A stretch of 64,000 bases of DNA from assembly GCA_029858285.1 (NCBI GenBank), contig JAOUFN010000010.1:1-64000 (forward strand), given 5' to 3'. Source of the DNA: Nitrospirota bacterium (lineage in GTDB: Bacteria > Nitrospirota > JACRHL01). Below are positions 1 to 64,000 of the stretch, in pieces (the first letter of the stretch is position 1; each line of letters starts with the position of its first letter). The position numbers and the translations under genes are program-made. The notes under the pieces were generated by a model. That model worked only from the letters and a program-made list of their open reading frames with translations. It made no database searches and had not been told where the DNA came from.

Positions 1-116
1 GAACAGTGGATTGCGCCGGGCGCCACCCATGCCTTGCCGCGGGTTTGCGGCGCGCCCGCCAGTTTATGCCACAGGCCGCCGTTTGACCAGTTGCAGGGGC
101 AGATGGCAAGGCGGCC
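1..116. other. window edge, no gene assigned
   Basis: This stretch lies downstream of mtgA. A minus-strand reading frame starting at an ATG near base 30 runs off the window edge after about ten codons, with no family match possible from so few residues. I assign nothing here. Confidence 0.3.
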
Positions 117-1160
117 TCAGCCGCCGGAATCTTCCGGTGGTGATTCCACCGGGGCCACCTCTCCGTTCGTCCGGGAGGGCGAAGCAGGGGGAACCGTTAC
201 GGGAGTTCCGGTGTCCGGCCCTTCGCCCGCCGTGTCAAAATCGGCCCCATCCCACGGCCTTTCCAGCACCGCATCCCCCATCCCCGGCTGTGCCGCGCCG
301 TCATCAGGAAGCGGGCCCGCCCGCAGTTCCACCACCGGTTCCGTGACGACAGCGGGGCGGGCGCGCGGTGTCTTGCGGGTGGCGGTGCGTTGCGCCTTGC
401 CCCGGCCCGTGTCCGGGTGGACGCAATCCACCATTTCGCCGAGTTGCACCGCCCGCAGCATGGCCCGGTCGGCGCGGTTCTCCAGGCGCGGGGAGGGGTG
501 GCCGGGGTTCCATCTGAGGGGGCGCGGCAGCGCCGCGGCAAGAAGCGCGGCTTCGTGGCGGGTCAGATTCCGGGCCGATTTGTGAAAGTGGTGTTGCGCG
601 GCGGCCTCGATGCCGTAGACGCCCGGACCCCACTCCACCACGTTCAGATAAACCTCCATGATGCGCCACTTGCCCCAGAAATTTTCGATCATCCAGGTGA
701 ACGGCACCTCCGCCGCCTTGCGGGCCATGTTGCGGCTTGGCCACAGGAACACATTCTTGGCGGTCTGCTGGGAGATGGTGCTGGCGCCGCGCAGGCGGGC
801 GCCGGGGCGGGCATTGTCGGCCATGGCGTCGGAAATGGCCTCCCAGTCGAAGCCGTTGTGCTGACAGAACAGGTTGTCCTCCAGGGCGATCACGGAGTCC
901 GCAACGTGGGGGGGGACCTCCCTCAGCGGTATCCATTGTTTGTGCAGGCCGTGGCCCTCGGTCAGCCGCACCAGCATCAGCAGGGTGACCGGGGGGGGCA
1001 GGGTGTGATAACCGACCACCAGCAACGGCGGTCCCAGTATCACCACCAGCAGGGTGATGACCACGATGCGCCGCAGGCGCAGGCGCAGCCTGGCCAGAAA
1101 GCCGGGCCGCCGTCTGCTGGCCTGTTGGGCCGCCTTTCTTTCGCGCCACCAGCGGAACAC
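117..1160 (-). CDS. mtgA: monofunctional biosynthetic peptidoglycan transglycosylase MtgA
   Basis: A family 51 glycosyltransferase that polymerises lipid II into glycan strands at the periplasmic face of the inner membrane. The 347-residue protein starts at a GTG, has an Arg-rich cytoplasmic tail, one membrane segment at about residues 32-50, and then the catalytic domain. The catalytic glutamate block (IALEDNLFCQH, Glu about 94) and the second family motif (GASTISQQTAKNVF) are intact. The family is usually near 240 residues; here about 100 extra residues, rich in Pro, Glu and Gly, follow the domain and should lie in the periplasm. That tail has no recognisable fold. It is the last minus-strand gene after glmS, 218 bases away across a tandem repeat, so it may have its own promoter. 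Family call is firm; the tail role is unknown. Confidence 0.93.
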   Translation of the reverse strand: MFRWWRERKAAQQASRRRPGFLARLRLRLRRIVVITLLVVILGPPLLVVGYHTLPPPVTLLMLVRLTEGHGLHKQWIPLREVPPHVADSVIALEDNLFCQHNGFDWEAISDAMADNARPGARLRGASTISQQTAKNVFLWPSRNMARKAAEVPFTWMIENFWGKWRIMEVYLNVVEWGPGVYGIEAAAQHHFHKSARNLTRHEAALLAAALPRPLRWNPGHPSPRLENRADRAMLRAVQLGEMVDCVHPDTGRGKAQRTATRKTPRARPAVVTEPVVELRAGPLPDDGAAQPGMGDAVLERPWDGADFDTAGEGPDTGTPVTVPPASPSRTNGEVAPVESPPEDSGG

Positions 1161-1256
1161 GTCAGTCTGCCTTTCGGGACGGCTGAATGGGTCGGGAAAA
1201 AGGTGGGTTCACTGTCGGATCGAGCCTTGGGGGCGCCGAAGCCCCTTCCTCCGTCA

Positions 1257-1395
1257 GCCGGTCATTCGACCGTCGCAGACGGCTGGCATCCGTGTGCCGG
1301 TCATTCGACCGTCACAGACTGTTTGCCTCCGTGTGCCGGTCATTCGACCGTCACAGACTGTTTGCCTCCGTGTGCCGGTCATTCGACCGTCACAC
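1257..1395 (-). repeat. 39-bp tandem repeat derived from the glmS 3' end
   Basis: Four units of 39 bp start at 1257, 1296, 1335 and 1374 (plus-strand unit begins gccggtcattcgaccgtc). Units 2 and 3 are identical, unit 1 has several changes, and unit 4 is cut short because it runs into the glmS coding end. As 39 is 13 codons, each copy repeats the last glmS codons (SVTVE and TGA) in the same frame. A 5-bp GC hairpin (1230-1245, loop gccgaa) follows on the glmS side of transcription, with no U run. Confidence 0.95.
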
Positions 1396-3211
1396 TTTTG
1401 GCCAGATTCCTCGGCTGGTCCACGTCGCAGCCGCGCAGCACGGCGATGTGATAGGCCAGCAACTGCAACGGCACGGTGTACAGGATCGGCGCGGTAAACA
1501 CCCCGGCCTCCGGCACCCGCAACAGGGCGTCCACCCGCCCGTCCAGCTCCCGGTCGCCGGCGGCCACCACGGCAATCACCTTGCCGTCCCGCGCCTTCAC
1601 CTCCATGGTGTTGGACACCACCTTGTCGTACTGCGGACCCGGCGGACACAGGATCAATACCGGCATCTCCTCGTCGATCAGGGCAATGGGGCCGTGCTTC
1701 ATCTCCCCCGCCGCATAGGCCTCGGCGTGGATATAGGAAATTTCCTTGAGCTTCAGCGCCCCCTCCAGGGCGATGGGGAACATAGGGCCGCGCCCCAGGA
1801 ACAGAAAGTCCCGGTGGCGGAAAAACTGATGTGCCATGACCTCGATGTCGGCGGCCTGCTCCAAAGCTTCTTCCACCAGACGCGGCAGGCGCGCCAGATC
1901 GTCCAGCAGCTCCCGCGCGGCGTCTGCCGTCAGGACGCCGCGCACCCGGCCCAGATGCACCGCCAGCAGGTACAGGGCCACGAGCTGGGTGGTAAACGCC
2001 TTGGTGGAGGCCACACCGATCTCCGGGCCCGCATGGGTATAAACCACGCCGTCCGCCGCGCGCGCCGCCGACGAACCCACCGCGTTGCACACCGCCAGCA
2101 CCCGGGCGCCCTTGTCTTTGGCCTCGGTCATGGCCGCCAGGGTGTCGGCGGTTTCGCCCGACTGGGTGATGGCCAGCACCATCTGGCCGGGGCCGGTGAG
2201 GGGGTCGCGGTAGCGGTATTCCGAGGCAATGTCCACCTCCACCGGCAGACGCGCCATGGATTCGATCATGTACTTGCCCAAAAGTCCCGCGTGCCAACTG
2301 GTGCCACAGGCGACGATGGTCATCCGGCCCAGGGAGCGCAGGTCGTCGTCGCTGATTTTCAATTCCGGCAGCAGTACGCCGTCCCGATCGGGGGTCACGC
2401 GCCCCATCATGGTATCGCTGATGGCGTTGGGTTGCTCGTGGATCTCCTTGAGCATGAAGTGCTTGTACCCGGCGCGCTCCGCCATCACCGGGTTCCACTC
2501 CACCTCGTTCACCACCGGGGTCACCCGGGTGCCGTCCACGCGGCTGATGACGGCCTTGTCGGCGGTAAGCACCGCCACCTCGCCGTCGTTCAGGTAGATC
2601 ACCCGGCGGGTGTGGGCGAGGATGGCGGGGATGTCGCTGGCAATAAAATTCTCGCCCTTGCCCAGCCCCACCACCAGCGGGCACGCCTTGCGCGCCGCAT
2701 ACACCACGCCCGGCGCGTCGGCACACACCAGCCCCAGGGCGTAGGCCCCCTGCACCTCGCCCAGCGCCTGCCGCAGGGCGGCCTCGGCGGGCAATCCACT
2801 CTGCATGTGCTGATCGATGAGATGGGCGATGACCTCGGTATCGGTTTCCGAACTCATGGTGCGGCCCGAGGCCACCAGTTGTTCCCTCAAGGGGATGAAG
2901 TTTTCGATGATGCCGTTGTGCACCAGGGCGATGCGCCCCACCTTGTGGGGATGGGCGTTGGGCACCGAGGGGCGTCCGTGGGTGGCCCAGCGGGTGTGGC
3001 CGATACCGGTGGTGGCGGCAAATTCACGCCCGGCGATGAGTGTCTCCAGCCCCGCCAGCTTGCCCTGATTGCGTTCCACGGTGATGTTTCCACCGGGCTC
3101 CAGCACGGCGATTCCGGCCGAGTCGTAGCCCCGGTATTCCAGGCGCCGCAGCCCCTCGATGAGGATGGGCACCGCCTGCTGGGGCCCCACATATCCGACA
3201 ATGCCACACAT
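1379..3211 (-). CDS. glmS: glutamine-fructose-6-phosphate aminotransferase (isomerising)
   Basis: Makes glucosamine-6-phosphate from fructose-6-phosphate and glutamine, the first step to UDP-GlcNAc for peptidoglycan and LPS. The 610 residues match the usual family length. The N-terminus MCGIVGYVG exposes Cys after Met removal, the nucleophile of the Ntn glutaminase domain (about 2-220). Two SIS sugar-phosphate domains follow (about 285-420 and 455-600), with the motifs CGTSWHAGLLGKY and ITQSGETADT. The conserved C-terminal LAKSVTVE, which closes over the sugar site in this family, is intact. It lies 48 bases after ruvB on the same strand. Its stop codon sits inside a tandem repeat that reproduces the terminal codons downstream; the 3' end of glmS is also the classic Tn7 target region. 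Confidence 0.98.
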   Translation of the reverse strand: MCGIVGYVGPQQAVPILIEGLRRLEYRGYDSAGIAVLEPGGNITVERNQGKLAGLETLIAGREFAATTGIGHTRWATHGRPSVPNAHPHKVGRIALVHNGIIENFIPLREQLVASGRTMSSETDTEVIAHLIDQHMQSGLPAEAALRQALGEVQGAYALGLVCADAPGVVYAARKACPLVVGLGKGENFIASDIPAILAHTRRVIYLNDGEVAVLTADKAVISRVDGTRVTPVVNEVEWNPVMAERAGYKHFMLKEIHEQPNAISDTMMGRVTPDRDGVLLPELKISDDDLRSLGRMTIVACGTSWHAGLLGKYMIESMARLPVEVDIASEYRYRDPLTGPGQMVLAITQSGETADTLAAMTEAKDKGARVLAVCNAVGSSAARAADGVVYTHAGPEIGVASTKAFTTQLVALYLLAVHLGRVRGVLTADAARELLDDLARLPRLVEEALEQAADIEVMAHQFFRHRDFLFLGRGPMFPIALEGALKLKEISYIHAEAYAAGEMKHGPIALIDEEMPVLILCPPGPQYDKVVSNTMEVKARDGKVIAVVAAGDRELDGRVDALLRVPEAGVFTAPILYTVPLQLLAYHIAVLRGCDVDQPRNLAKSVTVE

Positions 3212-3259
3212 GATGAAATCCGTTTGTCTCCGCCAGTAATCCTCGGCCCCCGCGCCTGC

Positions 3260-4324
<1,065 letters not shown>

Positions 4325-4445
4325 GGGGGACTAGGATAGCATGTCCGGCGCAGGACGTTACGGCACGGCGCAGGGCCCAGGGGGCAGGGGCGGCAGGTCT
4401 TGTCAATGCTTTCTATCCGCCTCCACCACCGTCTGCGGTGCGCCG

Positions 4446-5051
4446 TCACCCCTTGGCCAGCGCCGCCAGTCCCAAGCGGATGAGCCCCTCCACGGGCAGT
4501 TCCGGGTGGGTTTCGGCGGCCTGACGGATGGCGGTTTCGGCATGGTTTCGGGGATATCCCAGGTTCACCAGGGCGCTGATCGCGTCGCCGACGCCGTCCG
4601 GCGCCGAAGCGGCAACGACCGCCGCCCGCACGGTTGCCGGAACCACCCCCACCGTGAGCACCTTGTCCTTCAGTTCCAGGGCCAGACGCCCGGCGGTTTT
4701 TTTGCCCACCCCGGAAACCCGCGACAGGGCGGTGATGTCGGCCCGTGCGATGGCCCCCGCCAGCTCCGCCGCCGGCATGGCCGAAAGCAGCGCCAGCGCC
4801 AGCTTGGGGCCGATGCCGGTCACCCCCACCAGGAGCAGGAACATGGCCTTGTCGGTGCGGCTCTCGAAGCCGTACAGGTGGATGGCGTCCTCGCGCACCT
4901 GGGTGTGGATGTGCAGGGTCACTTCTGCCCCCTCGGGGAGGGTGAGCAGGGCGGCGCGGGGGGCGAACACCTCGTAGCCGACGCCATGCACGTCCAGCAC
5001 CAGGCGGTGTTCGTCCCGCTCCACCACCTTTCCGCACAGGCGCGCGATCAT
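4446..5051 (-). CDS. ruvA: Holliday junction DNA-binding protein RuvA
   Basis: Tetrameric junction-binding protein that loads RuvB rings. The 201 residues carry the N-terminal OB-fold (MIARLCGKVVERDEHRLVLD), the two helix-hairpin-helix motifs (GVTGIGPKLALALLSAM and VSGVGKKTAGRLALEL), and the C-terminal RuvB-contact domain (ALVNLGYPRNHAETAI). The start ATG overlaps the ruvC stop by 4 bases, implying translational coupling. Confidence 0.98.
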   Translation of the reverse strand: MIARLCGKVVERDEHRLVLDVHGVGYEVFAPRAALLTLPEGAEVTLHIHTQVREDAIHLYGFESRTDKAMFLLLVGVTGIGPKLALALLSAMPAAELAGAIARADITALSRVSGVGKKTAGRLALELKDKVLTVGVVPATVRAAVVAASAPDGVGDAISALVNLGYPRNHAETAIRQAAETHPELPVEGLIRLGLAALAKG

Positions 5052-5581
5052 GCGGGCTTCCTCATCACGGTGGTTTTTCCTGCGGTGGTTGCCGTCAGGG
5101 CCGTCAGGCGGCTGGTCTGCAAATGGGCCAGTGCCAGTGCCAGGGCGTCCGCCGAGTGCTCGGAGGAGGGCGGGGAGGTCAACCCCAACAGGCGCTGGAT
5201 CATGAACATCACCTGCTCCTTGTCGGCCCTGCCATAGCCCGCCACCGATTGCTTGGCGGTGACCGGGTTGACGTCCGCCACCGGCACCCCGGCGCGGGCG
5301 CAGGCAAGCAGGATCACCCCCCGCGCCTGCCCGAGCTTGATGGCGGTTTGCGGGCTTTTGAGCTTGGAGATGAATGCGGTCTCCACCGCCACCGACTGGG
5401 GGGAGTGGCGTTGCAGCAGGTCCCGGATGCGGTCGTGAATCGCCAGCAGGCGTTCCGGCATGGGCAGTCGCGGGCTGGAGCGCACCTCTCCGGCTTCCAG
5501 ACAGATCAGACGGGAGCCGATGCGCTGCACCACGCCGTAGCCGGTGGCCACGGTGCCCGGGTCCACCCCCAGCACGATCAT
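5048..5581 (-). CDS. ruvC: crossover junction endodeoxyribonuclease RuvC
   Basis: Mg-dependent resolvase that cuts Holliday junctions. The 177 residues begin MIVLGVDPGTVATGYGV, holding the first catalytic Asp, with the Glu of VAVETAFISK and the C-terminal Asp cluster around YGRADKEQV and HSADALALALAH. Length is normal for the family. It lies between the yebC-type gene (30 bases upstream) and ruvA (4-base overlap), the usual yebC-ruvCAB order. Confidence 0.97.
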   Translation of the reverse strand: MIVLGVDPGTVATGYGVVQRIGSRLICLEAGEVRSSPRLPMPERLLAIHDRIRDLLQRHSPQSVAVETAFISKLKSPQTAIKLGQARGVILLACARAGVPVADVNPVTAKQSVAGYGRADKEQVMFMIQRLLGLTSPPSSEHSADALALALAHLQTSRLTALTATTAGKTTVMRKPA

Positions 5582-5611
5582 GCGCGGCCTTGCTGGCGTG
5601 GCGACACGCCG

Positions 5612-6364
5612 TCAGCCGCCCATCACCTGGGCCAGTACCTCGTCCGACATGTCGAAATTGGCGGCCACCGACTGCACGTCGTCGTGGTCCTCCAGCAGGT
5701 CCATGATCTTGATCATGTTGGCCGCGTCCTTGCTTTCGATCTGCACCTGGTTGTCGGGCATGCGCTGCACCTCGGCGCCGGACGGCGCGATGCCCGCCGC
5801 CTTGATGGCGTCGAGCACGGTTTCGAAGTCGGCAGGGTCGGTGACGATCTGGAAGCTGTCTTCCAGGTTTTGCAGATCCTCGGCGCCGGCGCTGAGGGCG
5901 ATTTCCATCATCTGGTCCTCGCTGCGGCCTTCGGCGGGCACGGTGATGACCCCCTTGCGGTGGAACATCCAGCCCACGCAGCCGGTTTCGCCCATCTTGC
6001 CGCCGTGCTTGCCGAGGATGTGGCGGATTTCGCCCACCGTGCGGTTGCGGTTGTCGGTGGCCACGTCGATGAGCACCGCCACGCCGCCGGGGCCGTAGCC
6101 CTCGTAGACAATCTCCTCGTAGACCACGCCGGGCAATTCCCCGGTGCCCTTCTGGATGGCCCGCTGGATGTTGTCCATGGGCATGTTGGAGGAGCGCGCC
6201 TTGATAACCGCCAGACGCAGGCGCGGGTTGGTTTCGGTGTCACCCCCGCCCATCTTGGCGGCGACGGTGATCTCCTTGCCCAGTTTGGTGAAGATCTTGC
6301 TCCGCTTGGCGTCTACAGCCGCCTTGCGGTGCTTGGTGGTGGCCCATTTTGAATGTCCGGACAT
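5612..6364 (-). CDS. yebC: YebC/PmpR-family transcriptional or translational regulator
   Basis: A TACO1/YebC-family protein. Members have been described as DNA-binding regulators and, more recently, as factors easing ribosome stalling at proline runs; the sequence does not distinguish these. The 250 residues start MSGHSKWATTKHRKAAVDAKR, the family hallmark, and contain RNRTVGEIRHIL and GCVGWMFHRKGVI. It is encoded directly upstream of ruvC, a widely conserved arrangement, and 91 bases after secG. Confidence 0.96.
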   Translation of the reverse strand: MSGHSKWATTKHRKAAVDAKRSKIFTKLGKEITVAAKMGGGDTETNPRLRLAVIKARSSNMPMDNIQRAIQKGTGELPGVVYEEIVYEGYGPGGVAVLIDVATDNRNRTVGEIRHILGKHGGKMGETGCVGWMFHRKGVITVPAEGRSEDQMMEIALSAGAEDLQNLEDSFQIVTDPADFETVLDAIKAAGIAPSGAEVQRMPDNQVQIESKDAANMIKIMDLLEDHDDVQSVAANFDMSDEVLAQVMGG

Positions 6365-6455
6365 GGCGGGGGCAATGCTCGGTTCGGGGTTGTGGGTGTG
6401 GCGGACGCAGGGCGTATCCGGTGCCAGGGGGGCGGCCGGACAGCCTCATTCTACC

Positions 6456-6833
6456 CTACTTCGCCTTGGGTGCCTTTTCCTGGGGAGCGCTGTTTTCGGG
6501 GCTGGCGGCGGGGGGAGCCGAAAGATCCGGAAGCGCCGCCGGGGTGACGTCGCCTTCAAAGAAGTTATTGGTCTCGCCGATGGTGCTGATCACCGAACTG
6601 CCCGAACCGTGGCGGGCCATGATCGCCAGCACCAGGGAGGTGGTCATGAAAATGGCCGCGCAGGCCACCGTGACCTTGGCCAGAAACGAGGTGGCGCCGC
6701 GGGCGCCAAACAGGGTGTGGCTGCCGCCACCAAAGGACGCGCCGATATCGGAACCCTTGCCGCGCTGCAGCAGGATGATGCCGATCATCAGAACGCAGAC
6801 CGTCACATGGATGATGGTGAACAGGGTAGACAT
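6456..6833 (-). CDS. secG: preprotein translocase subunit SecG
   Basis: Small inner-membrane subunit of the SecYEG channel. I start it at the ATG giving MSTLFTIIHVTVCVLMIGII (125 residues) because the longer open frame upstream lacks family similarity and a GAGG lies just before this ATG. It has two membrane segments (about 2-20 and 50-70) with the conserved LLQRGKGSDIGASFGGG loop between them. The C-terminal tail is rich in Pro, Ala and Ser. SecG often lies next to tpiA; here two membrane-protein genes separate them. Confidence 0.93.
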   Translation of the reverse strand: MSTLFTIIHVTVCVLMIGIILLQRGKGSDIGASFGGGSHTLFGARGATSFLAKVTVACAAIFMTTSLVLAIMARHGSGSSVISTIGETNNFFEGDVTPAALPDLSAPPAASPENSAPQEKAPKAK

Positions 6834-7136
6834 GGGTGCCTCGATCCTCCGGCTGGTTCCTGCGGCTGGTTCCTGAAATCCCCTCCGGGTGTGCTCGACC
6901 CGCGCCCAGGTTTCCGGTGTAACCACCGGCCCCCTCGGTGCGGGTTCCCTCGCGCCCGCAGCATGGCGGTGAGGCCATGGACCGGCCATTATAGCGCCGG
7001 ATGAAAGCAATTCCTAGGGGGGGTGACGGGGCCGTCCCGGCTTATGTGTCATCCGGCGAATGCCGAAAGGGGAAAACCCCGTGGTTTCCCGGCGGCCTCC
7101 CGCGTGGGCTGCCTGCAAGCGGTGGGAGGAGCAACG
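6834..7136. other. divergent intergenic region, secG / DUF3592 gene
   Basis: A 303-base spacer between divergent starts. It holds a perfect TATAAT on the minus strand (listed separately), a 13-bp tandem duplication (cggctggttcctg at 6850 and 6863) close to the secG start, and a GC-rich stretch before the DUF3592 gene. I searched for the tRNA-Leu often found beside secG and saw no cloverleaf or T-loop. Confidence 0.6.
6988..7016 (-). promoter_or_regulatory. possible sigma70 promoter for secG
   Basis: On the minus strand a perfect TATAAT (6988-6993) lies 17 bases from a weak TAGGAA -35 (7011-7016). It would give a leader of about 150 bases before secG. Confidence 0.35.
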
Positions 7137-7844
7137 ATGGACAATCAGCCGGGTATCCGCAGCGATTCCGCCGCCGACCCTTCCGGCGGCATGCCCGACG
7201 GGCGGCCCCGCCCCCGCATGAAAACCCGCCTGCCCAGCGAGCGCGAAATGGAGGGCCGACGCCTGCGCATCCAGCGCGACAAGGCGGAAAAGGCGATCTT
7301 CCAGCGTTACTACCGGCTCGGCGCGCTGATGCTCATCAGCCCGGCCCTGTATTTCATCGACGCCATTTCATCCTATGTCATCACCGTCTCCGGAACGCTG
7401 TTCCTGGTGGGTGGCGGCTGGGGGGCGTGGGTTCACGGCAAGCGCTTCCGCGGGGCGCAAGAGCGGGAAAAATGGCCGTCCGTCGAGGGCACCATCGTCC
7501 GCTCGCGGCTGAAACAGTTCCCCTCCAGCCACAAGCACTCCCACGAATACCTGCCGGATATCGAGTACCACTACACGGTGCGCAACAAGAACTATACCGG
7601 CACCAACGTGCGGTTGGGAGACAGCGACGACCCCTTGCTCGAGAGCCAGCACGGCCTGTGGGCACCGGTGGTGGCGCGCTACCCGGCGGGCACCCCGGTA
7701 CGGGTGTACTACAATCCGGAAGGTCCCCGTGAGGCGTGTCTGGAGATCACCGAAAGCGGCGCGGGGCTGGAGATGACGCTCAACTCGATTCTGGCGCTGC
7801 AGGGTTTTTTCGGCATGCTCACCGGTCTGGCGCGCATGGGCTGA
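7137..7844 (+). CDS. DUF3592 domain membrane protein
   Basis: Unknown function. The start is the ATG preceded by GGGAGGAGCAACG, a good ribosome site, giving 235 residues. A charged cytoplasmic-looking N-terminus (about 1-58) precedes two hydrophobic segments (about 60-80 and 83-100), then a soluble region with the DUF3592 pattern: WPSVEGTIVRSRL, then YLPDIEYHYTV, NYTGTNVRLGD and TPVRVYYNPEGPREACLE. A last hydrophobic stretch is near the C-terminus. It is the only plus-strand gene in its neighbourhood and converges on the YqhA-family gene. Domain assignment comes from pattern recognition, not from a search. Confidence 0.75.
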   Translation: MDNQPGIRSDSAADPSGGMPDGRPRPRMKTRLPSEREMEGRRLRIQRDKAEKAIFQRYYRLGALMLISPALYFIDAISSYVITVSGTLFLVGGGWGAWVHGKRFRGAQEREKWPSVEGTIVRSRLKQFPSSHKHSHEYLPDIEYHYTVRNKNYTGTNVRLGDSDDPLLESQHGLWAPVVARYPAGTPVRVYYNPEGPREACLEITESGAGLEMTLNSILALQGFFGMLTGLARMG

Positions 7845-7868
7845 AAGGCCGCCACATAAGGCTGCCAC

Positions 7869-7891
7869 GGAGCGGGAAAGTTCACCGCTCC
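7869..7891. terminator. GC hairpin between convergent genes
   Basis: A perfect 7-bp inverted repeat (ggagcgg / ccgctcc, 9-base loop) lies between the stops of two convergent genes. There is no U tract on either strand, so it is at best an untypical bidirectional terminator. Confidence 0.3.
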
Positions 7892-7900
7892 CCCCGCCGG

Positions 7901-8431
7901 TCAGTGGTCCCGGTGTTCCCTCTGGGCCAGTTTCTTGGCCACCCCCAGCCGGTCCATCAACGCGAACATCACACCCGAAAACACCAGGGTCAGGTGGATG
8001 CCCACCTTCCACGCCAGTTGGTTGTCGTTGAGCTCCTCCAGGTTCACGAAGGCCTTGAGCAGTTCGATGGCCGAGATGGCGACGATTGAACCGATGAGCT
8101 TGATCTTGAGGTCGGCAAAGTCCACATGCCCCATCCACTCGGGACGGTCTTCGTGATTTTCGGTGTGGATGTGGGAGACGAAGTTTTCGTAGCCCGCAAA
8201 CACGATGATCAGCAGCAGATTGGCCACCAGCGCCACGTCCACCAGGGACAGGATGCCCAGAATCACCTCTTCGCCCTCGCCGTGGAGGACGAGGGGCACG
8301 ATGTGCAGGAATTCCCGGCCAAACTTGACCAGCAGCAGGCCGATGGCCAGGGACAGCCCCAGGTAAAACGGCGCCAGCAGCCAGCGGCTGTTGAAGATGA
8401 CGGTTTCCAGGACTCTTTCGATGCGTTTCAT
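7901..8431 (-). CDS. YqhA/UPF0114 family inner-membrane protein
   Basis: A 176-residue polytopic membrane protein matching the TIGR00645/UPF0114 (YqhA) family, whose function is not established. Segments LLAPFYLGLSLAIGLLLVKF, ILSLVDVALVANLLLIIVFAGYE and a C-terminal pair are hydrophobic; between them lies the family-typical loop GYENFVSHI followed by the DFADLKIKLIGSIVAISAIELLKAF helix. It sits between tpiA and secG on the same strand as both, 141 bases after tpiA. Confidence 0.85.
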   Translation of the reverse strand: MKRIERVLETVIFNSRWLLAPFYLGLSLAIGLLLVKFGREFLHIVPLVLHGEGEEVILGILSLVDVALVANLLLIIVFAGYENFVSHIHTENHEDRPEWMGHVDFADLKIKLIGSIVAISAIELLKAFVNLEELNDNQLAWKVGIHLTLVFSGVMFALMDRLGVAKKLAQREHRDH

Positions 8432-8572
8432 GGGGGCGATTGGGGGATCCGTACTGCGGAGGGTGGGTCAACCTGTGCCTGCCGGACATTCCGGCGCAGG
8501 GTGTTCTATTGTACGTGGGGGGCTTTCACCAGTAAAGGCCGACCGGGAACCTCCCCCCGCTTTCGCACGCCC

Positions 8573-9346
8573 TTACCCCGCCGCCTCCACCATGGGCAGA
8601 AAATTTTCTGCCTTCAGGCTGGCGCCGCCGATCAGACAGCCGTCCACGTCCGGGCAGGCCAGAATTTCCGCCACGTTGTCGGGCTTGGCGGAGCCGCCGT
8701 ACAGCAGGCGGGTTGTTCCGGCCAGCGCGGCGCCGCGGTTTTTTTCCAGCCAGCCGCGGATGAAGGCATGGGCCGCCTGAGCCTGTTCCGGGGTGGCCAC
8801 CTCGCCGGTACCGATGGCCCACACCGGCTCATAGGCGACAATCAGCGTCGCAAGCGCCGCCGCGTCCAGCCCCGCCAGACCGTCGGTCAGTTGCCGCTCC
8901 AGCACCCGCTCCGTCTCGCCGGCGCGGCGCTGGTCGATGAGTTCGCCGATGCAGAAAATCGGGACCAGATGCGCCGCCAGCGCGGCCTTGAGGCGGCCAT
9001 TGACGGTGGCGTCGGTTTCACCAAAATACTGGCGCCGCTCCGAATGGCCCAGAATCACGTGGCCGACCCCCACCTCCTTGAGCATGGCGGCGGAGATTTC
9101 GCCGGTAAACGCGCCGGCTTCTTCCCAATGACAATTCTGCGCCGCCACCTTGATGGGAGAGCCCCACACCGCCTGCAACGCCACCGCCAGCGCGGTGAAC
9201 ACCGGCGCGATCACCACCTCGGCGGTCACCGGCGACTGGTGGGCCTTGAGGCCGTGGACCAGTTCCCGCACGAAGCCGCCGGTTTCGTGGATGCCCTTGT
9301 GCATCTTCCAGTTGCCGGCCATGACCGGTTTGCGCGCGGGGTGCAT
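8573..9346 (-). CDS. tpiA: triosephosphate isomerase
   Basis: Interconverts dihydroxyacetone phosphate and glyceraldehyde-3-phosphate. The ATG start gives 257 residues beginning MHPARKPVMAGNWKMHKG with the phosphate-site NWKMHK. Catalytic His and Glu are in HVILGHSERRQYF and IVAYEPVWAIGTG, the flexible loop 6 follows, and LLYGGSAKP and CLIGGASL complete the phosphate site. The longer open frame upstream overlaps pgk and is not used. It is the last gene of gap-pgk-tpiA, 20 bases after pgk. Confidence 0.97.
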   Translation of the reverse strand: MHPARKPVMAGNWKMHKGIHETGGFVRELVHGLKAHQSPVTAEVVIAPVFTALAVALQAVWGSPIKVAAQNCHWEEAGAFTGEISAAMLKEVGVGHVILGHSERRQYFGETDATVNGRLKAALAAHLVPIFCIGELIDQRRAGETERVLERQLTDGLAGLDAAALATLIVAYEPVWAIGTGEVATPEQAQAAHAFIRGWLEKNRGAALAGTTRLLYGGSAKPDNVAEILACPDVDGCLIGGASLKAENFLPMVEAAG

Positions 9347-9366
9347 GGGCGTTGGGTGCCTTCGCT

Positions 9367-10557
9367 CTAGTCCCTGGCGTCCGGGATTACCGCCAGGCCG
9401 GGCAGGATTTTGCCCTCCAGCAGTTCCAGGGCCGCGCCGCCGCCGGTGGAGATGAACGACATGTTCTCGCTCTCCCCCGCGCGGTGCACCGCCAGCGCCG
9501 AATCGCCGCCGCCGACGATGGTCAGGGCGTAGGTGTCGGCCACCGCGTGGGCCACGGCAAAGGTGCCGCGTGAAAAGGCGTCCATCTCGAACACCCCCAT
9601 GGGGCCGTTCCACAGCACGGTCTTGGCGTCGCTGATGGCCTCCTGGAACAGTTTTACGCTGGCCGGGCCGATGTCCAGCGCCAGCCAGCCGTCGGGGATC
9701 TCCTGGGTGGTGACGATCTTGGTCTCGGCCTGGGGCGAAAAGCTGGTGGAGACCACACAGTCCACCGGCAGGTAGAACTTTTTGCCCCGGCTGCGGGCGT
9801 CGAGGCGGATCTTGTTGGCCAGTTCCAGCATGTCTTCCTCCACCGCGCTGGCGCCCACGCCGTAGCCCATGGAGCGCAGGAAGGTGAAGGCCATGCCGCC
9901 GCCGACGATGACCTTGTCGGCGCGCTCCACCAGGTTTTGCAGCACGGCGATCTTGGATGACACCTTGGCGCCGCCGATGATGACCACCAGAGGCCGCACC
10001 GGGTTGTTGAGCGCCCCGTGCAGGTAATTGATCTCGCGCTGCATCAGGTAGCCGCAGGCCACCTCGGGCAGGTATTCGGTAATGCCGGTGATGGAGGCAT
10101 GGGCCCGGTGCGCGGCGCCGAAGGCGTCGTTCACATACACCTCGGCCAGCCCGGCCAACTGTTTGGCGAAGGCCGGGTCGTTGGCGGTTTCGCCTTTGTG
10201 GAAGCGCAGGTTCTCCAGCAGCAGCACATCGCCGTCCTTCATGCGCTGGATCATGCTGTCCACCTGCGGTCCCACGCAGTCGGGGGCAAACGCCACCTCC
10301 TTGCCCAGCAGGCGGCCCAGACGCCGCGCCACCGGCGCCAGGGACAGGCGCGGATCCGGGGCCCCCTTGGGGCGCCCCAGGTGGGAACCCAGGATCACCT
10401 TCGCCCCGGCGTCGATGGCGTAGTTGATGGTGGGCAGCGCGCCGCGGATGCGGGCGTCGTCGGTGATGTTCAGGTCGTCATCCAGGGGCACGTTGAAGTC
10501 GGCGCGGATGAAGGCGCGCTTGCCCTTGAGCGAAAGTCTGTCGACGGAGCGTTTCAC
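9367..10557 (-). CDS. pgk: phosphoglycerate kinase
   Basis: Transfers phosphate from 1,3-bisphosphoglycerate to ADP. A GTG start gives 396 residues (MKRSVDRLSLKGKRAFIRAD) with the substrate-binding FIRADFNVPLDD, the SHLGRPKG loop and the C-domain nucleotide site IVGGGDSALAV and STGGGAALELLEGK. The ORF-track start further upstream lies inside gap and lacks family similarity. It lies 35 bases after gap in the same operon. Confidence 0.97.
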   Translation of the reverse strand: MKRSVDRLSLKGKRAFIRADFNVPLDDDLNITDDARIRGALPTINYAIDAGAKVILGSHLGRPKGAPDPRLSLAPVARRLGRLLGKEVAFAPDCVGPQVDSMIQRMKDGDVLLLENLRFHKGETANDPAFAKQLAGLAEVYVNDAFGAAHRAHASITGITEYLPEVACGYLMQREINYLHGALNNPVRPLVVIIGGAKVSSKIAVLQNLVERADKVIVGGGMAFTFLRSMGYGVGASAVEEDMLELANKIRLDARSRGKKFYLPVDCVVSTSFSPQAETKIVTTQEIPDGWLALDIGPASVKLFQEAISDAKTVLWNGPMGVFEMDAFSRGTFAVAHAVADTYALTIVGGGDSALAVHRAGESENMSFISTGGGAALELLEGKILPGLAVIPDARD

Positions 10558-10592
10558 GGCGGTACCTCGGTGCCGGGTGGATGGGGGGCTTC

Positions 10593-11892
<1,300 letters not shown>

Positions 11893-12693
11893 TTATCGCA
11901 GCGGTCCGTGCCCACCCCCCATGACCCACTCGGTCACCTCCACCTCCAGCACCAGACCGTGGCGGGGAACTTCCAGCCGCATGTGCCGGGGGGTTTCTTG
12001 CGCGGGGGTGGTGCCGTTGTCCGCCCCCTGTGGCCCGCCTACCGACAGGTAGTCTGCATAGGCGATATGGACGCGCCCGAGGCCGGGGCGCTTGAAATTC
12101 GCCTGCACCAGCCGCCCGCCGTCCATGCGGAAACGGATGGCCCCGGCACCGCGCCCGGCGCGCCACTCACCGCGTTTGCCGGGGCGCGGCGAATGGCCGT
12201 GCAGGTCCACCCCCACGGCGCCGTCCAGCAGGTGGCACAACGTGCCCAGCACCACCGCCGCCATGTCGTCCCCTCCGGCGGTTTCGCCCAGCGTGCCGCT
12301 CGCGTCCGCCGTACCGGGGCTGGACAACCGCCAGACGTCGCCATCGGAGATATAGGTGAACAGGGGCGCCCCCATGGGTCCGAAGGCGGACAGGGCAAAG
12401 AACCGGTCGCCGGGGCGATGGGTCAGGGTGGCGGTGAAGGCGGCGGGAAACGGCACCCGCAATCGCGCCAGCCCGTGGACGCGCACCTCGGCCAGCGCCG
12501 CCACTTCCACCACCCCGGCGCGGCGCGCCTCCATGGATTGGGCCAGGGCCATCGCCTCGGGGGTGGCGGCGGGACGGGTAAGGGTGTCGGTGAGGGTGGC
12601 GCAGCCGCTCAGCCACAGCAGGCAGCAGCCCGCCAGCAGCCAGTGTTGGAAAAAAAACCTCGAACCCGACGGCGCCGTCCGCGAGATGCTCAT
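11893..12693 (-). CDS. probable outer-membrane lipoprotein, LolB-like
   Basis: A 266-residue lipoprotein with a signal peptide and lipobox LSGC (Cys about 31). The body is beta-rich, with repeated amphipathic strands such as FPAAFTATLTHRPGDRFFALSAFGPMG and IRFRMDGGRLVQANF, in the general pattern of LolA/LolB-like lipoprotein carriers. Similarity to LolB is weak by eye; an uncharacterised DUF lipoprotein is the alternative. Its ATG overlaps the radA stop by 4 bases, so it is translated with radA and trpA. The last codons are duplicated just beyond the stop. Confidence 0.65.
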   Translation of the reverse strand: MSISRTAPSGSRFFFQHWLLAGCCLLWLSGCATLTDTLTRPAATPEAMALAQSMEARRAGVVEVAALAEVRVHGLARLRVPFPAAFTATLTHRPGDRFFALSAFGPMGAPLFTYISDGDVWRLSSPGTADASGTLGETAGGDDMAAVVLGTLCHLLDGAVGVDLHGHSPRPGKRGEWRAGRGAGAIRFRMDGGRLVQANFKRPGLGRVHIAYADYLSVGGPQGADNGTTPAQETPRHMRLEVPRHGLVLEVEVTEWVMGGGHGPLR

Positions 12694-14048
12694 TGGAACG
12701 CCAGATCAATGGCCTCCCGCACGGAAGACACCCCCACCGCGCCGGGGTGTTGGATGCGTCCGGCGTTGCGTTCGGGAATCAGGAAGCGGGTAAAGCCAAG
12801 CCCCTCGGCCTCGCGGATGCGGGTTTCGATCTGCTGCACGGCGCGCACCTCTCCCGCCAGCCCGACCTCTCCCACCACCAGGGTGTCGCCGGACAGGGGT
12901 GTGTCGCGAAAACTGCCCGCTACCGCCAGCAAAATGGCCAGATCGGCGGCCGGTTCGTCGAGGCGGAACCCCCCCACCACGTTGGCGAACACGTCCTCGC
13001 CCCCCATGGCCAGCCCGGCGCGCTTTTCCAGCACCGCCAGCAGCAGCCCCAGTCGCCCCGCGTCCACCCCCAGCGCGGTGCGCCTGGCGCTGCCGTAGGG
13101 GGCGGGGCTGACCAGTGCCTGCACCTCCACCAGCACCGGGCGGGTGCCGGTGACCGCGGCGGTGACCACCGATCCGGTAGCCCCCATGGGGCGCTCCGCC
13201 AGGAAGAACGCGGATGGGTTGGAAATGCCCATCAACCCCTCGGCCTGCATCTCGAACACGCCGATCTCGTTGGTGTTGCCAAAGCGGTTTTTGACCGCCC
13301 GCAACACGCGGCAGGCGTGGCCCCGGTCGCCCTCGAAATAGAGCACCGTGTCCACCATGTGCTCCAGCACCCGCGGACCGGCGATGGCGCCGTCCTTGGT
13401 GACATGCCCCACCAGAAAGGCCGGGATGCCGCGCCCCTTGGCGATGCCGATCAGGCGCGCACTGGCCTCGCGCACCTGGCCCACGCTGCCGGGGGCGGAC
13501 TCCAGCCGCTCGGTCCAGGTGGTCTGGATGGAATCCACCACCAGCGCGGTGGGAGAGGTGGCCTCGATGTGCCGCTCGATGGCCTCCAGCCGGGTTTCAC
13601 ACAGCACCAGCAGGGAATCGCTCATGGCGTTCAGGCGCTCGGCGCGCAGCCGCACCTGATGCGGGGCCTCCTCGCCGGAGACATACAGCACCGTGCCGCG
13701 CCTGGCCAGACAGGCGCACGCCTGCAGCATCAAGGTGGATTTGCCGATGCCGGGATCGCCGCCCACCAGCATCACCGCGCCGGGCACCACGCCGCCCCCC
13801 AGCACGCGGTCCAGTTCGCCGATGCCGGTGACGATGTGACGGCTGTCCTTGCCGTCCACCCGGGTGATGGGGCGGGGGGTGGCGTCCGCCCCCTGGGCAA
13901 TGGCCACGGCCCCCTGGGGGCGCACGGCGGGGGTGGCGGTCTCCTCCACCAGGGTGTGCCATTCGCCGCACTGGCCGCAGCGCCCGGCCCAGCGGGGGGT
14001 GGCGCCACCGCAGGACTGGCAGACGAAACGGGTGCGCGGTGCGGCCAC
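12690..14048 (-). CDS. radA: DNA repair protein RadA
   Basis: RecA-related ATPase that promotes branch migration in recombinational repair. The 452-residue protein starts at GTG (MAAPRTRFVCQSCGG). In order: the C4 zinc finger CQSCGGATPRWAGRCGQC, the RecA core with Walker A GGDPGIGKSTLML and Walker B TALVVDSIQT, the RadA-specific KNRFG motif (VKNRFGNTNEIGVFEM), and the C-terminal Lon-like domain ending near NAGRIQHPGAVGV. It follows trpA by 5 bases and overlaps the lipoprotein gene by 4. Confidence 0.97.
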   Translation of the reverse strand: MAAPRTRFVCQSCGGATPRWAGRCGQCGEWHTLVEETATPAVRPQGAVAIAQGADATPRPITRVDGKDSRHIVTGIGELDRVLGGGVVPGAVMLVGGDPGIGKSTLMLQACACLARRGTVLYVSGEEAPHQVRLRAERLNAMSDSLLVLCETRLEAIERHIEATSPTALVVDSIQTTWTERLESAPGSVGQVREASARLIGIAKGRGIPAFLVGHVTKDGAIAGPRVLEHMVDTVLYFEGDRGHACRVLRAVKNRFGNTNEIGVFEMQAEGLMGISNPSAFFLAERPMGATGSVVTAAVTGTRPVLVEVQALVSPAPYGSARRTALGVDAGRLGLLLAVLEKRAGLAMGGEDVFANVVGGFRLDEPAADLAILLAVAGSFRDTPLSGDTLVVGEVGLAGEVRAVQQIETRIREAEGLGFTRFLIPERNAGRIQHPGAVGVSSVREAIDLAFQ

Positions 14049-14053
14049 CGGGG

Positions 14054-14881
14054 TCAGTGCCCCGGTCCGCCGCCGTCCAGCCCCTGGCGCAGGCGGGCCA
14101 CGAAGTCCGTGGCGGTCCGCACCAGTGCGTCGCCTTGCCGGCCCTTTTCGACGCCGGTCTCGATCTCCTTCACCAGGGCGCTGCCAACAATCACCCCGTC
14201 GGCGAACTGGCCCATCTGCCGCGCCTGTTCGGGGGTGGAGATGCCAAAGCCCACGGCGATCGGCTTGTTGGTGTGGGCGCGGATGGCGGTCAGGTGCGTG
14301 GCCACGTCCTGTGCGTTCGCATGGCCGGCGCCGGTGATGCCGGTGAGGGAAACGTAATAGACAAAACCGGTGGCCTGACGGGAAACCTTGCGGATGCGCG
14401 TCTCGTCGGAGGTGGGGGCGAGCAGGAAGATGGTGGCCAGCCCGGCGGCCCGCGCGGCCACAATCAATTCGTGCCCCTCCTCGGGAGGCAGGTCGGGCAC
14501 GATGACGCCGTCCACCCCCGCCGCCACGGCGTCGCGGACAAAGCGCTCCACGCCGTAATGGTGGATGGGATTGTAGTAGGACATGAACACCATCGGCACG
14601 TCGCAGGCGGCGCGCACCCTGGCGGCCAGTTTCAGCACGTCGTCCAGGGAGGTATCGTGGGCCAGCGCGCGCATGGCGGCGCGCAGGATCACCGGGCCGT
14701 CGGCGATGGGGTCGGAAAACGGGATGCCCAGTTCGATGATATCGGCCCCGGCGCGTTGCAATGCGGGGATCAGGGCCAGGGTGGTGGCAAGGTCCGGGTC
14801 ACCGGCCATGACGTAAGGGATGAGCACCTTGCGGCCGGCCTTGCGGGCGGCGCGGAAGGCGTTGTCGATACGCTGGGTCAT
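14054..14881 (-). CDS. trpA: tryptophan synthase alpha chain
   Basis: Cleaves indole-3-glycerol phosphate to indole for the TrpB partner. The 275 residues include the catalytic pair in IIELGIPFSDPIADG (Glu/Asp region), the loop YYNPIHHYG, PDLPPEEGHEL, and the phosphate-site VGFGISTPEQ. Neither trpB nor other trp genes are in the window upstream, where a 552-base spacer with a clear promoter begins; trpA is instead the first gene of trpA-radA-lipoprotein. Confidence 0.97.
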   Translation of the reverse strand: MTQRIDNAFRAARKAGRKVLIPYVMAGDPDLATTLALIPALQRAGADIIELGIPFSDPIADGPVILRAAMRALAHDTSLDDVLKLAARVRAACDVPMVFMSYYNPIHHYGVERFVRDAVAAGVDGVIVPDLPPEEGHELIVAARAAGLATIFLLAPTSDETRIRKVSRQATGFVYYVSLTGITGAGHANAQDVATHLTAIRAHTNKPIAVGFGISTPEQARQMGQFADGVIVGSALVKEIETGVEKGRQGDALVRTATDFVARLRQGLDGGGPGH

Positions 14882-15433
14882 GGCGCTGGGTCGCGGACTC
14901 CTGACGGGGGCTTGTGTTGGACTGGCAGGGCAGGCGGATTATCCCCGTACGGCCCCGCCGCGTCAACGCCCCGGGGACGGGTGGCGGCAGGTGGGGAGAG
15001 CGTATGGCAAATGCCGTCCGGGAAGGGGTAATAAGGCAAAAAGCAGGCATTTTTTTTCACATTTCACGCGGTTTTCCGAAGCGGCTCCGAGCGTGGCCCG
15101 AAAATGGGAAAAAGCCCAGAATGCCGCGCCGCTGCAGGCGCAAACATGGTTTTCGAACAAGGTCGGGCAGAGTGGAAAGCGCTTGGCATCTTTCTTGGAT
15201 ATCTTTCCGGGCATGGAGCGGACGTGACGCGGCGCTGATCCCTTCCCGGTGGTGATCCACAGGAATGAAGGGGGGATGGGGAAGGGCCGGGGAGTGCCCC
15301 CGACATCGGGTGGCAGTTGCTGCCAGAAGGTGCCGCCGGTGAGTGCGGTGTGAAAACCGGAACGTGTGTGTTGCCCCCCGGCGCGGTTGTAAACAAGCCG
15401 GGCGGAACGCTCGTAAAAATGAAGGACACAGTG
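14882..15433. other. 552-base divergent intergenic region
   Basis: Between divergent trpA and an unknown small gene. It holds a good trpA promoter (14938-14966). The middle (about 15040-15240) is visibly lower in GC than its surroundings, with an 8-base T run at about 15051. Short ORFs there have no ribosome site or family signal, and I saw no structured RNA I could name. Confidence 0.55.
14938..14966 (-). promoter_or_regulatory. sigma70-type promoter for trpA-radA-lipoprotein
   Basis: On the minus strand TTGACG (14961-14966), a 17-base spacer and GATAAT (14938-14943), each 5 of 6 to consensus. The expected start near 14931 leaves about 50 bases before trpA. Confidence 0.6.
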
Positions 15434-15874
15434 ATGAACAACCGCGAGGAAGCCAGCGTGCGTCAGCAATACCTTGGGGAGCTGTTTGCGGCCCTCAAGA
15501 CCGTGCTGGCGGAAGACCCGCGCCTGCAGGAGATGGTCCGCATGCAGGAGCAGGACAATCGTCAGGTGTTGCTCAACATGAGTTCCCTGCTGCGCATGGT
15601 GGAGCAGGAACAGTCCGCACCCGGCAGCGCGGGCGAGCCCTACCGGCCCAAGGTGGTGCAGGGGTGGATGATGCACGACGGCGATGGCGGCACCCTGGCC
15701 GGTGTTGGCGACGCCCGGGAAAGCGGCCTGGAGAACGATACGGGACATGGTGTCGATGCCGCTGTCCGGCAGTCCGCCGCCCCTCTGGCGGCCCCGGAAG
15801 TGCCGGTGCAGGAACCGAAGCGGAGCAACTTCTTTGACCGCGCCTTTTTGAAGTCCCTGAAGATTTCCATCTGA
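15434..15874 (+). CDS. hypothetical protein, 146 aa
   Basis: Not recognised. The ATG at 15434 has AAGGA seven bases upstream; an in-frame ATG 15 bases earlier lacks one. The protein has no signal peptide or membrane segment. Residues about 1-60 look helical and charged (VRQQYLGELFAALKTVLAED, then QEQDNRQVLLNMSSLLRMVEQEQ); the middle is Gly/Ala/Pro-rich and probably disordered; the last residues (NFFDRAFLKSLKISI) form a basic, hydrophobic tail that could be a docking or membrane-touching helix. It stands alone, followed by a strong hairpin. Confidence 0.65.
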   Translation: MNNREEASVRQQYLGELFAALKTVLAEDPRLQEMVRMQEQDNRQVLLNMSSLLRMVEQEQSAPGSAGEPYRPKVVQGWMMHDGDGGTLAGVGDARESGLENDTGHGVDAAVRQSAAPLAAPEVPVQEPKRSNFFDRAFLKSLKISI

Positions 15875-15881
15875 TTTTTCA

Positions 15882-15917
15882 CCCGCCCACGCCCGCTACC
15901 CGCCGGGCGTGGGCGGG
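15882..15917 (+). terminator. 14-bp GC hairpin, terminator-like
   Basis: A perfect 14-bp inverted repeat (cccgcccacgcccg / cgggcgtgggcggg) with an 8-base loop lies 7 bases past the stop of the unknown small gene. A T run precedes rather than follows it, so it is not a canonical intrinsic terminator, though its position suits ending that transcript before the fab operon. Confidence 0.5.
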
Positions 15918-16105
15918 GGTTGATCCCCCGCGCTCCGGTCCGCAACTCCGGCAGTGCCGCACGGCCCGGATCACCGCCCCCTTCCCCCACCAGTCAGCCC
16001 CCCGCATCCAGACCTTTGCGTCGGTTCGCTGCATGCGTCCGCATGTCGCCGTAAAATACGCCGCCGGCATCACCCGTGAGGGGCCGGGAAGGGGCACCGC
16101 ACGCC

Positions 16106-16135
16106 TTGACAGCGGGGCTGACAGCCAAGTACCAT
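16106..16135 (+). promoter_or_regulatory. sigma70-type promoter of the yceD-rpmF-plsX-fab operon
   Basis: A perfect TTGACA (16106-16111), an 18-base spacer and TACCAT (16130-16135, 4 of 6). Transcription would start near 16142, about 15 bases before yceD. Confidence 0.5.
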
Positions 16136-16156
16136 TCCCCGTTTGCTTCGGTGGCC

Positions 16157-16672
16157 ATGAAGATTGCCCTTTCCCAAGTCCCGCCCGAAGGCCTGCAAGT
16201 CTCTTATGCGGCAGGCCCGGAGTTGTTTGCGGACGCGGGGGACGGCGTGGTCGCCCAGGGCAGTGTCCCGGTGGCGGCGCGGGTCGATACGGAAGGTTCC
16301 GGCCTGCGCGTGAAAGGGTCCGCCGAAGCCGTGCTGGAGTTGCCCTGCGCACGCTGTCTGAACGTGTTTCCGGCGGCCTTCATCACGCGCTTCGACGTGT
16401 TGTTCACGCCGATCGCCCTGGATGTGGACGCGGACGAGATTGAGTTGGGCGAGCGCGACATGGCCGTCTGCCACCTCGAGGGGGATGTGGTGGATCTGGA
16501 CGGGCTGGTGCGCGAGCAGGTGTTGCTGGAGTTGCCCATGGCCCCGCTGTGCGACGAGGGGTGCAGGGGGCTGTGTCCCAGATGCGGGGCCGACCTGAAT
16601 CTGGGCGAGTGCGGTTGTCCCCCGCAGGGGGATCCGCGCCTGGCGGCGCTGAAGAAGTTGTTAGAGGGTTGA
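16157..16672 (+). CDS. yceD: YceD/DUF177 family protein
   Basis: A conserved protein almost always encoded just before rpmF; homologues have been linked to 23S rRNA accumulation, but the mechanism is not settled. The 171-residue product starts MKIALSQVPPEGLQ. It has an N-terminal beta domain, then the cysteine pattern typical of the family: ELPCARCLNVF, and near the C-terminus CDEGCRGLCPRCGADLNLGECGC, likely binding zinc. Longer upstream starts lack a ribosome site and pass the promoter. 59 bases separate it from rpmF. Confidence 0.92.
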   Translation: MKIALSQVPPEGLQVSYAAGPELFADAGDGVVAQGSVPVAARVDTEGSGLRVKGSAEAVLELPCARCLNVFPAAFITRFDVLFTPIALDVDADEIELGERDMAVCHLEGDVVDLDGLVREQVLLELPMAPLCDEGCRGLCPRCGADLNLGECGCPPQGDPRLAALKKLLEG

Positions 16673-16731
16673 ATTCACCGCGTGCGGCGTCGCTTCAGGG
16701 CGGCCACGCACGCGGCAACGAGGTTGGACCG

Positions 16732-16914
16732 ATGCCACATCCTAAACGTAGAACCAGCAAATCGTCGGCGCGTCAGCGCCGCACCCACAAGAAGCTGACC
16801 GCCCCCACCGTCATCAGTTGTCCCAACTGTGCCGAGGCGGTGCGTCCGCACCATGTGTGCCCCTCCTGCGGTCAGTACCGCGGGCAAGAGGTTCTCAGCA
16901 CCACCACCATGTAG
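16732..16914 (+). CDS. rpmF: 50S ribosomal protein L32
   Basis: A 60-residue ribosomal protein beginning MPHPKRRTSKSSARQRRTHKK, the L32 signature, followed by the four-cysteine zinc motif CPNC...CPSCG. It was not listed as its own ORF because the open frame extends further upstream. It links the yceD gene to plsX, the standard order for lipid genes in many bacteria. Confidence 0.97.
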   Translation: MPHPKRRTSKSSARQRRTHKKLTAPTVISCPNCAEAVRPHHVCPSCGQYRGQEVLSTTTM

Positions 16915-17036
16915 TCCCGGCGCGGTTTGCGGCACGGGGCTGATCAACCCCCGCCGCCGCGAGCAGTGACGGCCATGTGTGCCGGTGCCGTTGTTCCCGG
17001 TTCGGGAACCCAGGCGGCGATTAACGGAGCCGATAC

Positions 17037-18050
17037 GTGCGCATAGCAGTGGATGCCATGGGTGGCGACCACGCCCCCGCCGCGATCGTCGAGGGGGCGT
17101 TGCTCGCTGCCCGTGATTTTGGGGTGGCCATTGATCTGGTCGGTGACGAGGTGCGGGTGCGGGAGGCCCTGGTGGGGCTGGACACCGCCGGTCTCGACAT
17201 TCAGGTCATCCACGCCCCCCAGACCGTGGCCATGGACGAATCACCCTCCCAGGCGGTGCGCAAGAAACGCCAGTCGTCCATCTGGGTGGCCAATCAGCGG
17301 GTGGCCGATGGCGCCTCCGACGCCGTCATCAGCGCCGGCAACACCGGCGCCTGCATGGCCATGTCCCTGTTCGTGCTAAAACCCCTGCCGGGGGTGGAGC
17401 GCCCCGCCATTGCCGCCGTGCTGCCCAATCTCACCGGTTCCTCGGTGATGCTGGACGTGGGCGCCAACGTGGATTGCCGCGCCGAGCACATCGTGCAGTT
17501 CGCCTTCATGGGCTACGAATACGCCAAGCGCGTGCTGCGTCTGCCCAACCCCCGCGTGGGGGTGCTGTCCATCGGCGAGGAGGAGGCCAAGGGCTCCCCC
17601 CTCACCAAAGAGGTCCACGCCCGCCTCAAACTGTCCCCGCTCAATTTCATCGGCAACGTCGAGGGCCGCGACCTTTACAACGGCAACTGCGACGTGATCG
17701 TGTGCGACGGCTTTATCGGCAACGTCGCCCTGAAAACCAGCGAGGGGCTGGCCGAGGCGCTCATGGAACTGCTGCGCCGCGAAATCCGCGCCCAGTGGGG
17801 CGGCTGGCTCGGGTATCTGCTGCTCAAACCGGCCCTGCGCCGCTTCCGCAAGAAGATTCACTACTCCGAATATGGGGGGGCCCCCTTGTTGGGGCTGAAC
17901 GGGGTCTCTATCATCTGCCATGGGCGGTCCGATGCATGGGCGATCCGTAACGCCGTGAGCGTGGCCAGGCGCATGGTGGAGGAGCGGATCAGCCGCCACA
18001 TCGCAGAGGACGTCGCCCGCGACGCGCAGCAGCCGCTGGAGGTTTCGTGA
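17037..18050 (+). CDS. plsX: phosphate acyltransferase PlsX
   Basis: Converts acyl-ACP to acyl-phosphate for phospholipid synthesis. A GTG start gives 337 residues: MRIAVDAMGGDHAPAAIVEG, then SAGNTGACMAMSLFVLKP and DVIVCDGFIGNVALKTSEG, and the C-terminal YSEYGGAPLLGLNGVSIICHG. All are family hallmarks. A GGAG precedes the GTG. Its last bases overlap the fabH GTG start (GTGA). Confidence 0.97.
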   Translation: MRIAVDAMGGDHAPAAIVEGALLAARDFGVAIDLVGDEVRVREALVGLDTAGLDIQVIHAPQTVAMDESPSQAVRKKRQSSIWVANQRVADGASDAVISAGNTGACMAMSLFVLKPLPGVERPAIAAVLPNLTGSSVMLDVGANVDCRAEHIVQFAFMGYEYAKRVLRLPNPRVGVLSIGEEEAKGSPLTKEVHARLKLSPLNFIGNVEGRDLYNGNCDVIVCDGFIGNVALKTSEGLAEALMELLRREIRAQWGGWLGYLLLKPALRRFRKKIHYSEYGGAPLLGLNGVSIICHGRSDAWAIRNAVSVARRMVEERISRHIAEDVARDAQQPLEVS

Positions 18051-19048
18051 CGGCAACGATTATCGCGGGGACCGGTTCCTACGTCCCCGACAGGGTGCTC
18101 ACCAACGCCGATCTGGAGCGCATGGTGGACACCTCGGACGAGTGGATCACCGCCCGTACCGGCATCCGCGAGCGGCGCATTGCGGCCGACGATCAGGCCA
18201 CTTCCGATCTGGCCGCCGCAGCGGCCCGGCGCGCCCTCGAGGCGGCCGGCATGGCCCCGGAGGAGGTGGAACTGGTGCTGGTGGCCACCGCCACCCCGGA
18301 CATGTTCTTTCCCGCCACCGCCTGTCTGGTGCAGACCGCCATCGGCGCCACCAACGCCGCCGCCTTCGACCTTTCCGCCGCCTGCTCCGGCTTCATTTAC
18401 GGCCTCAACGTGGCGGATGCCTACATCCGTTCCGGCACTTACCGCAACGTGCTGCTGATCGGCGCCGAAACCATGAGCCGGGTGACCGACTGGACCGACC
18501 GCAGCACCTGCGTGCTGTTTGGTGACGGTGCCGGAGCCGTGGTGCTGAAGGCCGCCCCCGGCGACAGCCGGGCCGGGGCGCCGGGTATCCTGCACAGCCG
18601 CATCCACTCCGACGGCGCCGCCTGGGACTACATCTGCGTGCCGGGTGGGGGCTCGCGCCTGCCGCCCAGCAACGATCTGGTGGAAAAACGCCTGCAATAC
18701 CTGCAAATGCGCGGCAACGAGACCTTCAAGGTGGCGGTGCGCAACATGGAACGCGCCGCCCGTGCGGTGCTCGACGCCGCAGGTGGCATCAAACCTCAGG
18801 ATCTGGCGCTGGTGGTGCCGCACCAGGCCAACATGCGCATCCTCAACGCCGTGGCCGAGCGGCTGGAACTCAGTGAGGGCCAGATGTTCGTCAATTTGCA
18901 GTCCTACGGCAACACCTCGGCGGCCTCGGTGCCGCTGGCCCTGGACGAGGCGGTGCGGGGCGGGCGCGTCCACAGCGGCGATCTGGTGCTGTTTTTGGCA
19001 TTTGGGTCCGGCCTCACCTGGGGCGCGGCGTTGCTGCGGTGGGCCTGA
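18047..19048 (+). CDS. fabH: beta-ketoacyl-ACP synthase III
   Basis: Condenses acetyl-CoA with malonyl-ACP to start fatty-acid synthesis. The 333 residues start at GTG overlapping the plsX stop. The Cys-His-Asn triad is visible: DLSAACSGFIYGL, VVPHQANMRI and YGNTSAASVPLAL. Other landmarks are SDEWITARTGIRERR and FGDGAGAVVL. Confidence 0.97.
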   Translation: MTATIIAGTGSYVPDRVLTNADLERMVDTSDEWITARTGIRERRIAADDQATSDLAAAAARRALEAAGMAPEEVELVLVATATPDMFFPATACLVQTAIGATNAAAFDLSAACSGFIYGLNVADAYIRSGTYRNVLLIGAETMSRVTDWTDRSTCVLFGDGAGAVVLKAAPGDSRAGAPGILHSRIHSDGAAWDYICVPGGGSRLPPSNDLVEKRLQYLQMRGNETFKVAVRNMERAARAVLDAAGGIKPQDLALVVPHQANMRILNAVAERLELSEGQMFVNLQSYGNTSAASVPLALDEAVRGGRVHSGDLVLFLAFGSGLTWGAALLRWA

Positions 19049-19169
19049 TGCGCGGGGGTGGATTTCGGCACGGCGGCGGCCCCCTGGTTGACAAGGCTGC
19101 GGGCTTTTCACAGAATCACACTACCCACGCCGTCCGGCCAGACCGCCAGATCGACCAAAGGACAAGATT

Positions 19170-20105
19170 TTGAAGACCGCATTTCTGTTTCCCGGCCAGG
19201 GGTCTCAGTGCGCAGGCATGGGACGCGACCTTGCCGCCACGTTCCCGGTGGCCAAGCAGGCCTTTCAGGAGGCCGACGAGGCCCTTGGGTTCGCCCTGTC
19301 CAAGCTCTGTTTCGAGGGTCCGGCCGAGCAACTCAACCGTACCGAGTTCACCCAGCCCGCATTGCTGGCCGCCTCCATCGCCGCCGCCCGCGTGCTGGAG
19401 CAGGAGGGGGTCAGGCCCGATGTGGTGGCGGGGCACTCTCTGGGTGAATTCACCGCGCTGGTGGTGGCGGGCAGCCTGACCTTTGCCGACGCGCTGCGTC
19501 TGGTGCGCGCCCGTGGCCGCTACATGCAGGAGGCGGTCCCCCAGGGCACGGGCAAGATGAGCGCCGTGCTGGGCATGGACCGCGAGGCGCTGGGCGAGGT
19601 GTGCGAGGCGGCCCAGCAGGGGCAGATCGTGTCCCTGGCCAACCTCAACTGCCCCGGCCAGATCGTCATTGCCGGACACCGCGAGGCGGTGGAGCGCGCC
19701 GAGGAGGGGGCCAAGGCCGCCGGAGCTTCGCGGGTCATCCCCCTGCCGGTGAGCGTGCCCTCCCACTGTGCCTTGATGGAGTCCGCCGGAGAGCGGCTGG
19801 ACGCCGACATGCGCGCCATTTCCATCGAGGACCTGTCGATTCCCCTCATCAATAACTGCGAGGCGCTGGAGGTCAACGTCGCCGCCGACGTCATCCCCTC
19901 CGCCCGGCGGCAGATTTCCTCCCCGGTACTGTGGGGGGACAGCGTCAAGCTGATGATCGAACGCCTCGACATCGACTGTTTCATCGAAGTCGGCCCCGGC
20001 AAGGTGCTGAGCGGACTGCTCAAACGCATCGACCGGCGCGCCGCCGGGTATAACGTGGAAGATCCGGCCTCCCTGGCCGCAACCCTGGAAAAGGTGCGCG
20101 CATGA
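19170..20105 (+). CDS. fabD: malonyl-CoA-ACP transacylase
   Basis: Loads malonyl groups onto ACP. The start is TTG at 19170 after AAAGGACAAGATT, giving 311 residues beginning MKTAFLFPGQGSQ. Catalytic Ser is in AGHSLGEFTAL and the His in VPSHCALM; the C-terminal EVGPGKVLSGLLKRI is standard. A 121-base gap separates it from fabH. It overlaps fabG by 4 bases. Confidence 0.97.
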   Translation: MKTAFLFPGQGSQCAGMGRDLAATFPVAKQAFQEADEALGFALSKLCFEGPAEQLNRTEFTQPALLAASIAAARVLEQEGVRPDVVAGHSLGEFTALVVAGSLTFADALRLVRARGRYMQEAVPQGTGKMSAVLGMDREALGEVCEAAQQGQIVSLANLNCPGQIVIAGHREAVERAEEGAKAAGASRVIPLPVSVPSHCALMESAGERLDADMRAISIEDLSIPLINNCEALEVNVAADVIPSARRQISSPVLWGDSVKLMIERLDIDCFIEVGPGKVLSGLLKRIDRRAAGYNVEDPASLAATLEKVRA

Positions 20106-20893
20106 GTCACCCGGCCGGCAATCCATCAGGCCACCCGTCGGGCCGTGCGGGCCGCGGGCTGGAAGGGCGGCTGGCGCTGGTCACCGGCGGCACCCGGGGC
20201 ATCGGCAACGCCATTGCCCGCCGCCTGCTGGAGGCCGGCGCGCGCGTGGTGATCACCGGCCGCGACAGCGCGGGGGCCGAAAAGGCCGCACAAGAACTGG
20301 TCCAGTCTGGCGGCGAATGCCGGGGCGTGGCCCTCGACGTGTCGCGTTTCGACGACGTGCAGGAGACCGTCAAGGGGCTCGAAAAGGAATTGGGGCCGTT
20401 CGCGATTCTGGTCAACAATGCCGGCATCACCCGCGACGACGTGGTGATGCGCATGAAGGAAGAGGACTGGGACGCGGTGCTGTCCACCAACCTCAAGGGC
20501 AGTTTCGCCTGCGCCAAGGCGGTGATTCGTGGCATGATGAAGCAGCGCTGGGGACGGATTATCAGCGTCACCTCCATTGTCGGCGGCATGGGCAACATCG
20601 GGCAGGCCAACTATGTGGCCGCCAAGGCCGGCGCGGAGGGGCTGACGCGCACCCTGGCGCGGGAATATGCCAGCCGGGGCATAACCGCCAATGCCGTGGC
20701 GCCGGGGTTCATCGACACCGACATGACCCGCGCCATGGAAGAGGCGGCCCGCGCCCGGCTGATGGGACAGATTCCCATGGAACGCTTCGGCCAGCCGGAG
20801 GATGTGGCCGGGGCGGTGGTGTTCCTGGCCTCCGACGAGGCCGCGTACATTACCGGTCAGGTGCTGCATGTCAACGGTGGCATGTTGATGTAA
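20102..20893 (+). CDS. fabG: 3-oxoacyl-ACP reductase
   Basis: NADPH-dependent reduction of 3-ketoacyl-ACP. The 263-residue SDR protein has a cofactor loop LVTGGTRGIGNAIAR, NNAGITRDD, the catalytic Ser of ISVTSIVGG and the YxxxK pair in NYVAAKAGAEG. About 20 residues of Gly/Pro/Ser-rich leader precede the fold; the ATG overlapping the fabD stop is kept because of coupling, but initiation further in (for example a GTG-type codon) is possible. Confidence 0.96.
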   Translation: MSHPAGNPSGHPSGRAGRGLEGRLALVTGGTRGIGNAIARRLLEAGARVVITGRDSAGAEKAAQELVQSGGECRGVALDVSRFDDVQETVKGLEKELGPFAILVNNAGITRDDVVMRMKEEDWDAVLSTNLKGSFACAKAVIRGMMKQRWGRIISVTSIVGGMGNIGQANYVAAKAGAEGLTRTLAREYASRGITANAVAPGFIDTDMTRAMEEAARARLMGQIPMERFGQPEDVAGAVVFLASDEAAYITGQVLHVNGGMLM

Positions 20894-20964
20894 AGGGCCG
20901 CCGGACGGCGGCGGGTGGGGAAGATTTTTTGGGGACTGTGGCCGCCTTGGCGGTCCGGTCCGGC

Positions 20965-20987
20965 CCGGAGGGCTTTTTTCCCTCCGG
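20965..20987 (+). promoter_or_regulatory. hairpin between fabG and acpP
   Basis: A perfect 8-bp inverted repeat (ccggaggg / ccctccgg) with a T-rich 7-base loop in the 140-base fabG-acpP spacer. With no U tract after it, pausing or mRNA end stabilisation is likelier than full termination. Confidence 0.4.
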
Positions 20988-21033
20988 TGGTTTGTGAAAA
21001 ACAGGCATCTGTAGCGAAAAGGAGAGTAACGCC

Positions 21034-21273
21034 ATGTCTTCAGTCGACAGCAAAATCAAGGAAATCATCTGCAGCCAGCTGGGTGTCGAGGCCGACGCGG
21101 TGAAGCCCGAAGCCAACTTCGTGGACGACCTGGGGGCCGACTCGCTGGACACCGTCGAGCTGGTGATGGCCTTCGAGGAAGAGTTCGATATCGAGATCCC
21201 GGACGAGGACGCGGAGAAGATCACCACGGTGTCTGCCGCGATCAACTACGTGTCCCAGAAGGTGAGCGCCTGA
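21034..21273 (+). CDS. acpP: acyl carrier protein
   Basis: The small acidic carrier of growing acyl chains. The 79 residues carry the phosphopantetheine site in [21 protein letters not shown] (Ser of DSL). A strong AAAAGGAGAG ribosome site precedes the ATG, consistent with high expression. Hairpins lie on both sides of the gene. Confidence 0.98.
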
Positions 21274-21274
21274 T

Positions 21275-21291
21275 CCGGGCCCGCGGCCCGG
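21275..21291 (+). terminator. partial terminator or attenuator after acpP
   Basis: Starting directly after the acpP stop, a perfect 7-bp GC stem with a 3-base loop (ccgggcc cgc ggcccgg) is followed by TTTA. This resembles a weak intrinsic terminator that could reduce read-through into fabF. Confidence 0.45.
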
Positions 21292-21352
21292 TTTATCCCG
21301 GTCATCCGTCCGTGCCGGTGCACGGGCGGGTGACCGATAGCCAGACGGAGAG

Positions 21353-22597
21353 TTGGCCCTGAAACGGCGTGTTGTCATCACAGGAATGGGGGCGGTAACG
21401 CCCCTTGGAAACGATCTGGCCACCACCTGGCAGGCGCTGGTGGCGGGGAAGTCGGGCGTTGGCCCGATCACCCGCTTCGACGCCTCCGACCTGCCGACGC
21501 GCATCGCCGCCGAGGTGCGGGGTTTCGACCCGGCCCTCTACATTGATGCCAAAGAAATCAAGAAGATGGGGCTCTTCATCCACTATGCGATGGGGGCTGC
21601 CGACATGGCGGTGGCCGATTCCGGCCTGGCCATTACCGAGGCTAACCGCGACCGGGTTGGGGTGTACATCGGCTCCGGCATCGGTGGCCTGCCGAGCATC
21701 GAGGAAACCGCCTACAAAATGGCGGAGCAGGGGCCGCGCCGCGTGTCGCCGTTCTTCATCCCCATGACCATCGTCAACCTGGCCTCCGGTCAGGTGGCCA
21801 TCCGCACCGGCGCGCGCGGCCCCAATCAGGCCGCCGCCACCGCCTGCGCCGCCGGTTCCCACGCCATTGGCGACTCCTTCAAAATCATCCAGCGCGGCGA
21901 TGCCGACGCCATGATCTCCGGCGGCGCCGAGGCGGTCATCTGCAAGCTGGGCGTGGCCGGGTTCTGCGCCTCCCGCGCGCTCTCCAGCCGCAATGACGAG
22001 CCCCAGCGCGCCAGCCGCCCCTTCGACCGCGACCGCGACGGCTTCGTCATGGGCGAGGGTTCCGGTGTCATGGTGCTGGAGGAGTTGCAGTTCGCCCGCG
22101 CCCGTGGCGCGCGCATCTATGCCGAGGTCATCGGCTACGGCAGCACCGGCGACGCCTACCACATCACCGCGCCGCCGGACGACGCCAACGGCGCCGTGCG
22201 CTGCGTGCGCATGGCCCTGAACGACGCGGGCATCAACCCGGAGGAGGTGGGCTACGTCAACGCCCACGCCACCTCCACCATGGCCGATGCCCTGGAGACC
22301 CGCGCCATCAAGACCGCCTTTGGCACCCACGCCAAAAAGCTGGTGGTGGGGGCCACCAAGTCCATGACCGGCCACCTTCTGGGCGCCGCCGGGGGCATTG
22401 AGGCGATTTTTTCGGCCAAGACCCTGGAGACCGGGGTGATTCCCCCCACCATCAACGTGGACAACGCCGACCCGGAGTGCGACCTGGACTGCGCCCCCGG
22501 CGCCGCCCGCGAGATGGCCGTGAATGTGGCCATTTCCAACTCCTTCGGCTTTGGCGGCACCAACGCCTGCCTGGTGTTCCGCAAGTTCACAGGCTAG
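21353..22597 (+). CDS. fabF: beta-ketoacyl-ACP synthase II
   Basis: Elongating condensing enzyme. A TTG start after ACGGAGAG gives 414 residues beginning [19 protein letters not shown]. The Cys-His-His triad is visible in [22 protein letters not shown] and [12 protein letters not shown], and the C-terminal [14 protein letters not shown] is standard. It closes the fab operon; the next gene starts 29 bases later. Confidence 0.97.
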
Positions 22598-22626
22598 GAC
22601 GCCACCCGGCGTCCGCGGTCATTTCG

Positions 22627-24102
22627 ATGCCGTCCGCGCCGATGTCGTCTACCTCCGGGCCCGCCGCCTTTCTGGTCGCGGGCACCCGTTCCGGGGTGGG
22701 CAAGACCACCGTCACCCTGGGGCTGATGGGGGCGCTGCGGCGGCGCGGCCTGAGCGTGGCGCCGTTCAAGGCCGGTCCCGACTTCATCGATCCCGGTCTG
22801 CACGCTCTGGCGGCGGGCCGCCCTTCCCGCAATCTGGATACCTGGATGCTGTCGCCGCAGGCGGTGGCGGACGGCTTTTCCCGCGGTTGCCAGCGTGGGG
22901 CGGGGGAGGCCGGGGAGGCGGGCACCGTCGACGTGGCGGTGGTGGAGGGGGTGATGGGGCTGTTCGACGGCGCCCGGGGCGCGGATGCCGCCGGGTCCTC
23001 CGCCGATCTGGCCAAATTCCTGAACATTCCCGTGATTCTGGTGGTGGATGCCTCGGGCATGGCCGCCTCGGTGGCCGCCGTGGTGCATGGCTATGCCACC
23101 CTTGATCCGGCATTGCGGGTGGCCGGGGTGATCCTCAACCGGGTGGCCTCCGGCCAACATCTGGCGCACCTGGCCGAAGCCCTTGCCGCGCATGTGAGCG
23201 TGCCCCTGCTTGGTTACCTCGGGCGCGCCCCGGAACTGGCCATCCCGGAGCGTCATCTGGGGCTGGTCACCGCCGGGGAACTGGCCGACACCGGGGTGCT
23301 GGAGCGCATCGCCGAGCGGGTGGAGAAGGGGGTGGACCTGGAGCGGTTGCTGGCCGTCACCGCCACCTCCCTGCCGACGCCCCCTGCATCGGTGTCCACG
23401 CCTGAGTCCCTGCCTGTGGCCACTCGCAAAAAAGTGCGTCTGGGGGTGGCGCGAGACGCCGCGTTCTGCTTCATCTACCCGGAAACCCTGGAGGCGCTGG
23501 AACAGGCCGGGGCGGAAGTGATGCCCTTCAGTCCCCTCGTCGACGCGGCCCTGCCGGAGGTGGACGGCCTGTATCTGCCGGGAGGCTACCCGGAGGTCCA
23601 TGGGGCGGCGCTGTCCGCCAACCGGGCGATGCGGGAGCAGGTACGCCGGGCGGTCGCCGACGGCACGCCGGTGTACGCCGAATGTGGCGGGCTGATCTAC
23701 CTCAGCGAGGGGATTCACCTCGCGGACGGGACGTTTTACCCCTTCTGCGGCGTGCTGCCCGCCCCCTGCCGGTTGCAGGAAAAGCGCGCCGCCCTCGGCT
23801 ACCGCGAAGTCACCCTGTTGGCCGACGCTCCGCTGGGAGCGGCGGGCGATGTGCTGCGCGGCCACGAATTCCACTATGCCACCATCGACACCGCCGCCCT
23901 GGAGCAGGCCGGGGTGAGCACCAGCTTCGCGGTGGCCCGGCGCGGGGGCGGGGGCGGGGAGACGGAATCCCGCCCCGAGGGCTACCGCACCGGCAACCTG
24001 CTGGCCACCTGGTGCCACCTGCCCGTGACCCCGGCCATGGCCGTCCGCTGGGTGGAGCACCTGCGGCGACTGGCACCCTTGTCGGCAACTGGACTATCCT
24101 GA
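22627..24102 (+). CDS. cobB: cobyrinate a,c-diamide synthase family (CobB/CbiA; possibly DsrN-like)
   Basis: An ATP- and glutamine-dependent amidase that converts corrinoid side-chain carboxylates a and c to amides. The 491 residues hold a dethiobiotin-synthetase-like ATPase half (VAGTRSGVGKTTVTLG, FKAGPDFIDPGLH, VEGVMGLFDGARG) and a C-terminal class I glutaminase half with LYLPGGYPEVHG, the nucleophile Cys in YAECGGLIYLSEG (about residue 352) and GHEFHYATI. No other cobalamin gene is in the window, and it lies next to a CCG iron-sulfur protein and a flavoprotein. DsrN, a paralogue that amidates sirohaem in sulfur metabolism, is therefore an alternative. No cobalamin riboswitch fits in the 29-base gap after fabF. 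Confidence 0.88.
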   Translation: MPSAPMSSTSGPAAFLVAGTRSGVGKTTVTLGLMGALRRRGLSVAPFKAGPDFIDPGLHALAAGRPSRNLDTWMLSPQAVADGFSRGCQRGAGEAGEAGTVDVAVVEGVMGLFDGARGADAAGSSADLAKFLNIPVILVVDASGMAASVAAVVHGYATLDPALRVAGVILNRVASGQHLAHLAEALAAHVSVPLLGYLGRAPELAIPERHLGLVTAGELADTGVLERIAERVEKGVDLERLLAVTATSLPTPPASVSTPESLPVATRKKVRLGVARDAAFCFIYPETLEALEQAGAEVMPFSPLVDAALPEVDGLYLPGGYPEVHGAALSANRAMREQVRRAVADGTPVYAECGGLIYLSEGIHLADGTFYPFCGVLPAPCRLQEKRAALGYREVTLLADAPLGAAGDVLRGHEFHYATIDTAALEQAGVSTSFAVARRGGGGGETESRPEGYRTGNLLATWCHLPVTPAMAVRWVEHLRRLAPLSATGLS

Positions 24103-24152
24103 ACCGGTGCGCCGTGCCGGATTCGTCGCGGCCCCCGTGGGAGGGTAATCTG

Positions 24153-25436
24153 GTGGGAATCATCCGCGACACGCTTCGCGACAAGGTGGCCGACGGCCTC
24201 AGCGCCTGCATCGGCTGCCGCGAATGCCTGCGCGCCTGCCCGGTGGCGCCGCCCGGACTGCGCATTGCCGACCTCAACCATTGGACCGCCGGGGATGCCC
24301 CGCTGGCCGCGTCCGCCCCGATACCGACTCCAGTATCCCCCGCCCCCGCCGCCACGGAGGTGGTTGCCGTCGCCGATGCCGCCATTTCTTCCCCGGCCCC
24401 CCCCGCCGCCATGGTGGCGCGGCTGGCGGAGGAGTGTTTCCAGTGCGGCATGTGCGTGCCGGTGTGCCCTTCCGGTCTGGAGCGTGACGCCATGGTGCTG
24501 TGGCTCAAAAGTCGCCTGACTCCGCGCCCTGCCGAATACGACGCCAGCCTCAGGCGGCGTGGCCCGGCCCAGACGGTGGGCGAAAAGGTCGGGGTTACGG
24601 TGCACAACCTGCTGCACCGGGGGCGTCTGGGGTCCCTCTCCCGCCACGTGGACAAGCGTTCCCTGCAACCCGCCGACACCCTGTTTTTCTTCGGCTGCAA
24701 CATTTTTTCCACCACCGGCATGGGGGAAAAAATTCTCGCTATCGCCGACTACCTCAAATGCCGCTACGAGGTACTGGGCGGGCTGTCGTCCTGTTGCGGC
24801 TGGTCCAGCTACCTGAGCGGCGACCTGGACGGTGCCGGGGAGATGATGTCCCATCTGGCGGGGCGTATTGCCAAGGTCGCCCCCAAGGAGGTCATCACCC
24901 CGGGCTCCGAATGCTACGCGGCCCTGTCGCGCATTGCCGCAGTGCACCGCACGCCGTTCACGCCGGTGACCGTGGCCAGTTGGCTGCGCCGCAACCTGCA
25001 CCGCTTTCCCCTGCGCCACTTCCCCGGCACCATGACCTTCCACGACGCCTGCCACAGCAGCCGCAAGCTGGGGGAAGGGGAGGAGCCGCGCCGCATCCTG
25101 CGCCAGTTGGGGGCGCTGGTGGAGATGCGCCGCTTTGGCGACGACGCCCCGTGCTGCGGGCACCACCAGTTCGGCGTCAATCCGGCGCAGGTGGAGGCGC
25201 TGCGCGCCGACCGGCTGGCCATGGCCCGCGACGCCGGGGCGGCGCGCATGGTGGTGGAATGTGTCCGTTGTCAGGAGTCCTTTGCCCCCGGCGCGGAGGC
25301 GGCTCAGGTAGAGGTGCTGAGTCTGGTGGACCTGGTCTACGACCTGCTCCCCAGCGGCGACCGTCCTCAGGCCCGGCCGGTCCACTTTGCGCCGCCGGTG
25401 CAGAAGGGGGACCAGATTCCCATCGAGGGCATGTGA
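24153..25436 (+). CDS. iron-sulfur CCG-domain oxidoreductase (HdrD/GlpC/DsrK-like)
   Basis: A soluble 427-residue electron-transfer protein. From a GTG preceded by GAGGG it carries two ferredoxin-type [4Fe-4S] motifs, CIGCRECLRACP (about 19-30) and CFQCGMCVPVCP (about 95-106), separated by an Ala/Pro-rich insert. Two CCG-type domains follow. The first has FFGCN and SSCCGW but only a single Cys (GSEC) where the last pair is expected; the second (HDACHSS, APCCGHH, CVRC) is complete. The layout matches HdrD, GlpC and DsrK, which pass electrons between quinols, flavins and thiol/disulfide substrates. It overlaps the next flavoprotein gene by 4 bases, so the two probably form a complex. Substrate unknown. 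Confidence 0.85.
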   Translation: MGIIRDTLRDKVADGLSACIGCRECLRACPVAPPGLRIADLNHWTAGDAPLAASAPIPTPVSPAPAATEVVAVADAAISSPAPPAAMVARLAEECFQCGMCVPVCPSGLERDAMVLWLKSRLTPRPAEYDASLRRRGPAQTVGEKVGVTVHNLLHRGRLGSLSRHVDKRSLQPADTLFFFGCNIFSTTGMGEKILAIADYLKCRYEVLGGLSSCCGWSSYLSGDLDGAGEMMSHLAGRIAKVAPKEVITPGSECYAALSRIAAVHRTPFTPVTVASWLRRNLHRFPLRHFPGTMTFHDACHSSRKLGEGEEPRRILRQLGALVEMRRFGDDAPCCGHHQFGVNPAQVEALRADRLAMARDAGAARMVVECVRCQESFAPGAEAAQVEVLSLVDLVYDLLPSGDRPQARPVHFAPPVQKGDQIPIEGM

Positions 25437-26725
25437 ACTACCTCATTGCCGGATTCGGCCCCGCCGGGGCGCACGCCGCCGCCGCTATCCGCGAGTGCGA
25501 CCCCCACGGCGCCATCCATATTTTTTCCGCCGAAAGGCACCCGTTCTACTTCCGCGCTGCCCTGCCTCACTATGCACTGGGGCACATTGATCGCGACGGC
25601 CTGTGGGCGTTCCCCGCGGGAGAAACGGAGCGTCTGGGCCTCCGCCACCATCCGGTGCCCCTGGTGGCCATCGACACCGCCCGCAGCGTGGCGCGGGACG
25701 CGGGCGGCGGGGAGCACCCGTGGGACCGGTTGCTGATCGCCTGCGGCGCGGCGCCGTCGGCCATCGGCTGCCCCGGCGAAAGCGCTTCGGGCGTGGTGCA
25801 TTTCGACACCCTGGACGACGCCGAACGGGTGCGTGCCCTGTGCGGAGAGGGTGGCGGTTCACCCCCCCGCGAGGGCGGAGGCTCCCCGGACGGGCGGGCG
25901 ATCATCGCCGGCGGCGGCGCCCGCGCGCTGGCCCTGGCCTGGGTGGCCAGAAGGCTGGGCATGGACGTGCTGCTGCTGGTGCCGGAGGAGCGGCTGGCCG
26001 CCTCGCTGCTGGATGCCGCCGCCGCCATGCTGCTGTTTCGCCGCCTCACCGACGACGGTGTGGAGGTGCGCCTCGGGCAGCACATCACCGGCGTCGAACA
26101 CGCCCGGCAAGGTGGCGCTACCGCCCCCGCCTCCGGGTCCATCGTGGTTACCGGCGACGGGCGGCACCACCCCTGTCGCTGGCTGGGGGTGGGAACGGAT
26201 GGGGCCCCCGGTTCGCCCCTGGCGGTCAGCGCCGGGCTGCCGGAGGGGGCGGTGGAGGTGAATGCGCGGCTGGAGACCCGGCTGCCCGGCATCTACGCGG
26301 CGGGCGACGTCTGCTCGGTGCGGGAGGGCGGAGAGTCGTTGCGCTCCGGCGGCTGGCTGGCGGCAGTCACCCAGGGGCGGGTTGCGGGGCTCAACATGGC
26401 CGGGGGCGACGCCACCTACCAGTCCAGCCACTACTATCACGCCACCACCCTCTACGACCTGCCCGCAGTGTTGATCGGCGCCTGCGATGCCGCCGGTGAC
26501 GCCGCCGTCACCACCCACCCGCGCGGCCCCGATTACCGGCGTTTGGTGTTCCGCAAGGGGGCGCTCATCGGTGCCGTGCTGCTGGGCGACCGGCGCCACG
26601 CGGCGGTGCTGCGCCGCGCCATCGAATTGCAGGTCGACGTGCGCGGCTACGAGTTGCAGATGCTGCGCACCGACGTGGATCTGAACCGGCTGCTGCGCCC
26701 CAGCGGTGAATACCATCTATACTGA
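25433..26725 (+). CDS. FAD/NAD(P)-dependent oxidoreductase (pyridine nucleotide-disulfide type)
   Basis: A 430-residue flavoprotein starting at GTG inside the stop of the preceding Fe-S gene. The FAD fold is marked by YLIAGFGPAGAHAAAAI and the C-terminal LPGIYAAGDVCSV; a central NAD domain is suggested by AIIAGGGARALALAWVARR. No redox CxxC is visible in the first FAD domain, so it resembles rubredoxin/ferredoxin reductases or NADH oxidases rather than thiol reductases. The NAD glycine motif (GGGARA) is slightly altered. Coupling to the CCG protein suggests it feeds NAD(P)H electrons to, or takes them from, the iron-sulfur clusters. Partner and direction are inference. Confidence 0.85.
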   Translation: MNYLIAGFGPAGAHAAAAIRECDPHGAIHIFSAERHPFYFRAALPHYALGHIDRDGLWAFPAGETERLGLRHHPVPLVAIDTARSVARDAGGGEHPWDRLLIACGAAPSAIGCPGESASGVVHFDTLDDAERVRALCGEGGGSPPREGGGSPDGRAIIAGGGARALALAWVARRLGMDVLLLVPEERLAASLLDAAAAMLLFRRLTDDGVEVRLGQHITGVEHARQGGATAPASGSIVVTGDGRHHPCRWLGVGTDGAPGSPLAVSAGLPEGAVEVNARLETRLPGIYAAGDVCSVREGGESLRSGGWLAAVTQGRVAGLNMAGGDATYQSSHYYHATTLYDLPAVLIGACDAAGDAAVTTHPRGPDYRRLVFRKGALIGAVLLGDRRHAAVLRRAIELQVDVRGYELQMLRTDVDLNRLLRPSGEYHLY

Positions 26726-26813
26726 CGCGCCCTGTACTGACACGCCTTCGGGCGAATCCGCCAGTCTGGCCGTTTCGCCGCCCGGCCCGGTTGTCCCCCG
26801 TTTCGGAGACTTC

Positions 26814-28274
26814 ATGACTTCCCGAACATCCCGCCTTCGCGCCTTGTTTCCGCGTGTCTGGGGCTCTTTCGCCCCTTGCCCCGTGCGCGCGCTGGCCGCC
26901 GCCGGGCTGGCCACGGCCCTGTTGGGCGCGGCCTGCGCCACGCTGCCACCCGCGGCCCCCGGCACGGCGTCCGAAGGCGCGTCTCCTGTGGCGTCCGCCG
27001 CCGCTCCCGTTCACGCGGCACGCCACCATCCCCCCAAGGCCGATGGCGGCGGGACCGGGGTGAACGACTCTGACGCGAACGGCTCCGTCGGCTTCGCCTC
27101 GTTTGCCGCCAGTTCCCCCTACCGCGATCTGGACAACCTGCCAGCGGGCACTATCGTGCATGTGGCCAGCGGCCGCGAACTGTCCCCCGCCGAACTCATG
27201 GACAACCTGGCGGGCGCCCGCGTGGTGTACGTGGGAGAGATGCACACCAGCATCGAGGACCACCGCGTGCAGTTGGACATCATCCGCGCCCTGGACCAGC
27301 GCAGCGGCGGACGGGTGATGGTGGGCATGGAAATGTTCCAGCACACCGCCCAGCCCGGTCTGGACCGCTGGGTGGCCGGAGACATGGACGAGGCGGAGTT
27401 CCTGCGCCTGTGGTACGACAACTGGTCGGAGGATTTCGCCTACTACGCCGATATCCTGCGTTACGCGCGTGACCGCCACATTCCCCTGATCGCCCTCAAC
27501 GCCACCGGAGAGGAGGTGCGGCAGGTTTCCACCGGCAAGGCCGACGTGCCCGCGCCCAACCACACCCTGCTGGCAGAGGCCGACCCCTACCAGAAGGCCT
27601 ACATGAAGGCCATTCTGGGCGGCCACGAACATGCCGGGAGCGACGGCTTTGGCCGCGTGCAGCGGTTGTGGGAATCGACCATGGCCGAACACGCCGCCAA
27701 CGCCCTCGACAGCGAACGCGGCCAGGGCAGAACTCTGGTGGTGCTGGCGGGTTCCGGCCATGTGCAGTACGGCTTTGGCATTCCGCGCCAGCTCTACATC
27801 CGGCGTCCGTTGCCATACCGCAGCGTGGTGCCGGTGACCAACGTGCCGGAAAACCGCGACGACCTGCGCATGGAGGTGGCGGTGCCCGATTTCCCCTTCC
27901 CCGTCGCCGATTTTGTCTGGTCGGTGGACTATCGTGATCGGGAGGGGAAGCGCATGCTGCTGGGTGTGGCGCTGGAGCCGGACGGCCACGGCATGACGGT
28001 GCGTCAGGTGCTGGAAGGCACCGCCGCCGAGGGGGCCGGTGTGCTGGCCGGGGATCATCTGGTGTCCCTGGACGGCCACCCCCTGGGCTCCATGTCCGAG
28101 GTGCGCGCCGCCATGGCCCTGGTCGAGGACGGCCACCGTGGCCAACTGGTGCTGGAGCGGGGCGGCGTCCGCATGACCCTGGGGGTCACCTTCCGGCTGC
28201 CGTTGCCCGGAGCAGGTGGGGTGGAGGGAATGGGGGAGGGTTCGGGCGCTTCGGCAACCCCGGCATCTCCATGA
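26814..28274 (+). CDS. ChaN-like haem-binding lipoprotein with C-terminal PDZ domain
   Basis: A 486-residue exported protein. The ATG after TTTCGGAGACTTC is preferred over an upstream frame. A basic leader and hydrophobic stretch end in GAAC (Cys about 41), an imperfect lipobox. After a low-complexity segment comes a ChaN/Cofac_haem_bdg domain (about 105-360): ARVVYVGEMHTSIEDHRVQL, GGRVMVGMEMFQ, LVVLAGSGHVQYGFGIP. In this family (ChaN of Campylobacter, HutZ-unrelated) dimers bind haem at the surface. A PDZ domain follows (about 390-470: EGTAAEGAGVLAGDHLVSLD). It is 88 bases after the flavoprotein and may share its operon. Confidence 0.85.
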   Translation: MTSRTSRLRALFPRVWGSFAPCPVRALAAAGLATALLGAACATLPPAAPGTASEGASPVASAAAPVHAARHHPPKADGGGTGVNDSDANGSVGFASFAASSPYRDLDNLPAGTIVHVASGRELSPAELMDNLAGARVVYVGEMHTSIEDHRVQLDIIRALDQRSGGRVMVGMEMFQHTAQPGLDRWVAGDMDEAEFLRLWYDNWSEDFAYYADILRYARDRHIPLIALNATGEEVRQVSTGKADVPAPNHTLLAEADPYQKAYMKAILGGHEHAGSDGFGRVQRLWESTMAEHAANALDSERGQGRTLVVLAGSGHVQYGFGIPRQLYIRRPLPYRSVVPVTNVPENRDDLRMEVAVPDFPFPVADFVWSVDYRDREGKRMLLGVALEPDGHGMTVRQVLEGTAAEGAGVLAGDHLVSLDGHPLGSMSEVRAAMALVEDGHRGQLVLERGGVRMTLGVTFRLPLPGAGGVEGMGEGSGASATPASP

Positions 28275-28409
28275 GAATGCGTTTTCTCGGGTACCCTGTC
28301 TGCGTCACACGCCCGTGCCGGTGACGGCGGGTTTGCCGGATTCGCGACTGTTTGTTACCTTTGGCCTTTGATGCGGACCCCGAGGTCCGCAGGTTCCGGG
28401 AGAGGGTTC

Positions 28410-30437
28410 ATGTTATCCGCCTATCTGCAGTACTGGGGGCTCAAGGAGCCGCCGTTCTCGCTGGCGCCCAGCCCCAGGATGTTCTACCTGAGCGATCAGC
28501 ACCGCGAGTGTCTGATGCGCCTCAAGTACGCCATCCATTCGGGCAAGGGTGGGGCGCTGCTGGTTTCCGAACACGCCGGTGACGGCAAAACCACCACACT
28601 GCAACTGTTGATGCAGCAACTGGTGGAAGAAACCAACGACCGCATCCGCATCGCGTTCCTTGATTACCCCACCATGACCCCGGCCCAGATGGTGGCCGAA
28701 ATCGCCCGCCAGCTCGGCGTTGACGGGGTCAGCGGTGACAAGGTGCGCGACATCAACCTGCTGCGCGAACACCTGCGCGCCTGCCACGGCCGGGGCATCC
28801 GCAACCTGGTGGTGGTGGACGAGGGGCAGATGATGGCGGAGCAGCCGGAACTGCTCCAGGAGTTCCGCATCCTCCTCAATTTTTGCGTGGGCGGTGAGTT
28901 TCTGCTCAGCTTCATCCTCTCCGGGCAGGCGCCGCTGGATGCCGCAGTGCGCGCCTTTCCGGAATTCTGGCAGCGCCTGCCGGTGCGCTACATGCTGCGC
29001 AACCTGGGCGCCGCCGATACCCGCAATCTGGTGCATCACCGGCTGGCCATTGCGGGCGCGGCGCGGCCCCTGTTCACCGACACCGCCCTGGAGGGTGTTT
29101 TCCGCTTTTCCCAAGGTTGCCCCCGTGTCATTTGCGCGGTGGCGGACCTGGCCCTGGTGGTGGGCCACAGCAACCGCTCCCGCTATGTGGATTTTGCCGA
29201 GGTGACGCAGGCTTGCTCCGACATGGAGCACTCCAGTTCCTCCATCCACTACTACGATTTCCTCAATGCCCCGGCGGACGCCAATGCCTGGCCCGCGCCT
29301 GCCGCTCCGGGGAGCGCGCGGCGCGGCGACACATCCGGCCGAACCATGCCCCATTGGGCGGCGGGTCCGGGTGCCGCTCCGGCCCTGCGCACCGATCCGG
29401 CCGCCTACACCATGGCGCCCACCCTGCCCCAGGTGGCCTTCAGCCTGGCCACGGATACGGAGCAGCCGGTGCGGCCACGCGGCGCGCCACGGGTGTTGCC
29501 CACCGACCCGATCCCCCCGGACTGGCGTCCGGCGGCCAGTGCCGAGGGGGCGGCCCCGCTGCCGGAGGAAATGCAGCCTGGCGCCGCCGCCAGCGCCCAA
29601 TGGCAGCCGCTGGAGTCGGCGGCGGGCGAGTCCACAGGTGTTTCGGCAAACTCTTCCGCAAATGCTCCCGCAAGTACCCCTGGAAATGCCGGTGGCGACG
29701 GCGGTGATTCCGGAGACGATTCCGGGAATCCGTCCCGCCCGGGCGCCGGGAACGGCCCCGCCGTGGCGGTCGAAATGCCGCCGCTCCCGGTGGTCGATCC
29801 CGAGGCCGTGGCGCGCCTGAACCGGGAGCCGGTCCACTGCCCCATGTGCGCCACCGCCGTGGCCCACAGCGCAGAGGCCTGCCCCAAGTGCCAGACTGTC
29901 ATCAAGGTGGCCTGTGGCCGCTGCCGTTCCCTGCAATCGGTGCTGCGCAGCCGCTGCGGCTACTGCTCGTTCCCCATCAATGCCTGGGCGCGGGAATCGG
30001 AAAAGGAGTTTTTGGCCGGACTGCGCCGTCTGGACCTGCTCCAGTCCGCCGAGTCGGCGGAGCGCGTCAAGTTTCAGATGCACCCCACCATGGAGGGGCG
30101 GGTGTTGTACTTTGCCCCCCGCGACACACTGTTCCGCCAGGGGGCGCGGGTCGGAGTGATCCAGGAGGGGCAGCCCACGGAGTTCGCCGGCTGCGCCGTG
30201 ATGATCGGCAACCGCCGGTTGGTGTTCCTGTACCCCGACCGCCGGGTGGATCTGGAACTGGAGGAACTGGACGCCTGCGACCTGGTCTCCGAAAACGGGG
30301 CCCAGGGGGGTGGGTTGGTGATCCGCGCCGGTAACCTGGCCTGGCAGGTGCATCTGCCCATCCGCGAGGGTCGCCGCACCGCCGCATACCGGCTGGTGCA
30401 GACCTTTTTGGCCCGGATGCGCACGGCGGTGCGGTGA
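28410..30437 (+). CDS. ExeA-like AAA ATPase with zinc ribbon and novel C-terminal domain
   Basis: A 675-residue protein. Residues 1 to about 270 are an ExeA/GspA-type ATPase: YWGLKEPPFSLAPSPRMFYL, Walker A SEHAGDGKTTTL, Walker B LVVVDEGQMM, and QLGVDGVSGD. ExeA proteins normally continue with a membrane segment and peptidoglycan-binding domain; none is seen. Instead there is a disordered Pro/Ala/Gly/Ser linker (about 285-470), an eight-cysteine zinc ribbon (CPMC, CPKC, CGRC, CGYC; about 475-522) and a soluble beta-rich domain (about 545-675, LYFAPRDTLFRQGARVGVI, VMIGNRRLVFLYPDRRVDLELEE) with a PH-like look. The function is unknown; regulation of an assembly or secretion machine is the nearest family role. 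Confidence 0.8.
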   Translation: MLSAYLQYWGLKEPPFSLAPSPRMFYLSDQHRECLMRLKYAIHSGKGGALLVSEHAGDGKTTTLQLLMQQLVEETNDRIRIAFLDYPTMTPAQMVAEIARQLGVDGVSGDKVRDINLLREHLRACHGRGIRNLVVVDEGQMMAEQPELLQEFRILLNFCVGGEFLLSFILSGQAPLDAAVRAFPEFWQRLPVRYMLRNLGAADTRNLVHHRLAIAGAARPLFTDTALEGVFRFSQGCPRVICAVADLALVVGHSNRSRYVDFAEVTQACSDMEHSSSSIHYYDFLNAPADANAWPAPAAPGSARRGDTSGRTMPHWAAGPGAAPALRTDPAAYTMAPTLPQVAFSLATDTEQPVRPRGAPRVLPTDPIPPDWRPAASAEGAAPLPEEMQPGAAASAQWQPLESAAGESTGVSANSSANAPASTPGNAGGDGGDSGDDSGNPSRPGAGNGPAVAVEMPPLPVVDPEAVARLNREPVHCPMCATAVAHSAEACPKCQTVIKVACGRCRSLQSVLRSRCGYCSFPINAWARESEKEFLAGLRRLDLLQSAESAERVKFQMHPTMEGRVLYFAPRDTLFRQGARVGVIQEGQPTEFAGCAVMIGNRRLVFLYPDRRVDLELEELDACDLVSENGAQGGGLVIRAGNLAWQVHLPIREGRRTAAYRLVQTFLARMRTAVR

Positions 30438-30587
30438 CAGCACGGCAAGCACAGGCGGGGAGGGGGCACAGCCTCCTGAATGTATCCGGCAGAGGCTCCA
30501 GCAGGCTTTCCGACCGATTTTTCGGCAGGCTTTTCGGTAATCCCGGCCGCACGGGTGTTCCCGTCGGCTCTGGTATGCTTGGGGCAT

Positions 30588-31295
30588 ATGGCTGGCGATT
30601 TTTCACACCGCGCCACCCGCGCCCCGCATCCCTCCGGACCGGCCGCCCCGCGCCTGCGCCGCAAGGCCTGGTGCGTAGCGGCGCTGCTGTTCCTGAGCCA
30701 GGTGTGGGCCGGAGCCGAATCACCCGCCCAATCACCCGCCACGCCCTCCGCCGGCACGGCATCTGATCCCCCGGATATGACCGCGCTGCGGCAGAACATC
30801 ATGGGAACCTCGTCAAACGGTGCGGTGCCCCGCTACGACCTGCGCCAGATCGCGCCGCCCCCCTGGGAGGTGGACGACGCCTGGCTCTCCGCCCACAGGC
30901 ACGAGGCCGTCGGCGCGGCCAACCGGGAACTCACCGGCGTGCTGGAGGAGTGGGCCGCCCGGGGCAGCGTGCTGACCCCCCTGGAGCGTCTGCGCCACCG
31001 CGATTTCGGCTTCGGCGGCAGCGGCGCGGACGGGGGTGCCCCGGCCACCGCCGCTCCGGCGACACCCGAGGCGTTCGGCATGCGCCTGCGTCTGGGAGAA
31101 ACGGTGCGGCTGCGGGTGCAGGGCGCCGGATTGACCCGCGACCTGATGTACGATCCGCTGTCGGCCTATATGTGGATGGACCTGTACCGGCTCGAATTCA
31201 GCGACGGCAACACCGGGCTGTCGCTGACCAACTCCTACCTGCTGGACGAGGACGTGGCGCGGGTGCTGTTCACCCTGCGTCACCGCTTCCGGTAA
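30588..31295 (+). CDS. hypothetical secreted protein
   Basis: A 235-residue product from the ATG after CTTGGGGCAT. A basic stretch and hydrophobic segment (LRRKAWCVAALLFLSQVWAGAES, about 21-43) look like a signal peptide. The mature part has an alpha-helical block (DDAWLSAHRHEAVGAANRELTGVLEEW) and a beta-rich C-terminal half (MRLRLGETVRLRVQGAGLTRDLMYDPLSAYMWMDLYRLEFSDG). No family recognised. It follows the ExeA-like gene by 150 bases and precedes anmK by 29, so it may act with either. Confidence 0.7.
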   Translation: MAGDFSHRATRAPHPSGPAAPRLRRKAWCVAALLFLSQVWAGAESPAQSPATPSAGTASDPPDMTALRQNIMGTSSNGAVPRYDLRQIAPPPWEVDDAWLSAHRHEAVGAANRELTGVLEEWAARGSVLTPLERLRHRDFGFGGSGADGGAPATAAPATPEAFGMRLRLGETVRLRVQGAGLTRDLMYDPLSAYMWMDLYRLEFSDGNTGLSLTNSYLLDEDVARVLFTLRHRFR

Positions 31296-31324
31296 CTGCG
31301 AGACCCCACGGAGTGTCGGCTGAC

Positions 31325-32497
31325 ATGATTGTAAAGGACACGCTGCTGGCCATCGGACTGATGTCCGGCACCTCGGCGGACGGCATCGACGCCGCGCTGG
31401 TGACGGTGGAGCGCGCCCCGCGCCGGGTGACCCTGCGCCATTACCTGGAACTGCCCATGCCGTCGCCCCTGCGCGCGCGCATCCTGGCGGCCGCCAATGG
31501 CACCTCCGACAGCCGCGACCAGTGCCTGCTCGGCGCCGCGCTGGGCGAGGCCTTTGGCAGCGCCGCCCGCTCCCTGTGCGGCGCCGCCGGAGTGAGTGCC
31601 GAACAGGTGGACGTGGTGGGCTCCCACGGACAGACGGTGTGGCATGCTCCGGAGGCCACCCCGCCCGCCACCCTGCAAATCGGCAACCCGGCGCAGATTG
31701 CCGCCATCTGCCGGATTCCCGTGGTGGCCGATTTCCGTTCCGCCGACCTGGCCCAGGGCGGGCAGGGCGCCCCACTGACCCCGCGTCTGCATCACCTGCT
31801 GTTGGCCCACCCGCAGCGGGACCGGGCGGTGGTGAATATCGGCGGCATCGCCAACATGTCGTGGCTGCCGGGCGGGCGCGGCACCGAGTCGGTGGTGTCC
31901 TTTGATACTGGCCCCGGAAACATGGTCATCGACGCCGTTACCGCGCACCAGACGGGCGGGGTGGAGTTGTGCGACCGGGGTGGCGAGCGGGCCGCGCGCG
32001 GCAAGGTGCAGCCGATGTTGCTGGACGACCTGTTGCGGCACCCGTTTTTTACCATGGCGCCCCCCAAATCCAGCGGGCGCGAGATGTTTGGCGCCAATTA
32101 TGTGCGCGAACTGTTCGACCGGGCGGAAAAATACGGGGTGCAGGGGGACGATCTGGTGTCCACCGTCACCGCCATGACCGCCCAGACCATCGCCCGGGCA
32201 GTGGAGGGACAGAGCGCCCGCGCCGAGGTGCTGGTGTGCGGGGGCGGCGCCCGCAACGCCACCTTGATGGGAATGCTGGAGGCCGCGCTGCCGAAGGCAC
32301 GGGTCGCCTCGGTAGAAACGTGCGGAGTGGCCTCCGACAGCATGGAGGCGGTGGCGTTTGCAGAGTTGGCCTGCTGCTACCTGTGGGGCGAATCCGCCAA
32401 CATCCCCGCCGTCACCGGCGCGCGTCAGGCCGTGGTGCTGGGCTCCCTTACCCCGGCGCCGGGGCGCGCCGGGTTTCCGGGAATGGTCCTGCCATGA
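31325..32497 (+). CDS. anmK: anhydro-N-acetylmuramic acid kinase
   Basis: Phosphorylates and opens anhydro-MurNAc released from peptidoglycan, feeding it back to cell-wall or amino-sugar metabolism. The 390 residues include the ATP-site AIGLMSGTSADGIDAALV, HGQTVWHAP, VNIGGIANMSWLP, SFDTGPGNMVIDAV and VCGGGARNATLM. The ATG at 31325 is chosen as the conserved N-terminus begins a few residues later. It complements mtgA and glmS functionally but is not linked to them. Confidence 0.96.
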   Translation: MIVKDTLLAIGLMSGTSADGIDAALVTVERAPRRVTLRHYLELPMPSPLRARILAAANGTSDSRDQCLLGAALGEAFGSAARSLCGAAGVSAEQVDVVGSHGQTVWHAPEATPPATLQIGNPAQIAAICRIPVVADFRSADLAQGGQGAPLTPRLHHLLLAHPQRDRAVVNIGGIANMSWLPGGRGTESVVSFDTGPGNMVIDAVTAHQTGGVELCDRGGERAARGKVQPMLLDDLLRHPFFTMAPPKSSGREMFGANYVRELFDRAEKYGVQGDDLVSTVTAMTAQTIARAVEGQSARAEVLVCGGGARNATLMGMLEAALPKARVASVETCGVASDSMEAVAFAELACCYLWGESANIPAVTGARQAVVLGSLTPAPGRAGFPGMVLP

Positions 32498-32582
32498 GCC
32501 CCCCGCCGGCAGGACCTTCGGTGGCAAGGCGTCTGGCCCGTCGCCATTCCTCCCCCGACCCCGCCGCCGGGGCTCCGGCGTA

Positions 32583-32612
32583 TTGACGCATGTTTCCAGG
32601 GCCGTTTAGACT
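32583..32612 (+). promoter_or_regulatory. possible promoter upstream of rseP
   Basis: TTGACG, an 18-base spacer and TAGACT (4 of 6) in the 212-base gap after anmK. No other signal was seen there. Confidence 0.3.
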
Positions 32613-32709
32613 GAAGCCATCCATGCAGCCGCTGCTTTTTTGCAACCCTTCCCCGGATCGGCGCCACCGCAGCGGTCGCCCCTGACGGATCACCACGGAC
32701 AATTTCTTC

Positions 32710-33864
32710 ATGCACGCCGTTCAATACACTCTTTATTTTCTCGTCGTTCTGGCCGTACTCATCTTCGTGCACGAACTGGGGCATTTTCTGGTGGCGCGCT
32801 GGAACGGGGTGCGGGTGCTGACCTTCGCCATCGGCTTTGGCCCCACCCTGTTCTCCCGCACCTCCGGCCACACCGAATACGCCCTCAAGCTCATCCCTCT
32901 GGGCGGCTATGTGAAGATGTTCGGCGAGGACCCCCAGGAGGAAATGTCCCCCGAGGAACGCAGCGTCACTTTTTACGGCAAGAGTGTGTGGCAGCGCATG
33001 GCCGTCGTATTTGCCGGTCCGGCCTTCAACATGATCACCGCCGCGCTGATTTTCTGCGGAGTATTCCTGCACGGCGTGCCGATGATGACCGCCGACATCA
33101 GCGTGGTCACCCCCGATTCCGCCGCAGAGCAGGGCGGCCTGCTGAAGGGCGACCGCATCACCGCGATCAGCGGCCATTCGGTGCGCGGCTGGGACGACAT
33201 TCCCGACCTGGTTCGGGCCTCGGAGGGGCACGCCATCCCCGTCGTTGTGGAGCGTAACAGCGCGGTTGTGGAACTGACCGTCACCCCCCGTGCGGCGGTG
33301 GTGCAAAACCTGTTCGGCGAGGACGTCCACACCTGGCAGATGGGCATTCAGCCGACGGGGCAGATGATCCCGCACCGCGAGCCGCCCCACATTGCCCTGT
33401 GGATGGGGCTGGAACGCACCTGGGACGTGACGTCCATGCTGGTTCAGGGGCTGGTCAAGCTGGTGCAGGGAAAAATCCCCGCCAACACCATCGGCGGGCC
33501 GATCCTGATCGCCCAGATGACCGGTGAACAGGCCGATCAGGGGTTCATGAACGTGGCGGTGTTTGTGGCGTTGCTGTCGGTGAACCTGGGAATTCTCAAC
33601 CTGCTGCCGATCCCGGTGCTGGACGGTGGCCACCTGGTGTTCCTGCTGGCAGAGGGGCTGCGCGGTCGCCCGGTGAACGACCGGGTGCGCGAGGTGGCCC
33701 AGCAGGCGGGGCTGTTCCTGCTGCTAACCCTGATGGCCTTTGCGTTTTACAACGACATTGTGCGGTTGTTCCAGGGCACCACCGGGCTGGAGCCTCCGGC
33801 ACAGGAAATTCCCGCTCCGGCCCCGACCGAGGCGCCCGCAACTCCCGTCGCGCCCGCCCCCTGA
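32710..33864 (+). CDS. rseP: RIP metalloprotease RseP
   Basis: Site-2-type zinc protease in the inner membrane; family members cut anti-sigma factors and signal-peptide remnants. The 384 residues begin with a membrane helix carrying the zinc motif HELGH (IFVHELGHFLVARW), then a central PDZ domain (DSAAEQGGLLKGDRITAISGHS), and the second zinc motif in NLLPIPVLDGGHLVF. A Pro/Ala-rich tail ends the protein. Only one PDZ domain is evident by eye, where E. coli RseP has two; total length is also below the E. coli protein. Confidence 0.94.
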   Translation: MHAVQYTLYFLVVLAVLIFVHELGHFLVARWNGVRVLTFAIGFGPTLFSRTSGHTEYALKLIPLGGYVKMFGEDPQEEMSPEERSVTFYGKSVWQRMAVVFAGPAFNMITAALIFCGVFLHGVPMMTADISVVTPDSAAEQGGLLKGDRITAISGHSVRGWDDIPDLVRASEGHAIPVVVERNSAVVELTVTPRAAVVQNLFGEDVHTWQMGIQPTGQMIPHREPPHIALWMGLERTWDVTSMLVQGLVKLVQGKIPANTIGGPILIAQMTGEQADQGFMNVAVFVALLSVNLGILNLLPIPVLDGGHLVFLLAEGLRGRPVNDRVREVAQQAGLFLLLTLMAFAFYNDIVRLFQGTTGLEPPAQEIPAPAPTEAPATPVAPAP

Positions 33865-33903
33865 CTCCCTGTTGCGCCACGTCGGCGGGGGCCGGGGCGC
33901 GGT

Positions 33904-34191
33904 TTAGTCCTTGCTGGAAGCCCCCGAGCCGGACGAGCCCGAGCCGGACGAGCCCGAGCCGGACGAGCCCGAGCCGGACGAGCCCGAACTCGATCCCGCC
34001 TTGCCCGATCCCCCCTTGTAGTCGGTGATGTAGAAGCCACTGCCCTTGAACTGGATCGCGGGGGTGGAAAGGCAACGGTCCGCCGTCGGCTTCTCACACT
34101 CCGGGCAATCGGTCAGCGGTGTGTCGGTGTACTTCTGGATGGCGTCGAACAGGTGGCCACATTCGCGGCAGCGATATTCATAAATCGGCAT
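33904..34191 (-). CDS. FmdB-family zinc ribbon protein
   Basis: A 95-residue putative regulatory protein. Residues 1-45 are the FmdB zinc ribbon: MPIYEYRCRECGHLFDAIQ and CPECEKP. The next part (IQFKGSGFYITDYKGGSGK) is also typical. The tail is a (GSGSS)n repeat encoded by a 15-bp tandem array. Homologues are widespread with little experimental work. It lies 10 bases after the aminotransferase gene. Confidence 0.92.
   Translation of the reverse strand: MPIYEYRCRECGHLFDAIQKYTDTPLTDCPECEKPTADRCLSTPAIQFKGSGFYITDYKGGSGKAGSSSGSSGSGSSGSGSSGSGSSGSGASSKD
33923..33988 (-). repeat. 15-bp tandem array in the fmdB-type gene
   Basis: Four exact copies of cccgagccggacgag (33923-33982) plus a partial fifth encode GSGSS units in the protein tail. 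The copies are identical, indicating recent expansion or correction. Confidence 0.95.
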
Positions 34192-34201
34192 GGTGTCGTG
34201 G

Positions 34202-35470
34202 TCAGAACCGTTTTTGTTCCAGGTGCACCTGGTAGTTGGCGTAATGGGGCCCGGGCTTGAGGCGCCCCAAGGCGTCCTCGATGCGGTCGAGCCCCTCCTT
34301 CAACTGGTCCATCGAGGTTGCGAACGAGATGCGCAGATACTCGTCTCCCCCGAAGGCGGCGCCCGGAACCAGCGAGACCCGCGCGGTTTTCAGCAAAAAC
34401 CCGGCGAGGGCGGTGGAGTCTTTCAACTCGGTGCCGTCCGCGTCCTGCATGCCGAAATAACGGGCCACCCGCGGGAACACATAAAACGCGCCCCGAGGCT
34501 CAAAACACCACACCCCCTCCATGGCGTTGAGACGGCCCACCACATAGTCCTTGCGGCCCTGAAACGCCGCTACCATCGTTTTTAAGCACGATTGGTCGCC
34601 TGTCAAGGCCGCCACGCCACCCCATTGCACAATGGAGGGGGCGTTGCTCACGTCCTGGCTCTGGATCATGTTGACGTTGCGGATCAGTTCCTCGGGGCCC
34701 GCGGCATAGCCCAGACGCAGGCCGGTCATGGCGTAGCTCTTGGAAAGGCCGTTGACCACCACGGTGCGGGCGCAGGTTTCTGGCGACAGCGAGGCGATGC
34801 TGACGTGCTCGAAGCCGTTGTAGACGATTTTTTCGTAAATTTCGTCCGAGATGATCCAGCAGCCGCACTCCTCTGCGATCTCCGCCACCGCCTTCAGATC
34901 GTCGCGGGTGTAACCGGCGCCAGTGGGGTTGCCGGGCGAGTTGAGGATGATGGCCTTGGTCTTGCGCCCCACGCTCTTGCGCAGCACCTCGGGGTGGACC
35001 ACAAAACCGTCCGCCTCGCGGGTGCGGATGATCACCGGCCGCGCCCCGGCCAGAAACGCCTGATCCGGATAGGAAACCCAGAACGGCGCGCAGATGACCA
35101 CCTCGTCCCTGGCGTCGAACAGCGCCTGGGCGATGGCGTAGAGCACGTTTTTGGCCCCCGCCCCCACGTTGATCTGGTTGCGGCCGTAGGTCAGGCCGTT
35201 GTCGTTTTTGAGTTTCTGGATGATGGCATCGGTCAGTTGCGGCACCCCGGAAGTGGGGGTGTAGCGCGTCTTGCCGTCGCGCAGCGCCTTGACGATGGCC
35301 TCCTGCACGTGGTCGGGCGTGTTGAAATCCGGTTCGCCCGCCGCCAGGCTGACGATGTCCACCCCCTCCGACTTGAGGCGCGCCGCCTCGGCGGTGATGC
35401 GCAGGGTGGGGGAGGGTTTGACCTTCTTCACCCGTTCTGCAAAGGCCGTGGTGCCGGGTTCCGTACTCAT
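34202..35470 (-). CDS. aspartate/aromatic-type aminotransferase (class I, PLP)
   Basis: PLP enzyme of the aspartate aminotransferase I-beta group. The 422 residues include the substrate strand VDIVSLAAGEPDF, NSPGNPTGAGY, the cofactor Asp/Tyr in WIISDEIYEKIVY, and the PLP lysine in NGLSKSYAMTGLRLGY. The C-terminus is about 15 residues longer than usual for the group and ends EQKRF. Its start overlaps the coaD stop by 4 bases. Aspartate, prephenate or other amino donors cannot be told apart by eye. Confidence 0.93.
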   Translation of the reverse strand: MSTEPGTTAFAERVKKVKPSPTLRITAEAARLKSEGVDIVSLAAGEPDFNTPDHVQEAIVKALRDGKTRYTPTSGVPQLTDAIIQKLKNDNGLTYGRNQINVGAGAKNVLYAIAQALFDARDEVVICAPFWVSYPDQAFLAGARPVIIRTREADGFVVHPEVLRKSVGRKTKAIILNSPGNPTGAGYTRDDLKAVAEIAEECGCWIISDEIYEKIVYNGFEHVSIASLSPETCARTVVVNGLSKSYAMTGLRLGYAAGPEELIRNVNMIQSQDVSNAPSIVQWGGVAALTGDQSCLKTMVAAFQGRKDYVVGRLNAMEGVWCFEPRGAFYVFPRVARYFGMQDADGTELKDSTALAGFLLKTARVSLVPGAAFGGDEYLRISFATSMDQLKEGLDRIEDALGRLKPGPHYANYQVHLEQKRF

Positions 35471-35949
35471 CTGTGCGCCTTCTTTTTAAGCAGGGTTTCT
35501 ACACCGGGGGGGACCAGGGACGAAACGTCTCCCCCTGCCAGGGCCACGCCCTTGATGATGCTTGAAGAGAGGTAAGTATACTCTTCGCTGGGCATCAGGA
35601 AGATGGTTTCGATGGTGCCCGCCAGACGGCGGTTCATCAACGCCATTTGCAGTTCATATTCAAAGTCCGACACCGCGCGCAGGCCGCGCACGATGGCCTG
35701 GGCCTGCCGGTCGCGGGCGAAATTCACCAGCAGTCCGGAGAACGAGGCCACCTCCACATGGTCGAACTCGGCAAACGTCTCCGACAGCATCTGCAACCGT
35801 TCCGACACCGAGAACATGGGGTGTTTGGAGGGATTCACCGCCACCGCCACAGTAACCCGGTCGAACAGGGGGCGGCAGCGCCGGACAATATCCAGGTGGC
35901 CGTTGGTGACGGGGTCGAAACTGCCGGGATAGATTGCGTGCCGGGTCAT
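35467..35949 (-). CDS. coaD: pantetheine-phosphate adenylyltransferase
   Basis: Penultimate step of coenzyme A synthesis. I use the ATG giving 160 residues, MTRHAIYPGSFDPVTNGHLDI, as the family normally begins a few residues before GSFDP; the longer frame upstream is rejected. Nucleotidyl-transferase motifs are GSFDPVTNGH and YTYLSSSIIKGVA. First gene of coaD-aminotransferase-fmdB. Confidence 0.97.
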   Translation of the reverse strand: MTRHAIYPGSFDPVTNGHLDIVRRCRPLFDRVTVAVAVNPSKHPMFSVSERLQMLSETFAEFDHVEVASFSGLLVNFARDRQAQAIVRGLRAVSDFEYELQMALMNRRLAGTIETIFLMPSEEYTYLSSSIIKGVALAGGDVSSLVPPGVETLLKKKAHR

Positions 35950-36050
35950 GGGTACCTGTATGCGCCTGAGCGGCGCGCCTGAACAATGGAGGATCGGTCG
36001 TGCGGGGGCCATTTTTTGTGTCCCCCCGACCACTGCCGACAGCGGTGCCG

Positions 36051-36080
36051 ATTATATCGGTCCCCGCCCCTCCACCGCAA
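36051..36080 (-). promoter_or_regulatory. promoter for coaD operon
   Basis: On the minus strand TTGCGG (36075-36080), an 18-base spacer and a perfect TATAAT (36051-36056). The start would be about 95 bases before coaD. Confidence 0.5.
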
Positions 36081-36130
36081 AAGGAATGGCAGGGGTGGGA
36101 AGCCCACGGCCCGGCAACCGCCCCGGTAAC

Positions 36131-36172
36131 CGCCTGGGGGCGTCCCCCCCATCGCCTGGGGGCGTCCCCCCC
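36131..36172. repeat. 20-bp direct repeat, 22-bp period
   Basis: Two exact copies of cgcctgggggcgtccccccc (36131-36150 and 36153-36172), each able to fold as a small GC hairpin (gggggcgtccccc). They lie between the coaD promoter and msrA. Confidence 0.9.
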
Positions 36173-36310
36173 TGTCTTTACCGGATTGTTACCTGGCTGC
36201 AATGCGCCGGTTACCCGGGTGCGTTACGCTCAAACCAATGCCGCCGCCACAACCCGGACGCAGGCCCGGGGGCAGGCGCGGAACGGCAGCCCTCACGCAA
36301 GGTGAACCGA

Positions 36311-36973
36311 ATGCAACGCAAAATACTCATCGGCCTGGCCCTGACGTGGCTGTGCACCGCCCTTTTCGCCGCCGCCACACCCCGCATGCAGGCGCAGGCC
36401 ATGGACAGCCGACCGGCACCCCGCACCGCCATCGCCACCTTCGCCGGAGGCTGTTTCTGGTGCATGGAGGGGCCGTTCGACGCCCTTCCCGGCGTCCTCT
36501 CCACCACCTCCGGCTACACCGGCGGAAAGACCCCGTCGCCCACCTACGAAGAGGTTTCGGCGGGGGGGACTGGGCATGCGGAATCAGTACGGGTGGTCTA
36601 CGACCCGACGGTGGTGTCCTACGAAAAGCTGCTGGAGGTTTTCTGGCACAACGTGGACCCGCTAACCGCCAACCGGCAGTTCTGCGACGGCGGCACCCAA
36701 TACCGCTCGGCGATTTTCTTTCACACCCCGGAACAGGCTGCGGCGGCCACGGCCTCCCGCGACGCGCTGGCCGCCTCCGGCCGGTTTGAACGCCCCATCG
36801 TCACCCAGATCGTGGCGGCGTCCGAATTTTTCCCCGCCGAGGCGTATCACCAGGATTTTTACCTGCGCAATCCGGTGCGCTACAAGTTCTACCGCTACAA
36901 TTGCGGGCGCGACCGGCGCCTGGAGGAGGTTTGGGGCAAAACCGGGAACAGCGAAGGAGTTGGCCATGAATAG
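36311..36973 (+). CDS. msrA: exported peptide methionine-(S)-S-oxide reductase MsrA
   Basis: Repairs oxidised methionine (S epimer) in proteins. A Sec-type signal peptide (MQRKILIGLALTWLCTALFA) precedes the enzyme, placing it in the periplasm. The catalytic Cys is in FAGGCFWCMEGPFD (about 48), followed by GYTGGKTPSPTYEEV, HAESVRVVYDP and AYHQDFY. The 220-residue length includes the signal. It overlaps msrB by 8 bases. Confidence 0.95.
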   Translation: MQRKILIGLALTWLCTALFAAATPRMQAQAMDSRPAPRTAIATFAGGCFWCMEGPFDALPGVLSTTSGYTGGKTPSPTYEEVSAGGTGHAESVRVVYDPTVVSYEKLLEVFWHNVDPLTANRQFCDGGTQYRSAIFFHTPEQAAAATASRDALAASGRFERPIVTQIVAASEFFPAEAYHQDFYLRNPVRYKFYRYNCGRDRRLEEVWGKTGNSEGVGHE

Positions 36974-37475
36974 CATCGAACGGCGCACGTTCATCAAGGG
37001 GCTGGCCATTCTGGGGGTGGCCCTGGCGGCGCCGGGGCTGCTGAGGCCCGTGCGCGGGCTGGCCGCCGGAGCAAGCAGCGGGTTCGCCCGCCTCACCCTG
37101 AGCGAGGACGAATGGCGCGCACGCCTGACGCAAGAGCAGTTCCGCGTGCTGCGCCACGAGGACACGGAGCCCGCCGGGTCCAGCCCCCTCAACAAGGAGT
37201 ACCGCGAGGGCGTTTATGCCTGCGCCGGATGTGATCTGGAGCTGTTTACATCAAAAACCAAGTTCGACAGCGGCACCGGCTGGCCGAGTTTTTACGCTCC
37301 CATCGAGGGCCGCGTGGAGACAAAGGCCGACTACTGGCTGATCCTGCCCCGCACCGAATATCACTGCGCCCGTTGCGGCGGCCACCAGGGCCACGTGTTC
37401 GACGACGGCCCGAAGCCCACCGGCCTGCGCTACTGCAACAACGGCGTGGCCCTGCGCTTTACACCGGCGGGGTAA
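36966..37475 (+). CDS. msrB: Tat-exported peptide methionine-(R)-S-oxide reductase MsrB
   Basis: Repairs the R epimer of methionine sulfoxide. The 169-residue protein starts with a twin-arginine signal (ERRTFIKGLAILGVALAAPG), unlike its Sec-exported partner MsrA. The structural zinc is bound by the CAGC and CARC pairs; GTGWPSF and GHVFDDGPKPTGLRYCNNGVALRF carry the active site with catalytic Cys in RYC. Folding with zinc before export would explain Tat use; that is inference. Confidence 0.95.
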   Translation: MNSIERRTFIKGLAILGVALAAPGLLRPVRGLAAGASSGFARLTLSEDEWRARLTQEQFRVLRHEDTEPAGSSPLNKEYREGVYACAGCDLELFTSKTKFDSGTGWPSFYAPIEGRVETKADYWLILPRTEYHCARCGGHQGHVFDDGPKPTGLRYCNNGVALRFTPAG

Positions 37476-37521
37476 CATCTCTCCGGGCACCGACGGAGGC
37501 GAGAACCCGGCCCGCTGGGCA

Positions 37522-38109
37522 TCACGGCAGGGAGGCCGTTTCCCGGTGTCGGGGGTACACCAACGTGACTGCGGTCCTGCCGTATTGGTAGGTACGGCCT
37601 TCTTCCCATTCGGCCAGGGCCGGGGCGGGGAGGGGCGCTTCGTGTTCCACCACCACCACGCCCTCTGCCGCCACCACGCCCTGCGCCGCCAGCAGGGGCA
37701 GCACCTGGTCCAGCAGATCGGAGCCGTAGGGCGGGTCCAGAAACACCACGTCGAAGGGGGGAGCCTGGCCACCGGGGCGCCGGGTCAAAAAACGCTCCGC
37801 GTCCATGCGGAACAGGGTATAGCGCCCTTCAAAGCCGCAATGTGTCGCATTTTCGACCACCCGATCCGCGTGGCGCGGCACGCATTCCACAAAATCCGCA
37901 TGGGCGGCGCCCCGCGACAGGGCTTCCAGCCCCAGGGTGCCGACCCCGGCGAACAGGTCCAGCACCCGCGCCCCGGCCACCCGTCCGCCCAGAATGTTGA
38001 AGATCGCCCCGCGCACCCGCGACGCGGTGGGGCGCACCCCCTGTCCGGGCACCGACTGCAGGCCCAGGCTGCGGGCGCTGCCGCCGGTAATGCGCAGGGG
38101 GGTGCTCAT
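37522..38109 (-). CDS. rsmD: 16S rRNA (guanine966-N2)-methyltransferase RsmD
   Basis: Methylates G966 in the small subunit. The ATG at 38109, preceded by GGAAGG at good spacing, gives 195 residues: MSTPLRITGGSARSL, the SAM motif VLDLFAGVGTLGLEALSRGA and the catalytic FDVVFLDPPYGSDLL (DPPY). The longer open frame upstream is not used. It converges with msrB and is divergent from the transporter gene. Confidence 0.95.
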   Translation of the reverse strand: MSTPLRITGGSARSLGLQSVPGQGVRPTASRVRGAIFNILGGRVAGARVLDLFAGVGTLGLEALSRGAAHADFVECVPRHADRVVENATHCGFEGRYTLFRMDAERFLTRRPGGQAPPFDVVFLDPPYGSDLLDQVLPLLAAQGVVAAEGVVVVEHEAPLPAPALAEWEEGRTYQYGRTAVTLVYPRHRETASLP

Positions 38110-38341
38110 GAGGCGGCCTTCCGCAGCCGTCTGCGGTGCCCTTGCCCGTGTTTCCATCCGGTCATCATGGGAAGGGACACTATCCGCAAAAGCCCCCTTG
38201 GCGCAATGGCCGGATGGGGGTGGAAGCGTCCCTTCTCCTGCGCGGCTTTTCGGTCGCGTATTTGCGGGTCCGCCTTTTATCGTGGCGCCGGGGCGGGTAT
38301 CATCCGCCACACCACGCGCTGCGAAAGGGAGATCGGATGCC

Positions 38342-39895
38342 ATGCGCAACGCCGTAAGAACCGCCGGGCTGCTGACCGGACCGCTGTTGTTTTTGCTGAC
38401 CCTGGTGTTGCCGGAGGCGAGCGGGCTGTCGGCGGCGGGACAGCGCACCGGCGGGGTGGCCCTGTGGATGGCCGTGTGGTGGATCACCGAGGCCGTCCCC
38501 CTGTATGTCACCGGCCTGCTGCCTTTGGCCTTGTTCCCGCTGCTGCACATCGTGAACGGCAAGGGGTTGGCGTCCCAGTATGGCCACAACCTGCTGTTCC
38601 TGTTTCTGGGCGGCTTCATGCTGGCCCGCGCCGTGGAGCGCTGGAACCTGCACGAGCGCATTGCCCTGCGCATCGTGCACGCGGTGGGGGTGTCGCCGCG
38701 CAGGCTGGTGCTGGGGATGATGGTGGCCACGGCGTTTTTGTCCCTGTGGATTTCCAACACTGCCGCCACACTGATCATGCTGCCCATTGGCACCGCCATT
38801 CTGCTGGAGGCGGCAATGGCCGCAGGCACGCGGGTGGAGGAACACCCGGAACTGACCAAAATGGCCACCGTGATGATGCTGGGCATTACCTACGCCGCCA
38901 GCGTGGGCGGCATGGGCACCCTGGTGGGCACGGTGCCCAACATCGTGTTCGCCGCCCAGATGTCCCAACTGTTCCCGGACGCCCCCGACATCAGCTTTGT
39001 CGCCTGGATGAAGGTGGCGCTGCCGTTCGTGGTGGTGTTTGTGCCGCTCATGTGGTGGCTGCTCACCCGCTGGCTGTTCCCGCTGCACCTGCATGAACTG
39101 CCCGGCGGACGCGAGGTGATCGACGCGCGCCTGCGGGCGCTGCCGCCGCTGGCGGGACCGGAGCGGCGGGTGGCGGTGGTGTTTCTGCTCACTGCCCTGG
39201 CCTGGGTGTTCCGCGCCGACCTGGACCTGGATGTGGTGCGCATCCCCGGCTGGGCCTCGTTGCTCGGGCTGGACGGCTGGGTGGACGACACCACGGTGGC
39301 GGTGGTGGCGGCGCTGGCGCTGTTTGCGCTTCCCGCCGGAAAACACCTGCCTGCCGGGATCGCCCCCACCAGCACCGGCGCCCTGCTGGACTGGGACACG
39401 GCCCGCACCATTCCGTGGGGCCTGCTGATTCTGTTCGGTGGTGGACTGGCCCTGTCGAAGGGGGTGGAAACCTCCGGCCTGTCGGTGTGGATCGGCGACA
39501 GCCTGCGGGTGTTTTCCGGCTTGCCTCTGGCGGTGATGCTGGTGGTGATGTGTTATCTGGTGACGTTCCTCACCGAGGTCATGTCCAACACCGCCCTCAC
39601 CACCCTGCTGATGCCGGTGCTGGGGGCGCTGGCGGTGAGTTTGGGTTACAACCCGCTGCTGTTCATGTTTGCCGCCACGTTGTGCGCCTCGTGCGCCTTC
39701 ATGCTGCCGGTGGCCACGCCGCCCAACGCCATCGTGTTCGGCAGCGGGCTGGTCACCGCGCCGCAGATGGCTCGCGCCGGGATCTGGCTGAACCTGCTGG
39801 CGCCGCCCCTGATTCTGGCCGTGGTCTATCTGCTGGCGCTGCCGGTGCTGGGCATCGAGCCGGGCGGCGTGCCGGAGTGGGCGCATGGCCGATAG
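38342..39895 (+). CDS. SLC13/DASS family sodium:anion symporter
   Basis: Inner-membrane transporter, 517 residues with about a dozen membrane segments. The duplicated SNT signatures of the divalent anion:Na symporter family are present: WISNTAATLIMLPIG and EVMSNTALTTLLMPV. Also typical are ALWMAVWWITEAVPLYVTGLLPL, SVGGMGTLVGTVPN and FMLPVATPPNAIVFGSG. Substrates in the family are dicarboxylates, citrate, sulfate or phosphate; the sequence does not decide. A TATCAT lies 40 bases upstream without a clear -35. It overlaps truA by 11 bases. Confidence 0.92.
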   Translation: MRNAVRTAGLLTGPLLFLLTLVLPEASGLSAAGQRTGGVALWMAVWWITEAVPLYVTGLLPLALFPLLHIVNGKGLASQYGHNLLFLFLGGFMLARAVERWNLHERIALRIVHAVGVSPRRLVLGMMVATAFLSLWISNTAATLIMLPIGTAILLEAAMAAGTRVEEHPELTKMATVMMLGITYAASVGGMGTLVGTVPNIVFAAQMSQLFPDAPDISFVAWMKVALPFVVVFVPLMWWLLTRWLFPLHLHELPGGREVIDARLRALPPLAGPERRVAVVFLLTALAWVFRADLDLDVVRIPGWASLLGLDGWVDDTTVAVVAALALFALPAGKHLPAGIAPTSTGALLDWDTARTIPWGLLILFGGGLALSKGVETSGLSVWIGDSLRVFSGLPLAVMLVVMCYLVTFLTEVMSNTALTTLLMPVLGALAVSLGYNPLLFMFAATLCASCAFMLPVATPPNAIVFGSGLVTAPQMARAGIWLNLLAPPLILAVVYLLALPVLGIEPGGVPEWAHGR

Positions 39896-40694
39896 TTTCC
39901 CCGAAACACGGCCTGCCGAAATGCCCTCGGAAGCCGGGCCGTCGCGGCGCATCCGCCTGACCCTCCAGTACGACGGCGGCGCCTATGCCGGGTGGCAGGA
40001 GCAGCCGGACGCGGTGTCGATCCAGTCCACCCTGCAGGGGATTCTGGCGCGCATGGAAAAGCGCCCCGTGGCGCTGGTGGCCGCAGGACGCACCGACGCC
40101 GGGGTCCACGCCCTGGGGCAGGTGGCCCATTTCGACACCGCCACCGGATACCCGGCGGACACCTTCCTGCGCGCCCTGAACGCCCAGCTTCCCCCCGACA
40201 TTGCGGTGGTGGCGGCGGACGATGTGGCCGGGGATTTCCACGCCCGCCATTCGGCGCAGGGCAAGCACTACCGCTACCGGGTGCTGAACCGCCCGGCGCC
40301 GTGTCCGTTCCGTCGCCGCTACGCCTGGTACGTGCCGCGGGAACTGGATGTGGAGGCCATGGGCGAGGGGGCCGGACGGCTGCTGGGGGAGCACGATTTT
40401 TCCAGCTTTCGGGCCTCCGGCTGCGGCGCCGCTCACCCCCGGCGCACCCTCACCCGCCTGGACGTGAGCCGGGTGGACGATGAGGTGGTGTTCGACGTGG
40501 AAGGCCCGGCCTTCCTCAAGCAGATGGTGCGCAATCTGGTGGGCACGTTGATGGTGGTGGGGCGGGGCCGGCACTCGCCGGACTGGGTGGGTAACGTGCT
40601 GGCCGCCCGCGACCGCACCGTGGCCGGAGAGACGGCCCCGGCCTGGGGTTTGACCCTGGTGCGGGTGTTCTATGCGCAGTCGCCCGTCCGATAG
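39885..40694 (+). CDS. truA: tRNA pseudouridine(38-40) synthase TruA
   Basis: Makes pseudouridine in the tRNA anticodon stem-loop. The 269 residues have a 22-residue leader before LTLQYDGGAYAGWQEQP, the catalytic Asp in AAGRTDAGVHALGQVAHF, and the terminal FLKQMVRNLVGTLMVVGRG. The ATG is inside the end of the transporter gene, suggesting coupled expression. Confidence 0.96.
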   Translation: MADSFPETRPAEMPSEAGPSRRIRLTLQYDGGAYAGWQEQPDAVSIQSTLQGILARMEKRPVALVAAGRTDAGVHALGQVAHFDTATGYPADTFLRALNAQLPPDIAVVAADDVAGDFHARHSAQGKHYRYRVLNRPAPCPFRRRYAWYVPRELDVEAMGEGAGRLLGEHDFSSFRASGCGAAHPRRTLTRLDVSRVDDEVVFDVEGPAFLKQMVRNLVGTLMVVGRGRHSPDWVGNVLAARDRTVAGETAPAWGLTLVRVFYAQSPVR

Positions 40695-40721
40695 CCGGGC
40701 GCCTTCGCCGCGCCGGGGTGT

Positions 40722-42827
40722 TTAACGATTCAGCAGGTAGTAATCGTGATCGCCGTCGCGGGCTGAACGGAACAGGATGTGCAGCCCGGTGTCGTCCAAC
40801 TGCGGGCTGGAGATGGTGCCGTCTGCCGTCACCCGGGTGAGGGCGCGACCGTCCGGTTCCACCGTGAACAGGTCGGTGCCGCCGGCGGTGTCGGTGGTGT
40901 TGGCCACAAAGGCCGCCACCATGCCGTTTCCGGCGATCACCGGTTCCCTGGCGATCAACTGGGTGCCGGAAAGCAGCACGTCGGCGACCACGGGGGGGCC
41001 TGTGGGTGGAACCGTCAGCCGCCAGATTTCGTGCAGCCCGCGCCGCACCACCACCTGGGTGCCGAATGGATCAATTTGCAACTCGTCGTCGTCCAGCGTG
41101 TTGAAGGTAAGCTGATCGGGAGCGCCCTGGCTGCCGTCAGTGCGCAACCGGAACACCTCCAGGTCGCCATCCGCGTCGCGGGCCAGATAGAACACCTGGG
41201 AGCCGTCCGATGTGAGCCGGGGAGAAAAGCGGAACCCGAGGCCGGTAGTAAGGGTGCGGGGGGGGCCGGCGACGAAGCCTGTTCCCGAATCCACCAGATC
41301 CACCGCCACCAGGTGGGTGGTGGTTTTCGGGTCCAGAGCCGAAAGGTACACCGCCGTGCAGGCCCACCCCGCGGCACACTCCACCACCGGCTGGCTTTCG
41401 TGTGTGGTGTTGCTGGAAATCCACAGGGGGGCGGTGGGCTGGGACACCGGCACCGCGACAATATCAAAATCCGCGCCACCCTCCCCGGTTCCAGCCAGGG
41501 CCAGGTTGACGTCGGTGGCGAACACCGCCATGGTGCCATCCCCGGAAATGAACGGGTTGGATTCCACGGTGTGGAGGATGCTCGTGGGTTGCTGGGGAAC
41601 TCCTGGCGGGTAGAGGGGGGTGGGTATCCCCACCGGGCCGACAGCGCTGAACCGCTGCAACTCCACATTGGTGGAGTTGAGATTTTTCGCGGCGTCGCGC
41701 ACCACGGAGGTGTAGATCAGCAGGTTGCGGTCCCGGGTCATGTGCCCTTCAGAGTCCGGGACGGTGTTGTTGGTAATCTGCACCGGTGCTGTGGTGGCAA
41801 TAAAGGTGGTGTAATCGGGTGGACCCTGCTGCTTGCCGTCGGTCACCACCAGCTTGAGGCGGTACACGCCGTCCACATCCGGCTGGAAAGTGAACGCGGC
41901 GCCCGCAGACGGGGTGCGGAGGACCATCGAGGCGGCGGGGGCCGAATCCACGCTCCACTGGAAGGTCAGTGGATCGCCGTCGGCGTCCTCGCCCTTGCCG
42001 ACCACGTTCAGGGAGGCGCCGGTTTCCGTGCGATAGTCCACCCCCGCGAGCGCCAGGGGTCGGTGGTTCTCCGGCGGACTGCCGATCTCCACCAGCTTGC
42101 GCTGGGCGGGCTCGTAGTCCCGTGCCGCCTCCAGCGCCAGGACTGCCACCTCCAGCACGGTGGCACCCCCCACCGGTTTGGCCGCCGCCACCACTTCGTC
42201 GGTAATTGCGGCCATCTCCGCGGGGGTGATCCGCTTCCACTGGAGCGGCTCGTTGTCTTCCACCAGCAGGCGCACGGCGGCCTCGGTGGCAGGATCAATG
42301 TCGCGGTCGGTAGGGGTGTTGGTCAAATCGTCCACCAGACGCCGCATCAGGGTGCCGACGGCTTCCGAACCTACCGCCACCACCCACGGATAGTCCGGGT
42401 GGTACAGGCTCCAGCTTGGCAGCATCACGGTGTAACGGCCGTTGCCGTCGGTGGTGGTGGTGGACAGCACCGGGCCGAACTGTTTTCCGCTGGCGTCGAT
42501 GGCGAACACGCGCACCTCGACCCCGGCCCCCACGGCGGTCATTCCCGACAGCGCCCAGGCCTCGGGAAACAGGGCGGAAGACAACTGCGAGGAGACCTTC
42601 GCCACCAGTGTCGGCTTGACCAGGACGACGCCTGCGGGCACCTTGACCACGCCGGAATAGGGGGTGGGGGTGGCCAGATTGTTGTCGCCCCCCGGACCGC
42701 AGCCGAGCAGCAGCACCGGCAGCAACGCCGCCAGCAGCGCGAACAGCGGGGAGAACCCCGACGCGGGGCGCCGGGTTGGCAGCCGGGGCGCGCGGAAAGG
42801 GGCGGCGATGGGGGACGAGCGGAACAT
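40722..42827 (-). CDS. large lipoprotein with PKD-like and TolB-like beta-propeller regions
   Basis: A 701-residue lipoprotein (lipobox LLLGC, Cys 43). After a first domain with carboxypeptidase-regulatory flavour (VEVRVFAIDASGKQF, TTTTDGNGRYTVMLPSW) comes a PKD/cadherin-like module (about 285-385: GEDADGDPLTFQWSVDS, VYRLKLVVTDGKQQGP) and a C-terminal half of repeated strands with SGDGTMAVFATD, LTSDGSQVFYLARDADGD and LDDTGLHILFRSARDGDHDYYL, the pattern of TolB/WD40-like PD40 repeats. It is probably surface- or periplasm-exposed. No operon partner: it is convergent with truA and divergent from arsS. A TATCAT 5 bases or so before the expected start suggests a very short leader. Function unknown. 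Confidence 0.78.
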   Translation of the reverse strand: MFRSSPIAAPFRAPRLPTRRPASGFSPLFALLAALLPVLLLGCGPGGDNNLATPTPYSGVVKVPAGVVLVKPTLVAKVSSQLSSALFPEAWALSGMTAVGAGVEVRVFAIDASGKQFGPVLSTTTTDGNGRYTVMLPSWSLYHPDYPWVVAVGSEAVGTLMRRLVDDLTNTPTDRDIDPATEAAVRLLVEDNEPLQWKRITPAEMAAITDEVVAAAKPVGGATVLEVAVLALEAARDYEPAQRKLVEIGSPPENHRPLALAGVDYRTETGASLNVVGKGEDADGDPLTFQWSVDSAPAASMVLRTPSAGAAFTFQPDVDGVYRLKLVVTDGKQQGPPDYTTFIATTAPVQITNNTVPDSEGHMTRDRNLLIYTSVVRDAAKNLNSTNVELQRFSAVGPVGIPTPLYPPGVPQQPTSILHTVESNPFISGDGTMAVFATDVNLALAGTGEGGADFDIVAVPVSQPTAPLWISSNTTHESQPVVECAAGWACTAVYLSALDPKTTTHLVAVDLVDSGTGFVAGPPRTLTTGLGFRFSPRLTSDGSQVFYLARDADGDLEVFRLRTDGSQGAPDQLTFNTLDDDELQIDPFGTQVVVRRGLHEIWRLTVPPTGPPVVADVLLSGTQLIAREPVIAGNGMVAAFVANTTDTAGGTDLFTVEPDGRALTRVTADGTISSPQLDDTGLHILFRSARDGDHDYYLLNR

Positions 42828-43136
42828 ATCTGCCCGAAATGATATGCAAAAACAGTGCAAATCACACCGGTTCGACGCAAAAATCCCTGTCTCCAGGGTC
42901 GGGAAGGGGGGCGGACGGTGTCTCCGCTCCATCGGGATGGGGCACCGGAACGGCTTGCGGAGTAGCTTGCGGGGTGGCTTGTGAACAACGGCGGTCACCT
43001 CCGCACGCGGCCCTGCGGGGCGATGGTATTTGTCAGACGGGGCCGGGTCTGGGATAATTAACCCCATTCCGCCAGCTTTTCGCGCCGTCCGTGCTGTGTC
43101 CGGGCGGCCAGACCTGTACTCCGGGGGTGCTCAAAT
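42828..43136. other. divergent intergenic region lipoprotein / arsS
   Basis: 309 bases. It contains a strong plus-strand promoter for arsS and, near the lipoprotein start, a minus-strand TATCAT (42839-42844) lacking a good -35. The open frame continuing the lipoprotein gene upstream has no ribosome site. Confidence 0.5.
43030..43058 (+). promoter_or_regulatory. sigma70-type promoter for arsS
   Basis: TTGTCA (43030-43035), a 17-base spacer and GATAAT (43053-43058), each 5 of 6. It leaves a leader of about 70 bases. Confidence 0.6.
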
Positions 43137-44102
43137 ATGGAAACCGTTTCCTTCGTCCAGTTCTCCCGGCGCCTGTCCACCATGGGGGTCACCCTGCGCC
43201 GCGAGCACCTGGAAACCCTGCAGGTGAACCTGGGCAAGGTCTGCAACCAGACGTGCACGCACTGCCATGTGGGGGCGGGCCCCAACCGCACCGAGGCCAT
43301 GTCCCTGGAAACCGTGGACCATGTGCTGGATTTTCTGGCCGACTCCGCCGCCCGCACCCTCGACATCACCGGCGGCGCGCCGGAACTGAACCCCCACTTT
43401 CGCTATCTGGTGGAGGCGGCGCGCAAGCTGAACCGCAAGGTGATGGTGCGCACCAACCTGACGGTGATATTCGAGCAGGGACAGGGTTTTTTGCCGGGCT
43501 TTTTTCGCGAAAACAAGGTGGAACTGGTGGCCTCCCTGCCGTGCTACGAGGCCGAAAACGTGGACAGCCAGCGCGGCAGGGGGGTGTTTGAAAAGAGCAT
43601 TCAGGCCCTCAAAAAGCTCAATGAACAGGGCTATGGCGACCACCCGGAGTTGATCCTGAACCTGGCCTATAACCCTCCGGGCACGGCGCTGCCCGGCCCT
43701 CAGGCGGAGCTGGAGGCGGATTACCGCAAGGAACTGGAGGAACGGCACGGCATCGTGTTCAACCGCCTGTTCACCCTTGCCAACATGCCGATCGCGCGCT
43801 TTGCCGATTTTCTGGGCAGGAACGGCGAGACCGACAGCTACATGTGTCGGCTGGCGGAGGCGTTCAACCCGGCCACCCTTGCCAATCTGATGTGTACCCG
43901 GTTGGTGAGCGTGGACCATCAGGGGTTTTTGTACGACTGCGACTTCAACCAGATGCTGCGCATGCGCATTGGCGGCGCGCGCCCCCTGCACATCAAGGAT
44001 GCCAACGACGCCGACGTGCTGAACCGCCGCGTGCAGGTGATGGATCACTGCTACGGTTGTACCGCCGGGGCCGGATCGTCCTGCGGCGGCGCGCTGGTTT
44101 GA
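43137..44102 (+). CDS. arsS: arsenosugar biosynthesis radical SAM protein ArsS-like
   Basis: Radical SAM enzyme (321 residues) of the ArsS/DUF3641 family, which joins an adenosyl-derived group to methylated arsenic on the way to arsenosugars. The cluster motif is CNQTCTHCHVGAGPNRTEAM (CxxxCxxC), followed by DITGGAPELNPHFRYLV. The C-terminal Cys-rich region LANLMCTRLVSVDHQGFLYDCDFNQML and HCYGCTAGAGSSCGGAL is diagnostic of the family. No arsM methyltransferase or arsenic resistance gene is in the window, so the arsenosugar role is from family knowledge only. Confidence 0.9.
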   Translation: METVSFVQFSRRLSTMGVTLRREHLETLQVNLGKVCNQTCTHCHVGAGPNRTEAMSLETVDHVLDFLADSAARTLDITGGAPELNPHFRYLVEAARKLNRKVMVRTNLTVIFEQGQGFLPGFFRENKVELVASLPCYEAENVDSQRGRGVFEKSIQALKKLNEQGYGDHPELILNLAYNPPGTALPGPQAELEADYRKELEERHGIVFNRLFTLANMPIARFADFLGRNGETDSYMCRLAEAFNPATLANLMCTRLVSVDHQGFLYDCDFNQMLRMRIGGARPLHIKDANDADVLNRRVQVMDHCYGCTAGAGSSCGGALV

Positions 44103-44131
44103 CGCGGGCGCCCGCCTGATTCCGGCGCGGG

Positions 44132-44968
44132 CTACTCCGGGTCTTCTGCCCGCCCTTTTTCTGCCCGCCCTGTTCCCGCCAGTTTTTTGGCCGCCAATTT
44201 CTTTTTTTCCCCCTTCGGTCCACCCTTGCGGGCCGCGGCCCTGACCATTTTTTCCTCGCGGCGGGCGGCCTGCCGGTGGTGGCGCGTCCACCCTTCGATC
44301 ACCACGGTGAACTCCCCCAATATTTTGCTGCGCTCCCCGAGGCGCGCCGCGATCTCTGCCGCCGTGCCGCGCACGATCTCCTCGTGCTGCTTGGTCATCT
44401 CGCGCAGCACCGCCACCTGACGCTCCCCCAGCACGGCGGCGATGTCTTCGAGGGTCTTCAAAATGCGGTGCGGGGCCTCGAACAGCACCAGGGTGCAGGG
44501 GTGTTCGCGAAACGCCTCCAGGCGGTTACGGCGCGCGCCGGAGCGGGGCGCCAGGTAGCCCAGAAAGGTGTAGCAGTCGGTGGCCAGCCCCGCCACCGAC
44601 AGGGCCGCCACCGGTGCGGAAGGCCCCGGCACCGGCGTCACCGTGATACCGGCCCGGTGCGCCTCACCCACCAGAAAGAAGCCCGGATCGGAGATCAGCG
44701 GCGTGCCCGCGTCGGTCACCAGCGCCACGTTTTTGCCCGCCAGCAGACGCTCGATCAGCACCGGCGCCTTCATGTCCTTGTTGTGATCGTGATAGCTGGT
44801 GAGCTGGGCGTGGATGCCGTGGTGGGTGAGCAGTTTTTGCGTGTGTCGGGTGTCCTCCGCCGCCACGACGTCCACCGCCTTGAGCACCGCCAGGGCGCGC
44901 AGGGTGATGTCCTCCAGATGGCCGATGGGGGTGGCCACCACATACAGAATGCCCCGGGTGTCGCGCAT
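44132..44968 (-). CDS. rsmI: 16S rRNA (cytidine1402-2'-O)-methyltransferase RsmI
   Basis: Methylates C1402 in the ribosomal P site. The 278-residue start at MRDTRGILYVVATPIGHLEDI is chosen because it begins at the conserved core. Motifs: AEDTRHTQKLLTHHGI, LVTDAGTPLISDPGF, VTPVPGPSAPVAALSVAGL, LVLFEAPHRILKTLEDI. A Lys/Arg/Ala-rich tail of about 45 residues (AARKGGPKGEKKKLAAKK) extends past the usual end and could bind RNA. It converges with arsS. Confidence 0.94.
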   Translation of the reverse strand: MRDTRGILYVVATPIGHLEDITLRALAVLKAVDVVAAEDTRHTQKLLTHHGIHAQLTSYHDHNKDMKAPVLIERLLAGKNVALVTDAGTPLISDPGFFLVGEAHRAGITVTPVPGPSAPVAALSVAGLATDCYTFLGYLAPRSGARRNRLEAFREHPCTLVLFEAPHRILKTLEDIAAVLGERQVAVLREMTKQHEEIVRGTAAEIAARLGERSKILGEFTVVIEGWTRHHRQAARREEKMVRAAARKGGPKGEKKKLAAKKLAGTGRAEKGRAEDPE

Positions 44969-45114
44969 GGCCGCACATGGTACCACCGGCGGGGCCGCAA
45001 TCGGGTGGTGCGCGCTGTTGCGGATGGGAAAAATGACCGAAAGGGGGCGGGAAGGCGCCGGAAAACGGTCGCCCTCCTCCGGTGGCGCACGGGTCCTCCG
45101 CACGTTTGCTGCGA

Positions 45115-45143
45115 TTGACACGGCCCTGGCCACCAGTTAGGGT
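45115..45143 (+). promoter_or_regulatory. possible promoter of the cus cluster
   Basis: A perfect TTGACA (45115-45120), a 17-base spacer and TAGGGT (3 of 6). A poor -10 is consistent with an activator-dependent promoter, but I see no clear dyad for a CueR- or CusR-type regulator. Confidence 0.3.
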
Positions 45144-45159
45144 GATAGGCAGAGATTTC

Positions 45160-45645
45160 ATGTTGCGTCTGTGGCCCAAAAAACTCCCCCTCCGTCCGTT
45201 GTCTGGTCGGTTGCTGCTGGTGATCGCACTGGTGGTGGGGCATTGCTGCATGGTGACACTGCCGTCCCACGCTGTGGCGGGCGTGGCGCAGGGGGACATG
45301 GCGCAAGGGGACACGGCAATGGCCTCCGGGGCGATGCCTTCCGGGCATGCCGGACACGGGCGCGCCGCCGCGCCGCTGGCCCACATCCCGCAGCACCAGA
45401 CGGTGTCCGCGCCGCCCATGGCCCCGTGTGGAACCGCCCCCTATCTGGCCGCCGAACGCGCCCCCCTGTCTCCCAAGTGGTTGGCTGGCGGCGTTTTCGC
45501 CCCCTCTCCCTTGGCGCTGGCCGCCGTACTGGCGGCGGAGTGGCCCCTCACCCCCCACGGCAAAACCGCCACGGGCTGGCGGGGAGGAGTCTCCGAGGCT
45601 CCTCCGGGCCACTCCCGCGCCCACCTGCAAATCTTCCGCATTTGA
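45160..45645 (+). CDS. small secreted Met/His-rich protein of the cus cluster
   Basis: A 161-residue exported protein not recognised as a family; short proteins of this sort (some as DUF2946) often precede metal efflux genes. A signal segment (LSGRLLLVIALVVGHCCMVTL) is followed by a Met-, His- and Gly-rich stretch (GDMAQGDTAMASGAMPSGHA, then GHGRAAAPLAHIPQHQ) able to bind soft metals such as Cu(I) or Ag(I). The rest is Ala/Pro-rich. It lies 141 bases before the TolC gene in the same orientation. Confidence 0.65.
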   Translation: MLRLWPKKLPLRPLSGRLLLVIALVVGHCCMVTLPSHAVAGVAQGDMAQGDTAMASGAMPSGHAGHGRAAAPLAHIPQHQTVSAPPMAPCGTAPYLAAERAPLSPKWLAGGVFAPSPLALAAVLAAEWPLTPHGKTATGWRGGVSEAPPGHSRAHLQIFRI

Positions 45646-45786
45646 TTCCTCACGCCCCGGGGCGGAGGTCCGCACCCGGTGATGTTCTGGCGGGGTGGCC
45701 GTGTGCGGCCGCCCCCGTGGTGTGACGTCCGCCGCGGCCAGTTTTTCGAAACAGGGCCGCGGCGGCTGAAGGTGAGGAGGTGGGGA

Positions 45787-47226
45787 ATGCACTGTCTTCC
45801 CCCGACATGCCCACGGCCCCCCGTGGGACGATTCCTGGTGCTGCTTCTGGCTCTGGCCCCCGTCTGGTGTCTGTTCCCGGTGGCCCCAGCAGGCGCCGCA
45901 GCCCTTGACGTGGAAACGGCGGTGGCCGAGGCGCTGGCCCATAATCCGGGCTTGCTGGCCCGCGAGGCTGCCGCCGGGGCCATGGCGGAGGTTCCCTCCC
46001 GGGCCGGGGCGCTGCCCGACCCCATGCTGATGCTGGGGGTGATGTCGGTGCCCGCCGACAACCCTTCCCTGACCCGTGAATCCATGACCCAGGTGGGCAT
46101 CGGCTTCACCCAGATGCTGCCGTTTCCCGGAAAACGCGGCCTGATGCGCCAGGCCGCCGGCGCCGGGGCGCTGGCCGCCGGGGAAGGGGTGGCCGAGGCG
46201 CGGCTGGAACTGATCGCCCGTGTGCAGCAGGCATGGTGGCGGCTGCTGAGTCTTGATCGGGGGCTGGACATCGTGCGCCAGACCCAGGTGTTGATGGGGC
46301 AGTTCGTGGACATAGCGCAAACCCGTTACAAGGTGGGCAAGGGGCTGCAACAGGATGTGCTGCTGGCCCAGGTGGAATACTCAAAGTTGATCGACGCCGA
46401 ACTGGGGCTGGAGCGGGACCGCATCGGCGTGCAATCCGAACTCAATGCGCTCATGGGCCGCCCCGTGGAGCAGTTGCTGCAGATGCCCCAGACGGTGGAT
46501 GAGCAGTTGGGCCGCACCCCGGTGCCGGCCTGGCTGATGGCGCTGGCGGAATCCGCCCGCCCCCGGCTGGCCGAGACCCGGCAGCGGGTGGGAGCGGCGC
46601 AGGCGATGCTGGCGCTGGCGCGGCGCGACCACCTGCCGGACATCACCGTCAGCGGCACCTACGAATGGCGGCCGGGCGTGGATGCCACGGGCATGGACCG
46701 CCCGGACAGCGTCTCCTTGACCCTCGGCGTGCCACTGCCGGTGCATTACGGCGCCCGCCAGCGGCGGCTGGTGTCGGAACGCCGCCACGAACTGGACGCC
46801 GCCACCCGCGAACTGGAGGCGGCGCGCCTCGAGGTGCAGAACGAGATCAACCGGCTGGCCGCCGAGTACGACACCGGTCGCCGCCAGGTGGAGTTGTTGC
46901 GCGGCGGCATCATCCCTCAGGCGGCGCAGACCGTGGCCTCCATGGCCTCCGGCTATCAGGTGAACAAGGTGGATTTTTTGAATCTGGTGGGCGCCCAGGT
47001 GACCCTGCTGGAATACCAGATCCGCTACTGGAACATCCTTGCCGACACCCGCGTGGCGTGGGTGAAGCTGAACAGCGCGGTGGGGGCCGAGGTGGGGATG
47101 GGCGTTCAGGAATTCCCCGCCCTGCCCGCGCCCTTCGTGCCCGCCATGCCGGTACGGCCCGAATCGCCCGCGCCGCCCTCCGGGGCCGAATCAAATCATC
47201 ACAATCATCCCGGTGGGGAGCAATAA
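45787..47226 (+). CDS. TolC-family outer-membrane efflux protein (CusC/CzcC-like)
   Basis: Outer-membrane channel of the tripartite efflux system. The ATG after GAGGTGGGGA gives 479 residues with a signal peptide (about 1-38). Two TolC repeats follow with coiled-coil helices (ELIARVQQAWWRLLSLDRGLDIV and RRLVSERRHELDAATRELEAARLEVQ); ALPDPMLMLGVMSVPADNP and SVSLTLGVPLPVHYG are typical of the metal-efflux branch. The C-terminus is His-rich (SNHHNHPGGEQ). No lipobox. Six bases separate it from the adaptor gene. Confidence 0.92.
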   Translation: MHCLPPTCPRPPVGRFLVLLLALAPVWCLFPVAPAGAAALDVETAVAEALAHNPGLLAREAAAGAMAEVPSRAGALPDPMLMLGVMSVPADNPSLTRESMTQVGIGFTQMLPFPGKRGLMRQAAGAGALAAGEGVAEARLELIARVQQAWWRLLSLDRGLDIVRQTQVLMGQFVDIAQTRYKVGKGLQQDVLLAQVEYSKLIDAELGLERDRIGVQSELNALMGRPVEQLLQMPQTVDEQLGRTPVPAWLMALAESARPRLAETRQRVGAAQAMLALARRDHLPDITVSGTYEWRPGVDATGMDRPDSVSLTLGVPLPVHYGARQRRLVSERRHELDAATRELEAARLEVQNEINRLAAEYDTGRRQVELLRGGIIPQAAQTVASMASGYQVNKVDFLNLVGAQVTLLEYQIRYWNILADTRVAWVKLNSAVGAEVGMGVQEFPALPAPFVPAMPVRPESPAPPSGAESNHHNHPGGEQ

Positions 47227-47231
47227 GCGTC

Positions 47232-48731
47232 ATGAACGCCAGAATTCGCATTGTATTGGGCCTTGTGGCCATGCTCGCTGTGGGACTGGTCGCCGGATAC
47301 CTGATGGCCCCGGGTGAGCGTCAGGGTGCGAGCCCCGACCTCGAAGAGCGCCGCCCCCTGTTCTACCGCAATCCCATGAACCCGGCGGTGACCTCGCCGA
47401 TTCCGGCCAAGGACGAGATGGGCATGGATTACGTTCCGGTCTACCGGGAGGAGGGGAGTGGTCAGGGGTCGGACGGCCCCGGATCGCCGTCCGGCACCGT
47501 GCGCATCGACCCCGCCACCGCGCAGAGCATCGGCGTGCGCACGGCGGTGGTGGAGCGGCGCACCCTCACCCGGGTGATCCACACCTCGGGGCGGGTGGAC
47601 TACGACGAGGAACGTCTGGCGCGCCTGCACCCCAAGACCGAAGGATGGATCGAAAAGCTTTTTATCGACGCCACCGGCCAACCGGTGCAGCAGGGCACCA
47701 TCCTGCTGTCCATCTACTCCCCGGATCTGGTGCAGAGCCAGGAGGAGTACCTTTTGGCCTACCAGAACATGAAGGCGGTGAGCGACAGCCCCTTCGAGCA
47801 CATCCGCAAGGGCGCGGTGGATTTACTGGAGTCGTCCCACCAGCGCCTGCACATGCTGGACGTGCCGGAACACCAGATTCACGAACTGGAAACCACCCGG
47901 CAGGTGCGCAAGAGCCTGCACATCCATTCCCCCTTCGACGGCGTGGTGGTGGCGGTTGGGGCGCGCCAGGGCCAGTACGTGACGCCGGAAACCGAGCTCT
48001 ATTCCATCGCCGACCTGTCGGAGGTGTGGGTCTATGTGGACGTGTTCGATGCCGAACTGCCCTGGGTGAACGCCGGGGACCACGCGGAGATGACCCTCAA
48101 GGGGGTGCCCGGCCGCACCTTCGGCGGCCTGATCCGCTACGTCTACCCCTATGCCGAAAAGGAGACGCGCACGGTCAAGGTGCGGCTGGAATTCGCCAAT
48201 CCCGGCGGCCTGCTCAAGCCGGAGACGTTTGCCGACGTGACCATCCACGCCGGGCGGCTGGTCAACGCCCTGGTAATTCCCACCGAGGCGGTGCTGCGCT
48301 CCGGTGCCCGCGATCATGTTTTTGTGGTGCGCGGGGAGGGGCGTTTTGAACCCCGTGAGGTGACACTGGGGATGGCCTCCGACAATCTGGTGCAGGTGCT
48401 CAAGGGGCTGAAACAGGGCGACGTGGTGGTGACCTCCGCCCAGTTCCTGATTGATTCCGAATCCAAGTTGCGCGAGGCCACCGCCAAGATGATGGAGGTC
48501 GGCGACGGGCAGGCGGCGCCGGAAGCGCCGGCACCGACGCCACCTGCCAGGTCGGCTCCGGCCAGAAAAAAGGCCCCGCCCGCGCCCCACCCGGCCCCGG
48601 CCACTCCCGCCGTACCCGGCCACGACATGCCCGGCATGGACATGGCCCCCACGCCCGGCCACGACATGCCCGGCATGGACATGGCCCCCACGCCCGGCCA
48701 CGACATGCCCGGCATGGACATGGGCAAATAG
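47232..48731 (+). CDS. cusB: RND efflux periplasmic adaptor CusB
   Basis: Membrane-fusion protein linking CusA to the TolC channel. The 499 residues have an N-terminal anchor (about 5-26), a heavy-metal-binding segment (FYRNPMNPAVTSPIPAKDEM, then GMDYVPVY), the barrel-sandwich hybrid and hairpin (RLHPKTEGWIEKLFIDATG, SIYSPDLVQSQEEYLLAYQN), lipoyl region SPFDGVVVAVGARQGQYV and beta-barrel parts. The tail holds three copies of GHDMPGMDMAPTP (last truncated), a Met/His/Asp-rich array likely to bind Cu or Ag. Confidence 0.95.
   Translation: MNARIRIVLGLVAMLAVGLVAGYLMAPGERQGASPDLEERRPLFYRNPMNPAVTSPIPAKDEMGMDYVPVYREEGSGQGSDGPGSPSGTVRIDPATAQSIGVRTAVVERRTLTRVIHTSGRVDYDEERLARLHPKTEGWIEKLFIDATGQPVQQGTILLSIYSPDLVQSQEEYLLAYQNMKAVSDSPFEHIRKGAVDLLESSHQRLHMLDVPEHQIHELETTRQVRKSLHIHSPFDGVVVAVGARQGQYVTPETELYSIADLSEVWVYVDVFDAELPWVNAGDHAEMTLKGVPGRTFGGLIRYVYPYAEKETRTVKVRLEFANPGGLLKPETFADVTIHAGRLVNALVIPTEAVLRSGARDHVFVVRGEGRFEPREVTLGMASDNLVQVLKGLKQGDVVVTSAQFLIDSESKLREATAKMMEVGDGQAAPEAPAPTPPARSAPARKKAPPAPHPAPATPAVPGHDMPGMDMAPTPGHDMPGMDMAPTPGHDMPGMDMGK
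48618..48728 (+). repeat. 39-bp tandem repeat at the 3' end of cusB
   Basis: Two full 39-bp units (48618-48656, 48657-48695) and a third, shortened one encode GHDMPGMDMAPTP repeats up to the stop codon. Copies are nearly or fully identical at the DNA level. Confidence 0.95.
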
Positions 48732-48740
48732 GGGGGCGCC

Positions 48741-51700
48741 ATGCTGAAAATCATCATCGACTGGTGCCTCAAAAACCGCTTTCTGGTACTCATCGCCACT
48801 ACCCTGCTGGTGGCGGCTGGCCTCCTGGCGGTGCGTTCCACGCCGCTGGACGCCATCCCCGATCTGTCGGACGTGCAGGTCATCGTCTTCACCGAATACC
48901 CCGGGCAGGGGCCGCAGGTGGTGGAGGACCAGATCACCTACCCCCTCACCACCACCCTGCTGTCGGTGCCGGGGGCGGACGTGGTGCGCGGCTACTCGTT
49001 CTTCGGCCTGAGCTTCGTGTACATCATCTTTGCCGACGGCACCGACATGTACTGGGCGCGTTCCCGGGTGCTGGAGCTGCTCAACTTCGCCCGCGGGCGG
49101 CTGCCGGCGGGCGTCAACCCCTCCCTCGGCCCGGACGCCACCGGCGTCGGCTGGATTTACGAATACGCCCTGGTGGACCGCAGCGGCGGTCACGATCTGG
49201 CCCAGTTGCGCAGCATTCAGGACTGGTTTCTGCGCTACCCCCTGCAAACCGTGCCCGGTGTGGCGGAGGTGGCCTCGGTGGGGGGCTACGTCAAGCAGTA
49301 CCAGGTGGAGGTCAACCCCAACGCCCTGCTGGCCTACAACATCCCCCTGTCGCGGGTGCGGCAGGCCATCATGCAGTCCAACAACGACGTGGGCGGCGGC
49401 ACCATCGAGATGGGCGAAACCGAATACATGGTGCGCGGCCTGGGCTATATCCATTCCGTGGACGACCTGAAACCGATCCCGGTAGGGGTGGACGCACGCG
49501 GCACCCCGGTGCGTTTGCAGGATGTGGCGCAGATCAGCATCGGCCCGGAGATGCGCCGGGGCATCACCGAACTCGGCGGTAAGGGCGAAGTGGTCGGAGG
49601 CGTGGTGGTGATGCGCTACGGCGAAAACGCCCTGACCACCATCCGTCTGGTGCGGGCAAAGCTCGCCGAATTGTCGCGCAGCCTGCCGGAAGGGGTGGAG
49701 ATCGTCCCCGTGTACGACCGGGGCGACCTGATCGAACGCGCCGTACACACCCTCAGCGGCAAGCTGCTGGAGGAGTTTCTGGTCATTTCCCTGGTGTGCG
49801 TGCTGTTCCTGTTCCATGCCCGCTCCGCGCTGGTGGCCATCCTCACCCTGCCGCTGGGAATGCTGGCCGCCTTTCTGGTCATGCGCGCCCAGGGCATCAA
49901 CGCCAACATCATGAGTCTGGGGGGCATTGCCATTACCCTGGGGGCGATGGTGGACGGCGCCATCGTGCTGATCGAGAACGCCCACCGCCATCTGGCCGCC
50001 GCCACCGGCCCCGACGGCAGGCCAGCGGACGCCCGCACCCGCTGGGCGGCCATCACCCGCGCCAGCCACGAGGTGGGGCCGGCGCTGTTCTATTCCCTGC
50101 TCATCATCACCGTGAGTTTTTTGCCGGTGTTCACCCTGGAGGCCCAGGAGGGGCGGCTGTTCAAGCCCCTGGCGTTCACCAAAACCTACGCCATGGCGGC
50201 GGCGGCGGTGCTTTCCATCACCGTGGTGCCGCTGCTGATGGGCTTCTTCATCCGCGGCCGCATTCCGTCTGAGGGGGCCAACCCCCTCAACCGCTGGCTG
50301 CGGGCCGCGCACCGGCCCCTGCTGGGCATGGCCCTGCGCCACCGTACCGCCACACTGGTGGGGGCCGGGCTGCTGGTGGCCGCCACCGCCTGGCCGGTGC
50401 TGCACGTTGGCAGCGAGTTTATGCCGCCTCTGGACGAAGGCGACTTGCTGTACATGCCCACCACCTTCCCCGGTATCTCCGTCACCAAGGCCAAGGAGCT
50501 GTTGCAGCAAACCGACCGGGTGATCGCCACCTTCCCCGAGGTGGACACGGTATTTGGCAAGGTGGGCCGCGCCGAGAGCGCCACCGACCCCGCCATGCTG
50601 TCGATGCTGGAGACCACCATCCGCCTCAAACCCCGTGACCAGTGGCCCGATCCGCACAAGGACACCGCCGATCTGATCCGTGAACTGGACAGGTCGATTC
50701 GCTTCCCCGGCGTGGCCAACGCCTGGACCATGCCCATCAAGACCCGCATCGACATGCTCTCTACCGGCATCAAAACTCCGGTGGGGGTCAAAATCAGCGG
50801 CCCCAGCCTGATCGAACTGGAGCGTCTGGCTGGAGAGGTGGAACGGGCGCTCAAAAACGTGCCGGGGACGGTTTCGGCATTTGGCGACCGCGCCGTGGGC
50901 GGCAATTTTTTCGATTTCGTGATCCGCCGCGCCGAGGCAGCCCGCTACGGCCTGACCGTGGCCGACGTGCAGGACGTCATCAGCACCGCCGTGGGGGGCA
51001 TGACCATCACTAACACGGTAGAGGGGCTGGAGCGCTACCCGGTCAACCTGCGCTATCCGCGTGACCTGCGGGACGATCCGGAGCGGCTGGCGCGGGTGCT
51101 CATTCCCACCCCCAGCGGCGCGCAAATCCCCTTAAGTCAGGTGGCCGACGTGCGCATGGCGCGCGGACCCGCCAGCATCAAGAGCGAAGGGGCGCGTCCC
51201 AACGCCTGGGTGTATGTGGACATCGACACCTCCGATATCGGCGGCTACGTCGCCCGCGCCCGGGAGGCGGTGAACGCCTCCGTGACCCTGCCCCCCGGCT
51301 ACGCGCTGGTGTGGTCCGGGCAGTTCGAATACATGCAGCGCGCCGCCGAGCGCCTCAAACTGGTGGTGCCTTTGACCTTGCTGCTGATCTTCCTGCTGTT
51401 GTATTTCCATTTCCGCAACCCGGTCGAGCCGCTGGTGGTGATGCTGTGCGTGCCGTTTGCAATGGTGGGGGGCATGTGGCTGGTGTACCTGCTGGGCTAC
51501 AACCTGTCGGTGGCGGTGGCGGTGGGGTTCATCGCCCTGTCCGGGGTGGCGTCGGAGATCGGCGTGCTGGTGCTCACCTTCATCGACCACGAGGTGCAGC
51601 GCCTGCGGGAAGAGAAACGGGCAGAGGCGCGATCCGCAGGCGGCGACGAGCGGCTGTCGGCGCAACAAATCCTGGACGCGGCCCACGCGGGTACCGCGCA

Positions 51701-51941
51701 CCGCCTGCGCCCGATTGCCATGACCGCCGTGGCGGTGACCGCCGGTTTGGTGCCCATCATGTGGGGCGGCGGCAGCGGCGCCGACGTGATGCGCCGCATT
51801 GCCGCGCCGATGATCGGCGGCATGGTGACCACCACGCTGCTGTGTCTGGTGGTGCTGCCGGTGGTCTACGCCCGCGTGCTCACCTGGCGCGAGGGGCGGG
51901 GGGCCGCACCGGGGCAGGGACCCGGACAGGAGTCCGGCTAG
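48741..51941 (+). CDS. cusA: Cu(I)/Ag(I)-type RND efflux pump CusA
   Basis: Proton-driven inner-membrane pump, 1066 residues. The heavy-metal RND signature is clear: LDAIPDLSDVQVIVFTEYPGQ near the N-terminus, TM4 charged motif GGIAITLGAMVDGAIVLIEN, and porter-domain methionines placed as in E. coli CusA (DPAMLSMLETTIRLKP and RIDMLSTGIKTPVGVKISGP), which point to monovalent copper/silver rather than Zn/Co. Nine bases separate it from cusB. Its TAG stop and the stop of the convergent gene share a CTAG. Confidence 0.96.
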   Translation: MLKIIIDWCLKNRFLVLIATTLLVAAGLLAVRSTPLDAIPDLSDVQVIVFTEYPGQGPQVVEDQITYPLTTTLLSVPGADVVRGYSFFGLSFVYIIFADGTDMYWARSRVLELLNFARGRLPAGVNPSLGPDATGVGWIYEYALVDRSGGHDLAQLRSIQDWFLRYPLQTVPGVAEVASVGGYVKQYQVEVNPNALLAYNIPLSRVRQAIMQSNNDVGGGTIEMGETEYMVRGLGYIHSVDDLKPIPVGVDARGTPVRLQDVAQISIGPEMRRGITELGGKGEVVGGVVVMRYGENALTTIRLVRAKLAELSRSLPEGVEIVPVYDRGDLIERAVHTLSGKLLEEFLVISLVCVLFLFHARSALVAILTLPLGMLAAFLVMRAQGINANIMSLGGIAITLGAMVDGAIVLIENAHRHLAAATGPDGRPADARTRWAAITRASHEVGPALFYSLLIITVSFLPVFTLEAQEGRLFKPLAFTKTYAMAAAAVLSITVVPLLMGFFIRGRIPSEGANPLNRWLRAAHRPLLGMALRHRTATLVGAGLLVAATAWPVLHVGSEFMPPLDEGDLLYMPTTFPGISVTKAKELLQQTDRVIATFPEVDTVFGKVGRAESATDPAMLSMLETTIRLKPRDQWPDPHKDTADLIRELDRSIRFPGVANAWTMPIKTRIDMLSTGIKTPVGVKISGPSLIELERLAGEVERALKNVPGTVSAFGDRAVGGNFFDFVIRRAEAARYGLTVADVQDVISTAVGGMTITNTVEGLERYPVNLRYPRDLRDDPERLARVLIPTPSGAQIPLSQVADVRMARGPASIKSEGARPNAWVYVDIDTSDIGGYVARAREAVNASVTLPPGYALVWSGQFEYMQRAAERLKLVVPLTLLLIFLLLYFHFRNPVEPLVVMLCVPFAMVGGMWLVYLLGYNLSVAVAVGFIALSGVASEIGVLVLTFIDHEVQRLREEKRAEARSAGGDERLSAQQILDAAHAGTAHRLRPIAMTAVAVTAGLVPIMWGGGSGADVMRRIAAPMIGGMVTTTLLCLVVLPVVYARVLTWREGRGAAPGQGPGQESG

Positions 51942-53056
51942 GGGGGAGGAACGGCCGACAGATCCCGGTCGAGGTCGTAGGCGCGCACATGGGCCACCCA
52001 TGCGTCGAGCCGGGTGCGGTAATTCTCCGGCGTCAGACGATAGCTCCCCTGGCGCACCTCGTGCAGGATACGGTGGCTCACCGCCACCGAGTAGTGGGAG
52101 GTGTCTTTGTAGTTGTCCAGGTTGTCGGCCACGCCGGCAAAATCGCCAAAGAAGTGCAAGGTGACGTTGGGTTCCCGGAGCAGCTTTGTAACCAGGCTCT
52201 CCAGGATCGCCACAGATGTGGAAAATGTCCCCGGCGAGAGTCTTGCCATCAGCGCGTGGTGCAGGGTGGAAAATGGTGGCACGAAGATGTCGAAGCGCAC
52301 CTCCGGATGGGCGCGTATCACCAGCAGCACATTGCGGTCAATATTGTCCGCCGCCGTCACCAGCAACCTGGGGTCCGTACCTGCATCGGGTGCGGTTGCG
52401 CCGGGGATGGCAGCGAGCGCGGTGTCCCCGGCAATTTCCCGCAGCACCTTTGCCCTTCCCGGCCGGTACCTGGGATTGCGGTACCAGGCCATCATGTTTT
52501 CCAGATTGAGGCGGCTGTGTCCCGGCGACAGCAGCTTGGCCACCGCCGTCTGCACCACGCTGAGGTTGTAGACGTACTGCACGTCGTTGAACGGGTTGTC
52601 GTCGTAGAAGAAATACGGATAACCGGCGGCGCGGGTCTCCACCGACATCATCGTTTCCCGGTCGTCGATGCCCCACAGCACCCGCTGCACCTGGCCGGTA
52701 CGCAAGGCCACATCCAGCACCTGGCGGACTTCAAACAGGGTGCCACCGCTGATGGACAGGTTGATGACCTTTCCGCCCAGCACGCTGGCGGTGGGGGAAC
52801 GGGTGAAATTTTGTGCCAGCGAGGTGCCCACCGCCACCGTGTCGTAGTCCTGATGGCGCGCCAGCCCCGGCATGATGTAGCGCTCGTCTCCCATAATCCA
52901 CTCCGAGGCCCGCCAGTTCTGCAGCGGGTCGGTCCACAGGACCAGTGCGGCAACGGCCACAGGAAGAACCCCCAGCGCGGCGCACAGGAACCACAGGACA
53001 AAGCGACGCGGGCGGATGGGGGCGGGATGGAAGAAGTGCGACACGTCAGAAACCAA
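51938..53056 (-). CDS. SGNH-like protein partnering the MBOAT acyltransferase
   Basis: A 372-residue protein with one N-terminal membrane segment (FVLWFLCAALGVLPVAVAALVLW), otherwise extracytoplasmic. GTSLAQNF resembles the SGNH block I serine, and NYKDTSHYS near the C-terminus holds the Asp/His expected for an SGNH or AlgJ/AlgX-like O-acetyltransferase. LSISGGTLFEVRQVLDVALR and LWGIDDRETM are also seen in proteins paired with MBOATs. The track start is TTG, overlapping the MBOAT stop by 11 bases; a GTG four codons later just past that stop is a possible alternative. Confidence 0.7.
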   Translation of the reverse strand: MVSDVSHFFHPAPIRPRRFVLWFLCAALGVLPVAVAALVLWTDPLQNWRASEWIMGDERYIMPGLARHQDYDTVAVGTSLAQNFTRSPTASVLGGKVINLSISGGTLFEVRQVLDVALRTGQVQRVLWGIDDRETMMSVETRAAGYPYFFYDDNPFNDVQYVYNLSVVQTAVAKLLSPGHSRLNLENMMAWYRNPRYRPGRAKVLREIAGDTALAAIPGATAPDAGTDPRLLVTAADNIDRNVLLVIRAHPEVRFDIFVPPFSTLHHALMARLSPGTFSTSVAILESLVTKLLREPNVTLHFFGDFAGVADNLDNYKDTSHYSVAVSHRILHEVRQGSYRLTPENYRTRLDAWVAHVRAYDLDRDLSAVPPP

Positions 53057-54563
53057 AATAGATGAACTCGGTAACGCGGTTGCGGTCCATTACCACATAG
53101 AGGGCAATGGCCCCCAGCGCCAGTCCCCAGCCCCAGGCCCCGCGCAGGGTGGGGCGGAAGCGGGCTGCGATGGCGTGGGAGTTGGGCGCCACGGCACAGG
53201 CAAGGGTGGATGCCAGCAGCAGGACCAGCATGACGTAGGGGGCCGCCGCCACTCCCAAATCGGTCAAGGTGGTTCCGGGCCGGTGCATCAACAACCCGAC
53301 CAGCTTGCCCAGGTTCTGCATCACCTCCGGGGTCGGCCCCAGGTGCGCGAGAGCGCCGGACGGGTATAAGCCGCCCAGTGGCGCGCCCATGCCGAACATG
53401 GCCTTGATCACCCGAGTGGCGTCGGCCCACTCTTTGGCGCGAAAGAACACCCAGGCAAAGTTCACGAACAGGAACGTCACCAGCCACGCCGCCACCACCG
53501 GCAACCGACCGCCCAGCCGCGTCCACACCCGATGTACGGTGGACGCCAGCCCGTGCAGGAATCCCCAGAACACGAAAGTCCACCCGGCCCCATGCCACAG
53601 ACCACCGAGCAGAAAAACGACCATCAGGTTGCCCAGTGCGCGGGGCTCGCCCTTGCGGTTGCCCCCCAGCGGCACATACAGATAATCGCGCAAAAAGCGG
53701 CTCAGGGTCATGTGCCAGCGGCGCCAGAAATCCTGGATCGACACTGCCTTGTAGGGGCTGTCGAAGTTGATCGGCAGACGGATGTTGAACAGCAGCGCCG
53801 CGCCCAGTGCCATGTCCATGTAGCCGGAAAAATCGAAATAGAGCTGCATCGAATAGCACAGGGAGGTGACCCACCCCTCGACGATGTTCAGCTCGGGGGC
53901 CTTGTCGAAACCGCTGGTGGCCCACACCGCGAGGGTATCGGCAATAATCACCTTTTTGGCCAGACCGATGGTGAAGATCACCCCGCCATGGGCAATGTTG
54001 CGCCAGTGAACGGTCATGTTCCGCAGGCGGGCGAACTGGGTCATCATCTCCGTGTGGTGCACGATGGGGCCGGAGACGAGTTGGGGAAAAAAGGTCACGA
54101 ACAGGCAGTAGTCCAGAAAATGCCGTTCCCGGGCCAGACCGCGCCGGGTGTCCACCAGATAGGCGATCTGCTGAAAGGTGAAAAAACTGATGCCCAGGGG
54201 CAGGGCCAGGTGCCACGCGGCAATGTGGGTTCCGGTGGCCAGATTGATGTTGGCGATGGCCCAGTCGGTATATTTGAACCAGGCCAGACCGGCCAGATTG
54301 CCCAGGATGCCGAAGGCCAGCAAGCGGGTGCCGTTCCCTCCGTCACCCCCGCGCTTGAGGGAGGATCCGACGGCGTAATTGAACAGGATGGAGACCAGAA
54401 TGACCGGCAGGAATTCGACGCGCCCCCAACTGTAGAAAAACAGCGAGCAGAACACCAGCCAGGCCTGTGCGGCCACGGTCAATCGCCTCCGCGCCAGCCA
54501 GAAATAGCCGACGACCGCCAACGGCAAAAAAGCGAAGATGTATTCGTAGGAAAAAAATAGCAT
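53046..54563 (-). CDS. MBOAT-family O-acyltransferase (AlgI-like)
   Basis: A 505-residue polytopic enzyme that moves acyl groups across the inner membrane for O-acetylation of a polysaccharide. AlgI/DltB landmarks: MLFFSYEYIFAFLPLAVVGY, LPLGISFFTFQQIAYLVD, FFPQLVSGPIVHH, DFWRRWHMTLSRFLRDYLYV, PLGGNRKG and the catalytic His in LLGGLWHGAGWTFVFWGFLHG. The target (alginate-like polymer, cellulose, peptidoglycan or LPS) cannot be told; no polymer synthase is nearby. Confidence 0.93.
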   Translation of the reverse strand: MLFFSYEYIFAFLPLAVVGYFWLARRRLTVAAQAWLVFCSLFFYSWGRVEFLPVILVSILFNYAVGSSLKRGGDGGNGTRLLAFGILGNLAGLAWFKYTDWAIANINLATGTHIAAWHLALPLGISFFTFQQIAYLVDTRRGLARERHFLDYCLFVTFFPQLVSGPIVHHTEMMTQFARLRNMTVHWRNIAHGGVIFTIGLAKKVIIADTLAVWATSGFDKAPELNIVEGWVTSLCYSMQLYFDFSGYMDMALGAALLFNIRLPINFDSPYKAVSIQDFWRRWHMTLSRFLRDYLYVPLGGNRKGEPRALGNLMVVFLLGGLWHGAGWTFVFWGFLHGLASTVHRVWTRLGGRLPVVAAWLVTFLFVNFAWVFFRAKEWADATRVIKAMFGMGAPLGGLYPSGALAHLGPTPEVMQNLGKLVGLLMHRPGTTLTDLGVAAAPYVMLVLLLASTLACAVAPNSHAIAARFRPTLRGAWGWGLALGAIALYVVMDRNRVTEFIYFGF

Positions 54564-54714
54564 ACCGCCACAGCACACACGCCGCCGGGGGGCGATTTTG
54601 GGGTCCAGCCCGGACCGTGAACCTGTCCCCGGTCAGGATATCACGGTCGGGTCGGAAATTTGACGGATGTGGTGGAGGCGACGCGGACGTGCAGCACGGG
54701 TGTGAGCCTTGCGC

Positions 54715-54743
54715 TTGAGCAGTGGCGCCGCGTGCCTTATCAT
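54715..54743 (+). promoter_or_regulatory. promoter placing the fur start at the transcript 5' end
   Basis: TTGAGC (54715-54720), a 17-base spacer and TATCAT (54738-54743, 5 of 6). The predicted start, 54749-54751, coincides with the fur ATG, implying a leaderless or almost leaderless mRNA. I see no evident Fur box. Confidence 0.5.
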
Positions 54744-54750
54744 CGCGCCC

Positions 54751-55290
54751 ATGGCTTCATCCATGGTGTCCCCCAAGGCAAAGGCGGTGTTTGCGCGCTA
54801 CCTGCAGGCGAATCGTCTGCGCGGCTCGCAGCAGCGCGACCTGATCCTCGACGCGTTTCTGTCCATGCCGCCCCACCTCACCGCCGAGGAGTTGCATCGC
54901 AAGGTGGCGCATCAGGACGGCGGCATCGGCCTGTCCACGGTGTACCGCACCCTCAGGCTGTTCTGCGACGCGGGGCTGGCCAAGCAGCGCCATTTTCAGG
55001 AGGGGAAAAGCTGTTTTGAACAGGCCGTGGGTGCCCACCACCACGATCATTTGATCTGCGACACCTGCGGCGCCATCGTCGAGTTTGAATGTCAGGAAAT
55101 TGAGGACCTGCAAGAGCAGATCGCCCGGCGCCACGGCTATCGGCTCACCCACCACCGGCTGGAACTGTTTGGCCGCTGCGCCGGTTGCGGCGACGGCGCG
55201 GACGGGGCGGGCAGGGGAGGCAGACGTCCCGTTGCCGCCAGGGCTTCCGGTAAACCTTCCACCAGACTTTCCGGAAAACCCGCCAAATAA
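54751..55290 (+). CDS. fur: Fur-family metalloregulator
   Basis: Fe(II)-dependent repressor family, 179 residues. The winged helix holds GSQQRDLILDAFLSMPPHLTAEEL and GIGLSTVYRTLRLFCDAGL; the metal-binding half has GAHHHDHLICDTCGAIVEFE and a second Cys pair, CAGC. That set fits Fur or a Zur/PerR relative. The C-terminus adds a basic Gly/Arg/Ser/Lys tail (RPVAARASGKPSTRLSGKPAK). No ribosome site precedes the ATG, but a promoter puts this codon at the mRNA start; an ATG four codons later is an alternative start. Confidence 0.9.
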   Translation: MASSMVSPKAKAVFARYLQANRLRGSQQRDLILDAFLSMPPHLTAEELHRKVAHQDGGIGLSTVYRTLRLFCDAGLAKQRHFQEGKSCFEQAVGAHHHDHLICDTCGAIVEFECQEIEDLQEQIARRHGYRLTHHRLELFGRCAGCGDGADGAGRGGRRPVAARASGKPSTRLSGKPAK

Positions 55291-55338
55291 TTCCGTCCGC
55301 AGGCCTGCCGCCAGGGGGGTATCCCAAAAACCGCCCGG

Positions 55339-55653
55339 TCAACCCAATGCGGAAAGGGCCTCTTGCAACTCCGCTCCGGCATGGCTGTTGCCGGTGCGGG
55401 CGGCGGCTTCCAGGCCGGTCCGGTACAGTTGCCGCGCCTCGTCCATCCGCCCCGCCTTCTCCAGGGTCTTGCCGCCGTGGTAATAGGCGGACACGTAATC
55501 GGGGTCGCGCCGCACCACCTCGGTGAATTCGGCAATGGCGTTGTCCAGCGCGCCCAGCTTCAGGTGCTCCTGGGCGATTACATAGCGGGCAAAGCTGTTG
55601 TTGGGGTCCTTGTCCAGAAAAACCTGGTACTGGGCGATGCGGCTGGCGGTCAT
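55339..55653 (-). CDS. small TPR-repeat protein
   Basis: A 104-residue soluble protein of tandem TPR helices: [25 protein letters not shown], then [30 protein letters not shown]. An AAGGAAG ribosome site precedes the ATG. TPR units mediate protein binding; the partner is unknown. It converges with fur and is divergent from purM. Confidence 0.85.
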
Positions 55654-55750
55654 GGGCTTCCTTCAATGTCGGTGCTGCCGGGCGCGGAAGGCGCCTTCCT
55701 GTCCGCCATTCTCGCCCGCTTCCCGGCGCTGCACAACCCCTGCGGAGCGT

Positions 55751-55779
55751 TTGACGGAACCCGGTCCGCCCCCTATCAT
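55751..55779 (+). promoter_or_regulatory. sigma70-type promoter for purM-purN
   Basis: TTGACG (55751-55756), a 17-base spacer and TATCAT (55774-55779), each 5 of 6, giving a leader of about 20 bases with AAGCGGAG before purM. No PurR-type operator was recognised. Confidence 0.6.
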
Positions 55780-55806
55780 TACTCTCCTTTCACAAGCGGA
55801 GCGCGC

Positions 55807-56838
55807 ATGAGCGAACTGAGTTACAGGGATGCGGGGGTGGACATCGATGCGGGCAACCGGCTGGTGGAACGCATCAAGCCCATGGCCCGCTCCACCGCCA
55901 TCCCCGGCGTGTTGGGGGGGCTGGGCGGTTTTGGCGGCCTGTTTGCCCCCGACCTGGGCGGCATGACCGAGCCGGTGCTGGTCTCCGGCACCGATGGCGT
56001 TGGCACCAAGCTCAAAATTGCCTTTGGTCTGAACCGCCACGACACCGTGGGCATCGACCTGGTGGCCATGTCGGTGAACGACATCGTGGTCACCGGCGCG
56101 CGCCCGCTGTTCTTCCTCGATTACTTCGCCACCGGCCGCCTGAGCGTGGACGACGCCGCCCAGGTGGTGTCGGGCATCGCCGAGGGGTGCCGTCAGGCGG
56201 GGTGCGCCCTGCTGGGGGGCGAGACCGCCGAGATGCCCGGTTTTTACGCCGACGGCGAATACGATCTGGCCGGTTTTGCGGTGGGCATCGTGGATCGCCC
56301 CCGCATCATTGACGGCAGCCGCGTGGCGGCGGGGGACGCCGTGATCGGCATGGCCTCCTCCGGCCTGCACAGCAACGGCTTTTCCCTGGCCCGAAAGGTA
56401 TTTTTCGAGCGTGGCGGCTTGACGCTCGCCGACCCCTTGAAGGAGTGCGGCAAGAGTGTGGGCGAGGCGTTGCTCACGCCGACCCGCATTTATGTGCGCC
56501 AGGTGCTGGACCTGATCGCCCGCTTCGACGTGCGTGCCCTGGCCCACATCACCGGCGGCGGGTTGACCGAAAACCTGCCCCGGGTGTTCCCCAAGGGGTG
56601 CGGTGCGCGGCTGAACGCGGCCAGTTGGGAAATTCCCCCGGTGTTCACCGCCCTGGAGCGGCTGGGCAACGTGGCCCGTCCGGAAATGCTGCGTACCTTC
56701 AATATGGGCATCGGCATGTGCGTGGTGGTGCCCGCCGGGCAGGCGGCAGACGTGGTCACCGCCTTGGGCGCGGCCGGAGAGCGCGCCTGGGTGATTGGAG
56801 AAATTGTCGCCGGAGACGGCGTGGTGACCTATGCCTGA
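55807..56838 (+). CDS. purM: phosphoribosylformylglycinamidine cyclo-ligase
   Basis: Closes the imidazole ring to give AIR in purine synthesis. The 343 residues start [20 protein letters not shown], with ATP-site loop [50 protein letters not shown], and [13 protein letters not shown]. It overlaps purN by 8 bases, the usual purMN pair. Confidence 0.98.
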
Positions 56839-57460
56839 GCAGGACGGTTGCGTGATCGGCATCCTGGCCAGTGGCCGGGGTTCCAACATGGCTGCGCTGC
56901 TGGAGGCCTGCGCCAGCGGCGAGATTCCGGCGCGGGTGGCGGTGGTACTGTCGGACCGGGAGCAGGCGGGGGCGCTGGAGACCGCCCGCCGTATGGGGGT
57001 GGATGCCGTTCACCTGAATCCGCGCCAGCACGGCAGCCGCGAGGGGTACGACCGGGCGCTGGTGGCCGAATTGCGGCAACGCGGGGTGAATCTGGTGTGT
57101 CTGGCGGGCTACATGAAGCTGGTCACCCGTGAATTTCTGGCCCCTTACGCGGGTCGCGTGCTCAATATCCACCCTTCGCTGCTGCCGTCGTTCCCGGGTC
57201 TGGACGCCCAACAGCAGGCCTTCGACTATGGGGTGAAGGTGGCGGGCTGCACGGTGCACCTGGTGGAACTGGCCATGGATTCCGGCCCTGTGGTGATGCA
57301 GGCGGCGGTGCCGGTGATGGACGACGACACGGCGCAATCACTTTCGGCGCGCATCCTGGAGCAGGAGCACCGTATCTATGTGGAGGCGGTGTGCGCCTTC
57401 GCCGAGGAGCGGGTGCGGGTGGAAGGGCGGCGGATTTTCATCCGCGCGCCCAGGAAATAA
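56831..57460 (+). CDS. purN: phosphoribosylglycinamide formyltransferase
   Basis: Formylates GAR using 10-formyl-THF. The 209 residues have [20 protein letters not shown], the catalytic Asn/His in [20 protein letters not shown] and the Asp in [17 protein letters not shown]. Normal family length. Coupled to purM by an 8-base overlap. Confidence 0.97.
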
Positions 57461-57465
57461 CCGAC

Positions 57466-57485
57466 CGGCGGATGTTCCTCCGCCG
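57466..57485 (+). terminator. short hairpin after purN
   Basis: A perfect 7-bp stem (cggcgga / tccgccg, 6-base loop) starts six bases past the purN stop. No U tract follows, so termination is uncertain. Confidence 0.3.
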
Positions 57486-57584
57486 TCTCCAGACAGCCGA
57501 CCGGTCGCCCGCCGCCACGGGCCATCCGTTCCGAGATATATCCAGACGTTAAGGTCGAGTGCAGTTCCGCCGAAAAGGGAAACT

Positions 57585-58376
57585 GTGAAGTGCCCGAACT
57601 GCAATATGTCCCAACCGGACGGCCCCGCCTGCGTACGCTGCCAGGCCCCCATGGGCCGCCTGGCGGAGGAAGTGCGGCGCGCCTCCGGAGAACAGTCGCC
57701 TTCGGAACATCGGAGCCGGGGGCTGGCATCCTCCTCGCATCTTGCCGACGTGAGTACTCCACCGGCTGCGCCCGCCGCCCTGGAACTGGAGCCCACTCCG
57801 GAGCCACCGGCACCCGCCGAGGCTGCGCCGGTGGCCGAAACACCGCCCCCCGCGCCTGCGGCTCCAGCCCCGACGGAACCTGTGCACGCAGAGTCAGAAG
57901 AGTTCAAGGGAGAATTATTCAGCCGCAAGGCCGCTCTCCAGGCGGAAGAGAAAACTCCGGCCACCCCGCCGGTGGCGGAAAAGAGCCCCCCGCCCGCGAC
58001 CGCCCCCGTGCGTTCCACCGCGACCCCCAAACCAGCCGCCCCGGCGGTGCACAAAAAAATTTCCCCGGAGGGGGTGGTGATCACCATGGCCCCCGGCATT
58101 CCGGGCCGCCACGGTCACGAGGTTCTGGGGGTGGTGTCGGCCCAGTCGCTGGTCTACCTGTCGCCGGAAACCCTGCCCCGGGCCAGTGGCCCCATGGCCG
58201 GTAGCGGCGCGGGCGACGCCATCGATAACGCCTTCAATGCCGCCCTCGGCGAACTGCGCAAGCGCGCCACAGCGCTCGGCGCCGATGCGGTGATCTCGGT
58301 CAGTGTCGCCTATTGTCCGGGGGTGGGCGGGGGACTGCTGGTGGCGGTCACCGGCACCGCCGTACACCTGACCTGA
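57585..58376 (+). CDS. zinc-ribbon / YbjQ (DUF74) fusion protein
   Basis: A 263-residue protein from a GTG preceded by AAAAGGGA. A short N-terminal zinc ribbon (KCPNCNMSQPDGPACVRCQ) is followed by a long Pro/Ala/Glu linker (about 50-155) and a C-terminal YbjQ/UPF0145 domain (GHEVLGVVSAQSLVYLS, DAIDNAFNAALGELRKRATALG, ADAVISVSVAYCPGVGGGLL). YbjQ-type proteins form oligomers and are annotated as heavy-metal-binding on weak grounds. The residues before the GTG in the open frame have no family signal. Confidence 0.82.
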   Translation: MKCPNCNMSQPDGPACVRCQAPMGRLAEEVRRASGEQSPSEHRSRGLASSSHLADVSTPPAAPAALELEPTPEPPAPAEAAPVAETPPPAPAAPAPTEPVHAESEEFKGELFSRKAALQAEEKTPATPPVAEKSPPPATAPVRSTATPKPAAPAVHKKISPEGVVITMAPGIPGRHGHEVLGVVSAQSLVYLSPETLPRASGPMAGSGAGDAIDNAFNAALGELRKRATALGADAVISVSVAYCPGVGGGLLVAVTGTAVHLT

Positions 58377-58419
58377 TCTGCTCCAGCCCGGTCCCTCCCG
58401 CCCGATCAACCTGTCCGGC

Positions 58420-59367
58420 CTATCCGGCCTCGGCCTCCAGAAAGCGCTCCGCGTCCAGTGCCGCCATGCAGCCGGTTCCGGCGGCGGTAATCGCCTGCCG
58501 GTAGTGGCGGTCGGCCACATCTCCGGCGGCGAACACCCCCGTCACGTTGGTGCGGGTGGTGCCGGGGCGCACCCGCAAATAACCGGTTTCGTCCATCTCC
58601 AGTTGTCCGGCAAAGATGCCGGTGTTGGGGGTGTGGCCGATGGCCATGAACACGCCGTCCGCGGGGTGCTCCGAAATTTCGCCACTGACCGTGTCCTTCA
58701 GGCGCAGGCCTGTGACCACGCTGTCCCCCAAAATGTCCTCGACCCCCTTGTTCCAAAGGAAGTCGAGCTTTTCATTCTTTTTGGCCTTGTCCACCATGAT
58801 CTTCGAGGCGCGCAACTGGTCGCGGCGGTGCACCAGGGTAACGCGACTGGCAAAACGGGTAAGGAAGATAGCCTCCTCCACGGCGGAGTCGCCCCCACCC
58901 ACCACCATCACCCGCTTGTCGCGGAAGAAAAAGCCGTCGCAGGTGGCGCAGGCCGAAACCCCGGCCCCCATCAAGCGTGACTCGTTGGGCAGTCCCAGCA
59001 GGCGCGCCGAGGCTCCGGTGGCCACGATCAGCGTGCGTGCCCGCAGCGGGGTATCGTCCACGGTAAGGGTGAAGGGGCGGGCCGACAGGTCGGCGCGGGT
59101 GACGTTGCCGGTAAGGAATACAGTGCCAAAGCGCTCGGCCTGCTGGCGGGTGCGCAGGATCAGTTCCGGCCCCTGAATCCCCTCCGGAAAACCGGGAAAA
59201 TTCTCCACCTCGGTGGTGATGGTGAGCTGGCCGCCGCTCTGGGGTCCCTCGATCACCACCGGGGTCAGGTTGGCGCGCGCCGCGTAGATGGCGGCGGTGA
59301 GTCCGGCGGGGCCGGAGCCCAGGATGACCACGTCGTGGAGGGGGGAGGCGGGGTTGTTCGGAGCCAT
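58420..59367 (-). CDS. trxB: thioredoxin-disulfide reductase
   Basis: NADPH-dependent flavoenzyme reducing thioredoxin. The 315 residues have FAD motif VILGSGPAGLTAAIYAARA, redox pair ACATCDGFFF, NADPH motif VMVGGGDSAVEEAIFL and the C-terminal GVFAAGDVADRHYRQ. Last gene of the minus-strand operon starting with the patatin gene, 64 bases after the receiver gene. Confidence 0.97.
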   Translation of the reverse strand: MAPNNPASPLHDVVILGSGPAGLTAAIYAARANLTPVVIEGPQSGGQLTITTEVENFPGFPEGIQGPELILRTRQQAERFGTVFLTGNVTRADLSARPFTLTVDDTPLRARTLIVATGASARLLGLPNESRLMGAGVSACATCDGFFFRDKRVMVVGGGDSAVEEAIFLTRFASRVTLVHRRDQLRASKIMVDKAKKNEKLDFLWNKGVEDILGDSVVTGLRLKDTVSGEISEHPADGVFMAIGHTPNTGIFAGQLEMDETGYLRVRPGTTRTNVTGVFAAGDVADRHYRQAITAAGTGCMAALDAERFLEAEAG

Positions 59368-59431
59368 GTCGCTGTCCTTCCTTGTATCCCCCCGCCGCTT
59401 GCCGTGGGTCGGGGGAGCAGACCAGGTTGCC

Positions 59432-59812
59432 TTACCCGGCCGGTTTCCGCTCCAGCACTTCGCGGATCATCTCCTTGAGGCCATCCAGCCGGGCGGATTT
59501 GACGAAGTAGCCGTCGGCGCTCCAGGCGCCAAAATCGTGCTTGTAGTCGCTGTAGGCGCTGCACAGGATCACCGGCAGGTCGGGATATTTCTGCTTGGCG
59601 CGCTGCAACACCTTGATGCCGTCGATGCCGGGCATGCGGATGTCCAGCAGCAGCAGATCGGGGCGGCCCGATTCCAGGACGGTGAGCACCTCCTCGCCGT
59701 TGGGGAAGGTTGTGACATCGTAGCCCTCCTCCACCAGTTCCTCGCGCAGGAACAGACGAATGCTTTCCTCGTCGTCCACCACGAACACGGTCTTCTTCGG
59801 CCCCGTGGACAT
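59432..59812 (-). CDS. single-domain response regulator
   Basis: A 126-residue stand-alone CheY-like receiver. Acidic pocket VFVVDDEESIRLF, phospho-Asp in LLLLDIRMPGIDGIKVL, switch residues near VILCSAYSDY and the conserved Lys in DGYFVKSARL. No output domain. Its start lies 3 bases after glgA, so it is co-translated with glycogen genes; the kinase is not in the window. Confidence 0.93.
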   Translation of the reverse strand: MSTGPKKTVFVVDDEESIRLFLREELVEEGYDVTTFPNGEEVLTVLESGRPDLLLLDIRMPGIDGIKVLQRAKQKYPDLPVILCSAYSDYKHDFGAWSADGYFVKSARLDGLKEMIREVLERKPAG

Positions 59813-59815
59813 ACC

Positions 59816-61312
59816 CTATCCCCTCCCGTGCGGCCGCGGGGACGCGGCCTGTTTGAGTGCCCCACCAATTTTCCGGGTTCGTCGCGCTTCAAGCGCCTTC
59901 TCGTACACCGCCTCGCAGGCGCTGGCGCGGGCCTGCCACGAACTGTCCCGCTGCATGCCGTTGCGCTGGATGCGGGCGAACAGTTTGTGTTCCTTCCACA
60001 CCTCCAGCGCCCCGGCGACGGCCGCCAGCAGGGCGGCGGTGTCCGGCCGGTCGAAGGCGAAGCCGGTGGCGCTGTCCGGATTGTCGTTCCAGGCCACCAC
60101 GGTGTCCGCCAGCCCCCCCACGCGATGCACCACCGGCGGCGCGCCGTAGCGCATGGCGATGAGCTGGGCCAAACCGCACGGTTCGAAGCGCGAGGGCATC
60201 AGAAACAGGTCGCTGCCGCCATAAATGTTGCGCGCCAGCGGTTCGTCGAAGCCGGTGGCGACACCCACGCGGCCGGGGCGGAAGCGCGCCGCCTCCACCA
60301 GTCGCCGGGTCAACAGCGGGTCGCCGTCGCCGAGCAGGGCCAGTTGCACCCCCAGGTCCAGCAGGGCGGGCATGGCGTCCAGCACGATGTCCAGCCCCTT
60401 CTGGCCGGTGACGCGGCCCACGAAGCCCAGCAGCGGGGCGTCGGCCTCCTCCAGGCCAAGGGTGCGCTGCACCAGGCGGCGGTTGGCGCGCCGCCCCTCG
60501 GGACGAGCCGCCGAGAACGGCGCCGCCAGATGCGGGTCGGAGGCCGGGTTCCACAACTCGGTGTCGATGCCGTTTTCGATGCCCGACAGGTCCGCCGAGC
60601 GGGCGCGCAGCACTCCGTCCAGGCCGCAGCCGTTTTGTGGTTCGAGAATTTCCCGGGCATAGGTGGGGCTGACGGTGGTTACCTGATCGGCATAAAGAAT
60701 GCCGCCTTTCAGGTAGTTCATGTCGCCGTAATACTCCAGCCCGTCGATGCCCAGCACACGGGGGGGCAGCCCCAGCACGTTGACGGCGGTCACGTCGAAG
60801 CGCCCCTGAAAGGCCAGGTTGTGGATGGTGAGTACGCTGGCGGACTGTTCCAGTCCGTCGCCGTCGTCGGGTTCCCTGAGGTACACCGGCACCAGGGCGG
60901 TCTGCCAGTCGTTGACGTGGAGGACGTCCGGCGCCAGACGCAGTTCCCGGCACAGGGCCAGGATGGCGCGGGAGAAGAAGGCAAAGCGCTCCGGGTTGTC
61001 GGCATATTCCCCGCCGGGGGGGCCATAGAGATGGGGGCGGGCGAAGTAGTCGGACTGTTCGACAAGGTACACGTCGCCCCATTTCTGGCGCGAGCGCCAG
61101 GGGCGGGCGGCCACCTGCCAGGTGCCCACCGGCACCATGAACTCCTCCCCCGGCTCCAGCCCGGCCCGGTTCACCCCGTCGTACAGGGGCAGCACCGCCG
61201 TCACCCGGTGGCCACGGGCGGCCAGCGCCGCGGGCAGGGCCCCCGCCACGTCGGCCAGTCCGCCGGTTTTGACGAACGGCACCATCTCCGATGCGGCGTA
61301 CAGGATGTGCAC
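59816..61312 (-). CDS. glgA: glycogen synthase (ADP-glucose)
   Basis: Elongates alpha-1,4-glucan from ADP-glucose (GT5). A GTG start gives 498 residues: ADP-glucose-binding VKTGGLADVAGALPAAL, HNLAFQGRFDV, FVGRVTGQKGLDIVLDAM, and the nucleotide-sugar site FEPCGLAQLIAMRYGAPPVV. No glgB or glgC is nearby. Its GTG directly follows the galT stop. Confidence 0.95.
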   Translation of the reverse strand: MHILYAASEMVPFVKTGGLADVAGALPAALAARGHRVTAVLPLYDGVNRAGLEPGEEFMVPVGTWQVAARPWRSRQKWGDVYLVEQSDYFARPHLYGPPGGEYADNPERFAFFSRAILALCRELRLAPDVLHVNDWQTALVPVYLREPDDGDGLEQSASVLTIHNLAFQGRFDVTAVNVLGLPPRVLGIDGLEYYGDMNYLKGGILYADQVTTVSPTYAREILEPQNGCGLDGVLRARSADLSGIENGIDTELWNPASDPHLAAPFSAARPEGRRANRRLVQRTLGLEEADAPLLGFVGRVTGQKGLDIVLDAMPALLDLGVQLALLGDGDPLLTRRLVEAARFRPGRVGVATGFDEPLARNIYGGSDLFLMPSRFEPCGLAQLIAMRYGAPPVVHRVGGLADTVVAWNDNPDSATGFAFDRPDTAALLAAVAGALEVWKEHKLFARIQRNGMQRDSSWQARASACEAVYEKALEARRTRKIGGALKQAASPRPHGRG

Positions 61313-62308
61313 CTAGAACTCCCGATCCACCCGCGCCTCGCGCAGGAAGCGGGTGGCCTCCTCCGGCGGGGTGGGGTTGATGTAAATCCCCGCGCCCCAC
61401 TCGAATCCGGCGGTCTTGGTCAGTTTGGGGATCACCTCGATGTGCCAGTGGTAGTAGCTGCTGGGGCCTTCCTGCAACGGCGAGGTGTGCAGCATGTAAT
61501 TGAAGGGCGGATCGTTCAGCACCCGGTCCAGGCGCAGCAGCAGGTTTTTGAGGATGCGCGCCAGCGCCAGGGACTGGTTGGCGGACAGGGTCTCGAAGGA
61601 GGATTCGTGGTGCTTGGGCAGGATCCAGGTTTCGAACGGAAAGCGCGCCGCGTAGGGTGAGATGACCACGAATTCCTCGTTCTCCAGCACCACGCGGCTG
61701 CCCTCCCGCATCTCCTGCCGCAGGATGTCGCAGAAGATGCAGCGTTCCTTGTATTCGAAGTGACGGCGGGCGCCGGCCAGTTCCTCCTGCACGCGTTTGG
61801 GCACCACCGGCAGGGCGATGAGCTGGGAATGGGGGTGCTCCAGGGAAGCCCCGGCGGCCTCGCCCTGATTCTTGAAGATCAGCACATAGCGGAAGCGGAA
61901 GTCGCGCTTCAGGTCCACATAGCGCTCGTGGTAGGCACGGACTACCTGATTGATGCGCTCCACGCTGCGGTGGGCCAGGGGAATTTTGTGCTCCGGCCCC
62001 TCAATGATGACCTCGTGGGCGCCCAGACCGTTCATCTTGTCGTACAGGCCGTCCCCGGCACGGTCCAGATCGCCTTCCACCTGCAACACCGGAAACTTGT
62101 TGGGGATCACCCGCAGGTCCCAGCCGCCGCCGGCGGGGCGCACCGCATAAACTTCGTGCGGGGTGGTGTGCTCGTTGCCGGGGCAGAACGGGCAGAAGGC
62201 GTTGTCTGCCTTGGGGGGCGGGGTTTCGAAGTCGGAGGGTCGGCGCCCGCGCTCGCTGGCGATGATGACCCAACGGGTGGTGATGGGGTCCTGGCGAAAT
62301 TCCGGCAC
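61313..62308 (-). CDS. galT: galactose-1-phosphate uridylyltransferase
   Basis: GalT-family nucleotidyltransferase, 331 residues from a GTG. RQDPITTRWVIIASERGRRP, zinc motif CPFCPGNEHTTPHEV, and the active-site histidine in LEHPHSQLIALP are intact; ILPKHHESSFETL and YYHWHIEVIPKLT follow. Between regulator and glycogen synthase it may act as a hexose-1-phosphate exchange enzyme (UDP- or ADP-sugars) supplying glycogen; that is inference. Confidence 0.94.
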   Translation of the reverse strand: MPEFRQDPITTRWVIIASERGRRPSDFETPPPKADNAFCPFCPGNEHTTPHEVYAVRPAGGGWDLRVIPNKFPVLQVEGDLDRAGDGLYDKMNGLGAHEVIIEGPEHKIPLAHRSVERINQVVRAYHERYVDLKRDFRFRYVLIFKNQGEAAGASLEHPHSQLIALPVVPKRVQEELAGARRHFEYKERCIFCDILRQEMREGSRVVLENEEFVVISPYAARFPFETWILPKHHESSFETLSANQSLALARILKNLLLRLDRVLNDPPFNYMLHTSPLQEGPSSYYHWHIEVIPKLTKTAGFEWGAGIYINPTPPEEATRFLREARVDREF

Positions 62309-62310
62309 GG

Positions 62311-63789
62311 CTATTCTCCTGCCACCTGACGGCTGTCCACGGTGATGCCCAGTTGGCGGATTTTCTTGGACAGGTTGCTGCGTTCCACCTTCAATTGCTC
62401 CGCCGCCCGCGAAATGTTGCCGCCGCAGGACTCCAGCACGCGGCGGATGTACTCGGCCTCGAACTTCTCCCGCGCGTCCCGCAGGGGCAGGGAGGGGGAA
62501 ACAACCGCCGCCCCGCCGATTCCCGCGAAGGAAACGCCTGCCGCCGAACCCGCTACCTGCCCGGATGGCAGACCCGCTACCTGCCCGGATGGCAGACCCG
62601 CTACCTGCCCGGATGGCAGGCCATTCAATAGTTCAGCGGGCAAATCGGCCACCTCCACCGCGTCACCCCGGCTCATGATCAGCAGGCGCTCGACGATGTT
62701 CTTCAACTCCCGCACGTTGCCCGGCCAGGGCAGCGCCCCCAGTATATCCATGACACGGGGAGAAAAGCGCTTGAGGGTAAGCCCCTGTTCGGCGCTGGCG
62801 CGTTCCGCAAAGTGGGCCGCCAGCAGGGGAATGTCGCCGGGCCGCTCGCGCAGGGCGGGGACGCGCAGGGGCACCACGTTGAGGCGGTAGAACAGGTCCT
62901 CGCGAAACTGCCCGCCAGCGATGGCGGCCTTCAGATCGCGGTGGGTAGCGGCGATCACCCACACGTCCACGTCGCGGGGGGCCACCCCCCCCAGCCGCTG
63001 GATTTTGCCTTCCTGCAACACCCGCAGCACCCGCGCCTGGGTGGCCAGGGACATGTCGCCCACCTCATCCAGAAACAGGGTGCCGCCGTGGGCCAGTTCG
63101 AACATGCCGGGCTTGGGCGTGTCGGCGCCGGTAAACGCCCCTTTTTCGTAGCCGAACAGCTCACTCTCGATCAGGTGTTCGGGCAGTGCGGCGCAGTTGA
63201 TTTCGATGAACGGCTTGTCGTGGCGCGGGCTGCCTTCGTGCAGGGCGCGGGCCACCAGTTCCTTGCCGGCGCCGTTTTCACCGCTGATGAGCACCCGGGC
63301 GCAGGTGCCCGCCACGCGCTGAATGTCCTGGCGCAGGTGATTGAGCGGCGCAGAATCCCCCAGCATCCGCCAGCGGTCGTGGATTTGTGCCTTCAGGCGA
63401 GCGTTTTCGGCGGTCAGCCGGGCCTGACTCAGGGCGTGGGACACGGTCAATGTCACGCGGTCCAGCGACAGGGGTTTTTCCAGGTAGTCGAAGGCCCCCA
63501 TGCGGATGGCCGAAACGGCGGTTTCGATGGTGCCGTGACCGCTCATCATGATGACCGGCAGGTGCGGCAGTTCCTTGCGCAGATGTCCCAGAACGGCAAT
63601 GCCGTCCATGCCTTCCATCCAGATGTCCAGCAGCACCAGATCGGCCCCGTCGCGGGTGACCATGTCGATGCCTTCGCGGCCGCTGGCGGCGGTCAGCACC
63701 CGGTAGCCCTCGTCGGCGAGGATGCCGGACAGGGAGCGGCGGATGCCCGCCTCGTCGTCGATCACCAGCACGGTAACCGGGGCGTTCAC
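62311..63789 (-). CDS. NtrC-family sigma54-dependent response regulator (NtrX-like)
   Basis: A 492-residue activator from a GTG overlapping the patatin stop. Receiver (about 1-120: VLVIDDEAGIRRSL, phospho-Asp in LVLLDIWMEGMDGI), AAA+ domain (about 145-380: ISGENGAGKELVARALH, sigma54 loop GAFTGA, TLFLDEVGDMSL, PWPGNVRELKNIVERL) and a C-terminal Fis-like HTH (GGNISRAAEQLKVERSNLSKKIRQL). Between AAA+ and HTH is a (GLPSGQVA)3 linker from a 24-bp tandem repeat. The order resembles NtrX, but no NtrY kinase is visible. Confidence 0.93.
   Translation of the reverse strand: MNAPVTVLVIDDEAGIRRSLSGILADEGYRVLTAASGREGIDMVTRDGADLVLLDIWMEGMDGIAVLGHLRKELPHLPVIMMSGHGTIETAVSAIRMGAFDYLEKPLSLDRVTLTVSHALSQARLTAENARLKAQIHDRWRMLGDSAPLNHLRQDIQRVAGTCARVLISGENGAGKELVARALHEGSPRHDKPFIEINCAALPEHLIESELFGYEKGAFTGADTPKPGMFELAHGGTLFLDEVGDMSLATQARVLRVLQEGKIQRLGGVAPRDVDVWVIAATHRDLKAAIAGGQFREDLFYRLNVVPLRVPALRERPGDIPLLAAHFAERASAEQGLTLKRFSPRVMDILGALPWPGNVRELKNIVERLLIMSRGDAVEVADLPAELLNGLPSGQVAGLPSGQVAGLPSGQVAGSAAGVSFAGIGGAAVVSPSLPLRDAREKFEAEYIRRVLESCGGNISRAAEQLKVERSNLSKKIRQLGITVDSRQVAGE
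62549..62620 (-). repeat. 24-bp tandem repeat in the NtrC-like gene
   Basis: Three in-frame copies of cccgctacctgcccggatgg(caga) at 62549, 62573 and 62597, identical but for the last base of the third. They encode the GLPSGQVA linker units. Confidence 0.95.
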
Positions 63790-64000
63790 GGTTTTCCGCT
63801 GGGGGTGGGGGGGGAGCCTTTGGTGTGCCGGATGAGTGGGTCCAGGTGCTCACTGCCCCCTCCGGCGTGGTGCGCAATGGCCTGGCGCAGGGCGGGCAGA
63901 GCCGCTTCCATGGCGCGCTCGCCCTCCCGGATGCAGAAGGCGGCGCGGTCAAAGGCGGCCCAATGCAGGTGACCGACCCGGGGACGCACCACCACGTCGG
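63786..64000 (-). CDS. patatin-like phospholipase, C-terminal part (cut by window edge)
   Basis: Only the last 70 or so residues are in the window. VRPRVGHLHWAAFDRAAFCIREGERAMEAALP matches the C-terminal part of bacterial patatin/RssA-type proteins (typically PxVGxxxxxxFDRAxxxIxxGxxA), followed by a Gly/Pro-rich end. The track start at 63995 is only the first start-like codon in the fragment. Its stop overlaps the regulator GTG by 4 bases, making it part of the same operon. The Ser-Asp catalytic half lies outside. Confidence 0.65.
   Translation of the reverse strand, partial: DVVVRPRVGHLHWAAFDRAAFCIREGERAMEAALPALRQAIAHHAGGGSEHLDPLIRHTKGSPPTPSGKP

Follow-up and report, generated by a model that had tools for sequence, protein, structure and literature searches.

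The question raised by this locus is why a cobalamin-type amidase gene is followed on the plus strand by overlapping genes for an iron-sulfur protein and a flavoprotein and then by a lipoprotein gene. The four genes are located within a 64-kb stretch of DNA (the window) from a Nitrospirota genome of 2.56 Mb that is 99.5% complete. All four were found to be open and gave strong curated matches in profile scans: a cobyrinate (or hydrogenobyrinate) a,c-diamide synthase gene, cobB/cbiA (22627-24102), a gene for a soluble Fe-S protein with ferredoxin-type and CCG motifs (CCG protein; 24153-25436), a gene for an FAD subunit of the PadH/AorC/NirB-N-terminal kind (25433-26725) and a gene for a ChaN/Tiki-type (Cofac_haem_bdg) lipoprotein with a PDZ domain (26814-28274). 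The initial annotation was correct in the family names of all four genes and in describing an operon-like layout of tandem genes on one strand with short gaps. The most likely start of the CCG gene is GTG at 24153, which lines up with the ATG at which the orthologue in the related genome G003 begins, and the lipoprotein is likely to start at ATG 26814, which places a lipobox, LLGAAC, in the sequence. A promoter and terminator scan of the locus gave nothing informative.

The CobB protein scored 500.3 bits against the equivalog profile NF002204 (cut-off 254), and 402 bits against the CfbB (F430) profile, below the cut-off of 560, which places it outside the CfbB exception family. Length, P-loop and a GATase_3 domain with ECGG were also those of CobB/CbiA, and apart from its position outside the main cob cluster nothing unusual was seen. 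Only two full-length GATase_3 proteins were found in the genome, CobQ and CobB, and the gene at this locus encodes the single CobB copy. It was claimed earlier that the window contains no cob genes; this holds for the window, where no other cob gene than cobB was found, but the pathway is encoded on other contigs of the same genome. Contig C7 contains cbiET and cbiF/cobM, followed by cbiP/cobQ, cbiB and cobD; contig C38 contains hemA, hemC, SUMT-hemD and hemB; contig C29 encodes a precorrin-2 methyltransferase (cbiL/cobI type); contig C16 contains cbiH/cobJ and btuR; and contig C19 contains cbiD, cbiC and a second cbiET. Methylases, CbiB and BtuR were named by Pfam matches and the others by reading the sequences. 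Besides the BtuR-type adenosyltransferase, a B12-binding protein of methionine-synthase size was present, and a PduO-type adenosyltransferase was absent. The presence of CbiD points to the anaerobic B12 route. The genome that carries the Fe-S/FAD pair thus also carries most of the anaerobic B12 pathway, an association that had been put forward for checking. Since it is the sole copy and most of the pathway is scattered on other contigs, cobB is an ordinary, needed gene of a dispersed anaerobic adenosylcobalamin pathway, and therefore no role in sirohaem or F430 synthesis is required. Its being the sole copy also makes an identity as DsrN unlikely.

The genes for the CCG protein and the FAD subunit were found to be closely coupled. 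The GTG start of the FAD gene and the stop of the CCG gene overlap by 4 bases, and this overlap was conserved throughout the four genera of the Nitrospirota family to which the source genome belongs, which argues for coupled synthesis of the two proteins. Among 296 Nitrospirota genomes the pair was found in 4, which are all members of this one family, with close relatives in the other three genera at 70, 58, and 52% identity. A search of the 296 genomes showed a wide gap between the family (E-value 2.7e-222) and the next best match (7.5e-28). Outside the source genome, a collection-wide pattern search, which reaches near relatives only, returned three loci: two close ones, which belong to this family, and a distant one. 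No homologue of the FAD subunit was found within approximately 1.5 kb of the distant CCG loci checked, and a plasmid search with the CCG protein gave no match. Homologues of the FAD subunit (approximately 26-30% identity) were common in Nitrospirota without CCG partners, and their neighbours were 4Fe-4S ferredoxin-like, rubrerythrin, rubredoxin-like or unrelated genes. Judged from these comparisons, the pair is one unit, specific to one family within the phylum sample. The earlier view of the pair as a single redox unit is supported, and the pair did not prove to be widespread away from tetrapyrrole genes.

The CCG protein matched PF02754 with 58.5 bits (threshold 20.6). It contains two ferredoxin-type motifs of the CxxCxxCxxxC(P) form (C21/24/27/31 and C97/100/103/107) and two CCG domains. 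The C-terminal CCG domain contains five cysteines (302, 336, 337, 372, and 375) in a complete C-X33-CC-X34-CXXC arrangement, which is the type of motif found at the catalytic clusters of HdrB. The N-terminal domain contains four of the five (184, 216, 217, and 256), with GXXC where CXXC is expected, so that the HdrB-type motif is complete in the C-terminal domain only. The eight ferredoxin-type cysteines and all the CCG cysteines listed were invariant in an alignment of the four genera. Fold matches were EtfD, LutA and HdrB, which were also the solved relatives by sequence, from a structure model of low confidence (mean pLDDT 54; below 50 for the first 175 residues, including both ferredoxin motifs). 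Compared to CCG proteins of the EtfD/HdrD/GlpC/LutA type, the protein shares two ferredoxin-type sites and two CCG domains, except that its N-terminal CCG domain is one cysteine short and that it has no membrane part, as no strong transmembrane-like segment was detected. It also fell below the cut-offs of the curated profiles for GlpC (42 vs. 278 bits), TfrB (57 vs. 385), LdhH (57 vs. 800) and DsrK (21 vs. 400). The best curated match was NF045663 (pyridine nucleotide-disulfide oxidoreductase/dicluster-binding protein), a family named for a flavoprotein domain and a dicluster region; this is a single polypeptide of 759 positions, against which the CCG protein scored 61 bits compared to a cut-off of 530. 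NF045663 was not among the 25 best matches of the FAD subunit, and a literature search on this family returned nothing relevant.

The FAD subunit is a protein with two dinucleotide folds (Pyr_redox_2, PF07992; 113 vs. 26 bits) in which the FAD site is kept. PadH and NirB were its best curated matches, both below cut-off; the score against the PadH profile was 100 bits, or 100-150 bits over the scans made, compared to a cut-off of 475. Both by sequence and by fold the best solved relative was AorC (8c0z_E), and the fold matches included the flavin folds of reductases acting on persulfides and on CoA-disulfide. AorC and PadH, the FAD subunits of AOR and phenylglyoxylate dehydrogenase, share with this protein the fold, the length, the FAD site and the role of partner to a separately encoded 4Fe-4S protein. 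The partner is, however, a CCG protein here and not a polyferredoxin, and the GGGxxGLE ... VVE signature of AorC and PadH is replaced by a GGGxRALxLA-like sequence and LLVP. A comparison of the second dinucleotide fold showed GGGVLGLEAG ... VVE in five other Nitrospirota homologues, whereas the four family members contained GGGARALALA, GGGVRALSLA, GGGLPGLTLA or GDGIYALTLC and then LLVP, which was the same in all four. In the site comparison the NADH signature was lost in all four family genera, but was complete in five and partly kept in two of the seven other Nitrospirota homologues compared. An acidic residue usually holds the ribose of NADH; the family subunits have neither this residue nor the helix glutamate. 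We infer that NADH use has probably been lost in these subunits; NADPH or another donor may still serve. Because the NADH signature is lost throughout the family, the proposal of an NAD(P)H-driven reductase has become doubtful.

It was further examined how far the position of the pair next to cobB can be taken as a sign of common function. The order plsX/fab genes, cobB, CCG, FAD, chaN-PDZ, ExeA-like ATPase and anmK was the same in the source genome and in two of the related genomes, G001 and G003; in the third, G002, the order from CCG to anmK was the same and the contig ends there. The pair and cobB were thus adjacent, with cobB directly upstream, in all three genera where the contig permits the test, and the gap between cobB and the CCG gene was approximately 40-50 bases in two genera. 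When all called genes of the window were mapped onto G001, they were shown to be collinear from approximately 1.2 to 63.8 kb, a region including ruv, gap, radA, trp, coaD and truA, with the exception of one block, at approximately 45.1-54.6 kb, that was missing. Since this collinearity spans nearly the whole window and includes housekeeping genes, the adjacency of cobB and the pair looks like background synteny, and the gene order appears to have been inherited rather than kept for function. Conserved neighbourhood as proof of function was rejected on the same ground. No cobalamin riboswitch was detected at the gathering or at a relaxed threshold, and no shared distribution linking the pair to corrinoids was found. 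The tetrapyrrole link of the module, as first proposed, has nothing but this adjacency behind it, and the opposite possibility considered there, that CobB is a usual enzyme of cobalamin synthesis whose gene lies here by chance, is for the most part borne out by its sole copy, the scattered pathway and the family-wide collinearity. The block missing from G001 (45082-54578) encodes an efflux pump of the RND type and an acyltransferase-like membrane protein, and part of this block is present in G003 at a different distance.

The likely explanation for the locus is that an ordinary cobB lies beside a family-specific soluble flavin/Fe-S electron-transfer complex and was placed there by conserved gene order. 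CobB would act as the a,c-diamide synthase of the scattered anaerobic adenosylcobalamin pathway, and the CCG protein and the FAD subunit would form one soluble complex. This complex would consist of a PadH/AorC-type FAD subunit and an HdrD/GlpC-like subunit that binds two clusters of the cubane type and at most two of the CCG type. The FAD, the ferredoxin clusters and the five-cysteine CCG cluster of the C-terminal domain would form an electron path that takes electrons from, or delivers them to, either a protein partner or a small molecule, the latter most probably a disulfide-type compound. Some observations do not sit easily with this explanation: the short gap between cobB and the CCG gene would fit one operon including cobB, adjacency in all three testable genera may reflect a functional link, and the CCG model is of low confidence. 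Should the complex prove to be one more flavin/Hdr-like module, it would extend a large class that is already known by a lineage-specific combination of an AorC-type FAD subunit and a CCG protein without the usual NADH site.

A more specific form of this explanation, which we regard as possible but tentative, is an HdrB/D-type reductase of disulfides or persulfides, in which FAD and the ferredoxin clusters would supply the electrons and the C-terminal five-cysteine CCG cluster would use them to cleave a low-molecular-weight disulfide. The complete C-terminal motif, invariant in four genera, the presence of HdrB among the fold matches of the CCG protein and the persulfide and CoA-disulfide reductase flavin folds matched by the FAD subunit are consistent with such an enzyme, whereas the N-terminal motif is one cysteine short and the electron donor is a gap in this reading. 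Besides, the CCG clusters of EtfD can be pure wires and not catalysts (PMC13083937), so that catalysis cannot be read from a CCG motif alone.

That the pair is instead a reductase of cob(II)yrinate a,c-diamide, or of corrinoids in general, co-transcribed with cobB and supplying Co(I) to BtuR, is unlikely. The step after CobB is the reduction of Co(II) to Co(I) followed by adenosylation, and CobB makes its substrate (PMC8123684); many producers using the anaerobic pathway do not have CobR (PMC4083273), BtuR is encoded in the genomes and cobB is directly upstream of the pair in three genera. In addition, a flavin and two [4Fe-4S] clusters were shown to suffice for corrin reduction by PduS (PMC2982820), a working principle that the pair could share, although PduS is a single, NADH-dependent chain with FMN, unlike the pair. 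Neither CobR nor PduS families were among the profile matches of either subunit. Against a corrinoid reductase are also the adjacency being background synteny, the location of btuR elsewhere (contig C16), the lack of a detected cobalamin riboswitch, the restriction of the pair to one family and the loss of the NADH signature. Moreover, once the corrinoid sits on the adenosyltransferase, its Co(II) can be reduced by flavodoxin or by free reduced flavin (PMC4083273). The strongest version, a new nicotinamide-independent flavin/CCG reductase making Co(I) corrinoid for BtuR right after CobB, at a step for which most anaerobic producers of B12 have no enzyme of their own, is rather improbable; if corrinoid reduction were true, the pair would offer a candidate that can be tested for the reduction of cobalt, a step for which many organisms with the anaerobic pathway have no CobR orthologue (PMC4083273).

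The ChaN-PDZ lipoprotein matched ChaN PF04187 with 185 bits (threshold 27.7) as well as PDZ_2; the Cofac_haem_bdg domain and the lipobox were both found, and syntenic orthologues were present in all relatives. The ChaN family is named for haem binding, and the four tandem genes on one strand with short gaps could be read as a single haem/corrinoid operon in which the lipoprotein would deliver or sense haem. This is very improbable, as the tandem run goes on with fab genes upstream and the ExeA-like ATPase and anmK downstream, all equally conserved, while the lipoprotein acts outside the cytoplasm and its gene is separated from the FAD gene by 88 bases. The ExeA-like AAA ATPase (28368-30437) has a long linker rich in Pro and Ala and a C-terminal part resembling a zinc ribbon, and the position of its gene beside chaN-PDZ was conserved in each of the four genera.

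Replacement by the pair of a missing cobalt-precorrin-6A reductase, CbiJ, whose chemistry is hydride transfer from nicotinamide, is scarcely credible and was rejected: PF02571 was absent from all four family genomes despite the presence of other pathway genes, but it was missing from almost the whole phylum (279 of 296 genomes, nearly all without the pair) and from several control genomes with CbiB, so that its absence does not track the pair, and the FAD subunit seems unfit for nicotinamide binding.

Two further observations concern the B12 pathway itself. CbiJ (PF02571) was detected in no more than 17 of the 296 Nitrospirota genomes, which leaves members of the phylum that make B12, this family among them, without an assigned enzyme for its step. 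The source genome also appears to have two CbiET proteins. The one on contig C7 (L074:11239-13263) is a CbiE/CbiT protein of 674 aa with an acidic, RG-rich low-complexity insert of approximately 200 aa within the CbiE half, and the second, on contig C19 after cbiD and cbiC (L115:10244-11953), is normal-looking. G001 and G003 have frames of similar length to the protein with the insert (703 and 685 aa) at the corresponding position.

Follow-up and report, generated by a model that had tools for sequence, protein, structure and literature searches.

An ATPase with an ExeA-type core, a double zinc ribbon and a predicted PH-like tail, encoded next to an exported protein in a small Nitrospirota family

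What might an ExeA-type ATPase do when it has neither a membrane segment nor a wall-binding domain and carries a different tail? ExeA itself, a cytoplasmic ATPase with an attached periplasmic part that binds peptidoglycan, assembles the secretin together with ExeB (PMC4098917). The locus described here lies within a 64,000-nucleotide stretch of DNA (the window) from a Nitrospirota genome of 2.56 Mb. It encodes an ATPase composed of (i) an ExeA-type AAA core, (ii) a probably disordered linker, (iii) an eight-cysteine double zinc ribbon, and (iv) a beta-rich C-terminal domain; the gene downstream of it encodes an exported protein. A sequence-only reading had interpreted the pair as a rewired cytoplasmic ATPase that senses or assembles something with a secreted partner, and the span that it delimited (28410-31295) correctly covers both genes.

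Table 1. Coordinates of the ATPase, its domains and motifs, and the neighboring genes in the window.
Feature	Position	Strand	Remarks
ChaN/Tiki-type haem-binding domain with PDZ, probable lipoprotein	26706..28274	+	Pfam PF04187 E=2e-54, and PDZ
ATPase with ExeA-type AAA core, double zinc ribbon and PH-like tail (predicted)	28410..30437	+	675 aa; ATG 28410, stop 30437
AAA core with ExeA-type N-terminus, residues 1-285	28410..29264	+	Pfam AAA_22 E=6e-17
P-loop EHAGDGKT	28569..28592	+	Glu in place of the first Walker A Gly
Walker B DEGQ	28818..28829	+	DEAQ in most relatives
Low-complexity linker, probably disordered	29265..29837	+	~84 to 186 residues long across homologues
Double zinc ribbon, residues 477-519, eight invariant Cys	29838..29966	+	
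Two-helix spacer between zinc ribbon and C-terminal domain, residues 525-557	29982..30080	+	AlphaFold model
PH-like domain, residues 562-672, strands then C-terminal helix	30093..30425	+	structure prediction; no Pfam match
Exported protein, signal peptide, no known family	30588..31295	+	235 aa; helical part, then predicted beta meander
anmK	31325..32497	+	Pfam PF03702 E=1e-111
rseP (site-2 protease)	32710..33864	+	TIGR00054

The reading frame of the ATPase is real, as full-length homologues were found in three other genomes. Their AAA cores share 74% (L033) to 86% (L031) identity with the window copy, and a comparison of the window genome (G000) with G003 indicated purifying selection on the core (dN 0.09, dS 0.73). 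The dN/dS ratio in this comparison rose from ~0.12 in the core to 0.34 in the zinc ribbon and 0.55 in the C-terminal domain; the zinc-ribbon cysteines are invariant, and the tail is under constraint. The core aligned with its relatives at the ExeA-type N-terminal motif, the Walker A lysine, Walker B, a QR pair and sensor 2. These names, including the QR pair as the presumed arginine finger, are those in general use for AAA ATPases. The proposed ExeA/GspA type of the core was borne out by the matches to AAA_22 (E=6e-17) and TIGR03015 (140 bits, below its cut-off). The P-loop is unusual: Walker A reads S-E-x-A-G-x-G-K-T in all four family members, with Glu at the first Gly position, whereas Gly was present there in 35 of the 35 relatives scanned (some loci counted twice). 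The substitution could mean an altered use of ATP.

A hydropathy scan of the four homologues detected no transmembrane segment in any of them; the best 19-residue Kyte-Doolittle mean in the ATPase (1.75) is located within the AAA core. The Pfam scan gave no match to the peptidoglycan-binding domain PF01471, which is meaningful because the same scan picked up PG_binding_1 in L076, an ExeA relative of the phylum. The two absences on which the sequence-only reading was built are thus real, and the ATPase looks cytoplasmic, as proposed. To call them a rewiring was an overstatement, as ExeA-type ATPases without membrane or wall-binding parts, including short ones of ~275 aa, are common in the phylum; the tail alone is therefore unusual. 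A PDB sequence search found no solved relatives of the ATPase. A role as a defence system was rejected, with neither the ATPase nor the exported protein being matched by PADLOC.

The neighborhoods of several other ExeA-type relatives in the phylum contain CheA/CheY-type signalling genes, an HD-domain gene or exopolysaccharide genes, which indicates that the group as a whole has no fixed link to secretins. The short ExeA-type ATPases of L071 (7177-7995), L074 (6969-7796) and L075 (6759-7679), belonging to other families, lie beside CheA/Hpt and CheY-like genes, and this suggests that part of the ExeA-type group acts in signalling. The ATPase of the window could accordingly be imagined as a regulatory switch that responds to its nucleotide within a signalling complex, where the tail would mediate protein contacts, and that has no direct part in building envelope machines. 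Besides CheA/Hpt/CheY (L071, L074), the genes next to such ATPases encode a TPR protein in L070 and a protein with an HD domain in L072, and the Glu in the P-loop would also suit a switch. In a tree of ExeA-type ATPases the stem leading to the family was long (2.4 changes per site) and the branches within it short; the family grouped with L072, L073 and L075, at a position that the tree does not resolve. However, no signalling genes were seen beside the locus in any of the four genomes and the gene for the exported protein follows that of the ATPase in all of them, and we consider a switch unlikely.

The nearest NCBIfam model is TIGR03015 (XrtA/PEP-CTERM ATPase), matched over its full length by residues 5-273 of the ATPase, with a score of 139.8 bits against a cut-off of 324.5 bits. 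This best match, together with the location of the nearby tree members L072 and L073 in loci with Wzz-like genes (identified by eye), would fit an ATPase of the exopolysaccharide/PEP-CTERM type that is no longer part of an exosortase system and has come to act in polysaccharide export or in assembly at the cell surface. Such a history seems quite improbable to us, given a score far below the cut-off, a window genome with no PF09721 (exosortase) match, and a locus near which no polysaccharide genes were seen. A PEP-CTERM system as such was ruled out by the exosortase-free genome and the low TIGR03015 score.

The tail begins with the double zinc ribbon, whose CxxC motifs start at residues 477, 491, 502 and 516. 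All eight Cys are invariant in the four homologues, in agreement with the eight-cysteine ribbon described from the sequence alone. Pfam DZR scored above its cut-off in one homologue (27.7 vs 27.3 bits), and the window protein, at 18-20 bits, fell short of it. The tails of the homologues are 38-56% identical. The C-terminal domain had no Pfam match at E≤10, the tail gave only a chance-level match to PDB sequences, and it matched no known ExeA tail. In the AlphaFold model of the tail, built from a four-sequence alignment (mean pLDDT 82.5; ~80-93 in the C-terminal domain), the zinc ribbon is followed by two helices and by strands closed with a C-terminal helix. The domain, made up of the C-terminal ~110 residues, is beta-rich, as first noted, and ends in a helix.

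When the model was compared with the PDB using Foldseek, nearly all top matches had the PH superfold (PH/GRAM/GLUE/PTB), including Lam6, SIN1, Vps36 GLUE, GRK2, TFIIH p62, SSRP1, MTMR6 and BTK. The E-values were modest (6e-4 to 1e-2, two of them ≤0.001), as expected for a remote match and a query that included the zinc ribbon; TM-scores by target length reached 0.64 for single-domain PH-type targets. The Vps36 GLUE and myotubularin domains, both recovered in this fold search, are also reported as the nearest to bacterial PHb (PMC2817789). On these predictions, the C-terminal domain most likely belongs to the PH-like domains, missed so far by sequence comparison, and does not represent a new fold, and the novelty first ascribed to it was not upheld.

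Double zinc ribbons were also observed in other proteins of the phylum. GspE/PilB-type secretion ATPases with a C-terminal double zinc ribbon are encoded in two other genomes (L049, 1-1659; L053, 1-1698), so in this phylum envelope ATPases of more than one kind have acquired a zinc ribbon. In several genomes, proteins of ~125 aa with an N-terminal double zinc ribbon (L040, 1501-1875; L044, 1402-1848; L051, 1492-1860) have in common a short C-terminal motif, such as ISQNVIDNIFEAG.

The full architecture and the downstream exported-protein gene were present in all four family genomes; public entries for relatives are MAGs that bear the names Nitrospirota, Nitrospirae or Nitrospira. When 292 other genomes of the phylum were searched with a profile covering the zinc ribbon and the C-terminal domain, no match extended over the full length and only generic zinc ribbons of unrelated proteins were detected; no relatives of the tail were found in plasmids. 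A scan of 84,980 species recovered family members only; its queries were exact peptides from the window protein, which detect close relatives, and distant ones may exist in other phyla.

The ATPase gene is directly followed by a gene for a signal-peptide protein of 190-235 aa in all four family genomes, as the sequence-only reading would predict for a partner. In the window this gene probably starts at 30588, with an in-frame ATG further upstream at 30480. The homologues are 30-44% identical to the window copy, and a profile of the protein found matches only in the same four of 296 phylum genomes. No Pfam family, GspB included, was matched above its cut-off; a very distant kinship with GspB is possible. 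The structure model was poor (pLDDT 41). The distance between the two genes is 150 (G000), 41 (G003), 5 (G002, locus L032) or 96 (G001) bases.

This adjacency is part of a longer conserved stretch, in which the order FAD oxidoreductase - ChaN-PDZ - ATPase - secreted protein - anmK is kept in 4/4 genomes, with the ChaN-PDZ fusion always directly upstream of the ATPase gene. Next to anmK, rseP is found in three of the four, and in L032 a gene on the opposite strand takes its place. None of 57 relatives outside the family matched both ChaN-PDZ and anmK (E≤1e-20), and the cluster is therefore a feature of the family lineage. Because ChaN-PDZ and anmK are equally constant neighbors, adjacency alone does not prove that the ATPase and the secreted protein work together, and it is only suggestive of a partnership. 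The cytoplasmic half of the earlier proposal stands, and its secreted partner is linked by gene order only; the sense-or-assemble role given to the pair is an inference.

It may even be that the two proteins are functionally unrelated and are neighbors through a stable gene order, which would be compatible with any of the other readings of the ATPase. The preservation of the whole stretch in all four genomes fits this view, and the 4-bp overlap of the anmK start with the end of the secreted gene in L031 and L032 suggests that the latter may belong with anmK. On the other hand, the ATPase tail and the secreted protein occur in the same four of 296 genomes, and anmK is present in 35 of the relatives outside the family without either of them. 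We are inclined to doubt that the two proteins are unrelated.

The envelope machines available to such an ATPase were located in the window genome. Its type II secretion locus (gspD, gspE, gspJ, gspN, gspL) lies on contig C40 and its type IV pilus locus (pilM, pilQ) on C38, so the ATPase gene, on C45, is outside both clusters. GspD-like secretins were found in all three relatives, in two of them above the cut-off. A full-length query matched no second ExeA-type ATPase in G000, though it missed a strong second AAA_22 match at C34:32634-32978 (294-aa frame).

The explanation that we favor, tentatively and with somewhat less than even confidence, is that the ATPase is a cytoplasmic AAA+ factor for the assembly or remodelling of an envelope structure. 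The AAA core would form an ATP-driven oligomer, and the long flexible linker would bear the zinc-ribbon/PH-like tail. The tail may dock the ATPase to a protein on the inner face of the inner membrane, a contact that would substitute for the direct peptidoglycan tether of ExeA/GspA. The adjacent periplasmic protein would provide the envelope-side function, in a role much like that of GspB beside GspA. As targets, the machines for type II secretion or type IV pili would be the likeliest, since the genome has both, contains no exosortase, and yielded this as the sole ExeA-type ATPase found.

An assembly role is supported by (i) the ExeA-type core, (ii) a tail under constraint, with invariant zinc-ribbon cysteines and a predicted PH-like domain, (iii) the architecture and (iv) the exported neighbor, both constant in four of four genomes, (v) the secretion and pilus loci, and (vi) the precedent of ExeA. 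Against it are the location of the gene outside those loci, the non-GspB partner, the equal constancy of ChaN-PDZ and anmK, the relatives beside signalling, HD-domain or exopolysaccharide genes and the P-loop Glu. A more specific version, a lineage-specific envelope-assembly ATPase in which the ExeA/GspA anchor and peptidoglycan-binding tail were swapped for a cytoplasmic zinc-ribbon/PH-like docking tail and a new, non-GspB exported partner was acquired, is in our judgement unlikely to hold in full. If true, it would mean that ExeA-type ATPases can be retargeted by a tail swap, here with a PH-like domain and a zinc ribbon on an AAA motor, and it would give a handle on two uncharacterised proteins of a little-studied bacterial family.

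Compared with ExeA/GspA, the ATPase shares an N-terminal AAA domain of the ExeA type, including P-loop and Walker B, and its gene likewise has as its pair a gene whose product is exported or faces the periplasm. It differs in that no transmembrane segment follows the AAA domain, the periplasmic peptidase-like or PF01471 domain is absent, and a zinc ribbon and PH-like tail are present; moreover, the adjacent partner is not GspB-like by Pfam and the gene is not in a type II secretion cluster. The domain make-up of GspA and GspB varies widely, and some GspAs are without the periplasmic part (PMC9239104). By its core the ATPase resembles the ExeA type, but its membrane and wall-binding features place it outside ExeA/GspA. 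The XrtA/PEP-CTERM ATPase has the same AAA domain, to which the protein described here adds a C-terminal part of 390 residues. The short ExeA-type ATPases of the phylum (~275 aa; e.g., L070, L071, L074) are 31-38% identical in the core and also have no tail membrane anchor, but they have no tail, a normal P-loop Gly and other neighbors. Bacterial PH-like domains (PHb, PF08000 and relatives; PMC2817789) have the same fold of strands plus C-terminal helix as that predicted for the tail, which differs from them in having no Pfam sequence match and in occurring on an AAA ATPase behind a zinc ribbon. What is new here is the arrangement of known parts, confined to one small family among the sampled genomes.
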